In this document: positions 1-64,000 of the stretch, in pieces | Position numbering within the stretch: the first letter of the stretch is position 1 | How the letters are laid out: every line of letters starts with the position of its first letter | NCBI GenBank assembly: GCA_016841825.1 | Contig: JAENYK010000003.1 | Location: forward strand, 310,001-374,000 | Origin: Halothermothrix sp. | GTDB taxonomy: Bacteria; Bacillota; Halanaerobiia; DY22613 | DNA: 64,000 nt | Reading direction: 5' to 3' | Made by a program: the position numbers and the translations under genes | The notes under the pieces: generated by a model | Databases searched by the model: none | What the model saw: the letters and a program-made list of their open reading frames with translations, nothing else | Told to the model about the DNA's origin: nothing

Positions 1-52
1 ATTGCATTAATAATGCAATAAATAAAATCCCAGCATAAATTAGCTTACGCAT
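1..52 (-). CDS. mreD: MreD, rod-shape membrane protein (N-terminal fragment)
   Basis: Only the first 17 codons lie in the window (MRKLIYAGILFIALLMQ), reading off the low-coordinate edge. They form the start of a hydrophobic segment, as expected for the small polytopic protein MreD that works with MreC and MreB in cell-wall elongation. The ATG at 52-50 has a GGAG ribosome binding site about ten bases upstream, and the gene begins 18 bases after the mreC stop codon. The identification rests on the conserved mreB-mreC-mreD order plus the hydrophobic start; too little is visible for an independent family call. Confidence 0.75.
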   Translation of the reverse strand, partial: MRKLIYAGILFIALLMQ

Positions 53-70
53 AATTATAATTCGTCTCCT

Positions 71-901
71 TTAAAAATCAGTAATAATCAATACCTCTTC
101 AATAGGAGCAAGACTCATAAATGGTCTAATCTCTGCTTGCTGAGTAAGGCCAAAATCCTTCTCAATAACCAGAATCACTTTACCTATAGGGATATCCATC
201 GGAAAATTTTCTGAAAGACCAGATGTCACAATTAGATCATCCTCTTCAATCTCTGCATCCCAGGGAATCAGATCCATCAATACTATATCCTGATCTTCTG
301 CTTCTCCTCTGACAACTCCAACAGCACGGGATTCAGCCTTTTGTACCCTACCGCTGACTGCAAAATTCACATCTGTGATCAAAACTACTCTAGAAGTATT
401 GGCAGTAGCTTCAGCAATATGACCAACCAGAGCCCCATTGTAGGTGATAACAGGCATTTTCGCACTAATACCATCTGTGGTTCCCCGATCAATAATCAGA
501 TTATGCACCCAGTTATTGGGGGTTGTCCCAATAACATGGGCGCCTACTGTTTTATAGGGAACAAGTTCTTTGAATGCCAAAAGCTTTCGTAAACGTTGAT
601 TTTCCAGAGTGATTTTGTTATAATCCACCAATTGTAACTCCAATTGATCAACCCGTTTTTTCAAATCCTGATTTTCAAGTTTCACTTTTTTCAAGTTAGT
701 CACCAGAGTCCAGTAATCATTTATTGACTGATTGACGTTAGTAACTATTTTTTGAAACGGACGCAATATCTGGTAAAGGACGCTCTCCAAAAAATGCATC
801 TCTTTTACTTTTATACCCTGCAGGCTAAAAGCCCCCAGAGTTATAACCAGAATAATCACACCAATGATTACCCAAAATCTCCTTTCACCTGGAAGTCTCA
901 T
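71..901 (-). CDS. mreC: MreC, rod-shape-determining protein
   Basis: A 276-residue protein with one transmembrane helix near residues 10-28, a leucine-rich coiled coil over roughly 45-105, and a beta-rich extracytoplasmic domain to the C terminus. This is the standard MreC plan; MreC is known to dimerise outside the membrane and link MreB to wall synthases. I prefer the internal ATG at 901 (MRLPGERRFW) because AAGGTGGG sits six bases ahead of it. The upstream ATG at 922 would add seven residues and has a weaker site. It lies between mreB and mreD and is probably cotranscribed with both. Confidence 0.9.
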   Translation of the reverse strand: MRLPGERRFWVIIGVIILVITLGAFSLQGIKVKEMHFLESVLYQILRPFQKIVTNVNQSINDYWTLVTNLKKVKLENQDLKKRVDQLELQLVDYNKITLENQRLRKLLAFKELVPYKTVGAHVIGTTPNNWVHNLIIDRGTTDGISAKMPVITYNGALVGHIAEATANTSRVVLITDVNFAVSGRVQKAESRAVGVVRGEAEDQDIVLMDLIPWDAEIEEDDLIVTSGLSENFPMDIPIGKVILVIEKDFGLTQQAEIRPFMSLAPIEEVLIITDF

Positions 902-953
902 AAAATCCCACCTTTTCCCCATCTAACAACCCTTTTTTAGCTGTTATACGTTA

Positions 954-1994
954 TTAAGATAACTTTTTCGGAGTAATCAACACCCTCCGTAAAATATGGA
1001 GTTCATCCAACACCTTACCAGTGCCTAATGCCACACAATCCAGTGGATTTTCCGCAATATGAACAGGCATACCGGTCTCATCACTGAGTAAACGGTCTAA
1101 ACCTTTCAGCAAAGCACCACCGCCAGTCATAATGATACCTTTATCCATAACATCTGATGCCAATTCAGGTGGGGTCTGTTCTAATGTCCGTTTAACAGCA
1201 CTGACAATTCTCGCGATAGGTTCTTTTAAAGCAGTTCTAATCTCTTCAGCAGTGACTTCCACAGTTTTTGGGAGACCAGTTACCAGGTCACGACCCCGTA
1301 CTTCACGATTTTGATTATCATCAAGCTCAACAATTGCTGCACCAATATCTACTTTCACCTCTTCAGCAGTCCGATCACCAATCATCAAATTAAAACTACG
1401 TTTGATATATTGAACAATAGCAGCATCCATCTCATCGCCACCGATCCTGATGGAATCACTGGTCACTATCCCTCCCAAAGAGATGATAGCCACCTCAGTA
1501 GTTCCGCCACCAATATCTACAACCATGTTACCAGCCGGTTCATGAACAGGCAGCCCGGCACCAATTGCGGCTGCCATCGGTTCTTCAATCAAATATGCTT
1601 CTCTTGCGCCAGCATGAATGGCAGCATCATGAACAGCACGTTTTTCTACCTCCGTTACTCCGGAAGGCACACAGATAACGATCCGGGGATGGACCAATCT
1701 AATTCTCTTATGAGCTTTTTTAATAAAATGACGCAACATTGCTTCAGTAATATCAAAATCCGCAATTACACCATCTTTCATCGGCCTAATTGCGACAATG
1801 TTACCAGGAGTTCTACCAATCATCCGTTTCGCTTCTTCGCCAACAGCCAGGATATCGCCAGTGTCTTGCTGTTTTGCAACAACAGATGGTTCCCGAATTG
1901 TAATTCCTTTTCCTTTAAGATAAACCAATGTATTAGCAGTCCCAAGATCAATACCCATATCCCGGGAAAATGGAGCACTTATAAATTTAAACAT
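954..1994 (-). CDS. mreB: MreB, actin-like cell-shape protein
   Basis: 346 residues, the usual MreB length. Actin-fold signatures are visible: phosphate-1 loop [12 protein letters not shown] near residue 13, phosphate-2 loop [13 protein letters not shown] near 157, and adenosine motif [14 protein letters not shown] near 288. It polymerises under the membrane and directs lateral wall synthesis. An 18-residue upstream extension is possible, but the start at 1994 ([14 protein letters not shown]) has an AAGGTGG site and matches the usual MreB N terminus including the amphipathic start. It is followed by mreC after about 50 bases. Confidence 0.97.
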
Positions 1995-2104
1995 CTTATT
2001 TTCCACCTTTCCAACTTTATTAAATTGATGTACACCGCACTGATGCACAATGTAATGCCACTTAGCGGCAAACTAGAGAATAATCAAAATAATATATACA
2101 AACA

Positions 2105-2794
2105 TTAGATAATACCACGTTTTTTCAAACTAATATACTGACCATCTCCAATAATTAAATGATCTAAAATCTCAATTCCCAAAATATGGCTACCTTTCAC
2201 TAATCTCTGTGTAATCTCCAAATCCTCTACACTGGGTTCAGGATTACCACCAGGGTGATTATGAGCCAAAATTAGCGCCGACCCACTACGACGGATCGCT
2301 TCTCGGAATACTTCTCTAGGATGAACTATTGTCTCAGTCAGACTTCCACGGGAAATCTCCTGAATAGTAATTATCTGGTTCTGACAGTTAAGCACAATAA
2401 TCCAGAATACCTCTCTCTGCAAAAATCTCATCTGTGGCATAAGAATTTCCACCAATTCTTCTGCAGAATTGATGGTTTTTTTAGAATACAATGCAGCATG
2501 TATTCTTTTAGTCAACTCCCCGAGAGCAAGTAATTGTCCAGCTTTAACCTGACCAATTCCCGGAATATCTTTCAACTCTTCTACACTCACATCCAGCAGC
2601 CCCTGTAAACCATTTACGTAGCTCAAGAGTTCTTCAGCCAGACGAATAGCTGTCCGGTTTCGTGCACCAGTTCTCAAAATAATCGCGATTAATTCTGCAT
2701 TAGAAAGAGATTCAGCTCCAAGTTTACTTAATTTCTCCCTGGGTCGCTCATCTATGGGAAGGTCTTTGATCCGGAAACGAAGGTTATCAACCAT
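2105..2794 (-). CDS. radC: RadC family (UPF0758) JAMM-domain protein
   Basis: About 229 residues. A helix-hairpin-helix-like segment (LKDIPGIGQVKAGQLLALGE) occupies residues ~64-83. The C-terminal JAB/MPN domain carries the metal motif HNHPGGNPEPSVED near residue 180. The family was once linked to DNA repair, but its true role is unsettled. Two ATGs overlap at 2797 and 2794; GAGGTG is two bases before the first and five before the second, so the second is favoured. Conserved neighbourhood: maf upstream, mreB downstream. Confidence 0.93.
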   Translation of the reverse strand: MVDNLRFRIKDLPIDERPREKLSKLGAESLSNAELIAIILRTGARNRTAIRLAEELLSYVNGLQGLLDVSVEELKDIPGIGQVKAGQLLALGELTKRIHAALYSKKTINSAEELVEILMPQMRFLQREVFWIIVLNCQNQIITIQEISRGSLTETIVHPREVFREAIRRSGSALILAHNHPGGNPEPSVEDLEITQRLVKGSHILGIEILDHLIIGDGQYISLKKRGII

Positions 2795-2806
2795 CATTTC
2801 ACCTCT

Positions 2807-3412
2807 TTAACTATTTAAAATATTATACCCGGCCTTCTCTAGCAATTGTACAGTTTTTAACAGTGGTAAACCCACGACATTGAAAAAGCAGCCTTCAATC
2901 TTTTCTACAAAAAGACCCGCTTTTCCCTGAATTGCATAGGCACCCGCTTTATCCATAGGTTCGCCACTGGCCACATATTTCGAAATCTCTGCAGTACTTA
3001 ACCTGCGGAAAAATACTTGAGTAATCTCCACGTCAACCCACTTTTGCTCAGTCACAGTATCAATCACTGCGATTCCAGTCATTACTTGATGCTGACGTCC
3101 ACTCAACCTTTCTAGCATCTGTACTGCTTCTTCTTCAAAGATAGGTTTTCCTAATACAGTCTGTCCATCTACTACAAGGGTATCTGCACCAATCACAATT
3201 CCGTCTTCTTCACCCGCTGACACAGCGTTCTCTTTTAACCTACTCGCTACTTCTGCTGCTTTTAACAAAGCTAACTCTTTAACCATTTTAATGGGATCTG
3301 ACTCTGCTATCTCTTCATCTACTCTACTGGGATTAATTTGAAATTTTAAACCAATCTGTTGGAGTAAGTCTCTCCGCCGGGGAGAGCCCGATGCTAAAAT
3401 CAGTTTTTTCAT
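2807..3412 (-). CDS. maf: Maf family nucleoside triphosphate pyrophosphatase
   Basis: 201 residues. The N-terminal ASGSPRRRDLL signature and the central GADTLVVDGQTVLGKP motif define the Maf/HAM1-like fold, which hydrolyses non-canonical nucleotides (dTTP/UTP and modified pyrimidines) to monophosphates. It ends ten to twelve bases before the radC start and probably heads the maf-radC-mreBCD transcript. About 25-30 bases upstream of the start the minus strand reads TGTTATAAT (3442-3450), an extended -10 element, with no convincing -35. Confidence 0.94.
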   Translation of the reverse strand: MKKLILASGSPRRRDLLQQIGLKFQINPSRVDEEIAESDPIKMVKELALLKAAEVASRLKENAVSAGEEDGIVIGADTLVVDGQTVLGKPIFEEEAVQMLERLSGRQHQVMTGIAVIDTVTEQKWVDVEITQVFFRRLSTAEISKYVASGEPMDKAGAYAIQGKAGLFVEKIEGCFFNVVGLPLLKTVQLLEKAGYNILNS

Positions 3413-3441
3413 CTTTTTTATCCCCCAATACTTCTTAATAT

Positions 3442-3450
3442 ATTATAACA
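3442..3450 (-). promoter_or_regulatory. Possible extended -10 promoter for maf operon
   Basis: The minus strand reads TGT followed by TATAAT, a TGn extended -10 pattern, about 30 bases ahead of maf. No clear -35 lies at 17-18 bases. Just upstream (3452-3478) is a small hairpin with arms AAAATGATGT and ACATCATTTT, of unknown role. Confidence 0.35.
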
Positions 3451-3662
3451 CAAAATGATGTTTAAGCTACATCATTTTAATTTCCATTTTCATCTAAGGA
3501 CAAAAAAATTCTCCAATGATTAAGAGTCTGCCATATTAACACAATACCTACTCTTATTTAAATTCAATAATCCAATAGATTCTCCTCCAGTATTCTATTT
3601 AATTTTCGGAAAGACTTAAAATTTTTTTTAAGTTGAAGATTCTAAACCGATTGTGTGATTAA

Positions 3663-4862
3663 TTATTTATAAAATATCTGCTGTAAAACCTGAAAATTAG
3701 TCTCTATAGTCTGATCAATCTCAGATTCAGTGTGAGCCAGAGAGAAAAATCCCACTTCATCCTGAATAGATGGCAAACAGATATGTTTCTCTAACATAGC
3801 CTGATAATAGAGGAAATACTTTTGTACTTCGGATTCTTTAATATCTCTAAAACTTGATAGATTCTCTTCAATAAAATACAAATTAAACATGGAACCTATA
3901 CTGACATATTTACAGGGAATCTCTAACTCCTGTAAATTTTGATTTATACCATCAGCCAGCCTTTTCCCCAATAACCATAAATGATCATAAACACCTGGAT
4001 TCTGCAATAGGCGTAATGTTGCAATCCCTGAACCAATGGCCAGAATTTGCCCAAAATTATACTGATTCGCAGAAGACATTTGAGACATAATGTTGCTTTT
4101 CCCACCCAGAGCAGCTAAAGGGAAACCTCCTCCCAAAATCTTACCCAGACAGGTCAAATCTGCTTCAATACCATAAACTTCCTGAGCACCACCATAAGCT
4201 ATTCGAAAACCTGAGGTTATCTCATCAAAAATAAGCAGAGAACCATTATTCCTGGTTAACCTTCTGAACTCCTGTAAGTATTCTTTTTCATGTAAAACCA
4301 AACCATGTCTAGTACTAATTGGCTCCAAAATAACTGCTGCAATCTCTTCACCCCGCTGATCAAATATCTGTCGCAAGGCATCAATGCTATTATCAGTAAT
4401 AAATTGAACATCTTCTACCAATTCACTATAAAATTGCATTTCTGTTGTAGCAAAAGCTTCTGGCATAACCACTATTTCTCTTCCAGTGACAAAACGCGCT
4501 ACACGGATTGAGTCCAGAATGGCTTCCGATTCTGTATTGCAAAATCTAACCATCTCTACCCCAGAGTAAGCATTGACCACCATCTCAGCTAGCATTAATT
4601 CTAAATTTGTAGGTAATCCAATATTTGTTCCCAGCATCATTAACTCCTCCAATGCTGCCAGGATATCAGAATGAAGATGACCTGTAATTAGCCTTCCTCT
4701 GGCATTGGTATAGTCAATAAATTCATTGCCGTCAATATCATACAACCTGGCTCCTTTTGCCCTATCAATATAAAAAGGACGATCCTGTCCTAATCTAAGA
4801 AGCCCATCAGGGATAAATCTTTTTCCCTGGACAAAGGCCTCCTGTGAATGGGAAAAATCCAT
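3663..4862 (-). CDS. Divergent class-III aminotransferase (glutamate-1-semialdehyde aminomutase-like)
   Basis: 399 residues. The N terminus (FYIDRAKGARLYDIDGNEFIDY) and the middle (LLIFDEITSGFR with the cofactor Asp; LTCLGKILGGGFP with the Schiff-base Lys) clearly belong to the glutamate-1-semialdehyde aminomutase branch of class-III PLP enzymes. Several normally conserved elements are altered: the phosphate-binding SGTEA loop reads NTESEA, the YHG segment is absent (about 20-30 residues appear deleted around residue 135), and the GTLSGNP motif is replaced by QYNFGQI. The substrate is therefore unclear and it may not be a true HemL. The start at 4862 has GGAGGTG eight bases upstream. No haem-pathway neighbours are present. 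Confidence 0.75.
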   Translation of the reverse strand: MDFSHSQEAFVQGKRFIPDGLLRLGQDRPFYIDRAKGARLYDIDGNEFIDYTNARGRLITGHLHSDILAALEELMMLGTNIGLPTNLELMLAEMVVNAYSGVEMVRFCNTESEAILDSIRVARFVTGREIVVMPEAFATTEMQFYSELVEDVQFITDNSIDALRQIFDQRGEEIAAVILEPISTRHGLVLHEKEYLQEFRRLTRNNGSLLIFDEITSGFRIAYGGAQEVYGIEADLTCLGKILGGGFPLAALGGKSNIMSQMSSANQYNFGQILAIGSGIATLRLLQNPGVYDHLWLLGKRLADGINQNLQELEIPCKYVSIGSMFNLYFIEENLSSFRDIKESEVQKYFLYYQAMLEKHICLPSIQDEVGFFSLAHTESEIDQTIETNFQVLQQIFYK

Positions 4863-5057
4863 GATTAACACCTCCATAACAAAATTAGCATCACAAAACA
4901 CTTAGAAACTACAGACAAATATTTTGCATATTACCATCAGAGTAAAACTGTCTAAAAACTATCATACCATATCAAGTATAATTTTTCCACACTAGAATAC
5001 AATTAATTAAGAAAAAGCACAAATTCGATATCGACTATTGCTACTAACTCCAACACT

Positions 5058-5765
5058 TTATTCTAATGGTTTTTCTCCAACATGAACAGCCACAATCCCT
5101 CCTGTCAAGGGATAACTTCTGACATTTACTAATCCCACTTGTTTAAACATTACTTCTAACTCTGAGCGGTCTGGAAAATTGGTCAGAGAATTAGGTAAAT
5201 ATCTATAGGCTTGTTTTCTACCAGAGATTAACTTCCCAAGCAAAGGAACAAGTCTATAAAAATACAGATAATAGATATTTCGGAACAAAGTGTTCTCTGG
5301 TTTGGATAATTCTAAAGAGATAACTGCCCCGCCCGGACGGACAACCCGTTTCATTTCATCCAGAACGTGCAGAATATCAGGTACATTTCGTAAGCTAAAA
5401 GCCAGAGTAGTACAGTCAAAACTATCTTCTGCGAAATCTATATCCATAGCATTTCCATATTTAAGAGAGATAAAGTCTCTCTCGGGGAAGCGAGCCAATC
5501 TCTTCTCACCTTTTTTTAACATCATTTCACTAAAATCAATTCCGACTATTTGGCAATCTTTTATTGCCCGGGCAATAGCCAAAGATAACATGCCGGTACC
5601 TACACAGATATCTAAAATCTCCTGTGGATGATAAGTTTTCACGATTTGTGCAGTAAAATTACGCCAATATCTATCTCTTCCCACAGATAACACAGAATTG
5701 GCAAGATCATAATAATTGGCGATCGAATCAAACATTTTTTGAATAGCTTTTTCTTTAGTTTTCAC
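5058..5765 (-). CDS. menG: MenG/UbiE-type demethylmenaquinone methyltransferase
   Basis: 235 residues from a GTG start at 5765 with an ideal GGAGG five to six bases upstream; the longer reading frame would add a hydrophobic stretch with no ribosome binding site. Family signatures: FDSIANYYDLANSVLSVGRDRYWR at the N terminus, SAM-binding DICVGTGMLSLAIA near residue 50, IVGIDFSEMML, and SLRNVPDILHVLDEMKRVVRPGG. UbiE/MenG C-methylates the quinone ring in the last step of menaquinone or ubiquinone synthesis. It stands alone here, but a UbiA-family prenyltransferase and UbiX are encoded at 23651-25155. Confidence 0.85.
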   Translation of the reverse strand: MKTKEKAIQKMFDSIANYYDLANSVLSVGRDRYWRNFTAQIVKTYHPQEILDICVGTGMLSLAIARAIKDCQIVGIDFSEMMLKKGEKRLARFPERDFISLKYGNAMDIDFAEDSFDCTTLAFSLRNVPDILHVLDEMKRVVRPGGAVISLELSKPENTLFRNIYYLYFYRLVPLLGKLISGRKQAYRYLPNSLTNFPDRSELEVMFKQVGLVNVRSYPLTGGIVAVHVGEKPLE

Positions 5766-5993
5766 AGTAGCCTCCTTTTTGATTACTGAGAAAAACATCA
5801 TTATGTATAGTATCATGCTCAAAAAAAATATAATACTTAACAATCAGATAAATTCAAAAGTTTTTCACCGTTTTTTGAACTATCCTTCCACCAAAAAAAT
5901 TTTTACACCAACCTTGTAGATGAAATTGTCCATCGACAGCTCTAGATTTAACAGAAAAGTATTCAATGATCCACAAAATACACAACCCTGAAA

Positions 5994-6023
5994 CAAAAAG
6001 GGTGCTGACCTATGGCCAGCACC
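5994..6023 (-). terminator. Rho-independent terminator after rnfB
   Basis: On the minus strand an arm GGTGCTGGCC, a short ATA loop and GGTCAGCACC form a strong stem (one G-T pair) followed by a run of T residues. It lies nine bases after the rnfB stop and closes the rnf operon. Confidence 0.85.
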
Positions 6024-6031
6024 TCAAAAGT

Positions 6032-7018
6032 TTAATCCTTATATTTAACATCTATCGCATCTTTCTTACACTTAGTATAGCAGATGCCACACTTGATACA
6101 GATCTCCGGATCTATCTCATGCATCTTCTTAACTTCACCCTTAATCGCATCAACAGGACAGACTTTTGCACATAAAGTACATCCGATACAGTTATCATTA
6201 ATTTTAATCTCTTCAATTTTGGCACCATCGAAGTCAATCGTCCCCATTGGGCACTTCTCTGCACAGAGGCCACAATTAATACACTTATCATACAGCATAA
6301 TCGCCAGATTATCTTTCATCTCAATCGCACCCACTGGGCAGTTTTTGGCACAGATTCCACAGCCGATACAACCCACTTTACATACCTGACGCACTTCTTT
6401 ACCGTTCAGATATGCCGAACAGCGAATATGGTTTTTGCGAGTTTCACCAACCAGAGAGATAATCGCCTTTGGACAGGCTTCTACACATTTACCACAACCG
6501 GTACACAGTTCAGGGTCAACTATCGGCAGATTATCATCACTCATCTTGATCGCACCAAATGGACAGACATCACTACAATCACCAAATCCTAAGCATCCAT
6601 ATTCACATCCCTTGCTACCACCACCTACAGCAGTAGCAGCTTTACAGGTTTGAATACCCCGATATTCAGAACGTTGAGTGGCTGCAGAACTACCACCTTT
6701 GCACATAACCTGAGCAATCATTCTCTCTCCAGTTGCACAGCTAACACCCATGATCTCGGCAATTTTTGCTGCACCTTCAGTACTATTTACTGGGCAGCCG
6801 CCACACTCAACATTACCTTCTACTACAGCATTAGCAAAACTACTACAACCCGGAAAACCACAACCGCCACAGTTTGCACCTGGTAAACAGGCTTCAATCT
6901 CTTCAATCCGTGGATCAACCTCTACAGCAAATTTCTTTGATGCAATCGCCAGTCCGGTAGCAAAAAAGGCACCTAATGCACCCATACTTACCAGAGCCGA
7001 AATATATAAATTAGCCAC
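6032..7018 (-). CDS. rnfB: RnfB, multi-[4Fe-4S] ferredoxin-accepting subunit
   Basis: 328 residues from a GTG start (GGAGGTGACC upstream). An N-terminal membrane anchor (~5-26) is followed by the RnfB four-cysteine motif CLPGANCGGCGFPGC (Cys44, 50, 53, 58). A chain of ferredoxin motifs follows: CEYGCLGFGDCSDVCP, CTGCGKCVEACP, CIGCGICAKNCP, CINCGLCAEKCP, CIGCTLCAKVCP and CIKCGICYTKC. The extra C-terminal clusters are typical of clostridial and acetogen RnfB rather than the short gammaproteobacterial form. RnfB takes electrons from reduced ferredoxin and passes them into the Na+/H+-pumping complex. Last gene of rnfCDGEAB. Confidence 0.96.
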   Translation of the reverse strand: MANLYISALVSMGALGAFFATGLAIASKKFAVEVDPRIEEIEACLPGANCGGCGFPGCSSFANAVVEGNVECGGCPVNSTEGAAKIAEIMGVSCATGERMIAQVMCKGGSSAATQRSEYRGIQTCKAATAVGGGSKGCEYGCLGFGDCSDVCPFGAIKMSDDNLPIVDPELCTGCGKCVEACPKAIISLVGETRKNHIRCSAYLNGKEVRQVCKVGCIGCGICAKNCPVGAIEMKDNLAIMLYDKCINCGLCAEKCPMGTIDFDGAKIEEIKINDNCIGCTLCAKVCPVDAIKGEVKKMHEIDPEICIKCGICYTKCKKDAIDVKYKD

Positions 7019-7050
7019 TTTGGGTCACCTCCTATTATAGTTAAATGAAC

Positions 7051-7641
7051 TTACATTGGAATCAGGCCGGAGAAACCCATAAACGCCATAGCCATCAGGC
7101 CAGCAATAATCAGGGCAATGGGTACACCTTTGACAGCTTCAGGTACATCTGCGAACTGTAAAGTCTCCCGAATTCCAGCCATAAGAACAATGGCTAAAGT
7201 AAAACCTACACCAGCTCCAATACCAAAGATCGTACTCTGGATAAAACCATAACCTTTCATTGGAATCAAGAGAGCCAGACCCAAAATTGCACAGTTAGTA
7301 GTGATCAATGGTAAGAAGATACCCAGAGCCTTATACAATACAGGACTCGCTTTCTTAACAAACATCTCGACCAATTGTACCAATGAAGCAATTACCAGAA
7401 TAAAAGCAACATATTGCAAAAAGATCAGATTCAATGGTTCCAGGATAAAATTCTGAATCAGATAGGCAGACATAGCTGTTAAAGCCATAACAAATGTAGT
7501 AGCCATGCCCATACTGAACGCAGTCTCAACCTGTTTGGAAACACCCAGGAAGGGACAAATACCTAAAAATCTGGATAGTACAAAGTTATTAACCAATACT
7601 GACGCAACAAAAATCAACAGCAGATCAGTGATAAATTCCAT
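7051..7641 (-). CDS. rnfA: RnfA, membrane subunit of Rnf complex
   Basis: 196 residues, almost entirely hydrophobic with about six membrane helices, matching the RnfA/NqrE family ([19 protein letters not shown] near the N terminus with its conserved Cys; TNCAILG in the middle with a second Cys). RnfA and RnfE are inverted-topology paralogues thought to ligate a shared intramembrane iron-sulfur cluster. AGGAGGGGG precedes the ATG. It sits between rnfE and rnfB. Confidence 0.96.
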
Positions 7642-7657
7642 TTGTTCCCCCTCCTTT

Positions 7658-8254
7658 CTATTTCTCTCTAGTCAGATGATTCATCAGAGCCAACAGAATA
7701 CCTAAAGTTAAGAAAGCTCCTGCAGGCAGAACCATGATAGTCCAGGGTTTCCACCAGGTTGTGAAGAATGGGATGCTTAAACCAAAGAAAGTTCCCATAC
7801 CAATAACTTCCCGAATAATTCCTAAGAAAGTTAGTGCCCAGGTAAAACCAAGCCCCATACCAAAAGCATCCATAATAGAATTACTTACTGGCTGTTTGGA
7901 AGCAAAAGCTTCGCTCCGACCAAGAATAAGACAGTTTACCACGATTAGAGGGATAAACAGACCTAACACTTCTGCAATATCTGGGAAAAATGCCTTTAAA
8001 ACATAGTCAGCAATAGTTACAAAAGTTGCAATAACGATTATATAACTAGGAATCCGTACTTTAGATGGAATTATTTTCTTGGCTAAAGATATAATAATCT
8101 CAGAAAAAATCAAAACGAAAGAAGTAGCTAACCCCATTGCCAGACCGTTAATGCCTGCATTAGTTACCGCTAAAGTGGGACACATACCTAAAACCAGGCG
8201 AAAAACCGGGTTTTCATTCCATAAACCATTAACAAAATCACGACCATGAGACAT
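7658..8254 (-). CDS. rnfE: RnfE, membrane subunit of Rnf complex
   Basis: 198 residues with six predicted helices. [27 protein letters not shown] and [10 protein letters not shown] are the RnfE/NqrD signatures containing the two cysteines expected to bind the membrane FeS cluster with RnfA. The start overlaps the rnfG stop (TAATG), so translation is probably coupled. 16 bases separate it from rnfA. Confidence 0.96.
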
Positions 8255-8808
8255 TACAGTTCACCTCCAAAAGCAGTTTGCAAATCTTTTAACGTATTCT
8301 CTACTATCGTAGTAACCGCAGCGGAGGAGATAGTAGCACCGGCGATAGCTTCTACTTCCAGATCATTGTTTACCGGACGCTTGACTACTGTGTAGTCCCC
8401 AAAAGGCTTATTATTATAATTGGACTTAAACCCGTCTTCGGTAATTCGGGCGCCTAAACCAGGGGTCTCTGTATGACTCAAAACCATAATTGAATTAATC
8501 TTTTTCTCAGCTGTATTAAAACCAATCATCATCTTAATCTCACCCTGGAATCCACCTCCGTTAGCTTCCACAGCTACCCCAATAGGAAGACCATTGGCAT
8601 CATAACCTTGATAATATTTTAAATCTCCTTTTTGTTGAAGCTCATATGATTCCAGACCAGGAAGTACTTCAGCGATAGCTTGCTGCTTCTTTAATTCTGC
8701 ATTTTGTTGTATTTTCTCAATGGTCACATTATAGGTAAAAGCTAATACCAGACCAGAAATAATCGCAATAGCAGTTAATACAATAATCAGTCTTGGCGTC
8801 TCTTTCAT
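8254..8808 (-). CDS. rnfG: RnfG, FMN-carrying periplasmic-side subunit
   Basis: 184 residues: one N-terminal helix (~8-27) then an extracytoplasmic FMN-binding domain. The covalent flavin site is visible as AGATISSAAV near residue 157 (FMN on the Thr), and GGGFQGEIKMMIGF plus SHTETPGLGARI are family motifs. The ATG shares a base with the rnfD stop codon and has GGAGGTG upstream. It is part of the electron path from RnfB to RnfC. Confidence 0.95.
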   Translation of the reverse strand: MKETPRLIIVLTAIAIISGLVLAFTYNVTIEKIQQNAELKKQQAIAEVLPGLESYELQQKGDLKYYQGYDANGLPIGVAVEANGGGFQGEIKMMIGFNTAEKKINSIMVLSHTETPGLGARITEDGFKSNYNNKPFGDYTVVKRPVNNDLEVEAIAGATISSAAVTTIVENTLKDLQTAFGGEL

Positions 8809-9734
8809 TATCGCTTCACCTCCCCATAAGTTCGAGGACGAGTATAACGGTTAATCAAGGGGGTCGCCATATTCATTAACAGAATGGAGTAAAGTACACC
8901 CTCGGGATAACCACCAAATAGACGAATCATCGTTAGAATCAAACCAGCGCCAATACCAAAGATCCAACGACCTCTCTTAGTAATCGGGCTTGTTACCATA
9001 TCAGTCAACATATAAAAGCCACCCAACATCAAACCGCCAGCCAGCAGGTGGAAGATAGGATCTCTACCAAAAACTGCAGATAAAATAGCTACAGTACCCA
9101 AATAACCTACAGGAATCCGATAATCTACATATCCTTTATAGATTAAATAGATACCACCAAGAATAATAGCCAGAGCACAGGTTTCACCCAGAGAACCGCC
9201 AATATTACCAATAAAAAGACTCCAATAGTCAGTAGCAATACCACTCATCTTCATTGCTGCCAGTGGAGTTGCTGAAGCAACTGCATCAGCACCACCTGGT
9301 AAATACCAGGAAGTCATCTCAACCGAAAATGCAGCAACTAAGAATGCACGACCTACCAGCGCAGGGTTGAATGGGTTATAACCTAAACCGCCAAAGATCT
9401 GCTTACCTAAAGAAATAGCTACAATCGACCCCAGAGCAGCCATCCACAGAGGTAAGCGTGGGGGTAGAGTCAATGCTAACAACAATCCAGTCAAAATAGC
9501 ACTACCATCCATGATAGTAATCTTCTTACCTCTCACCTTCTGCCAGACCCACTCAGTCAAGACACTTGTCACAACACAGGTTAATATAATTAAAAAAGCC
9601 TTTATTCCAAAGAAATAAACTGCCATTAATGCTGCTGGAATCAAAGAAAGATTCACAGTATGCATAATACGTGGTATAGTGTCTACATCACGAACATGTG
9701 GTGATGAAGTCACAATTAATTTTGGATTACTCAT
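8808..9734 (-). CDS. rnfD: RnfD, flavin-carrying membrane subunit
   Basis: 308 residues with eight to ten membrane helices. The covalent-FMN region reads ASATPLAAMK (Thr in SATP) near residue 155, and the family motif GGLGYNPFNPALVGRAFL lies just before it. The C-terminal GGFYMLTDMVTSPIT block is conserved across RnfD/NqrB. The gene starts 22 bases after rnfC behind a GAGGGGGG site. Confidence 0.96.
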   Translation of the reverse strand: MSNPKLIVTSSPHVRDVDTIPRIMHTVNLSLIPAALMAVYFFGIKAFLIILTCVVTSVLTEWVWQKVRGKKITIMDGSAILTGLLLALTLPPRLPLWMAALGSIVAISLGKQIFGGLGYNPFNPALVGRAFLVAAFSVEMTSWYLPGGADAVASATPLAAMKMSGIATDYWSLFIGNIGGSLGETCALAIILGGIYLIYKGYVDYRIPVGYLGTVAILSAVFGRDPIFHLLAGGLMLGGFYMLTDMVTSPITKRGRWIFGIGAGLILTMIRLFGGYPEGVLYSILLMNMATPLINRYTRPRTYGEVKR

Positions 9735-9756
9735 CTTCTTTTATCCCCCCTCAACT

Positions 9757-11082
9757 TTATTTTTTCTTCCGACGTTGAGCCAGCACTTCAGCTTTACCCA
9801 GACGGATATAATGAACTAGCGGTCGCTTGGCGGGACAGATATAAGAACAAGAACCGCACTCGATACAATCCAGGACATTGTAATTCTCCATCTCAGCATA
9901 CATCTTGTGTTGACTTTGATTAGCCAGAGTAATCGGCATTAAGAAGACTGGACAAACATCAACACAACGTGCACACCGGATACAGGGTTGGGGTTCAAAG
10001 TCTTGAGCATCATTAACAGTCAATACCAGAACACCAGAAGTACCTTTTTGGACTGGTACATCTATATTGTGAGCAGAAGGACCCATCATCGGACCACCCA
10101 GAATAACCTTACCAGGGGTTCCATTAAAGCCACCAGCTTGCTCAATCAATTCAGAGACAGAAGTACCAATCTTCACAATCAAATTTTGTGGATTCTTAAT
10201 CCCGTGACCAGTAATAGTTACAGGTCTCTCAATCAATGGCATACCTTCTCGAATAGCTTTGGTCACTGCTACAGCAGTAGTCACATTGTTAACAACACAA
10301 CCAGCATCTGCAGGTAATCCGCCAGAAGGTACTTCTCTGCCAGTAATGGCAGTGATCAACATCTTCTCACCACCCTGTGGGTATTTGGTATGCAAAGGTA
10401 CTACCTCAATACCAGCTTCACCCGTACAGGCTTCAGTTAAAACTTTGATAGCATTGGTTTTATTATCTTCGATACCGATATAACCTTTGGTCACACCGAT
10501 GGCTTTCATCAGTGCTTTCAAACCATAGACCACTTCTTCTGCCTGCTCCAGCATTACTCTGTGGTCAACTGTAAGATAAGGTTCACATTCGGCTCCGTTT
10601 AAAATCATCGTATCAACTGTCTTGCCCTCAGGAATAGATAATTTGACCTGAGTTGGGAAGGTTGCACCGCCCATACCAACTATACCTGCTTCACGGATAA
10701 TCATTCGAATATCCTCTGCAGATAAAGAACTAAGATCACCTTTAGGTCGCACATCTTCGTGTAAGGTATTTTGACCATCTGACTCGATGATCACCGCAAG
10801 ACTCTTTCCGCCTGCACCTATCTCTACTTCTCTAACATCTTTTACTACTCCAGAGACACTCGCATGGATTGGGGCAGAAACAAAACTCTGGCTATCGCCG
10901 ATTTTTTGACCCACTTTAACAGTATCACCCTTTTGAACAAGTGGATCACAGGGAGCACCCATGTGTTGACGCATCGGAATAACGACCTGTGCTGGATTTT
11001 GAGCTAATTTTAATTCTTTTCCAGATGTCAACTCTTTGTTGTATGCTGGATGAATACCCTGCTTAAATGTCTTGACATGCAT
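9757..11082 (-). CDS. rnfC: RnfC, NADH/FMN- and [4Fe-4S]-binding peripheral subunit
   Basis: 441 residues. The N-terminal lipoyl/SLBB-like portion (MRQHMGAPCDPLVQKGDTVKVGQKIG and so on) is followed by the flavin/NADH region (GIVGMGGATFPTQVKL near residue 143; GGPMMG later) and two [4Fe-4S] motifs, CIRCARCVDVCPVF and CIECGSCSYICPAKRP. RnfC is the NAD+-reducing end of the complex. First gene of rnfCDGEAB; GGGGTG lies upstream of the ATG. The 426-base region ahead holds a promoter and a Rex-like operator. Confidence 0.96.
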   Translation of the reverse strand: MHVKTFKQGIHPAYNKELTSGKELKLAQNPAQVVIPMRQHMGAPCDPLVQKGDTVKVGQKIGDSQSFVSAPIHASVSGVVKDVREVEIGAGGKSLAVIIESDGQNTLHEDVRPKGDLSSLSAEDIRMIIREAGIVGMGGATFPTQVKLSIPEGKTVDTMILNGAECEPYLTVDHRVMLEQAEEVVYGLKALMKAIGVTKGYIGIEDNKTNAIKVLTEACTGEAGIEVVPLHTKYPQGGEKMLITAITGREVPSGGLPADAGCVVNNVTTAVAVTKAIREGMPLIERPVTITGHGIKNPQNLIVKIGTSVSELIEQAGGFNGTPGKVILGGPMMGPSAHNIDVPVQKGTSGVLVLTVNDAQDFEPQPCIRCARCVDVCPVFLMPITLANQSQHKMYAEMENYNVLDCIECGSCSYICPAKRPLVHYIRLGKAEVLAQRRKKK

Positions 11083-11197
11083 ATAAATTTCACCCCTTTA
11101 AATAAAATTAATAAAAATACATTTTAACAGTTGATTTGCCACCTTAACATATTCGGGATTTATGACGAAAATCCTCTATTAAGCTGGCGATATTTCA

Positions 11198-11226
11198 ATT
11201 ATAACAAAGATATTTTTGGATATGAA
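11198..11226 (-). promoter_or_regulatory. Likely rnf operon promoter
   Basis: The minus strand has a perfect TATAAT at 11203-11198 and TTCATA (4 of 6 to the -35 consensus) at 11226-11221, spaced exactly 17 bases. The start site would be near 11191, giving a leader of about 110 bases before rnfC. The leader contains a small GGATTT...AAATCC stem. Confidence 0.55.
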
Positions 11227-11269
11227 GCTGTATAACCGAAATAACAAATGTAAATTTTGGATATTATTT

Positions 11270-11285
11270 AGTGAATTATTTCACT
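11270..11285. promoter_or_regulatory. Rex-like redox operator upstream of rnf
   Basis: AGTGAATTATTTCACT is a six-base-arm palindrome with a four-base AT centre. It matches the core GTGAA-N4-TTCAC of the Gram-positive Rex (NADH-sensing repressor) site in all ten core positions. It lies about 45 bases upstream of the predicted -35. A weaker half-matching copy (GTGTCTTATTTCACAT) lies at 11371-11386. Assignment to Rex is by motif only. Confidence 0.5.
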
Positions 11286-11481
11286 TAGTCTCTGAATATT
11301 CATACAATTATTGCGTATAAAGCTTTGGTTTTTACCGCCATTGTCTGTAAAATACTTGTAACATTAATAAGTGTCTTATTTCACATATTTAATGTTATCC
11401 AGACCTTTCAGGGAAAATAGTTGGACTTTTGGGAGTTTTCAAAATTATTAATCTTTAATATCAAAGCTAGAATTTTCTCTA

Positions 11482-11510
11482 AAATAACAAAGGAGCAGAA
11501 AGCTGCTCCT
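11482..11510 (-). terminator. Terminator of mrp
   Basis: AGGAGCAG and CTGCTCCT form an eight-base perfect stem with a four-base loop (11491-11510), followed on the minus strand by TTTGTTATTTT. The first stem bases overlap the mrp stop codon. Confidence 0.8.
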
Positions 11511-12282
11511 AATGTTTTATCTCAATCCAATTTTCTATAATTGTTTTAACCCAGTCATCATTCGACATTTTATACTCTTCGATCAATCCAAGATCCGTCA
11601 ATTTAGTCATTTCTGGATCAATGGGTAACCTGGTCAAGAAAGGAATCTCTATCTCGTTAGCTATAGATTCTCCTTTTCCTTTCCCAAAAATCTCAATTTT
11701 GTTTTCACAGTGAGGACAGATAAGATAGCTCATATTCTCCACCAGACCCAAAATCGGAATCTCTAACATTTTTGCCATCTTTACAGATTTTTTGACCTCC
11801 ATATAGACCAAATCCTGCGGTGATGACACCAGAACAATACCATCTACAGGAATAGACTGCATAACTGTCAAAGGAACATCTCCTGTTCCGGGAGGAAGAT
11901 CTAAAACCAGATAGTCCAGTTGATTCCAGACCACATCTGACCAGAACTGACGTACAGTTCCTCCCATTAATGGACCACGCCAGATGATTGGATCATCTTC
12001 ACTCTCCAGCAAGAGGTTTACCGACATAACTCCTATCCCTGTTTTGGTACGTAAAGGAAACAGTCCCAGATCAGTCTGTTCAGGATGTCCCTGAATCCCA
12101 AACATCTTCGGAATACTTGGCCCTGTAATATCAGCATCCATTAAGCCTACTTTGTAACCCAATCGATTTAAGGTTACAGCCAGAAGAGCAGATACAGTAG
12201 ATTTACCCACTCCTCCTTTGCCACTCATCACTGCGATAACTTTTTTTATCTCACTTAAATCGTTCAACTTTTCCTTTTCCAT
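11509..12282 (-). CDS. mrp: Mrp/NBP35-type P-loop ATPase, Fe-S cluster carrier
   Basis: 257 residues. Deviant Walker A MSGKGGVGKSTVSALLAV near residue 19, DADITGPSIPKMFG, LDLPPGTGDVPLT, and a CPHC metal motif near residue 189 are the ApbC/Mrp signatures. Such proteins bind a bridging [4Fe-4S] cluster and hand it to apoproteins. It is about 90 bases downstream of two MinD/ferredoxin ATPases and a NifX-like gene, a set resembling the anaerobe orange-protein (ORP) loci, which also contain an Mrp homologue. Confidence 0.93.
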   Translation of the reverse strand: MEKEKLNDLSEIKKVIAVMSGKGGVGKSTVSALLAVTLNRLGYKVGLMDADITGPSIPKMFGIQGHPEQTDLGLFPLRTKTGIGVMSVNLLLESEDDPIIWRGPLMGGTVRQFWSDVVWNQLDYLVLDLPPGTGDVPLTVMQSIPVDGIVLVSSPQDLVYMEVKKSVKMAKMLEIPILGLVENMSYLICPHCENKIEIFGKGKGESIANEIEIPFLTRLPIDPEMTKLTDLGLIEEYKMSNDDWVKTIIENWIEIKH

Positions 12283-12372
12283 TATCTTTCCTCCTAAACT
12301 GTGTCATTTCGAATGATTTATTTGTCTTTTTCCAGTTAACTATCCTAGTTTATCCAAAACCGGTCAAAACAT

Positions 12373-13275
12373 TTATTCTATCAGAGAGATTACCTTCCGA
12401 TATATCTCTTTTAATGCCTGTAAAGTTCGATCTTCTCCATCTCCCTGATTCAATAATTCCCAGAGAGTCATCTCCAGGCAGATTGCTTCTGTAACCCGTT
12501 TATCGAATGGAATCTGTCCTACCACTTCTACCTCATTTTTCTGGCAATAAATGATAATTTTTTGTGTCATCTCCCGATTAAGATCTGCCTTATTGATACA
12601 GACCACACAATTTACCGTGAAATGTTTAGCCAGATCTAAAACCCGTTCCAGATCATGCAAACCGGAAACAGTAGGCTCAGTTACGGTAAGGGCCAGATCT
12701 GTTCCAGAGAAAGAAGAGATGACTGGACAACCTATACCCGGAGGTCCGTCCACAATTAGCAGTTGACGTTCTTCTCTTTCACCGATCTCTCTGGCTGTGG
12801 TCAAGACTTTGGTCACTAATTTACCCGAATTTTCTTCACCTATTCCTAATTTCGCATGAATCAATGGCCCAAATCGGGTATCAGAAACAAACCATTCTCC
12901 ACAAAGATTGTTATCAATATCAATTGCTCCCGTAGGACACACATATCTACACAGAGTACACCCTTCACAGAGCATTGGATCAATCTTTACTTGGGTATCC
13001 CAGAATAAAGAATCCAGTTCAACCTGGATAGCTTGAAAACGGCAGTGAGTGACGCATTGATGACACTGACTACATTTTGAAGGATTAATTTTCGCCACCT
13101 TTCCACCATAAAAATCATGCACTTCCAGGACATCAGGATTCACAACCAGATGTAGATCGGCAGCATCTACATCACAATCGGCCAGAATTATTTCTTTGCT
13201 CATAGCTGCCAACGAAGCTGTCAGAGACGTTTTGCCGGTCCCACCCTTACCACTAATCACTAATAGCTGCTTCAT
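12373..13275 (-). CDS. MinD-superfamily P-loop ATPase with inserted ferredoxin domain (first of tandem pair)
   Basis: 300 residues. Walker A SGKGGTGKTSL at residues ~8-18 is followed by two [4Fe-4S] motifs (CSQCHQCVTHCRF and CEGCTLCRYVCPTGAID) over ~63-118, then LLIVDGPPGIGCPVISS. This is the COG1149-type architecture (ORP3/ORP4-like). In Desulfovibrio such ATPases associate with orange protein, which carries a Mo-Cu-S cluster. The start codon overlaps the stop of the next gene upstream, indicating translational coupling. Cluster insertion or ATP-driven redox is inferred, not shown. Confidence 0.88.
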   Translation of the reverse strand: MKQLLVISGKGGTGKTSLTASLAAMSKEIILADCDVDAADLHLVVNPDVLEVHDFYGGKVAKINPSKCSQCHQCVTHCRFQAIQVELDSLFWDTQVKIDPMLCEGCTLCRYVCPTGAIDIDNNLCGEWFVSDTRFGPLIHAKLGIGEENSGKLVTKVLTTAREIGEREERQLLIVDGPPGIGCPVISSFSGTDLALTVTEPTVSGLHDLERVLDLAKHFTVNCVVCINKADLNREMTQKIIIYCQKNEVEVVGQIPFDKRVTEAICLEMTLWELLNQGDGEDRTLQALKEIYRKVISLIE

Positions 13276-14180
13276 CAGTTCATCCCTTCCTTATTTGCAC
13301 AGACCGCCATAAATAGTTGAATAAAGGCTTTCTGCAGATCGGGGAATTGATCCACCAATAAATCACCCCTGGCATAACAACTGGCATACTCTCTGTTAAA
13401 TGGGATCCGCAATAATATAGGAATATCCATCTCCCGACAAAAATCTTCCACAGAAATATCCCCTCCGGAAGAAAGCAAATCTGCCCGATTAATCACCACC
13501 CCACAGGGAATCTGCATTTTTTGCACAACCTCATATGCTAATTTTAAGTCATTTAAACCAAAAGGTGTTGGCTCAGTGACCAGAATAACATAATCTGCTC
13601 CGTAAAGACTAGAGACAACTGAGCAAGAGGTTCCCGGAGGAGCATCAATGATTGTTAATTTATCCTGGTCAATTGCTTCTTTTAATTGTTTAATAATCGG
13701 AGGTGCTAAAGGTGTTCCAATTTTTAGTTCACCCTGCAAAAACTCCATCTTGCCTATCTTTCCTTGATCAATCCAACCAATAATCCGCTGAGATTCAGAG
13801 ATAGCATGGGCTGGACAGATAAAACTACATCCTCCGCAACCATGACAGAGTTCCGGAAAGATCAAAATACTTCCTTTGATATAGGCCAGAGCATTATAAA
13901 CACAAAATTCACTACATCTGGCACACTGGATACATTTTTCTCCATCAACTTCCGGAATACTAATATATACCTCTTTACGCTCTAATAACTCAGGTCTGAG
14001 GAAAAGGTGAGAATTTGGCTCTTCGACATCACAATCGATAAGTTGAATCATCTCCTGGGGAATCCTCAAATCTCCATCTTCTCTGGACAAAGCTCGGGCC
14101 AGATTGGTAGCAATAGTCGTCTTTCCTGTACCTCCTTTTCCACTGGCCACAACTATTGTCAGATTACTATTCACTCCCAT
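13275..14180 (-). CDS. MinD-superfamily P-loop ATPase with inserted ferredoxin domain (second of tandem pair)
   Basis: 301 residues if started at the ATG at 14180 (MGVNSNLTIVV), preceded by AAAGGAAG; the frame is open seven codons further. Walker A SGKGGTGKTTI, ferredoxin motifs CIQCARCSEFCVYNA and CHGCGGCSFICPAHAI over ~75-125, then TIIDAPPGTSCSVVSS. It is a paralogue of the neighbour at 12373-13275, and the two probably act as a heterodimer as proposed for ORP3/ORP4. It overlaps the NifX-like gene by 14 bases. Confidence 0.88.
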   Translation of the reverse strand: MGVNSNLTIVVASGKGGTGKTTIATNLARALSREDGDLRIPQEMIQLIDCDVEEPNSHLFLRPELLERKEVYISIPEVDGEKCIQCARCSEFCVYNALAYIKGSILIFPELCHGCGGCSFICPAHAISESQRIIGWIDQGKIGKMEFLQGELKIGTPLAPPIIKQLKEAIDQDKLTIIDAPPGTSCSVVSSLYGADYVILVTEPTPFGLNDLKLAYEVVQKMQIPCGVVINRADLLSSGGDISVEDFCREMDIPILLRIPFNREYASCYARGDLLVDQFPDLQKAFIQLFMAVCANKEGMN

Positions 14181-14508
14181 CTTCCTTTCCCATTTGACCA
14201 TGATTAAACTTCTCGATAACGGTTGCTATTGTACCGGTAATTCCTTCATAGACCCGTACTTTGCCCGTCTCTAATCCACGCATAGCCTTTGGTCCTACAC
14301 GTCCTGTCAAGACAGCTTCTGCCTGAAGATCTACCACCTTCTGTGCACTCTGCACTCCAGCACCAGAATCTGCATTTACCCCTGTGTTTTCGATAAATTC
14401 AACATCGTTGGTTGTAGAATCAACCAGAGCAAAATACTTGCATCTGCCAAACCGAGGATCAACTTCCGAATTTAGAGAATTATCTTGAGCTGTTATAACA
14501 ATCTTCAT
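14167..14508 (-). CDS. NifX/NifB-type dinitrogenase iron-molybdenum cofactor-binding family protein (orange-protein-like)
   Basis: 113 residues with the fold signature MKIVITAQDNSLNSEVDPRFGRCKYFALVD, then VQSAQKVVDLQAEAVLTGRVGPKAMRGLE, typical of the small NifX/MTH1175/ORP family, which binds metal-sulfur clusters. No nitrogenase genes are visible, so a nitrogen-fixation role is unlikely. It overlaps the DUF5320 gene upstream by four bases (ATGA) and the MinD-like ATPase downstream by 14 bases, within one operon. Confidence 0.88.
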   Translation of the reverse strand: MKIVITAQDNSLNSEVDPRFGRCKYFALVDSTTNDVEFIENTGVNADSGAGVQSAQKVVDLQAEAVLTGRVGPKAMRGLETGKVRVYEGITGTIATVIEKFNHGQMGKEDGSE

Positions 14509-14807
14509 GCTTCTTTCCCTTCCTTATCATCAGATTTATCTGCAATCCGCTCCAGAATTCCAGTTAGACCATTTACCTGTTCTTTAAGACTATTCACCTG
14601 TTTTGTTAACTCTTCTAACTCGTAATTATCCATCTCAGCAGAAAAATTAGCTCCTCTTCCATAACCACGATTTCTAAATCCATTCCTCAGACCTCTACAA
14701 CCAGAAAATCTTCCCATATTTCCTTGATATGGTTGAATACAAAAACCTCTTCCTCTTCCTGTCATTGCCCCCTGCCCCATAGGTCCAGTTCCATCATAAC
14801 CTGGCAT
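14505..14807 (-). CDS. DUF5320 family protein, first gene of ORP-like operon
   Basis: 100 residues. The N terminus MPGYDGTGPMGQGAMTGRGRG is the DUF5320 hallmark. It is followed by a Gly/Arg-rich stretch and a C-terminal coiled coil (ELEELTKQVNSLKEQVNGL). Function unknown; the family recurs beside NifX-like and MinD/ferredoxin genes in anaerobes. The start at 14807 is fixed by AAGGAGG nine to ten bases upstream. Its promoter (14853-14881) is the best sigma-A match in the window. Confidence 0.85.
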   Translation of the reverse strand: MPGYDGTGPMGQGAMTGRGRGFCIQPYQGNMGRFSGCRGLRNGFRNRGYGRGANFSAEMDNYELEELTKQVNSLKEQVNGLTGILERIADKSDDKEGKEA

Positions 14808-14837
14808 TTGTTTGGCCTCCTTATAATATATTTTGAG

Positions 14838-14881
14838 CATATGCCCATTACTATTATAAAATTATTTTGGGCATATGTCAA
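14838..14881 (-). promoter_or_regulatory. Consensus sigma-A promoter with flanking inverted operators
   Basis: Minus strand: TTGACA (14881-14876), 17 bases, TATAAT (14858-14853), both perfect. An inverted repeat brackets it: GGGCATATG at 14869-14877 touches the -35 and spacer, and CATATGCCC at 14838-14846 covers the expected start site. Each arm is itself part of a near-palindrome around CATATG. A promoter this strong flanked by symmetrical sites suggests tight repression. The adjacent DUF134 regulator is the obvious candidate, by location only. Confidence 0.8.
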
Positions 14882-14904
14882 TAACCTATGGAGAAAAAAT
14901 TGCG

Positions 14905-14931
14905 ATTTTTGCAGAAAAATTCTGCAAAAAT
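14905..14931. terminator. Perfect 12-base-arm palindrome (terminator or operator)
   Basis: Arms ATTTTTGCAGAA and TTCTGCAAAAAT with a three-base AAA loop. It lies about 25 bases upstream of the DUF5320 promoter. It could end the DUF134 transcript (minus strand), though the GC content of the stem is low, or serve as a protein-binding site. Confidence 0.45.
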
Positions 14932-14974
14932 GAGGACTATCTTCATCATAATTTAAAGTCAGATTAACTTTTAC

Positions 14975-15066
14975 AATTTCAGAAGGTGATTTGTATTTTC
15001 ACTGAAGTAAAAACACTATATAGTTATTTATACTCCCACCTATAGAGAATGGAGGACTTTTTTCCA
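14975..15066 (+). repeat. Dispersed structured repeat, copy C
   Basis: It shares TTTCAGAAGG, GATTTGTA, CACTGAAGT, TAGTTATTTATACTCC and CCTATAGAG, in the same order and spacing, with copy A (25331-25458, reverse orientation) and in part with copy B (43589-43713). It lacks the CAAG-loop hairpin found at one end of A and B. It lies between the end of the DUF134 gene and the ORP-like operon promoter. A second degenerate core (TTCCCCCTATAG and GGGATAG) may be present at 15109-15130. Confidence 0.7.
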
Positions 15067-15203
15067 ATAAGAGGATAAACAAAAAAACCGCCACTAATTT
15101 GATATATTCCCCCTATAGTAGGGATAGTTGGAAGTTCACTATTAGTAACAGTCTCTGATTCACAATATATTCTTTTCACCTCTTCGATCTAGATCCTTTT
15201 TAA

Positions 15204-15620
15204 TCAGGACGGTTCGATCTCTTCTAAAGGATGCCCACATTCAGGGCAATCAGTGATCTCTTCTTGATCTCCGGTCACATTAGACTCTTCATAAACCTCA
15301 TCACAGTGGCGACAGCGTTTTCTGCGGTGTCCCAGATAAAAATCTCCACCTTGAAAACGAATCGCTTTCCCACAGATCAAAGCATCAGAGATTTTACTTC
15401 TGGCTTCCTGCAAAATCCGCTGAAAAGTAGCTCTCGATACCTGCATCTTCTCAGCACATTCCTCCTGCATCAATCCCTCCCGATCTTTTAGGCGAATAGC
15501 CTCGACTTCTTCGATGGTCAAAACCACCTCTTCTAATTCACACATCGGTACTGCTGCCGGTTTAAAATATTTGACTGCAGGAATAAATTCTACTCTTCTC
15601 TCTTTTGGTGGTCTTGGCAT
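15204..15620 (-). CDS. DUF134 family HTH regulator with C-terminal zinc ribbon
   Basis: 138 residues. [21 protein letters not shown] is the typical DUF134 N terminus. A sigma-70 region-4-like helix-turn-helix ([21 protein letters not shown], then [16 protein letters not shown]) spans ~40-95. The C terminus carries CRHC...CPECGHP, a zinc-ribbon or rubredoxin-like site. The ATG at 15620 has GAAGAGGAG upstream; the frame is open eight codons further from TTG. It lies 0.4 kb upstream of the ORP-like operon and just downstream of the hydrogenase-type regulatory module. Likely a DNA-binding regulator; its target is inferred. Confidence 0.86.
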
Positions 15621-15770
15621 CTGCCCCACTCCTCTTCCTCTCAAATATTCTACTTCCTATTATAACAGATTCACTTAAATAACAAAAGAGCCGCCTACTA
15701 ATTTTTCAACACCTATCTTTCACCTAAACTCTTTTACAAAGCTGTTAACAACAAATTGAGTAAGATTAAA

Positions 15771-16316
15771 TTAATCAATCAACTTACCTTCCAATCCCTC
15801 TATTAGATCATTTTGAATCGCCTCCAGAACCATTGGATGATTCAGCGGCACACCTGCTAATTCCTCACGGATATATCTGGTGGACAGTCCATATTCACCA
15901 TTATCACATCTATAGGTGAATAGAAAATCTACATCGGGATTCCCCTGAATCAAAGTAATCATGGTTGAGATGAGATCACCCATCGGAGTCCTATCTATAT
16001 GACTGAGTTTGAAACTGGCGGTCACCACTGTCCCCTTACCTTCTTCCGACTTTAGAATAAAACCACCCTCAGCCCGCTCTGCAGCATCTTTAAACAGAGG
16101 TAAACCTAAGCCCACCCGACGGGTTGTCCTGGTGGTAACAAAAGGATCTAAGACATCCTGAGTCATCTGTTTTGACATCCCCTCACCATTATCCTCAATA
16201 GTAATACTCAATTCATCTCGTTCTGTGCAAATCTCGATCATGATCTGCACCTCACTAGCTCTGGCTCGCGTTGAGTTCTGAACTATATCCAGTATATGTA
16301 AAGACAGTTCACGCAT
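15771..16316 (-). CDS. HATPase-domain protein of hydrogenase-type regulatory module
   Basis: 181 residues of histidine-kinase-like ATPase fold without a phosphoacceptor domain: N-box LDIVQNSTRARA near residue 9, G1 box IEDNGEGMS near 40, G2 VGLGLPLFKDAAERAEGG near 68, GKGTVVTASFKL near 96. It closely resembles the ATP-binding region ATPase proteins encoded next to multisubunit [FeFe]-hydrogenases in clostridia and Halanaerobiales. The start is supported by AGGAGGGG. 25 bases separate it from the DRTGG gene. It may act as an anti-sigma-like kinase; the partner is unknown. Confidence 0.82.
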   Translation of the reverse strand: MRELSLHILDIVQNSTRARASEVQIMIEICTERDELSITIEDNGEGMSKQMTQDVLDPFVTTRTTRRVGLGLPLFKDAAERAEGGFILKSEEGKGTVVTASFKLSHIDRTPMGDLISTMITLIQGNPDVDFLFTYRCDNGEYGLSTRYIREELAGVPLNHPMVLEAIQNDLIEGLEGKLID

Positions 16317-16341
16317 TATAAGCCCCTCCTATAGTGTAGAA

Positions 16342-16674
16342 CTATTTGACTCCCGCTGAGTGTAACTGACATGCCAATTGATAACTATTGGCTTTAGAAG
16401 TAAAGATATTAATCCCTTCCTCCCTGGCTTTCTCCAACATATTTTGTGCTGGTGCTACCCCGCTGGCGATAATGATTCCAGATAAATTTAACAATGCTGC
16501 CACGGCGATGATATTCTGATGACCCTGGATCGTGATCCAGATATTACCGTTTTTCGCCTGAGCCATCACCTGGCTTAACAGATCACCAATATAACCACCA
16601 GTAACTTCCCGTTCCAAATCAGAGTCCACCTCGACCTTTAGTGGAACAGATTCTATGATCTCGCTTAATCTCAT
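16342..16674 (-). CDS. DRTGG-domain protein (short form)
   Basis: About 110 residues beginning MRLSEIIESVPLKVE. The frame also opens three codons earlier at GTG, but that codon is too close to AAGGGTGG. The sequence (ITIQGHQNIIAVAALLNLSG, then IIIASGVAP) fits the small DRTGG-domain proteins that accompany CBS/HATPase proteins in [FeFe]-hydrogenase loci. Role unknown; possibly ligand sensing. It lies between the CBS-HATPase and HATPase genes. Confidence 0.78.
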   Translation of the reverse strand: MRLSEIIESVPLKVEVDSDLEREVTGGYIGDLLSQVMAQAKNGNIWITIQGHQNIIAVAALLNLSGIIIASGVAPAQNMLEKAREEGINIFTSKANSYQLACQLHSAGVK

Positions 16675-16689
16675 CCGTATCACCCACCC

Positions 16690-17631
16690 TTAATTAATAT
16701 TAATGATAGCTGTCACTGTAGTACCCTCTCCGGGAATGGATTCAATCATCAGTTCATCAGACCAACGTTTCATATTATATAATCCCATTCCGGCACCAAA
16801 ACCCAACTCCCGTACGTGTTCGGAAGCAGTCGACCAGCCAGGTTCCAGTGCCAGATCAATATCACAGATGCCTGGCCCTTCATCGACAATAATTATTTTA
16901 ACAAAATCAGGAGTAACCAGTACTGTCATTGTCCCACGATAAGCATGAATCACCACATTCACTTCAGCCTCATAACTGACCACAGCCACTTTGCGTAAAA
17001 AGATTGGGGAATAACGTCCAGTATCTGCCAATGTTCGTTTCAAATTACTGGATGCTTCACCAGCCTGACTAACATCGCCACCTTCAATCACAAAATTTAA
17101 CACGAATGCTTTGCTTTCATCAATGTTAACATCATTCTCAAAACCTTTGACTTTTCTCACTGTTCGTTCAGTCTGCTGCTGAACCATATGATTCTCTAAA
17201 ATTTGCAACAAACGAACCAGAATGTCCCCAGGTGTAATTATTCCCTTTAATACCCTATCTTTATCAACAACAGGAAATCGTCCATATTTATTCCGTTTAA
17301 ACTGTTTTAATACTTCAATAATTGATTGATCTTCTAAGACTGTTACTACTTTACGAGTCATATACTTACTAATCGCAGCTTCCAAATCCCGTATCTCCAG
17401 ATAATGAATAATGTCGTCAATACTGATAATACCTTCAATTCTATTTTCATTATCTACAATTGGAATACCTGAGATTTTTTTTAGCCGCATAATCTCTTTC
17501 GCCTGAATCACTTTCTGCTGAGGATAAAGTGTTATTACATTATAAGTCATTACATCTTTAGCTTTTAATTCACTGGCTAATTCAGCAATTAGTGGTGAAT
17601 CTATTGGATAAATATCCCGGTCGTCAATCAT
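16690..17631 (-). CDS. Tandem-CBS plus HATPase (anti-sigma-like) protein
   Basis: 313 residues. Two CBS domains (~25-80 and ~88-145: VMTYNVITLYPQQKVIQAKEI; KYMTRKVVTVLEDQSIIEVL) are followed by a HATPase_c domain (~190-313) with IIIVDEGPGICDIDLALEPG, GFGAGMGLYNMKRWSDEL and GEGTTVTAIIN. CBS pairs commonly bind adenine nucleotides, so energy sensing coupled to an RsbW-like kinase is plausible. It overlaps the preceding DRTGG gene by eight bases and has GGAGGGAC ahead of its ATG. Confidence 0.85.
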   Translation of the reverse strand: MIDDRDIYPIDSPLIAELASELKAKDVMTYNVITLYPQQKVIQAKEIMRLKKISGIPIVDNENRIEGIISIDDIIHYLEIRDLEAAISKYMTRKVVTVLEDQSIIEVLKQFKRNKYGRFPVVDKDRVLKGIITPGDILVRLLQILENHMVQQQTERTVRKVKGFENDVNIDESKAFVLNFVIEGGDVSQAGEASSNLKRTLADTGRYSPIFLRKVAVVSYEAEVNVVIHAYRGTMTVLVTPDFVKIIIVDEGPGICDIDLALEPGWSTASEHVRELGFGAGMGLYNMKRWSDELMIESIPGEGTTVTAIININ

Positions 17632-17992
17632 CCCTGTCCCTCCATTCTATACAACCTCGTACACCTTGACCAAAAAGAAGTCCACAGGACTCAAATAATG
17701 GAAGATCGGTCATTAATAAAGGAATATCCTTCTCTTTAGCTAATCGAATCGCATTCTGATCAGGTTTCTTACCGCGAACAAAAATCACCGCATTGAGATC
17801 CATTAACTCAGCAGTACGGATAACCTGACTCTGAGTTAAACCTGTCAAAAGTAAGGTTTTCTCTTTGGTATATGCTAAAACATCACTCATTAAATCTGCA
17901 CCACAGGCGATTTTAATCTCCATTTCCAGTGCCGTGGTATCACCTACTATAACCTTCGCGTCTAATAATTTTGCGATATCTCCTAATTTCAT
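17624..17992 (-). CDS. DRTGG-domain protein, first gene of the module
   Basis: 122 residues from MKLGDIAKLLDAKVIVGD; AGGAGGG lies eight bases ahead of this ATG. The DRTGG fold is seen in MSDVLAYTKEKTLLLTGLTQS and LNAVIFVRGKKPD. The open frame runs 16 codons further, but that part lies across the insertion-sequence junction at 18017/18018 and is not native. The insertion sits only about ten bases upstream of the ribosome binding site, so the four-gene module is separated from its likely original promoter near 19956-19984. Confidence 0.82.
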   Translation of the reverse strand: MKLGDIAKLLDAKVIVGDTTALEMEIKIACGADLMSDVLAYTKEKTLLLTGLTQSQVIRTAELMDLNAVIFVRGKKPDQNAIRLAKEKDIPLLMTDLPLFESCGLLFGQGVRGCIEWRDRDD

Positions 17993-18169
17993 GTAATTAA
18001 CCCTCCTAAATTTTTCCGTATTGTCAAAAGTTTTTAACAACTTTTAACCCTAAACCATTAATACTATTAACTTTTTTTATAAAAAACTTGCTCCCCCCCC
18101 CTCATTTTGAGGTATTTTAAAGTTATCACCACCCAAAATCCCAAAAAAGGAGAAAAGGAGGAGCAAACC

Positions 18170-19609
18170 TTGAACAAAATAATTACCATCTTATTCTCAT
18201 ACATTCAACTTCAACAAAGAATCATTGTATATCTTATTGGATCGCTGATAGGTAAGCATATCACTCGGAAAATTTACGATGAACCAATTAACAAACCCTA
18301 TCGAAAACTTCAGGTTGACAAACTACCCATCATTGAAACACTTGAAAAACTCGACTTTAAGCAACTACTCATTGATTACGAAACTACTAAAGGTAAACCA
18401 CTCAAACCTGTTAAGCCACATAAGAATAGTAATGCCCGTGTTCCCAATACCCTTACCTGCCCTAAATGTGGTGCACCCCATAATTATCTTTACGATAACA
18501 CTGGAGGTCGTGGACAATTCAAGTGTAAGATCTGTGGGTGTCTATTTAACTTTAAAAACTATTACTCTAAGGCTGCTATTCTCAAATGTCCCTATTGCTC
18601 TAGACTACTCACAAAGAAGAAAGAGCGTAAAGATTTTCACATCTTCAAGTGCATCAATGATCATTGCTCACTTTATCTACACAATCTCGCTACTATGTCT
18701 AAATCTGATAAAGAGTGCTTTAAAGTAGCACCTCATGAGTTTAAAGTTCGCTATATCCATAGACAGTTTAACTTTGATTTTAAGCCTTTGAGTAAGACTG
18801 GCCCTGTAGTGCCTAACGTCGATCTTTCCAGGATCTATGCTCCCACACATACCTTAAGCTTGATCCTTACTTACCATGTTAATTTTGGTTTGTCATCCAG
18901 AAACACTGCTTCTATTATGCAGGATGTTCATGGTGTGAAGATCTCACACCAGACAGTTTTAAACTACGCTGAGGCGGTAGCCACTATCATTAAGCCCTTT
19001 ATTGATAACTACCCTTACGATCTTTCTAACTCTTTCTGTGGTGATGAAACATACATCAAGGTTAACGGTAAGTGGCAGTATGTCTTCTTTTTCTTTGATG
19101 CAGTCAAAAAGATCATCCTTGCCAACAGAATATCTCCCAATAGAGACACTCTATCTGCAATCAAAGCTATGGATGATGTTCTATCCAGGCTTAAAGAGAT
19201 TCCAGATGATCTGTCTTTTGTTGTTGATGGCAATCCAATTTATGTCCTGGCCCAACATTACTTCGCTCAACATGGTTTTCATTTTGACGTTAATCAGGTC
19301 ATTGGATTAACCAATGAAGACCCGGTCTCTAAAGAGTACAGACCGTTTAAACAGATCATTGAGCGACTTAACAGGACTTACAAACGCAGTTACAGAACAA
19401 CCTTTGGGTTTAAAAGTCCTGATGGCTCTATTGCCTTCACTACTCTATTCACTGCATACTTCAATTTCCTGAGACCACATTCTTCTCTGGAAAAATCTGT
19501 TCCGGTAGCTTTACCTGAGCTGGGTAACTTACCTAATATGCCTGCTCGATGGGCAACACTGCTTAAGATGGCTGAAGATTATCTTGTTGATCTACAGCAG
19601 ACAGAATAA
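18170..19609 (+). CDS. DDE transposase with N-terminal zinc-ribbon motifs
   Basis: 479 residues if translation starts at the TTG at 18170, which has AGGAGGAG upstream; the frame is also open from TTG at 18107 without a site. N-terminal cysteine pairs (CPKCGAPH, CKICGC, CPYCSR) form zinc-ribbon-like DNA-binding modules over ~80-180. The catalytic core (~290-440) shows a DDE pattern: Asp in FCGDETYIKV, Asp in SFVVDGNPIY, Glu in KQIIERLNRTYKRSY. An rve/IS6-like fold is the best guess, but the protein is longer than classical IS6 transposases, so the IS family is left open. No frameshift seen. Confidence 0.88.
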   Translation: MNKIITILFSYIQLQQRIIVYLIGSLIGKHITRKIYDEPINKPYRKLQVDKLPIIETLEKLDFKQLLIDYETTKGKPLKPVKPHKNSNARVPNTLTCPKCGAPHNYLYDNTGGRGQFKCKICGCLFNFKNYYSKAAILKCPYCSRLLTKKKERKDFHIFKCINDHCSLYLHNLATMSKSDKECFKVAPHEFKVRYIHRQFNFDFKPLSKTGPVVPNVDLSRIYAPTHTLSLILTYHVNFGLSSRNTASIMQDVHGVKISHQTVLNYAEAVATIIKPFIDNYPYDLSNSFCGDETYIKVNGKWQYVFFFFDAVKKIILANRISPNRDTLSAIKAMDDVLSRLKEIPDDLSFVVDGNPIYVLAQHYFAQHGFHFDVNQVIGLTNEDPVSKEYRPFKQIIERLNRTYKRSYRTTFGFKSPDGSIAFTTLFTAYFNFLRPHSSLEKSVPVALPELGNLPNMPARWATLLKMAEDYLVDLQQTE

Positions 19610-19657
19610 TCTTTATATCCTTTTAGCAGAGCCTGAGACAATAACCACATAACCAGC

Positions 19658-19815
19658 TATCGGCGAAGCGAATCCTTGACAAACCGAACCAACCAAATGG
19701 TACAATCAGTTTTCGAGGGCTGGCTACTTTGTCTTGCCTTTTTATCCGTTCCCTTCGCCCTCGGTAACCCTTCTGCACCATTTGGGTGGTGTTTGTCAAG
19801 GACGATAGCGGTGGA
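19658..19815. repeat. Large imperfect inverted repeat in the 3' tail of the insertion sequence
   Basis: CCTTGACAAAC (19674-19684) pairs with GTTTGTCAAGG (19791-19801). Next to it CCAAATGGT pairs with ACCATTTGG, outside it GCTATCG pairs with CGATAGC, and inside it CGAGGGC pairs with GCCCTCG. Together they make a nested hairpin of about 150 bases after the transposase stop. It may be an IS end structure, a transcription block or an RNA. The antisense 61-codon frame over it looks like a by-product of the palindrome. Confidence 0.7.
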
Positions 19816-19880
19816 TACCCTCAATAATTTCCTCTGGAGCATCTTAAATTTCTATTTTTCATAGATCTTTTGACACTACC

Positions 19881-20034
19881 AATTTTTCCTAATGCGATTT
19901 ACTGATGCGTCTAGATTATTCGATAGTTTGCGAAATTTATCACTAACTCAATTTCATTATATTATATCTAATGTTTAAAATCAATCTCTTCCTAATTAGT
20001 TACAGGTTTTCACCCAAAAATATATAAATCTATC
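19881..20034. other. Former leader and promoter region of the DRTGG operon
   Basis: Between the insertion sequence and the SPOR-gene terminator. It starts with the duplicated target AATTTTTCC and carries the candidate promoter at 19956-19984. No coding sequence seen. A poor Rex-like palindrome (GTGATAAATTTCGC on the minus strand, 19930-19943) falls just after the promoter. Confidence 0.55.
19956..19984 (-). promoter_or_regulatory. Candidate original promoter of the DRTGG/CBS/HATPase operon
   Basis: Minus strand TTGATT (19984-19979), 17-base spacer, TATAAT (19961-19956). It points toward the insertion sequence and, before the insertion, would have stood about 80-90 bases from the DRTGG ribosome binding site. 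Confidence 0.5.
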
Positions 20035-20061
20035 CAAAAAAATTATCCACTTTTCAGTGGA
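20035..20061 (-). terminator. Terminator overlapping the SPOR gene stop codon
   Basis: TCCACT-GAAA-AGTGGA on the minus strand followed by TAATTTTTTT. The stem begins within the last codons of the gene (GTC CAC TGA). Confidence 0.8.
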
Positions 20062-20521
20062 CAATAAATACATCTACATAACCATCATTTTTTACCTGCT
20101 TCTTTAATTGTTCAGCTTCTTCTTCAGTCTGAGAAGCTCTCAGTTGTACCTTATAAGGAGGTCCTTCAGTGATTATCACACTAGGATACCCTTTTTCCAA
20201 TAACTCCTCTTGCAAACGTTCGGCGTTAACACGGTTGTTAAAAGCACCTAATTGGACTACAAATAGGCTGCCACTCCTTGATTCGGGAGTATAATCGTTC
20301 TCAGGAATATCGATCACTTGCGGCTCTTCGGTATCCTCAATATTTGTGATGATAAATTCATTTTCCTGAGGTTCAGAACTCACTTGATTAATCTCTGCCC
20401 CGCCAGCAAAATTAAGCAAGGCATTCCCGATAAAATAACCTCCTACTACAGCCATAACTCCCATGACGATGACTCCTAGTATTAATGATACATTTTTGTT
20501 GTTGTAATGTCTGTGGTTCAT
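20054..20521 (-). CDS. SPOR-domain membrane protein
   Basis: 155 residues from MNHRHYNNKN. A transmembrane segment (SLILGVIVMGVMAVVGGYFI, ~11-30), an acidic linker, then a SPOR domain (~80-155) beginning FVVQLGAFNNRVNAERLQEEL. SPOR domains bind denuded glycan strands at division or sporulation septa. The frame continues 16 codons upstream; the chosen ATG has GGAAGTGG ahead. Single-gene unit with its own terminator. Confidence 0.82.
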   Translation of the reverse strand: MNHRHYNNKNVSLILGVIVMGVMAVVGGYFIGNALLNFAGGAEINQVSSEPQENEFIITNIEDTEEPQVIDIPENDYTPESRSGSLFVVQLGAFNNRVNAERLQEELLEKGYPSVIITEGPPYKVQLRASQTEEEAEQLKKQVKNDGYVDVFIVH

Positions 20522-20640
20522 GTCACCACTTCCTTTTTTAAGAGTTAATCCTGAGAAATATATATGCACTTAAAGAGGGTAATATAACTTTTTTAATTAA
20601 GAAAATTACCAGAATGAAATTACTCTTTACTGATAATAAA

Positions 20641-20671
20641 AAAGATGATAGTCGTTACAACTATCATCTTT
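20641..20671 (-). terminator. Terminator after folC
   Basis: AAAGATGATAGT and ACTATCATCTTT form a 12-base perfect stem with a seven-base loop, followed on the minus strand by a T-rich run. It closes the ubiA-ubiX-ytcJ-folC unit. Confidence 0.85.
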
Positions 20672-20705
20672 AACAAAAATATCCACCATATTTAAAATAT
20701 TCTGC

Positions 20706-22022
20706 TTAAGTAACTACCTCTTCCCCGGGTAATAAAATCTCACGGGCTTCCGCTATAGTATACAATGATCCTGTAATACACACTAAATCATCACTACTGG
20801 CCTGACTAATCCCGTATCTGATAGCCTCGTCAAATTCAGAAATGACTTTAAAATCCACCTGCGTATCCTCCAATAATTTGGCCAAATCTTCAGCTGTATT
20901 GGCTCGAAAATTATGATTCTGGGTAAAGACGATACCAGAAGCTAATGGGACTACTCTTTCCAACATCTGTTTGACATCCTTATCTTTCAATATACTCATA
21001 ACCAAATATAAGTTCTGATACTCATTGTGTATTCGGTTTAAATAATCTACCAATGCCTCTATTCCCTCAATATTGTGAGCCCCGTCTATCAGAACAGGAG
21101 GATTCTCCCTAACCAGTTCCAGACGTCCAGGCCATCTTACCTCTTTTAAACCTTCACGGATAGAACTATTATTAACTTTGGGGAAATGCTCCTGAATAAC
21201 TTTGAGAGTTTTGATAGCAACAACCGCATTCCGAACCTGGTGATCGCCTACTAAACCGATCTCTAACTGTCTATAACGGTCTGATTCAATGATCAGATCA
21301 ACAGTCTGTTTATGCAAATCTTCATTCACTTTCTCCCAACTAGTGACAGAAAGTGGCGCAGATAGAGGAGCTTTTTTTAAATCTGCCTGTTCAATAATCG
21401 CATCAATAGCATCTTGATCTCTAACTCCGATCACAACCGGCGTACACTCTTTAATAATTCCCGCCTTCTCATAAGCGATCTGACTCAAAGTAGTACCCAG
21501 ATATTCAGTATGATCAAAACCAATGCTAGTTATCACAGAAACCAGAGGATGAACTACATTGGTAGCATCCAGGCGCCCCCCCAATCCAACTTCCAGAACC
21601 AGAGCATCCACTTTTTTATATGCATAATAAACAAAGGCTAAAATAGTAATCATTTCAAAAAAACTGGGACGGCCCAGACTAGAATCTCTGGAAATCTCCT
21701 CAATGATGGGTTTAATCTTTTCCGTTACTAGCTCCAGATCCTCAATATTTATCGGTTTACCATTTAAGCGAAATCGTTCAGTAAAACTCTGGAGATGTGG
21801 TGACGAATACAATCCCACCTGATAATCAGCCTGCTTTAATACAGAGGAAATCATTGCAGAAGTTGAACCTTTACCATTGGTTCCTGCCACATGAATAATC
21901 TTAATCTCTTTTTCGGGATTACCTAACAGCTCCAAAGCAGTGGTAACTCTTTGAAGACCGGGCTTAAAACCTCCATTAGATCTAAACTTTGCGAAACTAT
22001 CTATATACTCCATACAATTCAT
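20706..22022 (-). CDS. folC: FolC, folylpolyglutamate/dihydrofolate synthase
   Basis: 438 residues, the usual length. Mur-ligase-type P-loop HVAGTNGKGSTSAMISSVL near residue 44, GLYSSPHLQSFTERFRLNG near 73, VLEVGLGGRLDATNV near 145, ITSIGFDHTEYLG, and PVLIDGAHNIEGIEAL in the C-terminal domain. It adds glutamate to (dihydro)folate or dihydropteroate with ATP. GGAGTG precedes the ATG at 22022. It follows the amidohydrolase gene by 33 bases. Confidence 0.96.
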   Translation of the reverse strand: MNCMEYIDSFAKFRSNGGFKPGLQRVTTALELLGNPEKEIKIIHVAGTNGKGSTSAMISSVLKQADYQVGLYSSPHLQSFTERFRLNGKPINIEDLELVTEKIKPIIEEISRDSSLGRPSFFEMITILAFVYYAYKKVDALVLEVGLGGRLDATNVVHPLVSVITSIGFDHTEYLGTTLSQIAYEKAGIIKECTPVVIGVRDQDAIDAIIEQADLKKAPLSAPLSVTSWEKVNEDLHKQTVDLIIESDRYRQLEIGLVGDHQVRNAVVAIKTLKVIQEHFPKVNNSSIREGLKEVRWPGRLELVRENPPVLIDGAHNIEGIEALVDYLNRIHNEYQNLYLVMSILKDKDVKQMLERVVPLASGIVFTQNHNFRANTAEDLAKLLEDTQVDFKVISEFDEAIRYGISQASSDDLVCITGSLYTIAEAREILLPGEEVVT

Positions 22023-22055
22023 AATCTTTCACTCCATCATCAATAGATATTTTTC

Positions 22056-23627
22056 TTATTTTTGATAAACAATCTTGCCATTGATAATAGTCATTACAAT
22101 CTGGATATCTTTTATCTCATCTGCAGATATACTATCAATTGGACGATCTAAAACTACCAGGTCTGCACTCATACCCTCTGCGATAATCCCCTTTTCATTC
22201 TCTTCCGCACCGGCATATGCACCGCAGACTGTGAATAATTGCAAAGCCTGGTTGAAAGTTAAAGCTTCTTCTGGATACCAACCTCCCGGCGGATTCCCTG
22301 CTAAATCTTTGCGGGTTACTGCCGAATAGATGCCCCAAAGTGGATTCACAGGCTCAACAGGACAGTCGGAACTACCCGAGATCTTAATTCCCTTTTCCCA
22401 CAAAGTCTGCCAGTTATAAGATGTTTTTATCCGTTGACCAACTCTACTTTCCGCCCAATGCAAATCTGTATTAATAAAGATCGGTTGAATCTCAGCAAGA
22501 ATCCCATATTTGAGCATTGTCTCCATAATCTCTTCAGTTAATATCTGAGCATGAATCAAACAATGTCTTAAATAGTACTTCGGATTCTCTTCTTGAACCC
22601 GGGCAATTATTCGTACAGCCTGTGCTGTCGCAGCATCACCAATCCCATGAATGGCTACCGCAAAATCAGCTCCATGAGCTTCTTTGATTATCTTATAGAG
22701 CTCTGTATCGCTATAACATAGAATACCTTTCTGCCCGGCTGCATCACTATACTCCTCACATAAGGCTGCTGTTCTGGCACCCAGAGAACCATCGGTAAAT
22801 ATCTTAACTGCTCCAATGGTAATCCCATCTAATTTTGTACCCGTTTTATACCCCAACTCAACAGCCTGTTTTAGTTGTTCCGGTTTGATATGCATATGAG
22901 TCTTGGGAAGCTTACCTTCTAAATATAAACGACGATATAATTGGATCATTGGTTGAATATCATCATATCCTCCCAAATCATCAGTATGGACAGTAGTAAT
23001 TCCCTGAGATAATACTCCCCGACCGCCAGCAATTAAAGCTTCTTCAACATCTTCCAGAGTACTCTCAGGCAGATTATCAAAAATCAATGCCATAGCATTC
23101 TCCCGAAAAACACCGGTTAGATGACCCAATTCATCGAAATCTATGGCTCCACCTTCCGGACAGGGTGTTGAATCCTCAATACTCATCATCTCCAGTGTTT
23201 TAGAGTTAACAACTATCAAATGTCCACAAACCCGACTAAGTACTACCGGATTATCCGGTGAGACCTTATCTAAGTCAGCTCTAGTAGGTAAAATTCCGCC
23301 ATAGCGATTCTCATCCCAACCGCGTCCCACAATTAGAACACCTGGCTCTGTTTGCTGCACTCTGACCTGTAAACGTTGAACTAATTCAGTAATCGAATCA
23401 CAACCAGCTACATCTACTGATTTAAGATATAGTCCATAATTCAGTAAATGCATGTGTGTGTCAATAAAACCGGGAAGCAATGTCTGTCCTTGAAGATCAA
23501 TCCTGATCTGGTTTTCTGGATCTAATCCTGATTGGCTGATCTTACCTTCCCGTACTGATAAAGAACCCACATCCTGAACTTCTAAATCATTTGCAGACTT
23601 TAAGATTCTCCCATTATAAAATAACAT
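22056..23627 (-). CDS. YtcJ-like amidohydrolase
   Basis: 523 residues starting MLFYNGRILKSANDLE, with GGAGGTGG upstream; 12 further upstream codons are open but overlap ubiX. Metal-dependent amidohydrolase signatures: GFIDTHMHLL near residue 55 (HxH), the HCLIHAQIL block, AIHGIGDAATAQAVRII, SGSSDCPVEPVNPLWGIY, and the C-terminal composite barrel GMSADLVVLDRPI. Members hydrolyse varied imides or N-acyl compounds and the substrate cannot be read from sequence. It lies between ubiX and folC, which suggests no obvious common pathway. Confidence 0.85.
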   Translation of the reverse strand: MLFYNGRILKSANDLEVQDVGSLSVREGKISQSGLDPENQIRIDLQGQTLLPGFIDTHMHLLNYGLYLKSVDVAGCDSITELVQRLQVRVQQTEPGVLIVGRGWDENRYGGILPTRADLDKVSPDNPVVLSRVCGHLIVVNSKTLEMMSIEDSTPCPEGGAIDFDELGHLTGVFRENAMALIFDNLPESTLEDVEEALIAGGRGVLSQGITTVHTDDLGGYDDIQPMIQLYRRLYLEGKLPKTHMHIKPEQLKQAVELGYKTGTKLDGITIGAVKIFTDGSLGARTAALCEEYSDAAGQKGILCYSDTELYKIIKEAHGADFAVAIHGIGDAATAQAVRIIARVQEENPKYYLRHCLIHAQILTEEIMETMLKYGILAEIQPIFINTDLHWAESRVGQRIKTSYNWQTLWEKGIKISGSSDCPVEPVNPLWGIYSAVTRKDLAGNPPGGWYPEEALTFNQALQLFTVCGAYAGAEENEKGIIAEGMSADLVVLDRPIDSISADEIKDIQIVMTIINGKIVYQK

Positions 23628-23650
23628 TCCTGAACCACCTCCAGACAAAA

Positions 23651-24277
23651 TTAACCTTGCCACCGTTGGAACAATTGATGTGAAATTCGTAAACGATCTA
23701 AAATCTTTCCTATGACAAAATCAATCAGGTCATCAATACTTTGAGGATGATGGTAAAAACCTGGCATAGGTGGTACGATCATCACCCCAAGCTTACTTAA
23801 TGTCAACATATTCTCCAGATGGATGGAATTCAAAGGCATCTCACGTGGTGATAGCAATAAAGGACGCCCTTCTTTTATCATCACATCAGCTGCCCGTTCC
23901 AAAAGATTCTGTGAACGCCCCTGAGCAATTCCCGAAAGTGTGGACATAGAACAAGGTACCACAGCCATTCCTTCAGTTAAAAAAGAACCACTGGCTATAG
24001 ATGCCCCAATCTGCTGAATTGGAAGATACTCAATACGCCTATTCAGTTCATCTCTGTTCAGCGGTAAGCTATCCGCAAAATACTGAATAAGATCTTCTGT
24101 TACCTCCATTTTAGGGCCCGATTTTAATCGAATACCCAGTTCTTCCTCAATCACCTCTTTTCCGGCATTGGTAACAGTTACAAATACTTGATAATCTTTT
24201 TTGATCAATTCTTCGATCAACCTGATCCCATAAATCGAACCTGTTGCTCCGGTAATTCCAACAATAAATCTCTTCAT
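23651..24277 (-). CDS. ubiX: UbiX-type flavin prenyltransferase
   Basis: 208 residues. N-terminal VGITGATGSIYGIRLIEEL, the FMN-binding ASGSFLTEGMAVVPCSMSTL block, and RPLLLSPREMPLNSIHLENM are diagnostic. UbiX joins dimethylallyl phosphate to FMN to make the prenylated flavin used by UbiD decarboxylases. The start at 24277 has GGGAGG upstream. It lies 26 bases after a UbiA-family gene, an association expected for quinone synthesis (classical or futalosine route). No ubiD is visible in the window. Confidence 0.92.
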   Translation of the reverse strand: MKRFIVGITGATGSIYGIRLIEELIKKDYQVFVTVTNAGKEVIEEELGIRLKSGPKMEVTEDLIQYFADSLPLNRDELNRRIEYLPIQQIGASIASGSFLTEGMAVVPCSMSTLSGIAQGRSQNLLERAADVMIKEGRPLLLSPREMPLNSIHLENMLTLSKLGVMIVPPMPGFYHHPQSIDDLIDFVIGKILDRLRISHQLFQRWQG

Positions 24278-24303
24278 GTCGCCTCCCACACACAGTTAAA
24301 TTT

Positions 24304-25155
24304 TTAAAACCTGAATTCCAAAATCATAAATATTAACAATGTCAAACTTACAAGACTATTGATTCTAAAAAAAACCAGATTTGCTTTGGATAAATCATGA
24401 GGAGAAACCATAGAATTCTCTCGAAATAATAAAAAGCCTACTACCCAGAGAGCACTCAAATAATACCAACCTAATCCAGCAACAAATTTTAAAGTGATAA
24501 ACAGTAAAAAAGATATCATATGCAATAGAACACTGGTCTGTAAAGCTTTATCCAGACCAAATCTTACAGGAATAGAATATAATCCTTCTTTTAAGTCAAA
24601 CTCATAGTCCATCGTAGAATAAATTATATCAAACCCGGCAGTCCAGAAAGTCACTCCCAACCCTAATAAGATCGGTGCCATTTGTATATCTCCTCTGATA
24701 CCAACCCAACTTCCAATAGGGGCCATCCCCAAACACATTCCCAAAATTATATGTGAGAACCAGGTAAAACGCTTGGTGTAAGAATAAAAAAAGATAATAC
24801 TTACAGCAATCGGAAGTAACATCAAACACAAAGGATTAAGTGACCAACTGGCAAGAATAAAGATAAATAACGAAACTATTATTCCCAGAACAACCTCCAA
24901 TTCTGTCGTTCTACCCTGGGGTAGAGCCCTATGTGCTGAACGAGGATTTTTGGCATCTATGTAACGATCTACTAATCGATTAAAAGCCATACCAGCACTT
25001 CTGGCTCCAAAAATCGCAAAAGTAATCAGAATCCATTGACGCAAAGTTGGCATCCCCCGGGCAGCTAAAATACCTCCTACATAGGCAAAAGGTAACGAAA
25101 AAAGAGTATGTTCAATTTTAATTATCTCAGCAAATGTCTTTACTTTATCCCACAT
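24304..25155 (-). CDS. UbiA-family polyprenyltransferase (4-hydroxybenzoate/MqnP-type)
   Basis: 283 residues with seven to nine membrane helices. First Asp-rich motif NRLVDRYIDAKNPRSAHRALP near residue 65; second DIIYSTMDYEFDLKEGLYSI near residue 180. These place it in the UbiA/MqnP branch, which prenylates an aromatic acid for ubiquinone or menaquinone. The start at 25155 (MWDKVKTFAEIIKIEHTLFS) has AAAGGATGG upstream; the frame runs a further 24 codons without support. Adjacency to ubiX favours a futalosine-type MqnP role, but the upstream pathway genes are not seen here. Confidence 0.85.
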   Translation of the reverse strand: MWDKVKTFAEIIKIEHTLFSLPFAYVGGILAARGMPTLRQWILITFAIFGARSAGMAFNRLVDRYIDAKNPRSAHRALPQGRTTELEVVLGIIVSLFIFILASWSLNPLCLMLLPIAVSIIFFYSYTKRFTWFSHIILGMCLGMAPIGSWVGIRGDIQMAPILLGLGVTFWTAGFDIIYSTMDYEFDLKEGLYSIPVRFGLDKALQTSVLLHMISFLLFITLKFVAGLGWYYLSALWVVGFLLFRENSMVSPHDLSKANLVFFRINSLVSLTLLIFMILEFRF

Positions 25156-25276
25156 AGTCCATCCATCCTTTCTACAAACCTGTTTACTCTTAGTCTGTCC
25201 AGATGAATGAATATTTACCAAAACCACTTACAATATTCGATATTTTTGAGTTACTTCCTTTCTATTTTTGGTATTT

Positions 25277-25308
25277 AAATAAAAAAAGCACCTCATTCAA
25301 AGGTGCTT
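25277..25308 (-). terminator. Terminator downstream of lipoprotein gene and repeat A
   Basis: AAGCACCT and AGGTGCTT pair around a seven-base loop; on the minus strand a run of seven T follows. It separates the lipoprotein gene from the ubiA transcript. Confidence 0.85.
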
Positions 25309-25330
25309 GTGAAAAAACTATTTAAACATA

Positions 25331-25458
25331 TTTCAGAAGGAAAATCTCCCAGCCTCTATAAGTAGGAGTATAAATAACTAAATCGGGTTACTTCAGTTGA
25401 GGTACAAATCCCCTTCTGAAGTCGTTAAACCTAAGCATTAACAGCTTGCTGTTAATGC
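25331..25458 (-). repeat. Dispersed structured repeat, copy A
   Basis: Read on the minus strand: a hairpin with perfect ten-base arms GCATTAACAG and CTGTTAATGC around CAAG (25458-25435), then GACTTCAGAAGGGG, ATTTGTACC, TCAACTGAAGT, TTTAGTTATTTATACTCC, TTATAGAGGCTGGGAG and CCTTCTGAA. The last nine bases are complementary to TTCAGAAGG at the front, and ACTTCAG can alternatively pair with CTGAAGT. It begins ten bases after the lipoprotein stop codon and matches copies B (43589-43713) and C (14975-15066). Confidence 0.8.
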
Positions 25459-25467
25459 GACTTTAAT

Positions 25468-25986
25468 TTAATTAGCAGAATTAAAATGAACATCTACGAC
25501 ACAGGAAGTAGATGGTGTGCCATCAATAGTGACTTTCATTTCAAACGACTTACCTTCTAAATCGGCGTAACTGGTAATATCATAGTTATTAGGAGTATCG
25601 TTCAACTCTTCAATCATATCATTAATTGTGTAGTCACCTATTAGGTCAGCTTGAATATCAAAAGTTTGGGAAGGAATACCCTGGAATGCAAAAGGTATAG
25701 AAATTGGGAAAGTATCATCTAATTCATCCCGATAATCATCAGAATCAAAACTATACAGAGTAGCAATCTCCCCAGAATCCAGCTCTCCAGTAATCTCTAC
25801 CAGAACACGATTAATAGTCAAAGCACCCATTCCGGTAACTGAAACAGTAATCGTACCATCAATTTGATCATTACCACTGTAAAAATTCATCGGATTCGGT
25901 TCAATTGTAATATCCATTCCAGCACCACAACCTGCCAGGGTAACACTCAACACCACAATCATCAAGACCAGAAAAAGCTTTTTCAT
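25468..25986 (-). CDS. Predicted lipoprotein of unknown function
   Basis: 172 residues. Signal peptide MKKLFLVLMIVVLSVTLAGC with lipobox LAGC (Cys20), so it should be a membrane-anchored lipoprotein. The mature part is beta-rich with an Ig-like look (EPNPMNFYSGNDQIDGTITV, INRVLVEITGEL), but no family was recognised. GAGGGG lies eight bases ahead of the ATG. Monocistronic by position, followed directly by repeat copy A. Confidence 0.8.
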   Translation of the reverse strand: MKKLFLVLMIVVLSVTLAGCGAGMDITIEPNPMNFYSGNDQIDGTITVSVTGMGALTINRVLVEITGELDSGEIATLYSFDSDDYRDELDDTFPISIPFAFQGIPSQTFDIQADLIGDYTINDMIEELNDTPNNYDITSYADLEGKSFEMKVTIDGTPSTSCVVDVHFNSAN

Positions 25987-26134
25987 TTCACTCACCCCTC
26001 ATTTCAATTTATAATCTTTCCACAGATAATTATGCATTTTTCTATCTTTTTAGAAGCTTCTACCTTTTACTTATTAGATAATAATTCTACATTCTAGTCG
26101 AATATCCTGCTAAATCTTTGAGCGCAATACTTAG

Positions 26135-26184
26135 TATTTCAAAAAGAAACCAGATTTGCGATAAATCACAAATCTGGTTTCTTT
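26135..26184 (-). terminator. Strong terminator after tldE
   Basis: AAAGAAACCAGATTTG and CAAATCTGGTTTCTTT form a 16-base perfect stem around a ten-base loop. On the minus strand TTTTTG follows. It ends the tldD-tldE unit, 15 bases after the stop. Confidence 0.9.
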
Positions 26185-26199
26185 ATAGCATATATTGAA

Positions 26200-27528
26200 T
26201 TAATCCTGACTTCCTGCAACTGTAAGTTCTGGAACCAGAATCGCTGGTGCATATCCATATCCATAGAATACAGCCTGAGTCGCGTGTAACTCATTTCCGA
26301 TCATAGTTACCCGTTTAAACACATCATAAATGTTACCAGAGACCATAGCATCGACTACTTTGCCTTTAATTTCCCCATCTTCTACCAAAAAGCCGCTGCC
26401 AATATTTAATCCAAATTCACCAGCTATGGTATTACCAGTATGACCACCCATAATTCCATTGACAATGATACCCCGCTTGACATTTTTAACCATCTGTTCA
26501 AAGGTATCTTCGCCCGGCAAAAGAATGCAATTACTCACATAGGTAGCGGGTTTAATGTCTATGCCCTTTTCAAAAAGAGTCTTCTTCATACCATTGCCGG
26601 CTACCGCACCTTCTCCATAGATGATTGCGTCATCTAAACCAAAAAGATAATTCTTGAGAACACCTTTTTCCACAATTGATTTTCTTCTGGACACACTACC
26701 TTCATCATCATATGGAGCAGATGCAAAACCCCAGGGATAAGTCGGGTCATCCACTATGGTCACTTGTGGATTAAAGATCTCTTCACCAAGCCGATCATTT
26801 AATGGTGACAGTCCCCGATTTATGGTCTGACCATTAACTCCCACAGCCAATCTCATCAATAGTGGCCAGGATGCACCTGAATTGAAGATGATGTCCATCT
26901 TGCCAGTCTTAACTTTGATCTTCTTTTGAGAGAGCTGATGAAATTTGACAAATCTTTCTAATCTGGCTTGATCAAAACTAAAATGTTTACTATACGTATC
27001 CCAATCACTGAATTCCCTAAAACCATCTTCTGCACGACTGGTTATGCCAATGGTAAAGTTAGTCCGATCATAGCCAACATCCAGACCAGAGGAGTTTAAA
27101 ATTTTAACTCTTTGAATCTCTTTGCCCAGATTTAAGTCATAGTTGAGAGCTGGATCAAGTTTCTTGAGTATCTCAACCATCTCCCAACCCTGTTTTACTA
27201 TATCTTCTACTGTCAATTTAACAACTAGCGGATCACAACACTCAACTTCCGGGCCAGTCTCCCCAGGAAAACAAATCTCTGTCCGATCACCATATTTAGC
27301 AGAAAGTAGTGCCCGTTCTATCAAATCTTCCCGTTCCAGACTGGTAGATGTTGCAAATCCCAGACGTCCATCATTATCAATAATTCGTAAACTATAGCCA
27401 ACAGTTTTCTTTGCATTTACCCGCATCACCTGATCGTTACTAAACTGAACAGGTAAAGCCTCTTCTTCTATCCGATAAATTTCCGCCTGCTGTACCTGAG
27501 TCAAAACATCTTTTAATAATTTTTCCAT
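26200..27528 (-). CDS. tldE: TldE/PmbA-type subunit of TldD-TldE protease
   Basis: 442 residues of the PmbA/TldE family: GYSLRIIDNDGRLGFATSTSL near residue 45, VNGIMGGHTGNTIAGEFGLNI near 350, GEIKGKVVDAMVSGNIYDVF near the C terminus. It lacks the zinc-binding HExxxH, as usual for TldE, and pairs with TldD to form a tunnel protease that degrades unfolded or microcin-type peptides. It starts a few bases after tldD stops, with AGGAGG overlapping the tldD end. Confidence 0.93.
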   Translation of the reverse strand: MEKLLKDVLTQVQQAEIYRIEEEALPVQFSNDQVMRVNAKKTVGYSLRIIDNDGRLGFATSTSLEREDLIERALLSAKYGDRTEICFPGETGPEVECCDPLVVKLTVEDIVKQGWEMVEILKKLDPALNYDLNLGKEIQRVKILNSSGLDVGYDRTNFTIGITSRAEDGFREFSDWDTYSKHFSFDQARLERFVKFHQLSQKKIKVKTGKMDIIFNSGASWPLLMRLAVGVNGQTINRGLSPLNDRLGEEIFNPQVTIVDDPTYPWGFASAPYDDEGSVSRRKSIVEKGVLKNYLFGLDDAIIYGEGAVAGNGMKKTLFEKGIDIKPATYVSNCILLPGEDTFEQMVKNVKRGIIVNGIMGGHTGNTIAGEFGLNIGSGFLVEDGEIKGKVVDAMVSGNIYDVFKRVTMIGNELHATQAVFYGYGYAPAILVPELTVAGSQD

Positions 27529-27531
27529 AGT

Positions 27532-28893
27532 TTACTTACCTCCTATGGTGATATTATCAATCTTAATGTGGGGAGCACCATGACCTGATGTGTTTAGAAT
27601 CTGCCCAGCCTTACCACAACCTCCAGTTCTGGAGAAAGTAAGGTCGTTACCAATAGCACTGATATTGGCTAAAGTCTCAAAAAGATTGCAGTTAATCACT
27701 AAATCTCTAACCATCTCTTTAATCTGACCATCTTTAATCCGATAACCATATTGCGCTGCTAATGTAAAGGAATTACCTGAAGTCTGTCCTCCAGCCGCTC
27801 CTACCAGATATAGGCCATCTTTAATTGATGCCACCATCTCATCAAAAGTAGATTCACCCTGTTCTATATAGATATTAGACATCCGAACTACCGGAGCAAA
27901 AGAATAGTCTTTAGCCCGACAATTTCCAGACAGTTCTTCATCCATTTTACCTGCAGTCTCCCGTGAATGTAATCTTCCAGTAAGAATCCCATCTGTAATC
28001 AGGCATGTTTTCTCTGCCTTAACCCCTTCATCATCATAGATAATGGAACCAGGATGACCAACTAAACCACCATCATCAATTACATTGAGAATCGGTTTTC
28101 CAAAAACCCGACCCAATTTCATAGTCTCCCTCAATTGAGGGCTATCTGCAACACCATCAGCTTCACTGAGATGGCCAAACGCCTCATGAATAAATACACC
28201 GGCAGCTCCTGGATCAAAAATAACCGGATAATTACCTGCTTTAATTGGTTCTGCCTTGGACAGGATCAAAGCTTTTTCTACAGTTTCCAAAACCTTATCT
28301 TCTTTATCTAAAAGACTTTCATATCCATGAGTTCCTCCCAGAGCCAGACTAACTCTCTGAGTACCACCTTCACCTTTGACGAACACAGCCAGATTGATTC
28401 CACAGATCAACTCTTCCTGGTCAATAAATGTTCCTTCATTATTTGCAAAATACTTGTGGCTGGACACTTCATAATACTTGGCCTGAGTTGTTACGATTCC
28501 ATCCTGACTCAAGGCCAATCTGTTATATTTGTTTAATAATTCCCGCTTCTCTTCTAAAGAGATAGTTCTTGGATCCATCTTTGGACTAATAACAATTTTG
28601 TCTTCCACTACTGGAGCCTTGGCCAACTCATAGACCTGATTCCGATATTGGCTTGCTATCCTGGCACTCTTGACGGCTTTACTTACTGCCAACTCCAACT
28701 CATTTAGATCATTAAAAGAAAAGTGACCCCATGCGCCCTGATAAAAACCTCTGGCATGACCACCTACTTTTTTGTTCACAGAGATATCGATCAGCTGCTC
28801 TCCCTGATACATAATTAAGCTACTCTGCAATTCTTCAAACCGTACATCCTGATATCCTGTATTGGTAAAGCCAGCACTTAACCGTTCCTTCAT
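27532..28893 (-). CDS. tldD: TldD, catalytic subunit of TldD-TldE metalloprotease
   Basis: 453 residues from the ATG at 28893 (MKERLSAGFTNTGYQDVRFEE), which has GAGGAGGGG upstream; a 56-codon in-frame extension would start in the promoter region and is rejected. The active-site motif HEAFGHLSEAD (HExxxH) lies near residue 240. VSVNKKVGGHARGFY-like and GGCGKAGQILNTSGHGAP blocks fit TldD. It pairs with the tldE gene four bases downstream. The substrate here is unknown; no RiPP precursor or maturase genes are nearby. Confidence 0.94.
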   Translation of the reverse strand: MKERLSAGFTNTGYQDVRFEELQSSLIMYQGEQLIDISVNKKVGGHARGFYQGAWGHFSFNDLNELELAVSKAVKSARIASQYRNQVYELAKAPVVEDKIVISPKMDPRTISLEEKRELLNKYNRLALSQDGIVTTQAKYYEVSSHKYFANNEGTFIDQEELICGINLAVFVKGEGGTQRVSLALGGTHGYESLLDKEDKVLETVEKALILSKAEPIKAGNYPVIFDPGAAGVFIHEAFGHLSEADGVADSPQLRETMKLGRVFGKPILNVIDDGGLVGHPGSIIYDDEGVKAEKTCLITDGILTGRLHSRETAGKMDEELSGNCRAKDYSFAPVVRMSNIYIEQGESTFDEMVASIKDGLYLVGAAGGQTSGNSFTLAAQYGYRIKDGQIKEMVRDLVINCNLFETLANISAIGNDLTFSRTGGCGKAGQILNTSGHGAPHIKIDNITIGGK

Positions 28894-28962
28894 AGAACTC
28901 CCCTCCTCATAAAATTGTTTTAATCGTTTATAGTGTATTTCACCATATAATGGGGAAATTCC

Positions 28963-28995
28963 TTCGTTATACGAAATTTTTTTAAAAAATGTCAC
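28963..28995 (-). promoter_or_regulatory. tldD promoter with overlapping palindrome
   Basis: Minus strand GTGACA (28995-28990), 18-base spacer, TATAAC (28971-28966), each 5 of 6. TTCGT-TAT-ACGAA (28963-28975) is a palindrome centred on the -10, a possible operator. Confidence 0.55.
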
Positions 28996-29002
28996 CCATA
29001 AT

Positions 29003-29035
29003 TGAAAAAAAGCCCCACTGAACAGCAGGGCTTTA
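29003..29035 (-). terminator. Terminator after ridA
   Basis: AAAGCCCTGCTG...CAGTGGGGCTTT hairpin on the minus strand followed by seven T, 20 bases after the ridA stop. Confidence 0.85.
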
Positions 29036-29054
29036 AAACATGCATAAGAATTGG

Positions 29055-29435
29055 TTAACAATACGCAATAGCTTCAATCTCAATTAACACATCTTTAGGT
29101 AAACGTGCTACTTCGACACAAGAACGGGCAGGAAATGTTCCTTCTAAAAATTCAGCATAGATCTCATTAATTTTTGAAAAATCGTTCATATCCTTAATGA
29201 AAATAGTACATTTAATGACCTTTTTTAGAGATGATCCCGCTTCTTCCAGAATACTTTTTAAATTCTCCAGACATTGGCGAGTCTGCTGCTGAACATCATC
29301 GCTGATCAAATTTCCATCTTTGGTAAATGGAATCTGACCACTGGTATATACCATATTGTCATATCTGACAGCCTGAGAATATGGACCAATAGCTGCTGGA
29401 GCATTAGAACTGGTTACTTTAATCTTTTCACTCAT
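29055..29435 (-). CDS. ridA: RidA/YjgF/UK114-family imine deaminase
   Basis: 126 residues. AIGPYSQAVRYDNMVYTSGQIP near residue 15, the catalytic Arg region FPARSCVEVARLPKDVLIEIEAIA, and the length all match RidA, a trimeric enzyme that hydrolyses reactive enamine/imine intermediates from PLP enzymes. GGAGGAACC precedes the ATG. Own terminator downstream. Confidence 0.95.
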   Translation of the reverse strand: MSEKIKVTSSNAPAAIGPYSQAVRYDNMVYTSGQIPFTKDGNLISDDVQQQTRQCLENLKSILEEAGSSLKKVIKCTIFIKDMNDFSKINEIYAEFLEGTFPARSCVEVARLPKDVLIEIEAIAYC

Positions 29436-29556
29436 TTTGGTTCCTCCTTGATTACCGATTTAGTTTTACTAACATGTATACTTTTATATATCACTGACAT
29501 ATTCCTGCCTTTTGACAGAAATTTTTTCCTTCATTTTAAAAATCTATCATATTAAC

Positions 29557-31635
29557 CTAATTACCAAAGATAGGGTTAGCAAAATCCTCTGCAACTTCTG
29601 GTGTCAGAGTCTCTATTGTTACCTCTTCCAACTGATAATAATTAATTAAAATCTCTCTGGCCACTTCAATGGCTTCTTTGCTACCTTTACTTGAATTTTC
29701 GATTCCTATTAAAAGTAGAAATGTCGGATCGCTTACTGGAGTATAACAGACAAACCATCCTGTCTCCTGATCATTACCTACCTGGGCCGTACCCGTCTTT
29801 CCAGCCAATTCCAGACCTGAAATAGCTGCACTATGAGCAAAAGCTTCCGGATCCTGAATAGTCAAAGCCAGAATATCTTTAAGCAAACCAAAATGTTCTA
29901 TTGTAGCAATATTATCCTTCCAGATCACCCCCCGCTCTTCACTGGTCAAGAGAACGGGTTGACGAAGTTTACCATCTGTAGCCAGAGCTGAATAGATCAT
30001 AGCCATATGCAGTGGAGTAACCAAAACCTGACCCTGCCCATAACCGGTATCAGCCAATGTAATCGCATTGGGGATAAATTGTTTTGTCGCTAACTGAGAT
30101 AGCTCCACTTCTAAAGTAAAAGGAATCGGCTCAGAAAAACCTAATCTCTTCGCCATTGTAAATAATGGTTCACTCCCCATTTGATAAGCCAGTTGAGCAA
30201 AATAAATGTTATCAGACCATTTCATAGCAGCGGATAAATCTACAGGCCCTTCCGGTCGAGAGACCCTGCGAACACTATAACTTCCCCACCCGGCTTCAGC
30301 TCGCCAGGTATCTTCCGGAATAGAAACTTTATTCGTTGGATCATATTCTGGATACAGTTCCAGAGCGGTTAAGGCAGTGATTGGCTTAAATATTGAACCC
30401 GGAATATATCTGCTCTGGATAGGACGATTAATCAGCGGATTACCCGGATCATTTAACAATTGATTAATCTTTTGCGAAGAACTCCCCAGAGTAAATTCAT
30501 TGGCATCAAATCCCGGAAAACTCGCCAGAGCCAATACTTCTCCAGTATTTGGAACCATAGCTACCGCTATACCCTGACGATCCCCCATAGCTCTCTCAAT
30601 AATCTTCTGTAACGTACTATCTATCGTCAAAAAGACATCTCCACCGTGCATTGGTCTGGTAAATTTAACTAAAGCTTGCTCGTTATCTGACTGATCAACA
30701 ATTCGGATCATATATCCTGGTTTTCCTGCCAGATAATTTTCCTCTCTTTTTTCTAAACCAGTACGTCCTATTAGATCTCCCACGACATAACCATCAGTCT
30801 TCCACTGGGCTAATTCCTTACTGTTAATCTCACCCAGATACCCAATAGTCGGTGCCAGGCTCACAGGTGTGGTATAGATCCTACCTTCCTGACTGGAAGC
30901 TAACATACCGGGAATGCTCATAAAATCGTTCTTCTTCGCTGACCATTCTTCTGCGGTAATTGAACGTAAAGGCACAAATAAATTGGGTTGTACCCATTTT
31001 TGATGTAACTCCTGCTCTATCCTTTGGGAAGAAAGTCCCAACAGATTTGCCATCAGATAAATTGTCTCATCCCAATTTAACATCTTACCCGGAACCAATC
31101 CGATCTGATAAATCTTCCCGGGGCCAGCCAACTGCTTTCCACCTCGATCAAAGATATTCCCTCGATTAGCTGAAGTTCTACTTACCTCCACCTGGTAAGA
31201 GAGATCGGTTAACTGAGGCAAAATATTAGTCGGCTGCCAATCAACTCGCCAGGCTTTCTCTTCATATACCATCTGTAATGTCTGATTCATTCCAATTTCG
31301 TCCACTGTCCAGGTTAACATGCTACCATTAATTGGAATGTCAACCCGATTATCTTCAACCGGCCATTCTTCGCCTTCAGCTAAAGTCTGCATCTCCAACT
31401 CCAACTTTAGATTACCAACCTTTTGATAGATATCCTGATATATAGCAGCAAAATCCTGTTCACTGATCCGCTGTTTTGCTTCCACAGTTAACAACTGATA
31501 CATCTCAGCATATTGCCCAGCCGAGAGATAATTGAGAAATGTCTGCACAGTTTCGTCCGGAGTAGGTCTAGAACAGCCGGTAATCAAAAATATCAGGAAT
31601 ATTGATAAGATTACCAGGTTAAATTGCTTTTTCAC
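29557..31635 (-). CDS. Class-B penicillin-binding protein, lipoprotein-type with NTF2-like N domain
   Basis: About 692 residues. An N-terminal hydrophobic segment ends in LITGC (lipobox). A MecA-N/NTF2-like domain (~25-135: DETVQTFLNYLSAGQYAEMYQLL), a PBP dimerisation domain beginning RGNIFDRGGKQLAG, and a transpeptidase domain follow. Active-site motifs are SIFK (Ser-x-x-Lys, ~415), SDN (in KWSDNIYFAQ) and KTG (in ELAGKTGTAQV). It cross-links peptidoglycan; the MecA-like layout is common in Bacillota and does not by itself mean beta-lactam resistance. Two GTGs are possible; that at 31635 has better spacing from GAGGAGG. Confidence 0.9.
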   Translation of the reverse strand: MKKQFNLVILSIFLIFLITGCSRPTPDETVQTFLNYLSAGQYAEMYQLLTVEAKQRISEQDFAAIYQDIYQKVGNLKLELEMQTLAEGEEWPVEDNRVDIPINGSMLTWTVDEIGMNQTLQMVYEEKAWRVDWQPTNILPQLTDLSYQVEVSRTSANRGNIFDRGGKQLAGPGKIYQIGLVPGKMLNWDETIYLMANLLGLSSQRIEQELHQKWVQPNLFVPLRSITAEEWSAKKNDFMSIPGMLASSQEGRIYTTPVSLAPTIGYLGEINSKELAQWKTDGYVVGDLIGRTGLEKREENYLAGKPGYMIRIVDQSDNEQALVKFTRPMHGGDVFLTIDSTLQKIIERAMGDRQGIAVAMVPNTGEVLALASFPGFDANEFTLGSSSQKINQLLNDPGNPLINRPIQSRYIPGSIFKPITALTALELYPEYDPTNKVSIPEDTWRAEAGWGSYSVRRVSRPEGPVDLSAAMKWSDNIYFAQLAYQMGSEPLFTMAKRLGFSEPIPFTLEVELSQLATKQFIPNAITLADTGYGQGQVLVTPLHMAMIYSALATDGKLRQPVLLTSEERGVIWKDNIATIEHFGLLKDILALTIQDPEAFAHSAAISGLELAGKTGTAQVGNDQETGWFVCYTPVSDPTFLLLIGIENSSKGSKEAIEVAREILINYYQLEEVTIETLTPEVAEDFANPIFGN

Positions 31636-31689
31636 TTTACTCACCTCCTCAAATAACGTTTATCAACATTAGATCCTCACTGTGTTTTA

Positions 31690-33846
31690 TTAATAAATCT
31701 TTTCAAGAGTGATCCCTTGATAGAAGTGTTTTAATATCTCCTCATAAGTACTCCCCTCTAAAGCCAGACCCTTCATTCCCCATTGACTCAGACCCACACC
31801 ATGTCCCATACCACCACCGTAAATTTTGACCTTTTCGATCTCATTTTGTAGATTACGAATAATCTCAAAAGCAGCAAAGGCACTGGGGAGAATTGGATAA
31901 TTGATCACTTCTCCTCCATCATGGGTCTGAATAATAACCTCATCTGTCGAACCTGTCTCTTCCTGGTTAGGTCTGAGCACATATCGAATGTTATATTCTT
32001 TCATTACCCGATACGTTCCATAGCTTCCTACAATATCCAAAATCATTATGTTTCCTCCAGCTCCACGTTGTACTACTCGTAAATCCTGCAGTTGACCAAT
32101 GGTGAAACCTGTATCATCTGGATTGAGATTATAACCCTGCAGACATCTGACAAAATCTGTTCCCTGAATAGTATCGGCTTTCTTTCGCAAAGGCAGGTTC
32201 TGATTAATCGTATTCTCTAACTCCTCCCTGGTCAATTCAATCATCCAACGGTAATATGGTGAACTGGAATCATACCCCCCGGTAGATTGATTTTTGAAAA
32301 AAGCCAGGGCTTTAGCTTCAGTGTCCAAATTTAAAGTAGGGTTATATGGAACCAATGAAATTGAGCGCAAGTAAGGAACACTAATACCCGGAAAATGATT
32401 ATCGAGATAACTATGCCAGACTTCTTCATTATTAGCGGTAAAACCGGGTGATGTGGAGAAATACACAGCATCAATAACCTGACCACTATGTAAAGCAACA
32501 ACACCCTCAGTCTCAGCAATAGCTTCATTGATTTCTGGAACTTCAACAATATTATTATAAATCTGGGATGCGGTACTATCATCCACATGGGCAGAGTAGT
32601 CTTTAAATTTTCCCCTATTTATCTGAGTAATGGCATAAGAACGGGCAGCAATAGCTTGAACCTTGAAGGTCTCTTTAGGCCAACTGGAGGGAATCTGACC
32701 GGGAACAACTTTACGCAGATACATCTCCAACGGCAGCTCATTAACCAGATTGAGATAACCGGTCTTCTCAGATGGGAAGATCTCCAAAACCCCGGCATAG
32801 ACCGGTACATTTCCTCTTCGTGGTGAACTCAGAAGGGGATCAAAGCAAATTGTGTGACTATAATAAGATTTTAAATAGACCCTACCAGCGATTAATCTGG
32901 TAACCTTTCCATTCTGAGTAATGAATCTGACCTGACCATCCTGATTTGTGAAGGTGATAACTTCGTTCTTTTCAGCTACCAGTTCTGTCTCTTCCACTCC
33001 GTCCTTGAAGACAACAATCTTAAAAGGTTGAGTCGCTTTAATCTGAATCTCTGAAAAGTCATAGGATTTACTACCACCCAATTGATCCAGTTCCTGGCTT
33101 AAAAGCACCCGAATCCGGGATGGAGAGTACCCGGCAGTCGAAACAACGGTTTTCACTTGCCCTGTTTGATCAAAGAATAATTTGACCTCAGCCATCCCAA
33201 GAACAATCCTGGATAGACTAACCGGTTGAATCTCTTCTCCGCTGAGAACAAAAGCCTGTACATCTTTCGCCAGATGAAAAATACCACCATTTTCATCTAA
33301 GATGAGTTGGCTATCCTTTATATCTATGGCTTTATCCACTATTTTCGGATTACTGCCAACTATGTATCTCTCCTCTAAAAGAAGTACCTGTTGACCTTCT
33401 CTGCGGGTATGCAATAATTGATAACAGATGTAGGTCATCTCATACCCGGTTAGATGGTCCTGATCTTTCTTAGTCAAATCTGGAGTTAAGTCTCTGACCT
33501 TAGAATAACTGGAATCCCTACTATAACCCATAAAGATTCCCGCAATAGTTAAAGCCTCCTGGTAACTAATCGGCGTCTCAGGTAATGTCACCTGGCTGGT
33601 CAGATTAACCAGAACATCACTTCCTCTCCCATTGACCAGATCTTCTAAATATGTAACAAATTGTAGAGATGTCACCTCTTTGTTTAAATCCATCCCTGTA
33701 GATAAAACCTGCAATTGAGTCAGGAATTCTGCTTCCTTAACGTAAGTGGTAAGAATTGCTCCATTTACCGGCACAGCACCCAATATTAGAATAAATAGTA
33801 ATGATAGAATAATGCCGACATTGACTGTTTTTAATTGGATTGACAT
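31690..33846 (-). CDS. SpoIID/LytB-domain protein
   Basis: 718 residues with an N-terminal signal segment (~10-29). Residues ~30-330 are unassigned beta-rich sequence. The SpoIID domain begins near 350 (YLNLVNELPLEMYLRKVVPG; FKVQAIAARSYAITQINRG) and ends with GGGMGHGVGLSQWGMKGLAL. SpoIID is a lytic transglycosylase acting on wall glycan during engulfment; paralogues occur in non-sporulating lineages, so sporulation is not proven. It is followed by the PBP gene after 54 bases, suggesting shared wall remodelling. Confidence 0.88.
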   Translation of the reverse strand: MSIQLKTVNVGIILSLLFILILGAVPVNGAILTTYVKEAEFLTQLQVLSTGMDLNKEVTSLQFVTYLEDLVNGRGSDVLVNLTSQVTLPETPISYQEALTIAGIFMGYSRDSSYSKVRDLTPDLTKKDQDHLTGYEMTYICYQLLHTRREGQQVLLLEERYIVGSNPKIVDKAIDIKDSQLILDENGGIFHLAKDVQAFVLSGEEIQPVSLSRIVLGMAEVKLFFDQTGQVKTVVSTAGYSPSRIRVLLSQELDQLGGSKSYDFSEIQIKATQPFKIVVFKDGVEETELVAEKNEVITFTNQDGQVRFITQNGKVTRLIAGRVYLKSYYSHTICFDPLLSSPRRGNVPVYAGVLEIFPSEKTGYLNLVNELPLEMYLRKVVPGQIPSSWPKETFKVQAIAARSYAITQINRGKFKDYSAHVDDSTASQIYNNIVEVPEINEAIAETEGVVALHSGQVIDAVYFSTSPGFTANNEEVWHSYLDNHFPGISVPYLRSISLVPYNPTLNLDTEAKALAFFKNQSTGGYDSSSPYYRWMIELTREELENTINQNLPLRKKADTIQGTDFVRCLQGYNLNPDDTGFTIGQLQDLRVVQRGAGGNIMILDIVGSYGTYRVMKEYNIRYVLRPNQEETGSTDEVIIQTHDGGEVINYPILPSAFAAFEIIRNLQNEIEKVKIYGGGMGHGVGLSQWGMKGLALEGSTYEEILKHFYQGITLEKIY

Positions 33847-34009
33847 CTTTAATCCTTCCTTTCCCTAATTAGAATATTATTTCTGAGCAATTAGCTTGTA
33901 TCCTAATCACAAGCAATACTTTCCTATTACTAAGATTAACTTCCACACTTTTTGCAGTTATCCTCCAATTTCTGATAATGTTTTCGCTTTAGTTAACCTT
34001 TGAATCTAA

Positions 34010-34053
34010 AGAAATTTACACAAAAATGACCCTAACCTGGAATTGGTAGGGCC
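34010..34053 (-). terminator. Probable terminator after 85-residue gene
   Basis: Minus strand GGCCCTACC...GGTTAGGGTC (one bulge, one G-T pair) followed by ATTTTTGTG, seven bases after the gene. Confidence 0.6.
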
Positions 34054-34059
34054 ATAGAC

Positions 34060-34317
34060 TCACCTTTGTGTCTTTCGCTCATATTCATCCAGAACATTGC
34101 GGACAATCTTCTGGATATCACGGTGAATATTATCTTCAAAGTTTTTGATCGTATCTTCTTTTAGCATATCAATCTTCTTCTCAAAAAGAGATGTATTTAC
34201 TTTTACTTTAGGTATTGATAAATTTTTTTTAGAAACTGATGAATTACTTCCTGAAACCTGGGGGCTTACATCACCGCGAGCCTTATCACGTTCTGGTAGC
34301 GGGAAAAAAACTGCCAT
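34060..34317 (-). CDS. Small protein of unknown function
   Basis: 85 residues, MAVFFPLPERDKARG at the start, a Ser-rich low-complexity middle, and a charged helical C-terminal half (FEKKIDMLKEDTIKNFEDNI) that could form a coiled coil. No family recognised. GGAGGG lies seven bases upstream, which supports expression. It starts 21 bases after the membrane GAF-like gene and shares its transcript, so the two may interact. Confidence 0.65.
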   Translation of the reverse strand: MAVFFPLPERDKARGDVSPQVSGSNSSVSKKNLSIPKVKVNTSLFEKKIDMLKEDTIKNFEDNIHRDIQKIVRNVLDEYERKTQR

Positions 34318-34338
34318 CTTTAACCCTCCTTTAAAGTA

Positions 34339-35373
34339 TCATAAACTCAAATCTGCGGGTGGTTTTAATGGAAAACCCTCAAGATTATACATACCTATCA
34401 AAATATCCTTGAGGTTCATCCGTGCCAGAGCAACACCAAAATATTGACAGAGTAAACCCAAAATATTAAGGTCCATTCCTGAAAAAACTGGTCTTTCATC
34501 CCTAGTATATGCCAGGATGATTCCGAGTATTTCACCATTCATTAACACTATCGGAGAACCAATGATACTATGAATGACATCACTCTCAAATTCTGTGACT
34601 ATATTAGCATACTGCTGCTCCAGATCATTAAAGAATCCAGATTTTTTAAGAGTATTGAGGTCAGCTAAAAATTCTCTGACTTTTAAAGTGTCAACTGGAC
34701 TCATCCCCAGCAGATCATAACCATAAGCCCTCCCCTCAATTATAAAATAAAATGCATAACGAATATTTGCAGGCTTATAACACAATAATTCCTTAAAATA
34801 GATCAAAAGATGCTTAAAGGCTTTGGGAAAGTCTAACTCCCGTTCGCTTAAAGCCTTGCCGAACTCCTGTAATTTCTCCAGATAATAACTCTGTTGATCC
34901 ATAATCTTCTCAAAAGCTTCATTCTGTTCGACGAACAACTCTTCAAATTTGTCATTGGCATGTTCGAGGATCTCCTGAGACTCATCTTTGACCTGTTCTG
35001 CTATTCGCGCCATCTGAATTCGATAATGTTCAACTGCCTCTGATGATGTATTACTGGCAATATCCTGCTCCATGTCTATCTTATAATTACCCAGACTAAT
35101 AGTTACTCGATGGATTTTGGCAAAGAGAAGATACAAAAAAATCATAAACACAAAGATTGGAACAGAATAAAAAATGGTGATTTTGAACATTGAGACAATC
35201 TCCAGTGAATCAAAGATAGCCTGGAAAAAACCAGAAGATTGAGTAGATGAGTCAGGTGTAGCAGCAACTTCCTGAACCACCTTCCTGGTCAACAACAGAT
35301 AGATAATAGTAAAACTAAGTACAGCACAGGGGATTATAATCTGACCAACAAAATCAAAAACCTTTCTCTTCAT
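34339..35373 (-). CDS. Membrane protein with coiled coil and GAF-like domain
   Basis: 344 residues. Two transmembrane segments (~9-28 and ~65-87) enclose a ~35-residue external loop. A long Glu/Gln-rich coiled coil (~110-175: HYRIQMARIAEQVKDESQEI) leads to a C-terminal domain (~190-330; SDVIHSIIGSPIVLMNGEI, LGIILAYTRDERPVFSGMDL) that looks like GAF. There is no kinase, GGDEF or methyl-acceptor module, so output is probably by protein contact. Family not recognised. Confidence 0.7.
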   Translation of the reverse strand: MKRKVFDFVGQIIIPCAVLSFTIIYLLLTRKVVQEVAATPDSSTQSSGFFQAIFDSLEIVSMFKITIFYSVPIFVFMIFLYLLFAKIHRVTISLGNYKIDMEQDIASNTSSEAVEHYRIQMARIAEQVKDESQEILEHANDKFEELFVEQNEAFEKIMDQQSYYLEKLQEFGKALSERELDFPKAFKHLLIYFKELLCYKPANIRYAFYFIIEGRAYGYDLLGMSPVDTLKVREFLADLNTLKKSGFFNDLEQQYANIVTEFESDVIHSIIGSPIVLMNGEILGIILAYTRDERPVFSGMDLNILGLLCQYFGVALARMNLKDILIGMYNLEGFPLKPPADLSL

Positions 35374-35518
35374 ATCACCCTCGCCTTTCGTTAATTCTCA
35401 AGGTGACAGCGATATTTTCTGCTAATCCTGGTAGATAAAAATTATTAATATTGCACTCACTTCTGATAACTAAACCACAATATTTATTTTTTCTACATGT
35501 TTCCCATAATATCCTTTT

Positions 35519-37834
35519 TTAATTAATATATTTTTTGATATTTTCTGTATCAGCAGTCAATAAATATTGGCGAAAAGCCCTACTTTCAGTTAACAGATGC
35601 TTCAACTTTTTTTCTTTAAGTTTTACCTGCCTGGTCGCCTGACCATGACCTTTTTTGAGATGAACACTATCAGGTGTCAAAAACTCTGTTTCGATAAATC
35701 CACGTTCTTCCAGATAATTCAAACCAACAAGAACAGTATTCTCCATCTCAATTGTCAAAACAGCCAGTTGATAGATATCTGTTCTGCTCTGTTTGTCTTT
35801 GACTACACTTTTAAGCAAACCCATCAGTTTCTTGACAAATAGATCCCAGGATAAGATATCCTTCTGGGAATAAGCCAGAACCACCTTCTCAGGACGATGC
35901 GCATAGATCAACTCCCGCAAAACCCTAAGTCCAGGAGGAATAGACAATAAAACCAGAGTCTTACCATGGATGATCTGGTAACGGTTAATAGTCAACTGGT
36001 CAGATAATTGTAAATCATCCTCTTTTCTAATACCTTCCAAATAATAAATTGCTTCTGCATAGTTGGGCAGCTCCCGACCTAATTCACTCCAATTACGATG
36101 ATCAATAATCTCAAACTCCAGCCTTTCATCCTCAGTTAATTGACTCGGACTAAGCTTATCTTTGGTTATTACATGGTTTACTATCAGTTGTACTTCTTCC
36201 CTACCCTGCCATCTATTCAACCCTATAGAATAAACCAGGTCTATCGTACGGGATAGGTCATTTCCACCACCCCACCACCAGATTGCCGGATATTGAGCGC
36301 TGTCCTGTTTGACAATTAGACGGAGATGACGATTGTCACTGGTCGGTCGGTGATAGATAACATCAGTATCTGGACAAAGAAAAGTTGGAATAGGATTACC
36401 TTCACCGAAAGGAGCCAGTTTTTTTAACTCCAGATAAGTCTGATTAGTAATCTGACTTAAAGGAAATACTCCATCAACTTGAACCTCCCTGATCCCCTCC
36501 TGCAGATCCAATTCTTCTGTTAAGATCTTCTCAATGCTTTTCTCGAATAGAACCAGCTTCTCATGGGTTAGAGAAAAACCGGCAGCTCCAGCATGGCCCC
36601 CGAATTTGGTCAGACCCTGTTCACATTGTTTTAAAGCATCATACAGATGAATACCCGGTATGGAACGGGCCGATCCTGTGATAGTCTTTTTATCTTCTTT
36701 GAGTCCCATCAGAAGAACAGGGACATAATACTCTTCACATAATTTACTGGCTGTAATCCCCAAAATTCCCTCATGCCAATGGGGACGATAGAGAATGATT
36801 GGCTTACCGGCAAAATCTCTTTCTAACTGAGCTTTAGCTTCTTCATACATCTGATCCCCGATCTCTTTACGACAGGTATTGATTTGATCTAAATCTCTGG
36901 CCAGATTTCTGGCAATAACTTCATCTTCCATCAGTAACAATTCTACTGCCAGAGCGGCTGATTTCATCCTACCTGCGGCGTTTAGCCGTGGAGCCAACTG
37001 AAACCCAATCGCTTCTTCAGAGATCTCCCGATTGTCTAAACCACAAATTTTAAATAATTCCTGCAAACCTGGCCTGCTGGTCTCTGGCAATAGCGGAAGA
37101 CCTTTCTGTAACAGATAACGATTCTCTCCATGAAGTGATACCACGTCAGCCACTATCGCCAAAGCTACCAGATCCAGAAACTCCATACCGTCCTCTATCC
37201 TTTTGATTTGCTGCAATACGCCTAATGCCAAAAAATAAGCCATTCCCGCCCCGGGCAGATTATGGGCCGGATGTTCGACCGGCAGCAATCTGGGAGAAAG
37301 AATCACCTCTGCCGGGGGGAGTTCTTCTGGTAGATGATGATGGTCTGTAACCAGGACAGTCATCCCCAACTTTTGAGCTAACAAAATCTCCCGATGATTA
37401 GAGATACCACAATCACAGGTGATAATCAAATTTACACCCTCCCGGGCCAGCTGATGGATTACTCCCAGATTCATTCCATACCCCTCAGTAAAACGGTTGG
37501 GAACATGATAAATCACCTCTGTCTGCAGCTTTTTACACAACTCCAGCAGAATAGTAGTAGAAGTTACCCCATCTACATCGTAATCACCATAGATACAGAT
37601 CTTCTGGTCCTGAGCTGCAGCAGTCAAGACGAGTTCAACCGCTTTCTGCATATCAGGAAATTCACCAGGATCAGTGGGGGTGTAACAATCAGGATCTAAA
37701 AACTCCTGTAAACTGTCTAAAGTATCAATTCCCCGCTGAATAAGAATCTGGCCCAGAAGTTGATTGTCCCGCAAAACCTTACGCATCCAGTCGGGAACCA
37801 GAACCTTTTCGGGATAGTTAATTTTCAGTCTCAT
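35519..37834 (-). CDS. recJ: RecJ, single-stranded-DNA-specific exonuclease
   Basis: 771 residues. DHH-family motifs: DYDVDGVTSTTILLEL near residue 82, CDCGI near 139, VTDHHHLPEELP near 163; DHHA1 region with GGHAGAAGFSL near 410. Degrades ssDNA 5' to 3' in recombination and repair. The C-terminal ~200 residues extend beyond the E. coli form, as in other Bacillota. It starts 14 bases after the RecB-like nuclease gene and so ends a four-gene recombination operon. Confidence 0.95.
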   Translation of the reverse strand: MRLKINYPEKVLVPDWMRKVLRDNQLLGQILIQRGIDTLDSLQEFLDPDCYTPTDPGEFPDMQKAVELVLTAAAQDQKICIYGDYDVDGVTSTTILLELCKKLQTEVIYHVPNRFTEGYGMNLGVIHQLAREGVNLIITCDCGISNHREILLAQKLGMTVLVTDHHHLPEELPPAEVILSPRLLPVEHPAHNLPGAGMAYFLALGVLQQIKRIEDGMEFLDLVALAIVADVVSLHGENRYLLQKGLPLLPETSRPGLQELFKICGLDNREISEEAIGFQLAPRLNAAGRMKSAALAVELLLMEDEVIARNLARDLDQINTCRKEIGDQMYEEAKAQLERDFAGKPIILYRPHWHEGILGITASKLCEEYYVPVLLMGLKEDKKTITGSARSIPGIHLYDALKQCEQGLTKFGGHAGAAGFSLTHEKLVLFEKSIEKILTEELDLQEGIREVQVDGVFPLSQITNQTYLELKKLAPFGEGNPIPTFLCPDTDVIYHRPTSDNRHLRLIVKQDSAQYPAIWWWGGGNDLSRTIDLVYSIGLNRWQGREEVQLIVNHVITKDKLSPSQLTEDERLEFEIIDHRNWSELGRELPNYAEAIYYLEGIRKEDDLQLSDQLTINRYQIIHGKTLVLLSIPPGLRVLRELIYAHRPEKVVLAYSQKDILSWDLFVKKLMGLLKSVVKDKQSRTDIYQLAVLTIEMENTVLVGLNYLEERGFIETEFLTPDSVHLKKGHGQATRQVKLKEKKLKHLLTESRAFRQYLLTADTENIKKYIN

Positions 37835-37848
37835 ATCTTTACTCCCGT

Positions 37849-38649
37849 CTAAAATTGAATCTCATCAATATTTTCCCAATCAAGATCAAAGTCCATATCT
37901 TCTTCACCCAATTCTAATTGAACCGCCCGTTTACCGTGGCAGATCGGACAATATTCACAATAAGCACAACGTTTTTGATCTCCGGTCGCCATGAACTCCT
38001 CATAATCCTTATCTTTAATAACCGAAATCAAATCCTGTAAAAATGCCTCATCCCGCAAAAATTCATTATAGTTATAACTCAGAGGTTCTATAACCCCGGG
38101 ATAGCGTGGATTCCAATAGATCATAGTTACGTCATCTGGATGAACTACGCCCTGTGGTGAATAGACTCCTCCCACTTTTGACAAAACATATCTATAGACG
38201 ATAGTTTGCAGATGCTTTCTCCAATAATTGATCTTTGGTAAAGTAGTATTAGTCTTCCAATCATAAATAATCATCTTTCCCCGTGGGGTGATGTATAACA
38301 GATCATACTTGGCTACTAATCTTATTCCAGCTTCATTCAATCTCAATTCATGTTCAGGAAGAAATCGACCACTCTGATTATATGGTCGAAACTCTCTGAG
38401 TCTGGCAAACCAATTATTGACCAGCTCGGAATCCCCCCGCCCTATCTCACCTCTAAAAAAATACCGTTGAGCCAACAGATGAAAGATGTTCCCCAACTCT
38501 ACAGCCTTCCGCTGATCTGCATCGCCGCCCCAATCGGCAGGCCAGAAAAGTCCGTCTAAATAACGCCGCCGAAACTTTAAGGGACAGTTCTGATAGGCCA
38601 CTAAAGCTGATTGACTAAAATACAGATCATCCAGATTTCTCGACAACAT
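37849..38649 (-). CDS. RecB-family PD-(D/E)XK nuclease, possibly [4Fe-4S]
   Basis: 266 residues. Catalytic elements: conserved His in GNIFHLLAQRYF (~65), Asp in LVAKYDLLYI (~120), D-W-K in MIIYDWKTN (~140). One Cys near the start (YQNCPLKFRRRY) and a C-terminal CAYCEYCPIC set (~230) resemble the iron-staple of AddB/Cas4 nucleases. No helicase domain is fused. The ATG at 38649 (GGAGAGGG upstream) lies 23 bases inside the end of the helicase gene. Probably the nuclease subunit of a split AddAB-like complex. Confidence 0.85.
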   Translation of the reverse strand: MLSRNLDDLYFSQSALVAYQNCPLKFRRRYLDGLFWPADWGGDADQRKAVELGNIFHLLAQRYFFRGEIGRGDSELVNNWFARLREFRPYNQSGRFLPEHELRLNEAGIRLVAKYDLLYITPRGKMIIYDWKTNTTLPKINYWRKHLQTIVYRYVLSKVGGVYSPQGVVHPDDVTMIYWNPRYPGVIEPLSYNYNEFLRDEAFLQDLISVIKDKDYEEFMATGDQKRCAYCEYCPICHGKRAVQLELGEEDMDFDLDWENIDEIQF

Positions 38650-40858
38650 AATTATCCCTCTCCTTAGCAATAAATTTCTCCAGAGCAACCAATGGACGAC
38701 TAATCGCTATCTCTTTTTGAAAGTTCTCATTAAAGATAGTTTTCTTATGACAGCTAATTAACAGATTCTTCTTAGCTCTGGTAATAGCTACATATAAAAG
38801 GCGCAATCTTTCGCTAATCTCATCAATTTTAGCCCGTTGAAGAGGATCTTCTTTCCATCCTTTTCCCAGAAGATATTTTAGCTCTGCCCTGGCAATTGCT
38901 CCCGGGTTACAGCGATCCTCTACTAAATACCAGAACTCACTGCGAAAATTATCCTCCATAGTTGAGGGATATTCAGCAGCAGTGACTGAAGTAAGATAGA
39001 CAGTATCCCATTCTAAACCTTTAGATTTATGCGCTGTGATTAGAGAAATTTTTCCCGGAGTAGGCTCAAAACCTTTCTGTTCATATAACACCTTAACAAA
39101 TCTTCGAAAAGCAGGCTCCAATCTGGGTAACTCAGTAGCAATATCTAATAATTTCCAGGTTGGATGAATATCTAGCTCTGATTTAATCTGTAAAGCAATA
39201 TTTTGAGCCACTGCCAATGGTTCTCCCGCCAATTCCATCTGCTCAGCCAGAAACAGAATCAACTCATCTGGGGGAACTGCTACACTGGCGTCTAGCCAAT
39301 ATTGCAGCTTTTTGATAGCATGATTAAAAGCTGAGAATAAGTCAGGGTCGAATAATTCATCGGGATAACTCAACCAGGGTTGTTCACCACCAATAGGATA
39401 GATCAACTCTTCCAGAGTATAACGTTTAAATAACAGTTCCATAGAATCCAGGGCTTCAGTGGGAAAATCAACCAACATTACTCTCCGCAATAATTTGAGA
39501 AGATAATCAATCTTATGGGGTTCAGCTAAATATTGAATCACCATTTTCAGATCAAAAATTGTTTTAGCCTGTTCACTATTAATCCTTCCCACCTCTTCAA
39601 AGTCCACTTCCAACTTTTTCAATTCTTCAGCTGCCTCTTCCTGCACATAGCGATTGGGAACAATAATCGCTATAGTATTTTCAGGATTTGTATTGGCATG
39701 ACGAACTGCCAATTTAACCACCTGAGCGATCTCAACTTTAGAGTCTTCAAAAGCTTTAGCTGCAATCGTATAATTATCGGTTGTGGGATTGGGAAATGGA
39801 TCATCCGGCCTCACCGGATTGATCATCTGATCTTCTAACGCATCCCGGCATGCACTTTCAGGATGCTGACTCCGCGACCACTTAACCAGAAAATTTGCCA
39901 GGTTAATTATCTCTTTTGTGCTGCGGCTGGAGGACAAAATTGACCTTTGAATCACATCTTGCCGTTTAGAAAAGCGCCTAAAAATTTCGGGTTCTGCGGA
40001 AGTAAAAGTTCCCATAATCGCCTGATTGGAATCGCCAACCCTGACCAGATTTCCTTCATCTCCTGCCAGAAGGTGAAGAATCTGCTCTTGCAGCGGGTTA
40101 GAATCCTGGGCTTCATCTTCAAAGATATAAGTCCAACGTTTTCTAAGGCGTTGACACAGTTCTTCATCTTTTTGTAGAAGACGCAGTGCCTGAAGTATCA
40201 GATCATCAAAATCCAACATCCCATTCCGATACAACCATCTGGAATACTCTTCAAAGATCTCGATCGCCCAGGAAAGGTAAGAGTATTCATCAATATTGGT
40301 TCTCAACTTTTGCACCTCATCTACCGTCAAACCTTGAGATTTGAGATAACTGATCATCTCTTTCATAAATCTCGGAAGATTATTCTGAGTCCATTTTTCA
40401 ACGGCTTTATCATACCATTTGGTATCTTCTTTTACCCCCAGTGGACTTTTCCATAGTGCTTCATTTTGATCAATCCACTGCCAGGTGAGTCTAGAGATCA
40501 GATCCCATTGAAGAGATTCATCAATAATCTGAAATTCATTATTTATCAACAGAAATTCCGGTTTCTCCTTTAAAATACTCATCGCCAGAGAGTGAAGTGT
40601 CTTGACTTCAAATCCCCGATTTCGTGAAAGATCTCTTTCTTCCAGAAAATTACCAACCCGTGCCCGAAAATTAGATACTGCCGAGTTCATCACTGTAACA
40701 ATTAAGATCTTCCCGGGACGCGTATGACCTTCAGCGATCAAATCTGAAGCAAGGTAAGCCAAAACTGTAGTCTTACCTGCACCAGGTACTGCAGGCACTG
40801 CCATAAAGCCTTTTCGATATTGGGCAACTTCAATCTGTCCAGGTCGTAGAAGGATCAT
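38627..40858 (-). CDS. UvrD/Rep-type SF1 helicase (AddA/PcrA-like)
   Basis: 743 residues with all SF1A motifs: Walker A AVPGAGKTTVLAYL (~27), DFDDLILQAL, Walker B IFEDEAQDSNPLQEQIL (~245), RVGDSNQAIMGTF, motif V SLITAHKSKGLEWDTVYL (~590) and motif VI LRLLYVAITRAKKNLLIS (~690). There is no C-terminal nuclease, unlike AddA; the following gene supplies one. The start overlaps the preceding gene by 29 bases, with GAGGTG upstream. Confidence 0.9.
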   Translation of the reverse strand: MILLRPGQIEVAQYRKGFMAVPAVPGAGKTTVLAYLASDLIAEGHTRPGKILIVTVMNSAVSNFRARVGNFLEERDLSRNRGFEVKTLHSLAMSILKEKPEFLLINNEFQIIDESLQWDLISRLTWQWIDQNEALWKSPLGVKEDTKWYDKAVEKWTQNNLPRFMKEMISYLKSQGLTVDEVQKLRTNIDEYSYLSWAIEIFEEYSRWLYRNGMLDFDDLILQALRLLQKDEELCQRLRKRWTYIFEDEAQDSNPLQEQILHLLAGDEGNLVRVGDSNQAIMGTFTSAEPEIFRRFSKRQDVIQRSILSSSRSTKEIINLANFLVKWSRSQHPESACRDALEDQMINPVRPDDPFPNPTTDNYTIAAKAFEDSKVEIAQVVKLAVRHANTNPENTIAIIVPNRYVQEEAAEELKKLEVDFEEVGRINSEQAKTIFDLKMVIQYLAEPHKIDYLLKLLRRVMLVDFPTEALDSMELLFKRYTLEELIYPIGGEQPWLSYPDELFDPDLFSAFNHAIKKLQYWLDASVAVPPDELILFLAEQMELAGEPLAVAQNIALQIKSELDIHPTWKLLDIATELPRLEPAFRRFVKVLYEQKGFEPTPGKISLITAHKSKGLEWDTVYLTSVTAAEYPSTMEDNFRSEFWYLVEDRCNPGAIARAELKYLLGKGWKEDPLQRAKIDEISERLRLLYVAITRAKKNLLISCHKKTIFNENFQKEIAISRPLVALEKFIAKERDNYVVEKSG

Positions 40859-42863
40859 CTGTATTCACCTCAATCTCCATTGAATAATCATCATTTTGCA
40901 GCCAATCTAACAGTTTACCTTCCTGTTCCCAGCCCCTACTGCTCAGATAACTATTGGCCAGATACAATCCATCACTGCATTTACTAAGCAAACTTTGTAA
41001 ATAGTTAATCAGCTGTTCTTTACGCAATCTTTGATCCAATTCATCTGTCCATTCTTCATCTTCACGCCATTGACGTGAGAAAAAATATGGATTAGTCAAT
41101 TCCTTCGTAGTACTCTGAAACCAGTTCTCACTGGCAATATCTAACCAGAATAAATAACGAACATTTTTAATATACGGCGAGAATAAGAAAGTATAAGGTG
41201 TAGCAAGTATTATCTGTTTATCATTAGATGGTGGTCTAAAAAGCACTTCTGCTGCCAATGTTCCATTCAGAACCATTTCGATAAAATTTTCTCCAAGCTT
41301 TGCTTCAGACAATACTCCAAATCTGTGCATGACTTTTTTGAATTTCGTTATCGAATTAATTATTTGTCGGCAAGCAAGGATATCTTTTTCGGAGGGTTTG
41401 AGTGGTGCCAACAATTCTCCAAAGACAATCTGGAAGAAATGTTCCATCTCTAATTCAGTCGTCTGTTTCTCCAGTATCCAGTCACGAAAATGATCATATT
41501 TATCTGAGTTGTCAAATCCCAATCTGGGTCGAAGTTGAATCTGATCCAGATCGGGTAAATTCATCTGATTTTTAAAGATCTCTTCTGCTACCAGAGCACT
41601 TCTAATAGGGTCATAATCTAAGATTAAACTTAAAGTCTGGCTAAGCGAAGAAAAGTTCAACTCGAATCTCCATTCAGGGTTCACCAGAATCGCCAGAGTA
41701 ATCAAAGCCTGAGCAAAAGGTTCATCAAGCAGCCGTTTATTACGGGTAAGGTTAGCGATCGAATAGCCATGTTTTTCAAAATACCGATCAAGTGTAAAAT
41801 CCATAACTTTATCGATTAACGGAGCGATCAGAGCTATCTCACCGGGTTGAACCCCTATCTCCAATAATTGGACTACTTCTGCTGCGACCTGAAGAAGCAT
41901 GTCTCCCCGAAGATCTTTCTGAATATCGGCCATAATAAAATCTGTCTTCAACAGCGGCTTTCCATGGAAAACCTTATCAGCAATGTCTCTGGCCAATTTT
42001 CGCGCTGTCCCGGAAGAAGTGTAGGAAGTATCTAACTCCACCAGCTCACAGATCGGGAAAAAGGTATCTTCAGCCAGTTGAGGATTACCTCCAAAGAAGA
42101 GGGTAAATCCACCTTCAGGATTAAAACTCAGATATGTCTCTGCAGCATTTTGCATAATCTGCAAAATCAAATCCTGAGCCGAAGGGATTGTTTTCTCAAG
42201 ATTATCTACAATCAGATAACGATACCTGGCACAAAGCTCTTTTTGGTATCTGGCATCACTCAGGAGGTGTTGATTGTATAAATCAGTAATCAGAGAATAG
42301 TCCAATGCTCTGGTCTCTAGACAACGTTCACGAAATTGCTTCATCACCCTGATGGAATCATGATAGACGGTAATTTTATCCGCATCACCTCTGGCCCAGT
42401 GAATCAGGCGTCGCTGCATCTCAGCCAAAGACAATCGATTCATCGAACCATGATTAAGGTTATCAATTAACTGGACACCAATCTGTTGAGCAGTAGCGTT
42501 AATCGAAGCAAACGCTCCCTCCCTCCCACGGGCTTCCTCCACCAGTTTACTCATCAGATAATGGGAGGTCTCAACATTCATAAAAACTGGTTCGATTGTT
42601 CGAAGATCACCCTGCAAATTGGCTTCTATCCAGGGCCAGTATTCTCTAATGTCATTCTGAATAAAACCGAAATAAGTATATATCTGTAGTGGACCCATGT
42701 GTTGTAAATTGGTCTTCGAACGCCAATCAGTTACACTGGTAGCATTCTTAACCAGAACCAGACATCTCTCGGGAGTCTTCTCCCGCTCACCAATCTCCAG
42801 ATATTTCTCCATCAGAATACTTGTTTTACCAGATCCGGTTGGACCGATATAAATTCTTTCCAT
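40830..42863 (-). CDS. AddB-like P-loop protein lacking a nuclease domain
   Basis: 677 residues starting MERIYIGPTGSGKTSILMEKY; Walker A is at residues ~7-15. A weak Walker-B-like YLIVDNLEKTIPS lies near 230, lacking the DE pair, and no clear later SF1 motifs are seen. This parallels AddB/RexB, whose helicase domain is degenerate with an intact P-loop. AddB is much longer and ends in a nuclease; here that part seems to be the separate 266-residue protein. Assignment rests on architecture and operon context. AGGTGTG precedes the chosen ATG. Confidence 0.7.
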   Translation of the reverse strand: MERIYIGPTGSGKTSILMEKYLEIGEREKTPERCLVLVKNATSVTDWRSKTNLQHMGPLQIYTYFGFIQNDIREYWPWIEANLQGDLRTIEPVFMNVETSHYLMSKLVEEARGREGAFASINATAQQIGVQLIDNLNHGSMNRLSLAEMQRRLIHWARGDADKITVYHDSIRVMKQFRERCLETRALDYSLITDLYNQHLLSDARYQKELCARYRYLIVDNLEKTIPSAQDLILQIMQNAAETYLSFNPEGGFTLFFGGNPQLAEDTFFPICELVELDTSYTSSGTARKLARDIADKVFHGKPLLKTDFIMADIQKDLRGDMLLQVAAEVVQLLEIGVQPGEIALIAPLIDKVMDFTLDRYFEKHGYSIANLTRNKRLLDEPFAQALITLAILVNPEWRFELNFSSLSQTLSLILDYDPIRSALVAEEIFKNQMNLPDLDQIQLRPRLGFDNSDKYDHFRDWILEKQTTELEMEHFFQIVFGELLAPLKPSEKDILACRQIINSITKFKKVMHRFGVLSEAKLGENFIEMVLNGTLAAEVLFRPPSNDKQIILATPYTFLFSPYIKNVRYLFWLDIASENWFQSTTKELTNPYFFSRQWREDEEWTDELDQRLRKEQLINYLQSLLSKCSDGLYLANSYLSSRGWEQEGKLLDWLQNDDYSMEIEVNTDDPSTTWTD

Positions 42864-43037
42864 AGATATCACACCTACTTTACTATTAAACATTCATTTA
42901 ACTCAACCCGTTTCAGTAACTTTACAACTTCATCTTCATCCGAAGAATTATCCTTATATCTTTAGTTCTACCTACACGGTCTTTCTCCCTTTTAAGAATC
43001 AGATTTCACCTTTGATTATCGCAAAATTATAGTACAC

Positions 43038-43075
43038 AAGCTAAAACCTCCACAGGCATGTGGAGGTTTTAGCTT
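43038..43075. terminator. 17-base perfect stem overlapping a stop codon
   Basis: AAGCTAAAACCTCCACA and its exact complement surround a GGCA loop. The stem starts inside the TAA of the 43074 gene. It lacks a long external T-run, though TTTT occurs within the stem; probably a terminator working on either strand. Confidence 0.75.
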
Positions 43076-43481
43076 AGTGGGCTGCCATCATGTTTATCAG
43101 ATCAGTGGCTGACAGATAATTTTGACCTTTAATTAATTTTAAGCCTTGATCTAAAGTAAATTCTATACCGTTACGCATATAAAGACCTTCACGTAAATCG
43201 ATAAAAACTTTTACATTGCCCAAGACTATACAGATCTGTTTTTTAATATCATACCAGTATACTCTTCCTTCAAGAGTCTGAATAGTATCTCGAAGGTTTA
43301 GATAAGCTTCCTCATTGATGTACAGATACCCAATTTCAGCCTTTTGGCCATTTAAACTAAGAGTACAACTGTTGACATCAAAAAAGTTTACTGGATTTTC
43401 AGCAGCTTGTTCTGCAAACACTGAGATCGCAAAACTTATATATAGTGCGGTCATAAGGATGACGAGTATAGCCTTTTTCAT
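43074..43481 (-). CDS. Secreted copper-amine-oxidase-N-like (stalk) domain protein
   Basis: 135 residues. Signal peptide MKKAILVILMTALYISFAISVFA, cleaved near residue 23-25. The mature part (YLYINEEAYLNLRDTIQTL; GRVYWYDIKKQICIVLG; EFTLDQGLKLIKGQNYLSAT) matches the copper amine oxidase N-terminal-like fold, common in Bacillota surface proteins and unrelated to amine oxidation here. GGAGG fixes the start at 43481; an upstream 20-codon extension is unsupported. Minus-strand TGGTATAAT at 43560-43552 is a likely extended -10. Confidence 0.78.
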   Translation of the reverse strand: MKKAILVILMTALYISFAISVFAEQAAENPVNFFDVNSCTLSLNGQKAEIGYLYINEEAYLNLRDTIQTLEGRVYWYDIKKQICIVLGNVKVFIDLREGLYMRNGIEFTLDQGLKLIKGQNYLSATDLINMMAAH

Positions 43482-43551
43482 ATTCAAACGCCTCCTTTCA
43501 ATAAAATTTTGCATATAATTTTCTCTATAATTCTCCCACAAATTTATAGGA

Positions 43552-43560
43552 ATTATACCA
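43552..43560 (-). promoter_or_regulatory. Extended -10 promoter for the 43074 gene
   Basis: TGG followed by TATAAT, about 70 bases before the ATG. No good -35 at 17 bases (TTGATT is 20 bases off). Repeat copy B begins 29 bases upstream. Confidence 0.45.
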
Positions 43561-43588
43561 TATTCATATATTTAGCTAATCAAAATCA

Positions 43589-43713
43589 CATTAACTGCAA
43601 GCTGTTAATGTTTGAATTTAATGACTTCAACAGAGAATTTACCCCCACCCAAATAAACACCATTTAGTTATTCACTCTACCTATAGAAGCTGAGAGACTT
43701 CACTTCTGAAATG
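43589..43713 (+). repeat. Dispersed structured repeat, copy B (overlaps the aminopeptidase 3' end)
   Basis: Starts with a hairpin CATTAAC...GTTAATG around CAAG (43589-43610), then GACTTCA, GAATTTACC, ATTTAGTTATTCACTCT, ACCTATAGAAGCTGAGAGACTT and CACTTCTGAAATG. It aligns along its length with copy A. Where A and C have CTCC/GGAG, B has CTCT/AGAG, a compensatory change. The last bases encode the final residues and stop codon of the M29 aminopeptidase on the other strand. Confidence 0.75.
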
Positions 43714-44815
43714 TCAATAAAAATTCACCATTTTCGTATATTAACTCATCTTCTGCGTAGATTTTGCCACCGTTTTTCATATTACATAGCATATCCCAAT
43801 GGATACCTGATTCATTCTTGCCGCCAGACTCTTTCGGGGCATCTCCCAGGGCAGCATGTACTGTTCCCCCAATCTTCTCATCAAACAACATATTTTTAGT
43901 AAACTTCTGTATCCCATAGTTTGTACCGATGGCAATCTCTCCCAAAACGCGTGAACCTTCATCAGTATCCAATAGAGCTAACAAAAGATCTTCACCTTTG
44001 GCAGCGGCAGCTTTGACCACTTTACCCTGGTGGAACTCCAAATAAATGTCTTCAATCTCCTTACCTGCATAAATCCCCGGAAAGCTAAATTGAATATGTC
44101 CTTCTACAGAATCTTCAACCGGACAGGTAAATACTTCACCATCCGGAAAATTCTCTCGACCATCACAATTAATCCAGGTTCTACCTGCAGTACTCAGCTT
44201 CAGATCAGTATCTTTAGAAATGATATGTAAACTCTTTTTAGTGTTTAAAAAATCGCAGATTTTCTGCTGCTTTTTGGAGATCTTCATCCATTCTTCAACC
44301 GGATCTTCCAGATTTAATAAACCGGCTCCATACACGAAATCTTCATATTCTTCCAAACTCATACTGGCCTCCTGTGCACTGGCATGAGTTGGAAATTGAG
44401 TTCCACACCATCTAAGACTTCCATCTGCCATCCTATTACTGAATTTGATTGAAAGATCCCGTAACGCTGCCCTTCTTTTCTGGATTAACTTAGGGTCAAC
44501 ATTGGAAAAAGCTTTCTCATTGTATCCACCCCAGATAGTCAAAAGAGCATCATAGTTGTCTGATTTAAATCTCTGCAATGGACTTTTATATACCAACTGT
44601 TCATCACTAGCTTCTTTCAGAAAAATCTCCGAAAGACCAGGGATAGCTATAAAAGTATCAACATATGCTCCCTGTTTTATCGCCTCACGATAGACCTCTT
44701 TAACCAGAGGTTGGGCGATGTCTGAAGCTTCGACACACAGATAATCACCTTTTTTTATTTTTAAAGAATAGTTCACTAATAGTTTTGCCAGGTTGACAAC
44801 TCTTTGATCAGCCAT
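43700..44815 (-). CDS. M29-family aminopeptidase (thermophilic metalloprotease)
   Basis: 371 residues of the AmpS/PepS/aminopeptidase T family. N-terminal VNLAKLLVNYSLKIKKGDYLCVEAS; metal-binding region with FPDGEVFTCPVEDSVEG (~225) and FSFPGIYAGKEIEDIYLEFHQGK; EIAIGTNYGIQKFTKNMLFDEKIGGTVHAALG (~300) and SGIHWDMLCNM (~345). The dinuclear site ligands (Glu, Glu, His, Tyr, His, Asp) appear present. GAGGAGG precedes the ATG. The last residues (LTFQK and stop) are encoded by repeat copy B, so the natural C terminus was probably altered slightly. Confidence 0.9.
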   Translation of the reverse strand: MADQRVVNLAKLLVNYSLKIKKGDYLCVEASDIAQPLVKEVYREAIKQGAYVDTFIAIPGLSEIFLKEASDEQLVYKSPLQRFKSDNYDALLTIWGGYNEKAFSNVDPKLIQKRRAALRDLSIKFSNRMADGSLRWCGTQFPTHASAQEASMSLEEYEDFVYGAGLLNLEDPVEEWMKISKKQQKICDFLNTKKSLHIISKDTDLKLSTAGRTWINCDGRENFPDGEVFTCPVEDSVEGHIQFSFPGIYAGKEIEDIYLEFHQGKVVKAAAAKGEDLLLALLDTDEGSRVLGEIAIGTNYGIQKFTKNMLFDEKIGGTVHAALGDAPKESGGKNESGIHWDMLCNMKNGGKIYAEDELIYENGEFLLTFQK

Positions 44816-44906
44816 TTTTCTTCCTCCTCTACCATTTTGATAATCCCCAGGTTCTCCCCGGGGAAAAGTCTCTAATTCCAGGCATCAATCTCTTCATAAA
44901 TTTAGG

Positions 44907-45800
44907 CTAAAGATATTTTTTGGGAAAAGCAAGTCGTACTGTCAACTTCGGATCTACCACCTGACAGATCTGCACATCCCCTACCGCACTTAATAGCATT
45001 CCTGCTTCATTAAAGGATAGTCCTCGTCTCTCAATGATTATCTTTTGCATATCTGCTGTCGCAACTTTTATCGCGGACAATAAATCTGCATCAGAAGCAA
45101 TAGTATATAGATAATCAGAGTCTTCTAACAGAGGATTAGTAAGACTAATCCTTCCCCAGACAGCTGCTCCAATCACCTCAACCAGCACTCTGACTTTACC
45201 ACCTATCTCCACTCCGGTCACCATGATCTCACCATCACCCATCAGAGCATGCAGATCTCCCATAGCCAGCAGTGCACCCGGAACCATTACTGGTAGATAT
45301 AGAGTTGATCCCTGTTTTATTCTGGAATTATCCATATTGCCGCCATGATGATCAGGGGTTCCACAGGGGATGGAACCTTCTCTGGGCGCTACACCAATAA
45401 CTCCAATCATAGGGTTCAATGGTAGGTGAATCTGTTCATTAAAGATTATCTGTCCATCTTTTACAGGAATAATCTTTATCAGTGAATGCTCTACCTGTTC
45501 TCCCAAAAGACCAGCATCAGGTATGGCAGCCATTATACCATGTTTATTCACTTCAATCTCTAAAATCTCAACCTTAAGAACATCTCCAGGCTCTGCACCT
45601 TCAATATACAACGGGCCAGTCGCCGGGTTAATCCTCTCCCAGTCCAAAGCATCGATAGACTGTTTCTCGTCTCTAATCTGACCCTGAAAACAGTCAGAGG
45701 TTTCAAAAATGACCTGACTACCGGAAGGTACTTTAAGAACTGGTTCATTATCGGAATTCATATTATAAATACACTGATCATTCTTTATTAAATACTCCAT
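44907..45800 (-). CDS. Acetamidase/formamidase family protein
   Basis: 297 residues. NPATGPLYIEGAEPGDVLKVEI near 55, PMIGVIGVAPREGSIPCGTPDHHGGNMD near 133, LYLPVMVPGALLAMGDLHALMGDGEI near 175 are the FmdA/AmdA signatures with the metal-binding Asp/His cluster. Hydrolyses short amides to ammonia and carboxylate; the exact amide is unknown. The start at 45800 has GGGAGG upstream. About 90 bases after it lies the M29 peptidase, possibly cotranscribed. Confidence 0.9.
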   Translation of the reverse strand: MEYLIKNDQCIYNMNSDNEPVLKVPSGSQVIFETSDCFQGQIRDEKQSIDALDWERINPATGPLYIEGAEPGDVLKVEILEIEVNKHGIMAAIPDAGLLGEQVEHSLIKIIPVKDGQIIFNEQIHLPLNPMIGVIGVAPREGSIPCGTPDHHGGNMDNSRIKQGSTLYLPVMVPGALLAMGDLHALMGDGEIMVTGVEIGGKVRVLVEVIGAAVWGRISLTNPLLEDSDYLYTIASDADLLSAIKVATADMQKIIIERRGLSFNEAGMLLSAVGDVQICQVVDPKLTVRLAFPKKYL

Positions 45801-45991
45801 CACTGAACCTCCCAATTATAGTAGTTATAAAGAGCACGTCCTTTATTTTTATCCATAATTATCTTATTCTCCTTAGAATTATTTATTCCTCTCTCCATAG
45901 TTTGAAGAGACAACTATTTTCCGACGATTAAGCCAGGTAAATAGAAATTGAGACCTTAGTTATAGTCCGAAATAACTAAAGACCTACACAA

Positions 45992-46031
45992 TAAAAACCG
46001 GAGTACAGTTCCTGAGAAAACTATACTCCGG
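45992..46031 (-). terminator. Terminator after the EF-hand-rich gene
   Basis: CCGGAGTATAGT...ACTGTACTCCGG stem (one mismatch) on the minus strand followed by TTTTTATT. The 175 bases between it and the acetamidase gene hold an inverted repeat, CTTAGTTAT...ATAACTAAAG (45956-45981), and otherwise nothing recognised. Confidence 0.8.
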
Positions 46032-46078
46032 CCAATATAACTTTCATCTATTAAAGTTACTTCCACTATCAGTCAGAT

Positions 46079-47164
46079 CTATACTGTTAGATCAATTTGC
46101 TGGATAGTTCCAACAGTATCATCATTATTAACATAGATTCCGGTTCTTTGAGCCATCCCCTGTAGATTGTTGTTACCATCTTTAAAATCAAACGGGGTAT
46201 CCAAATGCCCCAGATAAATTGCCCCAACTCCGGCTTCGCTAAGTGCGATTAATTTGTCATTACCAGAGTGGTCTTTACTCCAGACCCAGAGCTTATCAAA
46301 GATAGAATCCTGTTCATCAATCCATCCATTCTGATCTTCATCATATGCCGATAGTTCGTCAAAGCCATTCCCGGTTGTTGGGCCAAATAATTCGCTACCA
46401 TTATTAATCTGTCCATCCTCATTCTTATCAAAGGCAAGAAAACCACTTCCCGGTTTGAGAAAAGATATTTGATCTTCATTCCCATCTGCGTCCAGATCAA
46501 ACTTGAATTTCAGATCTGTCAAATCCGGAAGATTACCATTAAAGTTAATCACTAATGGATCTACTAACTTCGCATCCCCGGCCCGCAAACTAAAATCTGT
46601 TCGTGAGTAGAATTGCCGACTCATATTCATCTCAATCGAAAAATTAATCTTCTGCCCCTGATTACCCTGAATAACTCCTTCTGCTGTAAAAGTCATCTTC
46701 TCAGATTCATACTGGGTTTCGTGATATTCATACTCCAACCCCCACCCTGCAGGCTCTACTGACTGCTGAGGTTGTCCAGCACTATACCCCAGATCAGTTG
46801 ATTCGCGAGATGGTAAGGTCACATCTTCAGCAATATCTAACTTTACCTTCTTACCTGTTAACTGTGATAAAAACGCTTCCAGCAGCCAGATCAGTTCTTT
46901 ATCTTCTTTTTTCAGTCCTTCTATGATCTCTTTCGCAGAAGCATTCTCCACAGGCTGTGTATTCTTTTCTGCTATAAGTCTTCTTGCATCTTCTGAAAGT
47001 TGAAGTGAGTCTCCAAAAACATTGGCCCGATTTGAACCCGCTCCCAGATTCTCAAAATCTGGACGTCGATCGCCGACCCAAAACCTCAAAGACTCTTCTC
47101 TTTTATTACTGGTTATCTTACTGTGGGTTGCCTGCATTTTAATTCTACTACCTAGAATCTCCAT
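46079..47164 (-). CDS. EF-hand/VCBS-like calcium-binding protein of unknown function
   Basis: 361 residues, no signal peptide. The C-terminal third holds Asp-rich loops that look like calcium sites: DLDADGNEDQIS (~245), DKNEDGQINNGSELFG (~268), DEDQNGWIDEQDSIF (~297), followed by LWVWSKDHSGNDKLIALSE. This arrangement occurs in uncharacterised clostridial and proteobacterial proteins. The N-terminal region is polar with no recognised domain. GGGGGTG upstream supports the start. Single gene with its own terminator; export route, if any, not evident. Confidence 0.75.
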   Translation of the reverse strand: MEILGSRIKMQATHSKITSNKREESLRFWVGDRRPDFENLGAGSNRANVFGDSLQLSEDARRLIAEKNTQPVENASAKEIIEGLKKEDKELIWLLEAFLSQLTGKKVKLDIAEDVTLPSRESTDLGYSAGQPQQSVEPAGWGLEYEYHETQYESEKMTFTAEGVIQGNQGQKINFSIEMNMSRQFYSRTDFSLRAGDAKLVDPLVINFNGNLPDLTDLKFKFDLDADGNEDQISFLKPGSGFLAFDKNEDGQINNGSELFGPTTGNGFDELSAYDEDQNGWIDEQDSIFDKLWVWSKDHSGNDKLIALSEAGVGAIYLGHLDTPFDFKDGNNNLQGMAQRTGIYVNNDDTVGTIQQIDLTV

Positions 47165-47457
47165 TTACTAACACCCCCAGACATTATAAAATTGCACTTA
47201 TTATATTTATCGGCAGTTCGTAGAATTTTGTTAAGACCTTTTGAGAAAAAATTACTGTAGATATTTAGTTCTTTTCTGGAGATGATAATCGTATATCCAT
47301 TCAATGAAAAGCCTGAAGTAGTAAAAATCTAAACTAATTCTTTCTACTTTCCAGGATATCACCTATACGCTGAAGTTGATTTGTAAAATTTAAAAGAGGA
47401 AACTTTTGATAAATGACGAACTATAAACACATGTAAACTAATAGCGAGGTGAACAAC
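47165..47457. other. Divergent intergenic region, nothing recognised
   Basis: AT-rich sequence between the minus-strand EF-hand gene and the plus-strand zinc-ribbon gene. It must hold both promoters, but I could not find a pair of elements with good spacing. Confidence 0.5.
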
Positions 47458-47667
47458 ATGGCTAAACAATATCAATGTCCTAAGTGTGGGAATACTTCTT
47501 ATGAATCTGATAAGATTAGAGCAACCGGTGCAGGTCTTGCCAAAATGTTTGATGTTCAAAACAAAAGATTTATTGCTATCACCTGTACTAACTGCCGCTA
47601 CACAGAGTTATATAAAGAAGGCGATAGCAGCACTTTAAGCAATATTTTCGACTTCTTAACTGACTAA
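47458..47667 (+). CDS. Small zinc-ribbon nucleic-acid-binding protein (COG3478/YpzJ-like)
   Basis: 69 residues: MAKQYQCPKCGNTSYESDKIRATGAGLAKMF and so on, with CPKC and CTNC forming one zinc ribbon. The pattern and length fit the COG3478 predicted Zn-ribbon family, function unknown. GAGGTG lies six bases before the ATG at 47458; a GTG three codons upstream overlaps that site. It is one of only two plus-strand genes here and has its own terminator. Confidence 0.82.
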   Translation: MAKQYQCPKCGNTSYESDKIRATGAGLAKMFDVQNKRFIAITCTNCRYTELYKEGDSSTLSNIFDFLTD

Positions 47668-47680
47668 TCGAACCCACTAT

Positions 47681-47719
47681 AGAGCTACCTTAAAATATTT
47701 TTAGGTAGCTCTTGTTTTT
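47681..47719 (+). terminator. Terminator of the zinc-ribbon gene
   Basis: AGAGCTACCT and AGGTAGCTCT with a 12-base loop, followed by TGTTTTTG on the plus strand. Confidence 0.85.
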
Positions 47720-47757
47720 GTTGAAGTGTTATACCTTAACGTATAAGGAGACAGATG

Positions 47758-47924
47758 TAAAAGGGGTCACCTAATTTTTTGGTGAACCCCTCTTTAAATC
47801 ACTCTCACAGTTGTTATCTCTCCATTTTCAACATACCTAATCTCCAATATACTCACTCCTCTATTGTTCCCTTTGTCTAGAACCCTCCAACTACTGCCTT
47901 GTGGACGTCAATAATTGGAGGGTT
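47758..47924 (-). other. Two hairpins and a possible 17-codon frame downstream of valS
   Basis: Reading on the minus strand after valS: AACCCTCCAA...TTGGAGGGTT (47924-47881), then AGAGGAG eight bases before a TTG opening MEIRYVENGEITTVRVI and stop (47847-47794), then a GGGGTTCACC...GGTGACCCC stem (47793-47758). The layout (hairpin, ribosome site, mini-gene, terminator-like stem) is suggestive, but such a short frame may be chance. Confidence 0.3.
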
Positions 47925-47943
47925 TTATTAATTTATCAAATTA

Positions 47944-50601
47944 TTATCCTTTCAACTCAGCCAACAGATCTTCTAAGGCTTTCAGTTGAGTGTGATATTT
48001 TTCAACTTTCTCCTTTTCTGCATTAACCAGATGTTCCGGTGCCTTATTCACAAACCCGGGATTATTTAATTTATTGTTCGCCCGCTCAATCTCACCCTGT
48101 GTCTTCTCTATCTCCTTCTCCAGACGCTCAATCTCTTTTTCCAGATCAATCATTCCGGCCAGAGGCAGGATAATCTCCACACCATTTACCACAGCAGCTG
48201 AAGATTTGGCAGGTTTCTCTGCCAATTGTGCTACAATCTGAGCATCTTCAAGACGGGCCAGATCCTGAATAAAGGCAACACCTTTCTTCACAATAGCCAG
48301 GCGACTCTCTTCCAACGGATGAAGTATTGCCTTAATTCGTTTTCCAGGATTAACTTTCATCTCATTACGAATGTTGCGGATAGTCCTGATCACATCAATT
48401 AGTACAGTCATCTCTTCTTCAATCTCATCGCTGAGTTCTGCTGTACAAACTTCTGGCCACCTGGTTACCATAATACTATCTCCCTCATGGGGCAGAGCTT
48501 GCCAGATCTCTTCAGTGATAAAAGGCATGAATGGATGGAGCAGACGTAAAGTTTTCTCCAGGACAGTTGTAACCACATACAGAACTGTCCGTTTAGCCTG
48601 TGGATCTTCATCCTGATACAATCTGGGTTTGATCAACTCAATATACCAATCGCAAAACTCACTCCAGATATAATCATAAAGTGCCGCACCAGCTTCTCCA
48701 AAGAGATACTTCTCTAAATTCTGATTAACATTATCTATAGTCCGATTCAAGCGGCTAATAATCCACTTATCTACCAACTCCAATTTCAGGTCTTCTTCTC
48801 TCAAATCACCAAAATCCTCATCACCCAGATTCATCAACACAAATCGGGAAGCATTCCAGATCTTGTTGGAGAAGTTACGACTGGCTTCAACCTTCTCCTG
48901 ACGCCAGCGCATATCATTCCCGGGAGCATTACCAGTAATCAGAGTAAAACGCAGTGTATCTGCACCAAATTGATCAATTACCTCCAGCGGGTCAACACCA
49001 TTCCCCAGTGATTTACTCATCTTCCGACCTTCAGCATCCCGCACCAGACCATGAATAAAGACAGTGTGGAATGGAGTCTGATCCATCTGCGAAATACCTG
49101 AAAAGATCATCCGCGCAACCCAGAAAAAGATAATATCTCTCCCGGTTACCAATACATCTGTTGGATAGAAATAAGCCAGATCATCAGTGTCATTAGGCCA
49201 GCCTAAAGTGGAGAAAGGCCACAATGCAGAGCTAAACCAGGTATCCAGTACATCTTCATCCTGCTGCAAATTAGTCGAGCCACATTTATTACATTCAGTT
49301 GGTTCTTCTTTACTAACAATTACCTCTCCACAATTCTGACAATACCAGACAGGAATCCGATGACCCCACCAGAGTTGACGAGAGATACACCAATCCCGAA
49401 TATTTTCCATCCAATTTAGATAGGTTTTAGTAAACCGCTCGGGAACAAATTGGGTTTTACCGTCTAATACTGCCTGAATCGCGGGTTCAGCCAGTGGCTG
49501 CATCTTGACAAACCATTGTTTAGAGATCAAAGGTTCCACAACAGTGCCACATCGATAACAATGACCAACAGAATGGGTATGATCTTCTACCTTTACGAGA
49601 TAATCCAGAGCCTGAAGTTCTTTGACCAACTCTTGACGACATTCATAGCGATCCATACCATAGAATTTCTCTGCATTTTCTGTCATTGTTGCATCATCAT
49701 CAATAACTTTAATTCTGGGCAAGTTGTGTCTGACTCCTATCTCAAAATCATTGGGGTCATGGGCTGGAGTAACTTTCACGCATCCAGTACCAAATTCTTT
49801 ATCAACATGCTCGTCGGCAACAACCGGAATCTCTCTATTCATGATAGGTAAGATCAAAGTCTTACCAATAAGATGTTGATATCGTTCATCATCAGGATGG
49901 ACAGCTACTCCGGTGTCCCCTAACATAGTCTCAGGTCGAGTGGTGGCAACGACCACAAATTCATCACTATCTTTAACAGGATACCGAATATGCCAGAAAT
50001 TACCTCCTTTTTCTTCATGCTCTACCTCAACATCAGATAAAGTTGTCATACATTCTGGACACCAGTTAACAATATAATCACCCTGATAAATTAGACCTTG
50101 ATCATATAAACGGACAAATACTTCACGAACCGCTTCATTACAACCTTCATCCATAGTGAACCTTTCCCGACTCCAATCACATGATGAACCCAGTTTTTTT
50201 AACTGATTAGTTATCCGCCCACCATATTCCTTCTTCCACTCCCAGGCTCGTTTTAAAAACTCTTCCCGACCCAACTCGTCCTTGATAATTCCTTCACTCT
50301 CTTTCACATGCTCTACAACCTTGACTTCTGTAGCAATACTGGCATGGTCTGTACCCGGCAGCCAGAGTGCACTATAACCCTGCATTCGCCGCCATCTAAT
50401 CAAAATATCCTGTAAAGTATTATCCAGAGCATGACCCATATGTAACTGACCAGTAATGTTGGGTGGCGGCATCATGATTGTATATGGTTTTCGACTCTGA
50501 TCTACTTCTGCTTTAAATAAACCTTTGTCTATCCAATATTGATACCATTTTTCCTCAGCCTGAGCTGGATCATAAGTTTTGCTTAATTCCTTTACCATCA
50601 T
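47944..50601 (-). CDS. valS: Valyl-tRNA synthetase
   Basis: 885 residues. Class-Ia signatures: [15 protein letters not shown] (HIGH-type, ~45), the editing domain with [17 protein letters not shown] (~220), KMSKSLGN (~520), anticodon-binding domain, and the C-terminal coiled coil ([20 protein letters not shown]). GGAGG sits five bases before the ATG at 50601. It is preceded by an acetyltransferase gene; both lie under a T-box leader that senses uncharged tRNA(Val). Confidence 0.97.
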
Positions 50602-50638
50602 CAAAACCTCCTAATTTTATACTTATCACAGTTCAACC

Positions 50639-51187
50639 CTAATCCACAATTAACCCCATTAGATAAAAATCATAGTATACACCATCTATTTTGATTCCCC
50701 AACGTTCCCTTCCCTCGATCTGGAAGCCCATCTTTTCATAAAGCGCAATAGCCTGGATATTATCAGTCCTGACTTTCAAATTAATCTTGGTAACTCCGGT
50801 ATCCTCAGCAAAAGAGATCAAAGATTCCAATAATAGTTTCCCAATACCTATTCCCCAATACTCCTTCATTACCGAAATTCCAAAAATTCCGGTATGTTCT
50901 GTCCTCTTGCGATTACTACCCTGAAACCCCAGACAACCAACAATCTTACCTTCTACCCTGGCAGCTATCATCACACTATGCTTACTCTGGACCTGACTCT
51001 CCAGAAATTCAGTTTCTTGCTCCACTGTCATCGTGAATTCTTCCGGACCATAAGCAAGCTTATCTGTCTCCCCAGTGACCTGTTTCATATATTCTACCAT
51101 CTCTGCAGCATCCTCAGCTGTCAACTCTGCAATGTTACACCTGAGACCATCTTTCAAAGTATAATCTTTAGTTTTAATTTTACCCAT
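50639..51187 (-). CDS. GNAT-family N-acetyltransferase
   Basis: 182 residues. Acetyl-CoA motif GISVMKEYWGIGIGKLLLESLISFA (Q/RxxGxG/A-type, ~110-135), KINLKVRTDNIQAIALYEKMGFQIEGRERWGIKIDGVYYD near the C terminus. It resembles the RimL/YhhY-like branch; the substrate is unknown. AGGAGG lies eight to nine bases before the ATG. As first gene behind a valine T-box, with valS 37 bases on, it should be made when tRNA(Val) is uncharged. Confidence 0.88.
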   Translation of the reverse strand: MGKIKTKDYTLKDGLRCNIAELTAEDAAEMVEYMKQVTGETDKLAYGPEEFTMTVEQETEFLESQVQSKHSVMIAARVEGKIVGCLGFQGSNRKRTEHTGIFGISVMKEYWGIGIGKLLLESLISFAEDTGVTKINLKVRTDNIQAIALYEKMGFQIEGRERWGIKIDGVYYDFYLMGLIVD

Positions 51188-51221
51188 CCTAATACACCTC
51201 CTCCAGTGTTTGATGTCAATT

Positions 51222-51516
51222 TAAAAAATAAAAAATTCCCCTTCATCCTCAATAATCAGGACGAAAGAGAATTTATCTTCCGCGGTACCACCTTAATTCT
51301 GCTTCAAAATCAGTCATTACCAATCTTGACTCAGCCCTCATAGATATGTAACGGCTATCCGACCGATGAGATCTACTATCTTCAATCTCACAGCTCCCGA
51401 ACGACCTTCAATCACTTCCCACTAGAGACCTCCCAGCCTATGAGCCTCCTCTCTGAAGTGTTCCCTGATCTACTCCTCTCGATCATCACTTTTGTTAAAA
51501 GAAAATATCCAATTTA
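51222..51516 (-). promoter_or_regulatory. T-box leader (tRNA-Val) controlling acetyltransferase and valS
   Basis: The minus strand carries the T-box core AAGGTGGTACCGCGG (51294-51280), with a UGGU bulge suited to a tRNA with discriminator A. It is followed by a strong terminator (arms at 51273-51258 and 51249-51234) and a T-run. Stem I starts GAGAGGAGTAGAT (AGTA motif). The most likely specifier is GUC at 51405-51403 (followed by a purine), which fits valine and the downstream valS. Confidence 0.93.
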
Positions 51517-51522
51517 CTTTTT

Positions 51523-51551
51523 ATAATACTATCTGATACAATTTTTGTCAA
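51523..51551 (-). promoter_or_regulatory. Promoter of the T-box/valS operon
   Basis: TTGACA (51551-51546), 17-base spacer, TATTAT (51528-51523) on the minus strand. Transcription would start near 51516. Confidence 0.75.
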
Positions 51552-51609
51552 GAGGATAAGATTATTAGGATTTAGAAAAAGTAGGTTTTTGAAACCCGCC
51601 CCTTGCACT

Positions 51610-51651
51610 TTTTTACCAAAATTGGGGCTGTTTTTTGAGACAGCCCCAATT
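51610..51651 (-). terminator. Terminator after metS
   Basis: AATTGGGGCTGT and ACAGCCCCAATT form a 12-base perfect stem around TTTTTGAG-type loop sequence; TTTTGG follows on the minus strand. Confidence 0.85.
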
Positions 51652-51655
51652 TCAT

Positions 51656-51757
51656 TTATTCTTTACCCTTCTTCAGCGCGATACTCAGACAAACTCCTAT
51701 TCCACCATACAGAACAGTTGCTCCAAAGACCAGCATCACAATTGCACCTGGATTCAT
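51656..51757 (-). CDS. metS: MetS-type small subunit of NSS-family transporter (33 residues)
   Basis: MNPGAIVMLVFGATVLYGGI followed by GVCLSIALKKGKE: one transmembrane helix (~5-26) and a basic tail. It matches the tiny MetS-family partner encoded right after MetP-type symporters, which in Corynebacterium is needed for methionine uptake. The ATG follows the symporter TAG without a gap, and AGGAGGTGG lies inside the end of the symporter gene, so translation is coupled. Confidence 0.88.
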   Translation of the reverse strand: MNPGAIVMLVFGATVLYGGIGVCLSIALKKGKE

Positions 51758-53254
51758 CTATTCCACCTCCTGACAAAGTAACTGTTGGTCAGACCAGTTC
51801 ATAGATCCAATAGCTTTACCGATCAGAATCAACATTACCGCTATCAACCAGCCCATAATCTGAGCAGATAATGGATAACCACCGTATGGCTCAGCTAACT
51901 CAGTTATTGCAGAACTCAAAACAGAATAGCCTAACAGAAATGGTATCACATACCTAACAATACTATCCCACCATCTGCCAACACCAAAATCGGAGATGGG
52001 ATTCATCCATTGGCGTAATTTGCTTGCTTTGAAAACCCATGCAATGGCAGCACATTCGAGAATACCTACCAGAGCTGCACCGAACTGCATGTTAAAGTGA
52101 TCGATCAAATCCAGGAAGTATAAACCGGCACCTGTGGTGAAGATCAGACTACCCAGAAAACCGATTCCACAGACAACGAATACAGCCTTATTACGTTCCA
52201 TGTTAAACTTGTCCATCATGTTTGATACTACAGCCTCCACCAGTGAGATACTGGAAGAAAGACCGGCAATCGCTAACGCGCCAAAAAAGATTAGACTAAA
52301 CAGAGTATTAAATCCAGGCATCAGATTTATCGCCTGTGGGAAAGCCACAAAGGCTAAACCGATACTCTGGGTTACTACATTTTCGATCGGTAAACCAGTG
52401 GAATGAGCCATATAGCCCAGTACACCAAACACCCCTAAACCTACCATAAAACTAAATGCACTATTACCCAAACCAGTAATAAACGCATTATTTACAACAT
52501 CGGATTTTTTCGGTAGATAACTGGCATAAGTGATCATTACTCCAAAACCTAAACTCAAAGAGAAGAAAATCTGCCCAAAGGCAGCTAACCATACCCGGGC
52601 ATCAGCCAATTTTGAGAAATCAGGTGTTAAGAATTTGTTTACACCAATCATTGCACCCGGCAAAGTAATACCTCGTAAAGTAACTAATGCCATTAATACA
52701 AATAATAACGGCATAAAGATCTTACTTGCCTTCTCTACTCCACTCTGAACGCCTTTATAGATAATGATAAAATTAATCGCCCAGACCAGAAATACTGCAA
52801 TTAATACACCCAATTGGATATTACCAATATCCCAAATTCCTGAAGTTAGTCCCAGATGTTTACCGTAAAAGAAGGCGTCTGGATCACTGCCCCAGCTTTG
52901 TCCAAAAGAATATACTACATAGTTAAGGGTCCAACCAATTATTACCGTATAATAGGTCATCAGAACGAATGAAACAATCGGAGCCCACCAACCAAGCCAT
53001 TCCCATTTTCTATTCAAACGTGCATAAGATAAAGCTGCAGATCCTCTCTGGCGTAAACCAAAACCAATCTCCAGGATCAACAAAGGAATCCCGATTACCA
53101 ACAATGCCACAAAATAAGGGATCAGAAATGCTCCCCCACCATTTTCATAAGCTACATAACTAAAACGCCAGATATTTCCCAAACCTACTGCCGAACCAAT
53201 CGCTGCCATGATGAAACCAAATCGTGATCCAAACTCACCTTTATTCTTGCCCAT
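51758..53254 (-). CDS. Neurotransmitter:sodium symporter (MetP/SNF family)
   Basis: 498 residues, 11-12 membrane helices. The N terminus FGSRFGFIMAAIGSAVGLGNIWRFSYVAYENGGGAFL is the SNF signature with the unwound TM1 sodium site; FFSLSLGFGVMITYASYLP marks TM6. Such porters move amino acids (methionine, alanine, tryptophan and others) with Na+. Pairing with a MetS-like peptide favours methionine/alanine uptake. A Na+-pumping Rnf in the same genome could supply the gradient. Confidence 0.92.
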   Translation of the reverse strand: MGKNKGEFGSRFGFIMAAIGSAVGLGNIWRFSYVAYENGGGAFLIPYFVALLVIGIPLLILEIGFGLRQRGSAALSYARLNRKWEWLGWWAPIVSFVLMTYYTVIIGWTLNYVVYSFGQSWGSDPDAFFYGKHLGLTSGIWDIGNIQLGVLIAVFLVWAINFIIIYKGVQSGVEKASKIFMPLLFVLMALVTLRGITLPGAMIGVNKFLTPDFSKLADARVWLAAFGQIFFSLSLGFGVMITYASYLPKKSDVVNNAFITGLGNSAFSFMVGLGVFGVLGYMAHSTGLPIENVVTQSIGLAFVAFPQAINLMPGFNTLFSLIFFGALAIAGLSSSISLVEAVVSNMMDKFNMERNKAVFVVCGIGFLGSLIFTTGAGLYFLDLIDHFNMQFGAALVGILECAAIAWVFKASKLRQWMNPISDFGVGRWWDSIVRYVIPFLLGYSVLSSAITELAEPYGGYPLSAQIMGWLIAVMLILIGKAIGSMNWSDQQLLCQEVE

Positions 53255-53379
53255 TTCATGTTTCCTCCTTTTCTGTGATCAGTTTACTCTCTTCTCTTTG
53301 CTTTTTGGTCACAGACCTACTCGACTGTTAGTGTTTCATAATTAGAACCACTTTTCCTATGAATACGCCGCTATAGTAT

Positions 53380-53409
53380 AATATAACTTAATTCCATATA
53401 AATTGTCAA
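53380..53409 (-). promoter_or_regulatory. Promoter of the metP-metS operon
   Basis: TTGACA (53409-53404) and TATATT (53385-53380) with an 18-base spacer on the minus strand. The leader is about 120 bases; no known riboswitch fold was recognised in it. Confidence 0.55.
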
Positions 53410-53442
53410 CAAATTGTCCCTAGGTATTATCTCCTAATTTAT

Positions 53443-53491
53443 ATAACAAAATAAGTCAGACATCTCATAAACGGATATCTGACTTATTTTT
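53443..53491 (-). terminator. Terminator after the large regulator gene
   Basis: AATAAGTCAGACATC and GATATCTGACTTATT pair (one mismatch) with T-runs on both strands, so it is likely bidirectional. Confidence 0.75.
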
Positions 53492-53530
53492 CATCCAATA
53501 TCTATAAAATTTTTACTTTTCAGGGCTCCC

Positions 53531-56500
53531 CTAACCTTTGCCTCGCCAATAAATATGTTGAATCACTTTAGGCATCTCTACACCCAATTCCTTCAGATAA
53601 ATCTGACTATATTCCTGATAATGCTGAATCATGTTGTTGGGATTACCCGATTGAATCATAAATTGCATGATTAGTTCATGTACCTGATCCAAAAAGGGAT
53701 TTTTATTTAAAGCTTCATACAACAATTCAATTGCAACTGAAAAGTTACCAATCTCACCTTCGATACCTGAAAGAGTGATTAAAACTTCCAGATATTTTTC
53801 CAAATACTTATCCCGCAAAGTCTGGGTCCATTCATCATAAATATTTTCAACCAACAGGTCATTCTGATAAAGTTTTTTGGCTTCTCTTAAAAATTCCTGG
53901 GCTTTTAAAAACCGCCTCTCCTGATAAAGTTTTAGTCCTTCATTGGCAAAATCACCAAAATTCTCTAGATCAATCCAATAAGGTTCTGGCAGATAAAATT
54001 TGCACAATCCTCTTTTAGTCTCGAGAAATTGAGATTCTGTGCTTTTCTGAAGTTCAGGCTCCCACTGCCTTCTAATCGTGTACAAAGCTACATATAAAGT
54101 CTGTTTAGCTTTCTCTATATCACTATCGGGCCAAAAATTATCTAATAATTCCTCCTGTCTTACCCAACGGTCATGGTGGATGATCAGATATTTCAATACG
54201 TCGAGAGCCTTGCGGTTCGTCCAATCCTTTTCTGTAATCCATTCACCAGAGTAATAGATACGGAAATTTCCAAAAAATATTACCTGAATCGGAGATACGA
54301 TATCTGTGATTTCAGGACATTCACTTTTGTCAGTAAAAAGTTGCTTAGATAAAGGTTCTAAAAATTCTTGATATTTCTGTTTTAAAAATTTAAAAGTTTC
54401 ACACTCCAGTTTGTTCAGAGCCATTGTTATTTCATTTGAAACTGTCCTGTTTAGTTTTTTAGATGCAATAGCCAGTAACAGATTGGTCTCCAGTCTCACC
54501 AGTTCCAGGGTCTCTTTTCTGATATCGCCCAAAATCTCTTCTCCCAGATCAATAACCTCCTGATACCTCTCACTCAACAGAAAAAAGATGATTCTTTGAA
54601 TCTTAAACTCATAATAGATAAAATTACCCTTTCCTAAAAGAAGAACAAATTGATCTGCCTTATTAAACCATTCCTCAGCCTGAGCAAAATCCCCCAATTT
54701 GTAAAATAAGATACCCTTACATAGAGCATAATGAGCCAAATATTGGGGGTTCTCACAGGAATCCAGACTTTTTTCTACTCTCGCTAATCTTTCTTCGGCC
54801 TTTTGCAAGTCACCCTGTTTCAAAGCAACTCGAGCCTGTAAAAACCAGATCATCCGAATATTATTTGAACAGACTCCCTTTAAAAAAATCTCTTCTGACT
54901 GTGCCAATAGTGGCATGGCGGTATCCAGTTCATTAACCACAAATAGTAAATAAGCCAGATTACATAAAATAAATCCAACACCTGTGGTATTCTTATGTTT
55001 TTTGAAGTTCTGCATCGCCTGATTAAGAGCATCTTTAGCTTTTTTAATCTTACCGTCAGGTAGATATTCTTCTAAAGCTATATTATTAAGCAAAATACTC
55101 TCCTTGTCCAAATCACCAATTCTACAAGATAATTCCAGAGCAGTTTTATAATATTCCAGAGCCTTTGAACGCAGATTAACTCCCAGGTATGCATTACCCA
55201 TTGTTCTGTACAGATCTGCTAATACTGCAGATTCACCTTCTGGAACATGGGGTAAGACCATCTCACAGATCTGCAAACTTTTCTGATTTTCAGCTTTAAA
55301 TCGATATATACCGGCTATACAAATATTGACTTTTACCCAATCAAGGACATTTTCAGTATCTCTCAAAATGAGTTCTGCCCGCTTATAATATGGTAAAGCT
55401 TCATCGTGGCACCATTTTAGTTCTCTCAACAGCCCCCGATAGATTTCCAATAATGGATCGACCTCTTCTTTTTTATATGAATCTAACCATTCCATCAGCA
55501 AATTGATATCTGAAGAGGCCAGGATTCTTCTGGAATCTTTTTTTAATAACTCAGTAGCCTGCAAATCCTGACCCGCCCTGATCAAATGAATAATCTCCAA
55601 CTCAACCAGTTGTTGATCTCGATAAATCGCAGCGAGTTCCAGATTATAATTCTGAATCATTTCTTCATCAAGTTGTTTTATAAAGAACTCCTTAAGCAGT
55701 TGATGATAGCGATAAAAAACTTTCCCCGCTTCATCGTATCTCTGAGTTAAGAAGTATGATTCGGTCAATTGGTCCAAAAGTAATTCACTATTTTGAATTC
55801 CCAAAAATTCGTTACAGACTTCTGGATCAATAATTCCTACGATTACGCTAGTTTTTTTTAAAAATATCCGCAAATCTTCTGCTGCATCGGCAATAATCTC
55901 TGTCAGATAATCCTCCAGAGTCATCTGTGGATTTACTTCACCCAACTCCTGAAAATGATGTAAACTCAAACACACTCCAGCTATCCATCCCTCTGTACTT
56001 TGATAAAGCCAGTTGAATTGCTCTTCAATCAAAGATATTTCATTAAGATGCAAAAACTCCACTAACTCATCCGGTTCCAGGATTAGATCTTCCTTTTTCA
56101 GTAGTAAGATCTGTTTTTCCAGACGAAATTTGTTTAGGGGAATGGGAAATTCTTCACGAGATGAAATCACAAAATGGACGTTAGTAGGTACAAACCTAAA
56201 AAACATCTGAAGCATTCTCTGATCCCTCTCCTGATCTTTAAAAGAGACAAACTGCAGGTCATCAATAAATATATACAGGTCTTGAGAAATCTCCTCAAAA
56301 AGATTAATTAAATATGAAACAACCTTATCAGTCTCCAAAAATCCCAGCAGCACCTGTTCCAAATCAACTTCCCAATGTAACTTTTGATCAGACTCTAACA
56401 GTTCCAGAGTCCGATAGAAGAGATAAATAAAGAATTTATCTAAAGTAAAATATAGCTCAGGAATGGAAAACCAGAGCTTTTTCTTCTTAAGTTGCTGATA

Positions 56501-56665
56501 GAACTCACCCATAAGAATAGTTTTACCAAAACCCGCTCCAGCTTTGATAAAAACCAATCTCTTATGCAGATTATTTATGAATTTTTGAAAACATTTCGCT
56601 CTTTTTAGTACTTTTTCATTAAAATGAGGTGGACAGAAAGCAGTATTCATAATTGATTTGAGCAC
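53531..56665 (-). CDS. MalT/LuxR-type ATPase regulator with TPRs and C-terminal BTAD (SARP-like) domain
   Basis: 1044 residues. STAND-type ATPase at the N terminus: Walker A FIKAGAGFGKTILMGEFY (~40), Walker B LYIFIDDLQFVS (~150), HHFQELGE region. Tetratricopeptide-like repeats run from ~370 to ~750 (e.g. YRTMGNAYLGVNLRSKALEY). An OmpR-like winged helix (~800-880: RKALDVLKYLIIHHDRWVRQ) and BTAD domain (~890-1040) complete it. The DNA-binding module therefore sits at the C terminus as a BTAD pair rather than the LuxR HTH of MalT. Starts at GTG with GAGGTG upstream. Likely an inducer-gated activator; the target is unknown, the nearest unit being metP-metS. Confidence 0.85.
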   Translation of the reverse strand: MLKSIMNTAFCPPHFNEKVLKRAKCFQKFINNLHKRLVFIKAGAGFGKTILMGEFYQQLKKKKLWFSIPELYFTLDKFFIYLFYRTLELLESDQKLHWEVDLEQVLLGFLETDKVVSYLINLFEEISQDLYIFIDDLQFVSFKDQERDQRMLQMFFRFVPTNVHFVISSREEFPIPLNKFRLEKQILLLKKEDLILEPDELVEFLHLNEISLIEEQFNWLYQSTEGWIAGVCLSLHHFQELGEVNPQMTLEDYLTEIIADAAEDLRIFLKKTSVIVGIIDPEVCNEFLGIQNSELLLDQLTESYFLTQRYDEAGKVFYRYHQLLKEFFIKQLDEEMIQNYNLELAAIYRDQQLVELEIIHLIRAGQDLQATELLKKDSRRILASSDINLLMEWLDSYKKEEVDPLLEIYRGLLRELKWCHDEALPYYKRAELILRDTENVLDWVKVNICIAGIYRFKAENQKSLQICEMVLPHVPEGESAVLADLYRTMGNAYLGVNLRSKALEYYKTALELSCRIGDLDKESILLNNIALEEYLPDGKIKKAKDALNQAMQNFKKHKNTTGVGFILCNLAYLLFVVNELDTAMPLLAQSEEIFLKGVCSNNIRMIWFLQARVALKQGDLQKAEERLARVEKSLDSCENPQYLAHYALCKGILFYKLGDFAQAEEWFNKADQFVLLLGKGNFIYYEFKIQRIIFFLLSERYQEVIDLGEEILGDIRKETLELVRLETNLLLAIASKKLNRTVSNEITMALNKLECETFKFLKQKYQEFLEPLSKQLFTDKSECPEITDIVSPIQVIFFGNFRIYYSGEWITEKDWTNRKALDVLKYLIIHHDRWVRQEELLDNFWPDSDIEKAKQTLYVALYTIRRQWEPELQKSTESQFLETKRGLCKFYLPEPYWIDLENFGDFANEGLKLYQERRFLKAQEFLREAKKLYQNDLLVENIYDEWTQTLRDKYLEKYLEVLITLSGIEGEIGNFSVAIELLYEALNKNPFLDQVHELIMQFMIQSGNPNNMIQHYQEYSQIYLKELGVEMPKVIQHIYWRGKG

Positions 56666-56827
56666 AAATAATCACCTCGAAGAAGGGAATAAATATCCAA
56701 GATGCAAATGTATCGCATATAATTTTATTTCATATTCTAAATTCTTATAATAGCTTACTAAAAACAAAAGATCCAATCTGCCTATTCCAATAAAATATTC
56801 TTCATTTCAACTTCATGATGTAATATA

Positions 56828-57439
56828 TTATGAACAATGGCGGGTGCAGTTAATCAAAACCGGGTGAAACATCTCCCCGTCAAACTGAATAACATTAACT
56901 GCTGTATTCCCCTGACTATAACTCCGATACCATTCATCCAGAGACAGACCTGTAATCTGGCAAAGAATAGTACCAATCACAACCCCATGACTGACCAGCA
57001 GAATTCGCTGATCATCTTTATGTTTTTGTGCCAAGTCCCACAGAGTCCGGTAAGCCCGTCTTCCTACTTCTTCTAACCTCTCCCCATTAGGTACTTCAGC
57101 TTTACTGGGAGTAGTTTTCCAGACTTGTAAGATTTCTGAGTATTCCTGCTCAATCTCATCCCAGATCATTCCTTCCCAATCACCCATACAGATCTCTCTA
57201 ATCTCCGGAAGAGATGTTACAGCCAAACCCTGAGAATCCGCAATAATCCTGGCAGTCTGATATGCTCTTTGAAGGTCACTTGAATAGACTGCAGTAAAAT
57301 CCAGATTTTTGACTCGATTTTTAGTTTTCTCAGCCTGGATAATACCTTCTTTCGCCAGAGGAATGTCTTGACTTCCCTGAAAACGTTTTTCCTTATTCCA
57401 TGAGGTTAAACCATGTCTAATTAGATAAATTTCTAACAT
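56828..57439 (-). CDS. Histidine-phosphatase (phosphoglycerate mutase-like) family protein
   Basis: 203 residues. Catalytic LIRHGLTSWNKEKRFQGSQD near residue 6, VYSSDLQRAYQTARI near 55, GDWEGM near 90, and LVSHGVVIGTILC near 150. All RHG-fold catalytic residues (His9, Arg8, Glu, His) are present. Could be a phosphoglycerate mutase paralogue or a CobC/GpmB-like phosphatase; substrate not determinable. AAGGAG lies eight to nine bases ahead of the ATG at 57439. Confidence 0.88.
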   Translation of the reverse strand: MLEIYLIRHGLTSWNKEKRFQGSQDIPLAKEGIIQAEKTKNRVKNLDFTAVYSSDLQRAYQTARIIADSQGLAVTSLPEIREICMGDWEGMIWDEIEQEYSEILQVWKTTPSKAEVPNGERLEEVGRRAYRTLWDLAQKHKDDQRILLVSHGVVIGTILCQITGLSLDEWYRSYSQGNTAVNVIQFDGEMFHPVLINCTRHCS

Positions 57440-57593
57440 ATAGCACACTCCTTGTAAAAAATGAATTTTATTGCATTTTGTTATTAATAATTTAAAATTT
57501 ACATTTTTGCCCGATTATCCTATCACTCAAATACTTTATCCTGGTTATCTTAATCTAATCTAAAACATTCCCGCTGAAAAATTCAGAAAATAG

Positions 57594-58889
57594 TTACTCA
57601 ATCAAAGGTAATTCCTGATGATCTAATACTCCCAACTTTTTCAACAGTCTTGTCTCCCGATGATCCACTTCAGCTAATAATTCCGTAAATTTGAGATTAC
57701 GATAAAACCTGCGTTGGGTCAGTAGAAGTTCTCTGGCCTGTCTGGTCATCTCCAGAGCTTGATGATAATCTTTGACTTTATGCTCAAAATATTTGGCCAT
57801 CTCGATGTAGGGAAAATGTTTCAGATTACTCTCTGAAGCAATAAACCTTCGCCAGATATTGCAGGCATCTTCCATCATACCTAGCCGTTTATATAAAAAA
57901 GAAAGACGGGTTAAAATCTCATGATTCAAGCCAGTAGGTAGATTTTGTTCCAGACTCTGACAATAGCATCGTATAGCCTGATCATATTGGGTCAAATCTT
58001 CATAAATTTTGCCGGCTGAAAATAAATCTTCTGCTTCTTCTAAGATCTCTTCTGGATTTAGATACGCTTGTAACAGATGGGACATCAGAGTAACCAATGA
58101 CAAGATATCCCAATGGTTATGCTGCATTACCGGGAGCAAGAGACGACCATCTTTTTCCTGCAAATAACTAAAGAACAGAGCCGGAACCTCAGCTCCAGAA
58201 ATGTCATTCTCCCGTAGGAATCCCAATATCTCTCCCTCTAATGAACCAAGACTACAACTTTCTAAACGTTTTTTATAATACCTCCTGGCCGGATGAAGCA
58301 GATCAATGTGGACAGGTTGAATGATCTCCCGCATCCTGTTAAAAGTAAATCTACTGATCATTAATGGCCAATCAAAGGACTTACCATTAAAAGTAACCAG
58401 ATGGGTGAATCTCTGTAAAGTCTCATACAATCCCTTTAACATTGCCAACTCCTGATGATAGTCTTCCATCAAATATTGATGCAAGACGAATTCGCCATCC
58501 TCAAAAAAACCTACACCTACCAGAAAAGCATACGTGCCCGAACCACCGGCTAATCCTGTAGTCTCTGTATCCAGAAAGACCAGATTCTCTAATCCATCTG
58601 GACAGACTAAATCAGGATTCTTCAGGAGTCCTGTCAGTGCATCCAGATTTCCTTCCTGTAAAGCTCCCAGATGAATCTGGCCATGAAAATACTGTAAAGG
58701 ATAACGGTACTCTGCCAAAAAATATTCACCATATTCACTCTCAACCACTTTACCTGGTAAATAACGACTCAGGTGATATGCATGATTTAGCGGCTCATAG
58801 ATCAAATCATTCAGCTCTGTCTGGGATTTTTCATCAATTTGGTGATTTTGCTTTTTTAAATAAAGACCTAATTTGGCTTTCAGATCCAC
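57594..58889 (-). CDS. mrfB: YprB/MrfB-like ribonuclease-H-fold exonuclease with TPRs
   Basis: 431 residues from GTG with GGGGG upstream. DEDD-type exonuclease motifs: FLDTETTGLAGGSGTYAFLVG near residue 105, HLVTFNGKSFDWPLMISRF near 165, and NHWDILSLVTLMSHLL near 270. The C-terminal ~140 residues look like TPRs (DLTQYDQAIRCYCQSLEQNL). In Bacillus subtilis MrfB works with helicase MrfA in excision repair of mitomycin C lesions; the mrfA-like gene is immediately upstream here. Confidence 0.85.
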   Translation of the reverse strand: MDLKAKLGLYLKKQNHQIDEKSQTELNDLIYEPLNHAYHLSRYLPGKVVESEYGEYFLAEYRYPLQYFHGQIHLGALQEGNLDALTGLLKNPDLVCPDGLENLVFLDTETTGLAGGSGTYAFLVGVGFFEDGEFVLHQYLMEDYHQELAMLKGLYETLQRFTHLVTFNGKSFDWPLMISRFTFNRMREIIQPVHIDLLHPARRYYKKRLESCSLGSLEGEILGFLRENDISGAEVPALFFSYLQEKDGRLLLPVMQHNHWDILSLVTLMSHLLQAYLNPEEILEEAEDLFSAGKIYEDLTQYDQAIRCYCQSLEQNLPTGLNHEILTRLSFLYKRLGMMEDACNIWRRFIASESNLKHFPYIEMAKYFEHKVKDYHQALEMTRQARELLLTQRRFYRNLKFTELLAEVDHRETRLLKKLGVLDHQELPLIE

Positions 58890-59027
58890 TTAAAGAACCC
58901 CCTTTAACAACATTTTCAAAAAACTAAAACCTCACTTCCGGGAATGAGAGCATTAATCAGCTGTGTAATATAAACTCAAAAGAGCTTATCTCACCTAAAA
59001 CCGTAATACTAGATAGGATAAGCAATA

Positions 59028-61286
59028 TCACTGTATTGATTTTAACAGACGCAGAGCAGTAGCTTTACCCCTTAAACCCACTTCATTAATTGGACCAACA
59101 CAGGAAGGACAGCCCAGTTCACACTCACAACCAGTAATCAATTCAGCTGCCATCTTTAACAGATCCTGGTGAATGGCAAATAACTTTTCACTAAAACCCA
59201 CTCCGCCAGGGTAACTATCATATAGATATAAGGTTGGGAGATTGGTAAACGGCGCTCTAATCTGGGCTACCACCTTAATATCACTGGGGTCACACATCAG
59301 ATAAATCGGAGCCACATTCACCATTAGATTCGCTAAACCCAATAATCCACACTGTAGATCCTCTTTACTAAATTGTGCCATCACCTCGGGAGCAATAGTC
59401 AACCAATAAGCTGTCGTATGCATCTGCTGTTCCGGTAAATGAATATCCCCATAACCAACATTTTCATGGGTATTAAACTTAATCTTCTTGAACATAGTTG
59501 CTTTAGCAGAGACCAGAACCTCTCCATGAGACTTATCTCCACCGCTAACCTCTTGATTGCGAAATTGATCTATAACTTTGATAGCTACTGCCAGATTGGC
59601 ATCTGTATAATAATCAGCATCCACTGCGCGAACATAGGCTTTCTGTTCTGCATAATCTAATTGATCAACATGATATTGCTGACTCTCGTGAATATAAATA
59701 GCATCTTTGTGTAACATGGTCAGAACACTAAACCGATCCATCTCACCAATTACCCGATGATCGGGTTCTGTGGTATCAACAATGACAAAATTATCGGAAG
59801 AAGCACTACGCAAGCTGATCTCATCAGCAGGATAACTATCACTCATCCAATACCAACGTCCACCAACATGGCGAAGGATCTTCTCTTCCGCTAAATAGTC
59901 CAGAATCTCTTCCGTTGTCTCTACTCCATAATCTTCACCATCTACAAAGGGAAGTTCAAAGGCTGCACATTTGAGATGACTAACCAGAATAACCAGATTA
60001 TTCGGATTGATTAAACCATGCTCTGTTGGATGGGTAAAAAAATAATCTGGATGGGTCATCACATATTGATCCAGAGGATTACTGCTACCAATGACGACGG
60101 CTGCCGAGATACCCGAACGACGTCCGGCTCGCCCAGCCTGCTGCCAGGTACTGGCAATGGAACCTGGATAACCTGCCATAATGCAAACTTCCAGTTGACC
60201 TATGTCAATCCCCAACTCCAGCGCATTAGTACTAACTACACCTAATACCTCACCATTACGCAAACCTGCTTCAATCTGCCTTCTTTGAGCAGGAAGATAT
60301 CCGCCGCGATAGCCTCTGATACTATTAGGATTTTGACCAATCCCCTGACACAATTCCTTCAGATAACTAACCAAAATCTCCGTTCTCAGTCTACTTCTGG
60401 CGAAAACAATGGTCTGTATCTTGTTCTTCAAAAAGTGTCTGGCCAGGCGTCTGGCTTCTAAAACATAACTGCGCCTAATTCCCAATTCACGATTCACTAC
60501 AGGAGGATTAAGAAAGACAAACTCTTTAATTCCGGAAGGTGCCCCATTGTTATTCACTAATTCAATCTCAACACCTGTTAATTTACTGGTCAGGTCCACA
60601 GGATTGGCGATAGTGGCTGACGCACAGATAAACTGGGGGTCTGATCCATAAAAATTACAAATTCGCTTCAATCTCCGCATAACATTGGCTACATGACTAC
60701 CAAATACTCCCCGATAATGATGAACTTCATCAATCACAATATATTTGAGATTCTCAAATAGTTTAACCCATTTGGTATGATGGGGCAGAACGCCTGTGTG
60801 CAGCATGTCTGGATTGGTAACCACTATATGCCCTGCAGAACGAATCAGCTTTCTGGCATTAGCCGGCGTGTCACCATCATATGTATAGGTTTTAATATCC
60901 TCACCCAACAAGGAAATCAATTCATGCAATTCTTTCATTTGATCCTGAGATAGAGCTTTCGTTGGGAAAATATATAATGCTCTGGTTTCAGGATCTTTCA
61001 AAATCTCGTTCAAAACCGGCAAATTATAACACAATGTCTTACCAGAGGCAGTTGGAGTGACCACAACTATATTTTCCTTTTCAATTATTCTATTAAAGGC
61101 GCTGGCCTGATGGCTATAGAGTTGATTAATACCCCGCTTTCGGAGTACCTGGCCTAAACGGTCATCCAGTGACTCAGGAAAGTCAGCATATTGAGCTTTT
61201 CGTGCAGGAATGGTCTTCCACGCAGTTATATTAGCACAGAATTCCTCTGAATTTCTTAACTGATCTAAAACTTGTTCTAAATTCAT
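59028..61286 (-). CDS. mrfA: MrfA/YprA-like DEAD-box helicase with DUF1998 cysteine domain
   Basis: 752 residues. Helicase motifs: TPTASGKTLCYNLPVL (~58), FPTKALSQDQ, TNPDMLH, IDEVHHYRG (DEVH, ~170), CASATIANP, VVSTNALELGIDIG and QQAGRAGRRSG (~365). The C-terminal DUF1998 domain contains CECELGCPSC, the four-Cys zinc site of MrfA. 3'-5' helicase of the RecQ-unrelated YprA group. GGGGG lies upstream of the ATG; promoter at 61359-61387. Confidence 0.92.
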   Translation of the reverse strand: MNLEQVLDQLRNSEEFCANITAWKTIPARKAQYADFPESLDDRLGQVLRKRGINQLYSHQASAFNRIIEKENIVVVTPTASGKTLCYNLPVLNEILKDPETRALYIFPTKALSQDQMKELHELISLLGEDIKTYTYDGDTPANARKLIRSAGHIVVTNPDMLHTGVLPHHTKWVKLFENLKYIVIDEVHHYRGVFGSHVANVMRRLKRICNFYGSDPQFICASATIANPVDLTSKLTGVEIELVNNNGAPSGIKEFVFLNPPVVNRELGIRRSYVLEARRLARHFLKNKIQTIVFARSRLRTEILVSYLKELCQGIGQNPNSIRGYRGGYLPAQRRQIEAGLRNGEVLGVVSTNALELGIDIGQLEVCIMAGYPGSIASTWQQAGRAGRRSGISAAVVIGSSNPLDQYVMTHPDYFFTHPTEHGLINPNNLVILVSHLKCAAFELPFVDGEDYGVETTEEILDYLAEEKILRHVGGRWYWMSDSYPADEISLRSASSDNFVIVDTTEPDHRVIGEMDRFSVLTMLHKDAIYIHESQQYHVDQLDYAEQKAYVRAVDADYYTDANLAVAIKVIDQFRNQEVSGGDKSHGEVLVSAKATMFKKIKFNTHENVGYGDIHLPEQQMHTTAYWLTIAPEVMAQFSKEDLQCGLLGLANLMVNVAPIYLMCDPSDIKVVAQIRAPFTNLPTLYLYDSYPGGVGFSEKLFAIHQDLLKMAAELITGCECELGCPSCVGPINEVGLRGKATALRLLKSIQ

Positions 61287-61358
61287 TTGAATATCCCCCA
61301 TGTTTACCCCCTCACCCGGAAGTTAGGGGTTAATTTCTTAATTAACTTATCTGAATCC

Positions 61359-61387
61359 ATTTTATAAAAGAACACCTGTCCTGTCAA
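61359..61387 (-). promoter_or_regulatory. Promoter of mrfA-mrfB
   Basis: TTGACA (61387-61382), 17-base spacer, TAAAAT (61364-61359) on the minus strand. CCTGTCC (61375-61381) and GGACAGG (61411-61417) form an inverted repeat whose inner arm abuts the -35. Confidence 0.6.
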
Positions 61388-61439
61388 CAATAGAAAAGTA
61401 ATTAACGACCGGACAGGCATGTTTCTGAAAAATGGATAA

Positions 61440-61487
61440 AATATAAACAGGAAAGAAATCCAGTCTCTCAATTGAATTCCTTTCCCG
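61440..61487 (-). terminator. Possible terminator after the LysR gene
   Basis: GGAAAGGAAT...ATTTCTTTCC (one mismatch) on the minus strand followed by a T-rich TGTTTATATTTTAT run. Confidence 0.5.
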
Positions 61488-61507
61488 TTACCGAAGTAAT
61501 TTCAACT

Positions 61508-62389
61508 TTATTTAAGCGAATCCACAAACCTGCGGACCAAATTTTGATCATATAAGTCTTTGGAGTAAGCCAAATAGAACTGTCTCTGCACCTGAAATCC
61601 TTCAATATCCGCTACTTTGATCAGACCAATTTTTTCTGCACGGCGCACAGCCAGACTGGATATAACAGAGATTCCTAGACCTGCTTCTACGGCAGCTATA
61701 ACCGCTTCCGTACTCCCCATCTGGGCTGCGATCTGCAAATCCTGTAAGGATATCCCAATCTGATTCAGACCATCACCCATAGCTTTTCTGGTGCCTGATC
61801 CCTCTTCTCTCATGATAAATCTCTGCCTTAATAGATCTCTTTTAGTGACAATTCCCTGTGCAGCTAGAGGATGATCTCTGGGTACAATCAGAACTAAACG
61901 ATCGGATGCAATCGGTATAGATAACAGCTCCGTTTTATCAGGTTTGCTCCCTACAATTCCCAGATCACAACGTTTTTTCAACAGATCATTGATGATAGCT
62001 TCAGAATCATTTACTTCCATTTTTACCTCTACCAGTGGATAAGTATTGCAGAATTCTACAATCATCTGAGGTAAAATATACTCAGCCGGAATCGTACTGG
62101 CTCCGATAGTCAGTTCTCCTTTGACTATATCCTGTAACTGATTGATCTTATGTTCAATATTCTTCCAGACACGGATAATCTCTCGGGCATCTCTATACAA
62201 TAATTTACCCTCAGCAGTCAAGAAGACACCATCCGAACCCCGTTCAACCAACTGCACACCAAAGTACTCTTCCAAATTTTTAACCTGAATGCTTACTGCA
62301 GGTTGGGTTAACTCCAACTCCTCTGCTACCAGTGAAAAACTATTCAGTTCGGCCAATTTAACAAAGGTCTCTAAGCGGGAAATTCTCAT
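61508..62389 (-). CDS. LysR-family transcriptional regulator
   Basis: 293 residues. N-terminal winged HTH (MRISRLETFVKLAELNSFSL; ELTQPAVSIQVKNLEEYFGV) and a C-terminal periplasmic-binding-like effector domain (GELTIGASTIPAEYILPQMI; MGSTEAVIAAVEAGLGISVISSLAVRR). It resembles the CysL/CbbR subgroup. The ATG at 62389 has GGGAGGAA upstream. No divergent target gene is present, since the next gene runs in the same direction, so its regulon is unknown. Confidence 0.93.
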   Translation of the reverse strand: MRISRLETFVKLAELNSFSLVAEELELTQPAVSIQVKNLEEYFGVQLVERGSDGVFLTAEGKLLYRDAREIIRVWKNIEHKINQLQDIVKGELTIGASTIPAEYILPQMIVEFCNTYPLVEVKMEVNDSEAIINDLLKKRCDLGIVGSKPDKTELLSIPIASDRLVLIVPRDHPLAAQGIVTKRDLLRQRFIMREEGSGTRKAMGDGLNQIGISLQDLQIAAQMGSTEAVIAAVEAGLGISVISSLAVRRAEKIGLIKVADIEGFQVQRQFYLAYSKDLYDQNLVRRFVDSLK

Positions 62390-62651
62390 CGTCAATTCCT
62401 CCCTGGATAGATTCTACTATCATATATAGTTATTCTCTCTATTTAATTTATACTTCTCGGTGCAGAGTATTTTTCCTTTGTGGAGAGAAGGATTTTGTTG
62501 ACAAACCGCTACGGATGTGTACGATTAAATCCAGTGACCGTCATTCTTCAAATAGTTATCCACATCCGGCAAAAAGCATAAATTCCTAATAGAATAGAAA
62601 AAAAGTCCTCTCAAAATAAAGGCATCCCCAGCTTATGACTATTCAAAAAAA
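62390..62651. other. Intergenic region upstream of the LysR gene
   Basis: No coding sequence seen. A plus-strand TTGACA at 62498-62503 has TACGAT 16 bases downstream, a weak promoter pair pointing toward the large palindrome. A lone TTATCCACA lies at 62556-62564. Confidence 0.4.
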
Positions 62652-62751
62652 GTGAGATCAAAAACAAAATGAAATTAGCGACACCTAGCTGCACAATTTT
62701 TGGCAGCTTTTGAAGAAGTGTTTTTCATTTTGATTTCGATCTCACAGTTTT
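62652..62751. repeat. Large imperfect palindrome (about 94 bases) with T-runs at both ends
   Basis: GTGAGATCAAAAACAAAATG (62652-62671) pairs with the complementary run ending GATCTCAC at 62745, with two mismatches. The centre has AGCTGC...GCAGCT. T-runs follow on both strands (plus TTTTTT at 62748-62753; minus TTTTTTT). It lies 30 bases after the ankyrin gene. It could be a bidirectional terminator, a miniature transposable element or the 3' end of a small RNA. Confidence 0.75.
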
Positions 62752-62775
62752 TTACCCAACTTTACTTTTCAAACT

Positions 62776-64000
62776 TCATCTGTCAATCGTTTTATTGAAA
62801 ACACGAACTTTTTTATTATAATCAGTCGCTTCATCATTGAATTTATCGACCTCATATCCAGCATCGTAAATTTCCCAAATTTTTAATCCACCGAGTAAGA
62901 CCCATGGCAAGACCTGAATTATTCCATCTTCAGGGTTAATTAAAGCTAGTGCCAATAGAACTCCTTCACCAGCCAGAAAACCAAAACCTTTAGGCCACCA
63001 ATTTTCAGCATAAATATGCCCTGCTGAAGGAATCACCGCTGCCCACAACATCGCCTCACCTTCGGATTTCATGTCTAAAATCTCTTTTCGAATCCTATCT
63101 GGCTCTAAGTAATTCAAAGTCCAATAAATTTCTGTATTCCATAGATCATCATTAGTTTCCAGATAATCAACGACTCGCTTCCCGACAAAATCTCTAATCA
63201 TTGGGTTAGCTCCTAAATCTAAGAGAAGGTTAATCACATCCGCATTCTTAGTATTCTCAACCGTATACATTAGTGCTGTTTTCCCGGTTACAGGGTGTTG
63301 CTCATTAACACGTGCACCTTTTTCGATCAACCCCTGAAAAATCATTGAGTTATTAGAATATTTACCGGCGATCATTAAGGGTGTTAAGCCAAGAATATCT
63401 GCTTGGTTAGGATCAACCCCATAATCTAATAACTCCAGAACCGTTTTCTCTTTATCAGCTTTTACCCCATAGCTAAGAGCAGTCATCCCTATATTATCAG
63501 CAGCGTCTAACTCAGCACCTAATTCTACAAGATACCTAATTATCATTAAATCATCTAAATTATTTACTGCATAGATTAATGGAGTCATCCCTTTTTTATC
63601 TGTTTGATTCACTTTCGCACCATTGTGTATAAGAATTGTTACCTCATCAAGTTCAGCTTGATTATCCAATGCTACCATTAAGACTGATTGACCATCACTG
63701 TTTGCAATATCCACACCAGCACCTGCTCTAATTAGTTTCTTCATTAATTTCAGGTCAGGTTTCTCTACTGAATACATCAAAGCAGTCCAACCATTGTCAT
63801 CTCTAATATCCACGTCGGCTCCTGCCCTCAGTAAGATTTCTACTACCTCCATGTTCCGATAATTCGTCATCATTTCCAACATCAGTGGAGTGATACCCTT
63901 CTTATTTCGAATATTAACATTAGAACCCGCATTAACCAGGGATTTGATTAAATTTGGACGAAATCCGTTCTGGATCGCAATCATTAATACAGTCTCACCA
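62776..64000 (-). CDS. Ankyrin-repeat protein with C-terminal membrane segments (5' end outside window)
   Basis: At least 408 residues, open through the window edge; the first visible residues GETVLMIAIQNG are inside a repeat, so the start is missing. At least seven ankyrin repeats of ~33 residues follow (GITPLMLEMMTNYRNMEVVE, GWTALMYSVEKPDLKLMKKL, GMTPLIYAVNNLDDLMIIRY and so on). The last ~100 residues contain two hydrophobic segments (GFGFLAGEGVLLALALI; VLPWVLLGGLKIWEIYDAGY), unusual for ankyrin proteins and suggesting membrane attachment. Role unknown, probably protein-protein scaffolding. Confidence 0.85.
   Translation of the reverse strand, partial: GETVLMIAIQNGFRPNLIKSLVNAGSNVNIRNKKGITPLMLEMMTNYRNMEVVEILLRAGADVDIRDDNGWTALMYSVEKPDLKLMKKLIRAGAGVDIANSDGQSVLMVALDNQAELDEVTILIHNGAKVNQTDKKGMTPLIYAVNNLDDLMIIRYLVELGAELDAADNIGMTALSYGVKADKEKTVLELLDYGVDPNQADILGLTPLMIAGKYSNNSMIFQGLIEKGARVNEQHPVTGKTALMYTVENTKNADVINLLLDLGANPMIRDFVGKRVVDYLETNDDLWNTEIYWTLNYLEPDRIRKEILDMKSEGEAMLWAAVIPSAGHIYAENWWPKGFGFLAGEGVLLALALINPEDGIIQVLPWVLLGGLKIWEIYDAGYEVDKFNDEATDYNKKVRVFNKTIDR

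Follow-up and report, generated by a model that had tools for sequence, protein, structure and literature searches.

Introduction

The closest described counterparts of the locus analyzed here are the orp operons of Desulfovibrio, which consist of genes for MinD-type ATPases with ferredoxin domains and for a Nitro_FeMo-Co (ORP/NifX) protein. In Desulfovibrio vulgaris these operons are transcribed by sigma-54 with the activator DVU2106 and IHF (PMC3897727), and a related Mrp protein, MrpORP, has been described on the Desulfovibrio side (PMC6345978). The window studied here, a 64,000-nt stretch of the Halothermothrix sp. genome, carries an operon that is alike in gene content, with MinD-type/ferredoxin ATPases and a Nitro_FeMo-Co protein, but it has a sigma-A-type promoter before its first gene, with candidate operators over the -35 hexamer and +1. 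A control logic different from the sigma-54 operons had been suggested in the first-pass annotation, and, judged by the perfect sigma-A-type promoter before the first gene, this contrast with D. vulgaris (PMC3897727) appears to hold.

Next to the operon lies a gene encoding a member of the DUF134 family (UPF0251, COG1342; PF02001). Of the 398 genomes sampled from the phylum, 261 encode such a protein above the family cut-off; the family extends to other phyla, and the accessible literature gave no published function for it. In line with the first-pass annotation, which had noted no known operator for DUF134, no operator or regulon of DUF134/UPF0251/COG1342 is described in that literature, though an earlier prediction may exist in regulon databases or subscription papers. 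PMC7565180 mentions DUF134 as no more than an entry in a list; two other papers retrieved as DUF134 papers (PMC8459023 and PMC10434189) were rejected, as they are prefix matches that concern DUF1343/DUF1349. Here we propose an operator and a regulon, which would make this anonymous family a testable regulator. Judged from sequence, the two sites at the promoter are very probably operators of the adjacent DUF134 protein, which would act as a dimeric repressor of the DUF5320-NifX-MinD/Fer4-Mrp operon.

Organization of the DUF5320 Operon

All genes of the operon lie on the minus strand. A ribosome-binding site, AAGGAGG (14816..14822, read from the sequence), precedes the first gene, which encodes a DUF5320 protein of 101 aa (14505..14810; PF17253, E 4.8e-16). 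It is followed by genes for a NifX/COG1433-type protein with a Nitro_FeMo-Co domain (14167..14508; PF02579, E 3.5e-22), a MinD/ParA-type ATPase with a 4Fe-4S ferredoxin domain (13275..14177; PF10609 and Fer4 models), a second MinD-type ATPase with a 4Fe-4S ferredoxin domain (12373..13275; PF01656, PF00037) and an Mrp/NBP35-type ATPase (11509..12282; PF10609, E 3.7e-94). The MinD-type ATPases with Fer4 and the Nitro_FeMo-Co protein, as recognized by Pfam profiles, bear out the earlier description of the operon as ORP-like. The Mrp/NBP35-type ATPase resembles MrpORP without the ORP domain, and scores 349 bits against NF041136, under the cut-off of 450. Its gene is likely to be part of the DUF5320 operon transcript, and a terminator-like hairpin (11491..11510, minus strand, pattern only) lies 3' of it.

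The DUF134 gene (15204..15620, minus strand) lies upstream of the operon, and a second terminator-like hairpin (14905..14931, minus strand, pattern only) is found between it and the operon promoter. Farther upstream, beyond DUF134 and again on the minus strand, is a cluster of HATPase, DRTGG and CBS-HATPase genes (15771-17995), a putative signalling module of which at least the first gene is also present in a genome of the same family but another genus (G001). It is adjoined by a long open reading frame that reads like an IS-type transposase (18107-19609).

A Consensus Promoter Overlapped by Two Palindromes

The perfect sigma-A promoter reported by the first-pass annotation is readily identified on the minus strand: TTGACA (14881-14876), a spacer of 17 nt and TATAAT (14858-14853) match the consensus at 12 of 12 positions. 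It is the only perfect TTGACA-N17-TATAAT in the 64 kb window, where base composition predicts 0.03. The nonamer CATATGCCC occurs exactly at 14838-14846 (plus strand) and 14869-14877 (minus strand). With at most one mismatch it was seen 12 times against 11.5 expected, a chance-level frequency on its own, and the significance of the two sites therefore comes from their position and conservation.

Each nonamer belongs to a longer, imperfect palindrome of 14 bp, the core of which, CATATG, is self-complementary. The predicted operator site 1, TTGACATATGCCCA (14868..14881, minus strand), contains the -35 hexamer, which is kept in relatives, and the predicted site 2, TGGGCATATGCTCA (14834..14847, minus strand), extends over the expected transcription start and the first transcript bases. 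The centres are 34 bp apart, and the palindrome common to both sites is T[T/G]RRCATATGYYCA. Both nonamers thus stand where the first-pass annotation had placed them, but as two full palindromes rather than one inverted pair; they only appear inverted because the CCC-bearing arm points inwards in both. A single long inverted repeat or loop was rejected as a reading of the nonamers, since both sites are palindromes complete in themselves and their spacing varies among relatives.

Sites placed over the -35 and the start are most simply read as occluding RNA polymerase. Occupation of site 1 would mask the built-in -35 hexamer and that of site 2 would cover the start site, which would deny RNA polymerase a promoter that, left free, has consensus strength; repression is suggested here by the position of the sites. 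Position alone leaves some room for DUF134 binding the same sites as an activator, for example by promoter remodelling, but we consider this improbable, as the sites overlap the -35 and +1, and as the near-consensus -35 and -10 hexamers with 17-nt spacers should require no activator.

Conservation of the Motif in Related Genomes

In G001, the only other genome of the order in the comparison set, the promoter and both sites are kept before DUF5320, while the rest of the intergenic region has changed. The genome of the window itself holds a second paired promoter; it precedes a solitary NifX-like gene whose start lies 345 nt downstream of site 1. A search with TTGACATATGYYCA over the class matched 59 places, spread over 37 of the 59 genomes, with one match of the reversed control; over the phylum, 117 of 398 genomes have matches, with 14 reversed-control matches (hand count of the table).

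The loci around these class and phylum matches (for the phylum, those among the matches listed) were compared after removal of sequence duplicates, which left 193 distinct places. Genes were called by a simple script and assigned with HMMs built from the window proteins, of which the ParA class is broad. Among the matches listed, 139 of the 193 places precede DUF5320, NifX/COG1433, ParA/MinD-type or DUF134 genes on the same strand, with DUF5320 downstream of 85, NifX of 67, ParA/MinD-type of 65 and DUF134 of 27. The first downstream gene, again among the matches listed, is DUF5320 at 67 of the 193 places, NifX at 25, ParA at 17, DUF134 at 15 and another gene at 55, with none at 14. Of the remaining 54 places, some fall within coding sequence and probably match by chance.

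Alignment of the 139 places (among the matches listed) yields TTATTGACATATGYYCATAA with a -10 hexamer at +23 to +28, outside the search pattern. Among these matches, a second site follows the first at 75 of the 139 places, compared with 5 of the 54 others, mostly at a distance of about 34-35, 39 or 43-44 bp; many promoters have the first site only. Of the layout for a dimeric or looping repressor that had been envisaged earlier, an obligatory fixed-phase loop is unlikely given this variable spacing. In sites that lie away from the -35, most arms read TGARCA, so that site 1, with its TTGACA, seems to strike a compromise between operator and -35 sequence.

A sample of DUF5320 genes chosen blind to the motif supports the association. 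The best 30 loci were taken, of which two were dropped for too little upstream DNA, and in 20 of the 28 others the 250 bp upstream contain a site when one mismatch is allowed (controls: 2 of 27 downstream windows and 0 of 280 shuffles at the same threshold). All 17 of the TTGACA-bearing sites among them are followed by a -10 hexamer (at least 4 of 6 positions) at a spacer of exactly 17 nt. Across class and phylum the sites are kept before the same genes, which answers the call for a search of relatives in the first-pass annotation. Given this conservation and the unselected gene samples, we reject chance as an explanation for the sites at this promoter.

Other Genes Preceded by the Motif

First downstream genes that belong to none of the cluster families were grouped by BLAST, and one representative per group was compared with Pfam. 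They encode Fur-family proteins (9, one BLAST group), metallo-beta-lactamase-fold proteins (6), NhaC-type proteins (5), pyridine-nucleotide disulfide oxidoreductases (3), TauE (2), DUF364/DUF4213 (2) and C_GCAxxG_C_C (1). The Fur-family genes, several of them followed by NifX/ParA, raise the question whether their product is the cognate repressor. We regard this as highly unlikely: most motif-bearing operons do not begin with the Fur gene and that of the window lacks it, DUF134 is tied to the palindrome in several phyla, and the palindrome is not known to resemble a Fur box. The Fur genes look rather like members of the regulon.

The regulon proposed for DUF134 would comprise DUF5320, NifX/COG1433, MinD/Fer4 and Mrp genes and, occasionally, Fur, TauE, C_GCAxxG and the heavy-metal-chelation DUF364. 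This offers a way to ask what the ORP/NifX-type iron-sulfur and molybdenum-cluster genes, so far poorly understood, respond to. The nature of the other first genes points to a metal, sulfur or redox signal. The same direction is weakly indicated by a UPF0251 gene insertion, listed in PMC5886521 among adapted rex-deleted Thermoanaerobacterium strains. We propose that a signal related to what the operon encodes (an iron-sulfur or molybdenum cluster, a metal, sulfide or the redox state) would make the repressor leave the DNA and lead to strong expression of the operon.

The motif also precedes a gene for a DsrK-like protein (L195) and a DUF1858-nitrite/sulfite reductase gene (L191; L197 is similar), a hint at sulfur metabolism.

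The DUF134 Protein

The DUF134 protein of the window (138 aa; PF02001, E 6e-24) scores 84.9 bits against a curated cut-off of 27. It combines a sigma-region-4-like helix-turn-helix (HTH) with a C-terminal zinc-ribbon-like tail; the DUF134, sigma-r4/ECF and zinc-ribbon models all match, as expected from the first-pass annotation of this neighbour as an HTH plus zinc ribbon protein. At least two CxxC motifs are present in 61 of 93 DUF134 sequences. The enterobacterial and Elusimicrobia DUF134 proteins are without the zinc ribbon, which is therefore dispensable for the association with the motif.

Structural modeling from a three-sequence alignment gave a mean pLDDT of 66 and is confident only for approximately residues 31-90, where the predicted HTH consists of helices 36-47, 52-58 and 63-83 (pLDDT about 90). 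R63 and T65 are conserved in all of the 93 sequences. Fold comparison returned sigma-4-like structures with Z values reaching 7.9, a level at which a common arrangement may also account for the match. The HTH accordingly falls by structure comparison into the fold class of sigma factor region 4, but in contrast to sigma factors DUF134 has no other sigma regions and is proposed to read a palindrome. An archaeal transcription factor of solved structure (8hno/8hnp) also matches the fold of the HTH, and is absent from the sequence-search results for it.

By sequence, the nearest HTH in the PDB is that of the DeoR/SorC repressors (7bhy, 8r7y; profile E 1.5e-4). Unlike these, DUF134 has no large C-terminal effector domain and ends in a short tail or zinc ribbon; no SorC/DeoR C-terminal sugar-binding domain was found in the 138-aa protein, which matches the DUF134, sigma-r4/ECF and zinc-ribbon models only. 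We propose that a DUF134 dimer would bind each CATATG-centred palindrome through its sigma-region-4-like HTH, the predicted target being DNA that carries TTATTGACATATGCCCATAA.

Association of the Palindrome With DUF134 Genes

DUF134 was found above the cut-off in 44 of 59 genomes of the class and, as given above, in about two-thirds of those of the phylum. Over the 398 phylum genomes, motif and DUF134 co-occur (105/12/155/126, p 3e-12, for related genomes that are not independent). Within the DUF5320-positive genomes, equally related, the two are not significantly associated (91/4/103/8, p 0.39). Since only 12 DUF5320-positive genomes are without DUF134, co-occurrence was dropped as proof for DUF134. 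Motif-positive genomes without DUF134 number 12 of 117 in the phylum and 4 of 37 in the class; one genome scored as such (G304) has a fragmented DUF134 gene beside the site.

The location of the site before DUF134 genes is stronger evidence for DUF134 as the regulator than co-occurrence. When DUF134 genes were chosen by protein similarity alone, all 15 had a site with at most two mismatches within 150 bp upstream, compared with 3.3% of shuffles and 12 of 569 other windows. The 15 loci, several of which are related gammaproteobacterial plasmids, comprise two Elusimicrobia and 13 plasmid records, the latter taken from 189 DUF134-matching records and chosen for different organisms, and belong to Bacillota, Pseudomonadota, Bacteroidota, Spirochaetota and Elusimicrobiota. 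In both Elusimicrobia GTTATTGGCATATGCCAATAAC abuts the start codon of the DUF134 gene, and no other site within two mismatches occurs in the 12 kb of either locus. The core varies to CATTTG in both Bacteroidota records and to CAAATG in the spirochaete and one Bacillota record. A search for DUF134 in phages gave no match.

The genome of the window encodes a second, divergent DUF134 protein (G000:C38:222035-222316; L322 about 6036-6329), its gene followed by a NifX-like gene. This gene and its G001 counterpart (L323 about 3789) have TGTGCATATGCACA between the -10 hexamer and the start codon, with the CATATG core kept and different arms. A stricter palindrome test was positive for 12 of 17 genes of the protein-only sample (the 15 and two paralogues), versus 1 of 26 in a phylum sample and 1 of 30 in a class sample. 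Near-perfect sites (at most one mismatch) were found upstream of none of the 30 class DUF134 genes and of only 7 of the 26 phylum genes, and nothing similar to CATATGCCC lies upstream of the DUF134 gene in the window. Autoregulation is therefore not general, and DUF134 seems often to be expressed without it, as in the window.

Operators of ArsR/SmtB or SorC/DeoR type can resemble TGAACA...TGTTCA, and TGAACATATGTTCA resembles those of ArsR/SmtB. Another HTH repressor, such as an ArsR/SmtB-type metal sensor or a SorC/DeoR-type protein, might therefore read the sites, with DUF134 a mere passenger of the cluster. One TGAACATATGTTCA, a palindrome of like shape, is found where a SorC/DeoR-like gene of this genome starts (L317:1500-1520); it probably serves the encoded regulator as its operator and gives rise to false matches. 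The HTH of DUF134 is itself nearest by sequence to DeoR in the PDB. We nevertheless hold a different repressor to be unlikely, as the CATATG palindrome stands before all 15 DUF134 genes of the protein-only sample in five phyla, and as no ArsR gene was seen in the BLAST groups of first downstream genes from other families than those of the cluster (by reading) or among ten Pfam-scanned representatives.

Taking DUF134 as the reader of the palindrome, a wider generalization is possible, though we put it forward tentatively and with some doubt: DUF134 proteins may be widespread metallocluster- or redox-sensing repressors that read DNA with a sigma-region-4-like head and whose half-site (TGRRCA, TTGGCA, TTGACA) resembles the -35 hexamer so closely that operator and -35 merge in a single sequence, for which repressor and sigma-A compete, with paralogues keeping the CATATG core and varying the arms to stay separate.

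Enterobacterial and Aeromonadales plasmids (L303, L305, L313-L315) carry DUF134-NifX modules. Most of these modules include a PaaI thioesterase gene, and genes for a SLAC1 channel or for Dps accompany some of them.

Follow-up and report, generated by a model that had tools for sequence, protein, structure and literature searches.

The 64,000-nucleotide stretch of Halothermothrix sp. DNA analysed here (the window) contains three copies of a short, heavily base-paired repeat, and the question they raise is whether this repeat is a mobile element or a structured RNA. A preliminary description had offered both options. With a 30-copy covariance model, we recover copies A, B and C at cmsearch E-values of 6.9e-32, 3.5e-23 and 1.5e-13, respectively, while blastn with copy A as the sole query gives matches at 2.5e-21 and 8e-15. 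The three copies are thus homologous, as had been proposed. The loci originally given were also right, but they were too short: an alignment of 30 copies resolves a unit of ~146–148 bp, here called F1, that is bounded by TTAAA at either end (Table 1). In the orientation of copies B and C, its consensus is TTAAAGTCGCATTAACAGCAAGCTGTTAATGCCTTAAGTTTAACGACTTCAGAAGGGGATTTGTACCTCCACTGAAGTAAACACTATTTAGTTATTTATACTCCCACCTATAGAGGCTGGGAGACTTCCCTTCTGAAATGTCGTTAAA. The unit is non-coding and, at ~146 bp, too short for a transposase gene. The end of copy B (43700–43721) overlaps the final codons of a peptidase M29 gene on the minus strand (43700–44815; ORF list and Pfam), so the protein apparently takes its end from the F1 insertion. 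Two mutually exclusive pairings had been noted in copy A, and we find both: the ACTTCAG–CTGAAGT hairpin is common to a sister family, F2, and the long stem formed by TTCAGAAGG and CCTTCTGAA is specific to F1.

Table 1. Positions of F1 copies and their parts in the window, and of related elements elsewhere.
Feature	Position	Strand	Evidence or remark
F1 copy A, complete	25321–25466	minus (consensus orientation)	cmsearch 166.7 bits; 30-copy alignment; 120-copy boundary logos
Copy A, ends on inferred mobile (top) strand	TTTAA 25321–25325; right-end TTTAA 25462–25466	plus	
Copy A, CAAG-loop hairpin GCATTAACAG/CTGTTAATGC	25435–25458		RNA and DNA folds; homologous to F2 terminal hairpin
Copy A, ACTTCAG...CTGAAGT hairpin, common to F2	25389–25422		F1–F2 alignment; F2 profile match 25347–25425, plus
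Copy A, CTCCCAGCCTCTATAAGTAGGAG hairpin, common to F2	25347–25369		F2 profile match; F1–F2 alignment
F1 copy B, complete, more diverged	43580–43721	plus	cmsearch 124 bits
F1 copy C, CAAG-loop hairpin deleted, TTAAA 3' end degenerate	14953–about 15080	plus	cmsearch 76.9 bits
F2 loci in this genome	L096:4292–4409; L139:5683–5801; L174:7765–7883; about 20 more		
Core-only F1 relatives	C24:125.6k (L162:13164–13273); C25:22.9k (L163:9455–9563)		
Third related element	L222, L221, L230, L238 (G189, G073); L262:1277–1450 (G104)		
Other tnpB remnants	C38:417289; C40:18432		degraded relative; fragment

The copy number of F1 is well above chance expectation. Of the 150 best candidates of the covariance model in this one 5.08-Mb genome, 149 have E < 0.005, which sets the number of copies at 149 or more, and a 151-base query alone matches 41 copies genome-wide; end patterns outside the 150 candidates suggest, by extrapolation, a total of about 170. 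The prospect that no further copies would turn up, raised in the preliminary description as a reason to abandon the family, is decisively contradicted, though only in this genome. F1 was found in none of the 100 relatives searched, nor in the single same-family genome or in 397 genomes drawn from the phylum (best seven candidates per genome, with some overlap with the 100 relatives).

The mode of decay of these copies bears most directly on the RNA question. A structured RNA or cis-regulatory repeat maintained by selection would be consistent with the very stable fold of the F1 consensus (z of −7.2 as RNA and −7.8 as DNA relative to shuffles), with a slight surplus of paired and double-changed cells in the 30-copy alignment, which does not grow with more copies, and with the preference of F1 for gaps between co-directional gene pairs. 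Among 118 aligned copies, however, paired and unpaired positions differ from the consensus alike (15.7% and 16.8%). Pairing lies close to shuffled values in the terminal hairpin (0.848 vs. 0.838) and the outer stem (0.853 vs. 0.841) and within 2 s.d. of them in the remaining helices. The CTCC–GGAG to CTCT–AGAG change that had been presented as compensatory is indeed present in copy B, but double changes in that helix number 27 against 19.9 ± 3.3 in shuffled data (118 copies). Since this is only a little above the shuffled level in a family whose decay is mostly by G>A and C>T, the pair carries little weight. Furthermore, no Rfam family matches F1 above its curated threshold, a permissive threshold giving sub-threshold matches only, while the absence of F1 from relatives and its variable gene context also argue against a conserved RNA. 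The sole Rfam match in the window is a T-box leader on the minus strand at 51254–51495 (RF00230, 109 bits), which would point to a host in Bacillota.

Because mutation is as fast at paired as at unpaired positions and covariation in F1 hardly exceeds, if at all, that of shuffled data, we conclude that F1 is not a maintained RNA. The structured-RNA option is left unsupported by the neutral decay and near-shuffled pairing of the 118 copies; we consider it very unlikely and largely refuted, and have dropped it. Divergence from the consensus averages 18%, with a single peak near 18% and a minimum of 8%, a pattern that suggests a single ancient burst of F1 and neutral decay thereafter. That F1 is a decayed mobile element is nearly certain.

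What kind of element it is can be approached from its ends. Every complete copy has TTAAA at both ends, and nothing is conserved outside at either end. In logos of 120 copies complete at both ends, the borders are sharp, with conservation ending abruptly outside R-TTAAA at one border and TTAAA at the opposite one, such that units span from R/TTAAA to G/TTAAA (here and below, a slash before or after an end marks the border). The top strand is, we infer, the reverse complement of F1; on it, the boundary logos place TTTAA at the left and TTTAA/Y at the right, where TTTAA may be target or element. The termini then read [TTTAA]CGACATTTC... on the left and ...GCATTAACAGCTTGCTGTTAATGCGACTTTAA on the right, and the base 3' of the right end is a pyrimidine in 87% of cases, with further bases free. 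Palindromes lie near both termini in RNA and DNA folds, and the homologous F2 hairpins covary between genomes. In copy A, the CAAG-loop hairpin would be the right-end hairpin adjoining the cleavage site, and the CTCCCAGCCTCTATAAGTAGGAG hairpin would be the left-end hairpin of the top strand.

These properties recall IS200/IS605 transposons, which use a T-rich pentamer target without duplication, have no terminal inverted repeats (PMC4227781), and carry subterminal hairpins and insert into the lagging-strand template (PMC6006769). In Sulfolobus, IS605 elements have a TTTAA target and a TTCAC(T) right end (PMC11043419). F1 and F2 resemble such ends in the TTTAA of F1, the subterminal hairpins, the TTCAC/Y right end of F2 and, given the inferred top strand, perhaps the strand bias of F1, whereas F1 departs from them in having neither tnpA nor tnpB inside and in ending on the right with TTTAA rather than TTCAC. 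Target specificity in IS200/IS605 lies on the 5' and not the 3' side, and the pyrimidine preference just after the F1 right end speaks against the assignment. The assignment of F1 to IS200/IS605 is probable.

The same ends could also be those of a classical MITE mobilised by a DDE transposase, with TTAA or TTAAA duplicated, the long TTTAACGAC...AAGGG as the terminal repeat and the CAAG hairpin as a later addition. Like DDE MITEs, F1 is small and non-coding, has an AT-rich target and burst-like spread, is flanked by TTAAA at both ends and contains a near-perfect internal inverted repeat of ~20 bp. Two core-only relatives lack the CAAG hairpin and have symmetrical inverted repeats of ~20 bp bordered by TTAA; they are possibly a separate MITE-like subfamily, and on their account we keep a DDE MITE as a possible reading of F1, albeit an unlikely one. 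The ends of the full unit, however, are not inverted repeats, their alignment being matched by shuffled sequences (p about 0.5), and nearly all F1 copies carry the hairpin extension up to a sharp border. Changes in the two TTAAA of a copy look unshared in the 30-copy alignment, and a copy-specific target duplication is not recognised; TTAAA at both ends would suit a duplication as well as a fixed target. In addition, this reading predicts no strand bias, whereas F1 is biased 3:1, and the homologous F2 lacks inverted repeats and has unequal ends.

F2 was found on contig 2, where a degenerate F1 copy adjoins another repeat. It is a 116-bp family of three hairpins, TATATCTAAGTTCTATGACTCCCACTTCTATAAGTGGGAGCTGCCTTGTTCTACTTCAGGTGGGGTTGAATCCCCATCTGAAGCCCCGAAGTTCAGCTTTAGCTGAACGAGTTCAC/Y, with the right end GAGTTCAC/Y, a left pentamer of TTTAT or TATAT, and an even strand distribution (12:12). 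F2 is homologous to the reverse complement of F1 with the order kept from the first to the terminal hairpin (score of 62 vs. 19.4 ± 3.4 for shuffles, maximum 38), and its profile matches F1 copies on the opposite strand. The family is abundant here and in four other genomes (at least 18 copies each in G061, G104 and G169, and eight in G134), all from members of the phylum unrelated to this host. It is rare in a few further genomes of the phylum and gave no match in the single same-family genome, a patchiness that suggests horizontal movement. Across genomes, the F2 hairpins covary strongly, with 92.4% of cells paired vs. 86.6% in shuffled data and nine two-sided pair changes vs. 3.5. This covariation shows that the hairpins matter and fits single-stranded DNA hairpins as well as RNA; it would follow that the hairpins are under constraint during the mobile phase of the element and that dead copies drift afterwards. 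Among plasmids and phages, the sole match is a 28-base F2 stretch in a Calothrix plasmid, and exact-pattern scans found neither the F1 and F2 hairpins in genome contigs nor the F2 end in viral contigs. An F2 copy also adjoins a 1.2–1.3-kb segment that is 98–99% identical at three places (L211, L223 and L232, on C40, C42 and C43); its 314-aa ORF appears by eye to be Rpn-type (PD-(D/E)XK)-like.

A third related element is laid out as TTTATCC...CTCCCGCC hairpin...GGATAA...CTTCAGGTGG hairpin, and in G104 a similar element appears to follow a tnpB gene closely in opposite orientation. The hairpins 3' of this tnpB were considered as an F2 equivalent and dropped, since they seem to belong to a different small element of opposite orientation. 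A resemblance of the left end of the G104 tnpB element (L262) to F1 was likewise dropped, the scored comparison being at background; by our reading, this element ends GTGGGAGAGGTTCAC/T, in line with the right end of F2. It is conceivable, if rather doubtful, that F1, F2 and the G073-type elements form an unnamed superfamily of three-hairpin, single-strand-type elements that has reached high copy number in unrelated hosts of one phylum with no linked transposase, relying on a host or unknown enzyme instead of a resident IS200/IS605 transposase.

The placement of F1 in the genome provides further evidence on its movement. All scored copies lie outside called ORFs (163/163, in 1.22 Mb around copies), yet TTTAA sites are mostly genic. 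Of 157 copies, 117 have the top strand on the leading, G-rich sense (117:40, ~3:1, p = 6e-10), and target sites are slightly rarer on this favoured sense. The leading sense has the sequence of the lagging-strand template, and the bias is, given the top strand chosen above, in the sense expected for insertion into that template. The choice of top strand rests on the TTTAT and TTCAC ends of F2 and on the F1 strand bias itself, which counts only in part as independent evidence. The bias is also confounded with gene direction, since it drops to 28:17 outside the context of co-directional leading-sense genes, and F2 lacks such a bias (12:12). No empty paralogous site was found within 1.2 Mb, both junction-spanning matches being a copy against its own locus. 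A short palindrome at C2:358757–358831 (L106) consists of two F1 ends of the same type in inverted arrangement and resembles a snap-back product.

Single-stranded hairpins are also the substrate envisaged in two further alternatives. The first, which we consider quite unlikely, is that F1 is a REP/REPIN-like repeat spread with the same single-strand chemistry by a host-encoded, domesticated RAYT (TnpA-REP). The hairpins of F1 are, as in that system, high-copy, intergenic, species-specific and likely acted on while single-stranded, and Y1 genes of RAYT length (about 255–300 aa) occur in several F2-rich genomes. A GT[AG]G foot is described for REPs (PMC6006769), whereas the F1 consensus has no GTAG or GTGG hairpin foot. 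Moreover, the F1 unit is far longer and sharply bounded, a PF01797 search finds no RAYT in this genome, and F2 is not convincingly beside RAYT genes elsewhere, one weak partial match aside. The second, that F1 copies are minimal ORF-less integron-type cassettes, is extremely improbable. It would draw on GTTTAAC and GTTAAA, which we take to resemble the attC R'' and R' boxes, on their position beside a long hairpin, on a single-stranded fold that presumably resembles an attC site, and on units running from R/TTAAA to G/TTAAA. F1 copies are, however, mostly isolated, without arrays or cassette genes; five or six bases of their target are specified, and F2 has no such boxes.

We also sought a parent for F1. 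In this genome, no autonomous parent was found by left- and right-end patterns or by tnpA and tnpB families, nor did F1 and F2 profiles reveal one around the Y1 genes of nine and the TnpB genes of six other genomes. The PF01797 search finds only two IS200-type tnpA fragments here, neither with F1 ends. A non-autonomous element would not be expected to carry a Y1 gene between its ends, and hence the lack of one with F1 ends in this genome is not decisive. The resident IS605-type tnpB is intact (376 aa; L204:1462–2592, C22:430777 region) and lies beside a truncated tnpA; the right end of this element, read as CGCGACTTTAGTCGTGAGAGGTTCAA/G, differs from the F1 ends, and its hairpins show no relation to those of F1. 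In other genomes, F2 copies have no linked tnpA and no tnpB within 1.5 kb, and the Y1 genes of F2-bearing genomes are not flanked by F2. The left ends of F1 and F2 match no known IS left end above background. Of the options in the preliminary description, an IS200/IS605-like mobile element is the best supported, though its parent transposon was not found.

The closest parallel to F1 is provided by the PATEs of Haloquadratum walsbyi (PMC3119063), which are likewise short and non-coding, have near-end palindromes and no terminal inverted repeats, and occur at high copy in a host with broken tnpA genes; PATEs persist there while tnpA is a pseudogene (PMC3119063). As to the other features by which PATEs are recognised, flank conservation in F1 ends at TTAAA, as insertion without duplication would allow, and the F2 right end matches the general IS605 end TTCAC/Y, although the F1 palindromes show no relation to the resident tnpB element. 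F1 differs in its extra long internal inverted repeat and its bacterial host. We consider it reasonably likely that F1 is a non-autonomous, PATE-type, IS200/IS605-like element served by a transposase in trans, and it is apparently a previously undescribed family of a known element type, extinct in this genome. A Y1 (HUH) transposase acting in trans would recognise the terminal hairpins of F1 on single-stranded DNA and cut the strand after TTTAA at the left end and again after TTTAA at the right end, and the excised single strand would be inserted directly after another TTTAA of the lagging-strand template. This enzyme may later have been lost or may never have been encoded here, with the copies decaying since one old burst.

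F1 thereby accounts for at least 149 structured repeats between genes, which might otherwise be taken for a new family of RNAs. The contrast of neutral decay within one genome for F1 with covariation between genomes for its sister family F2 separates mobile DNA from RNA. Finally, the co-occurrence of high-copy IS605-like ends with only broken tnpA in this genome raises the question of what mobilises orphan elements.
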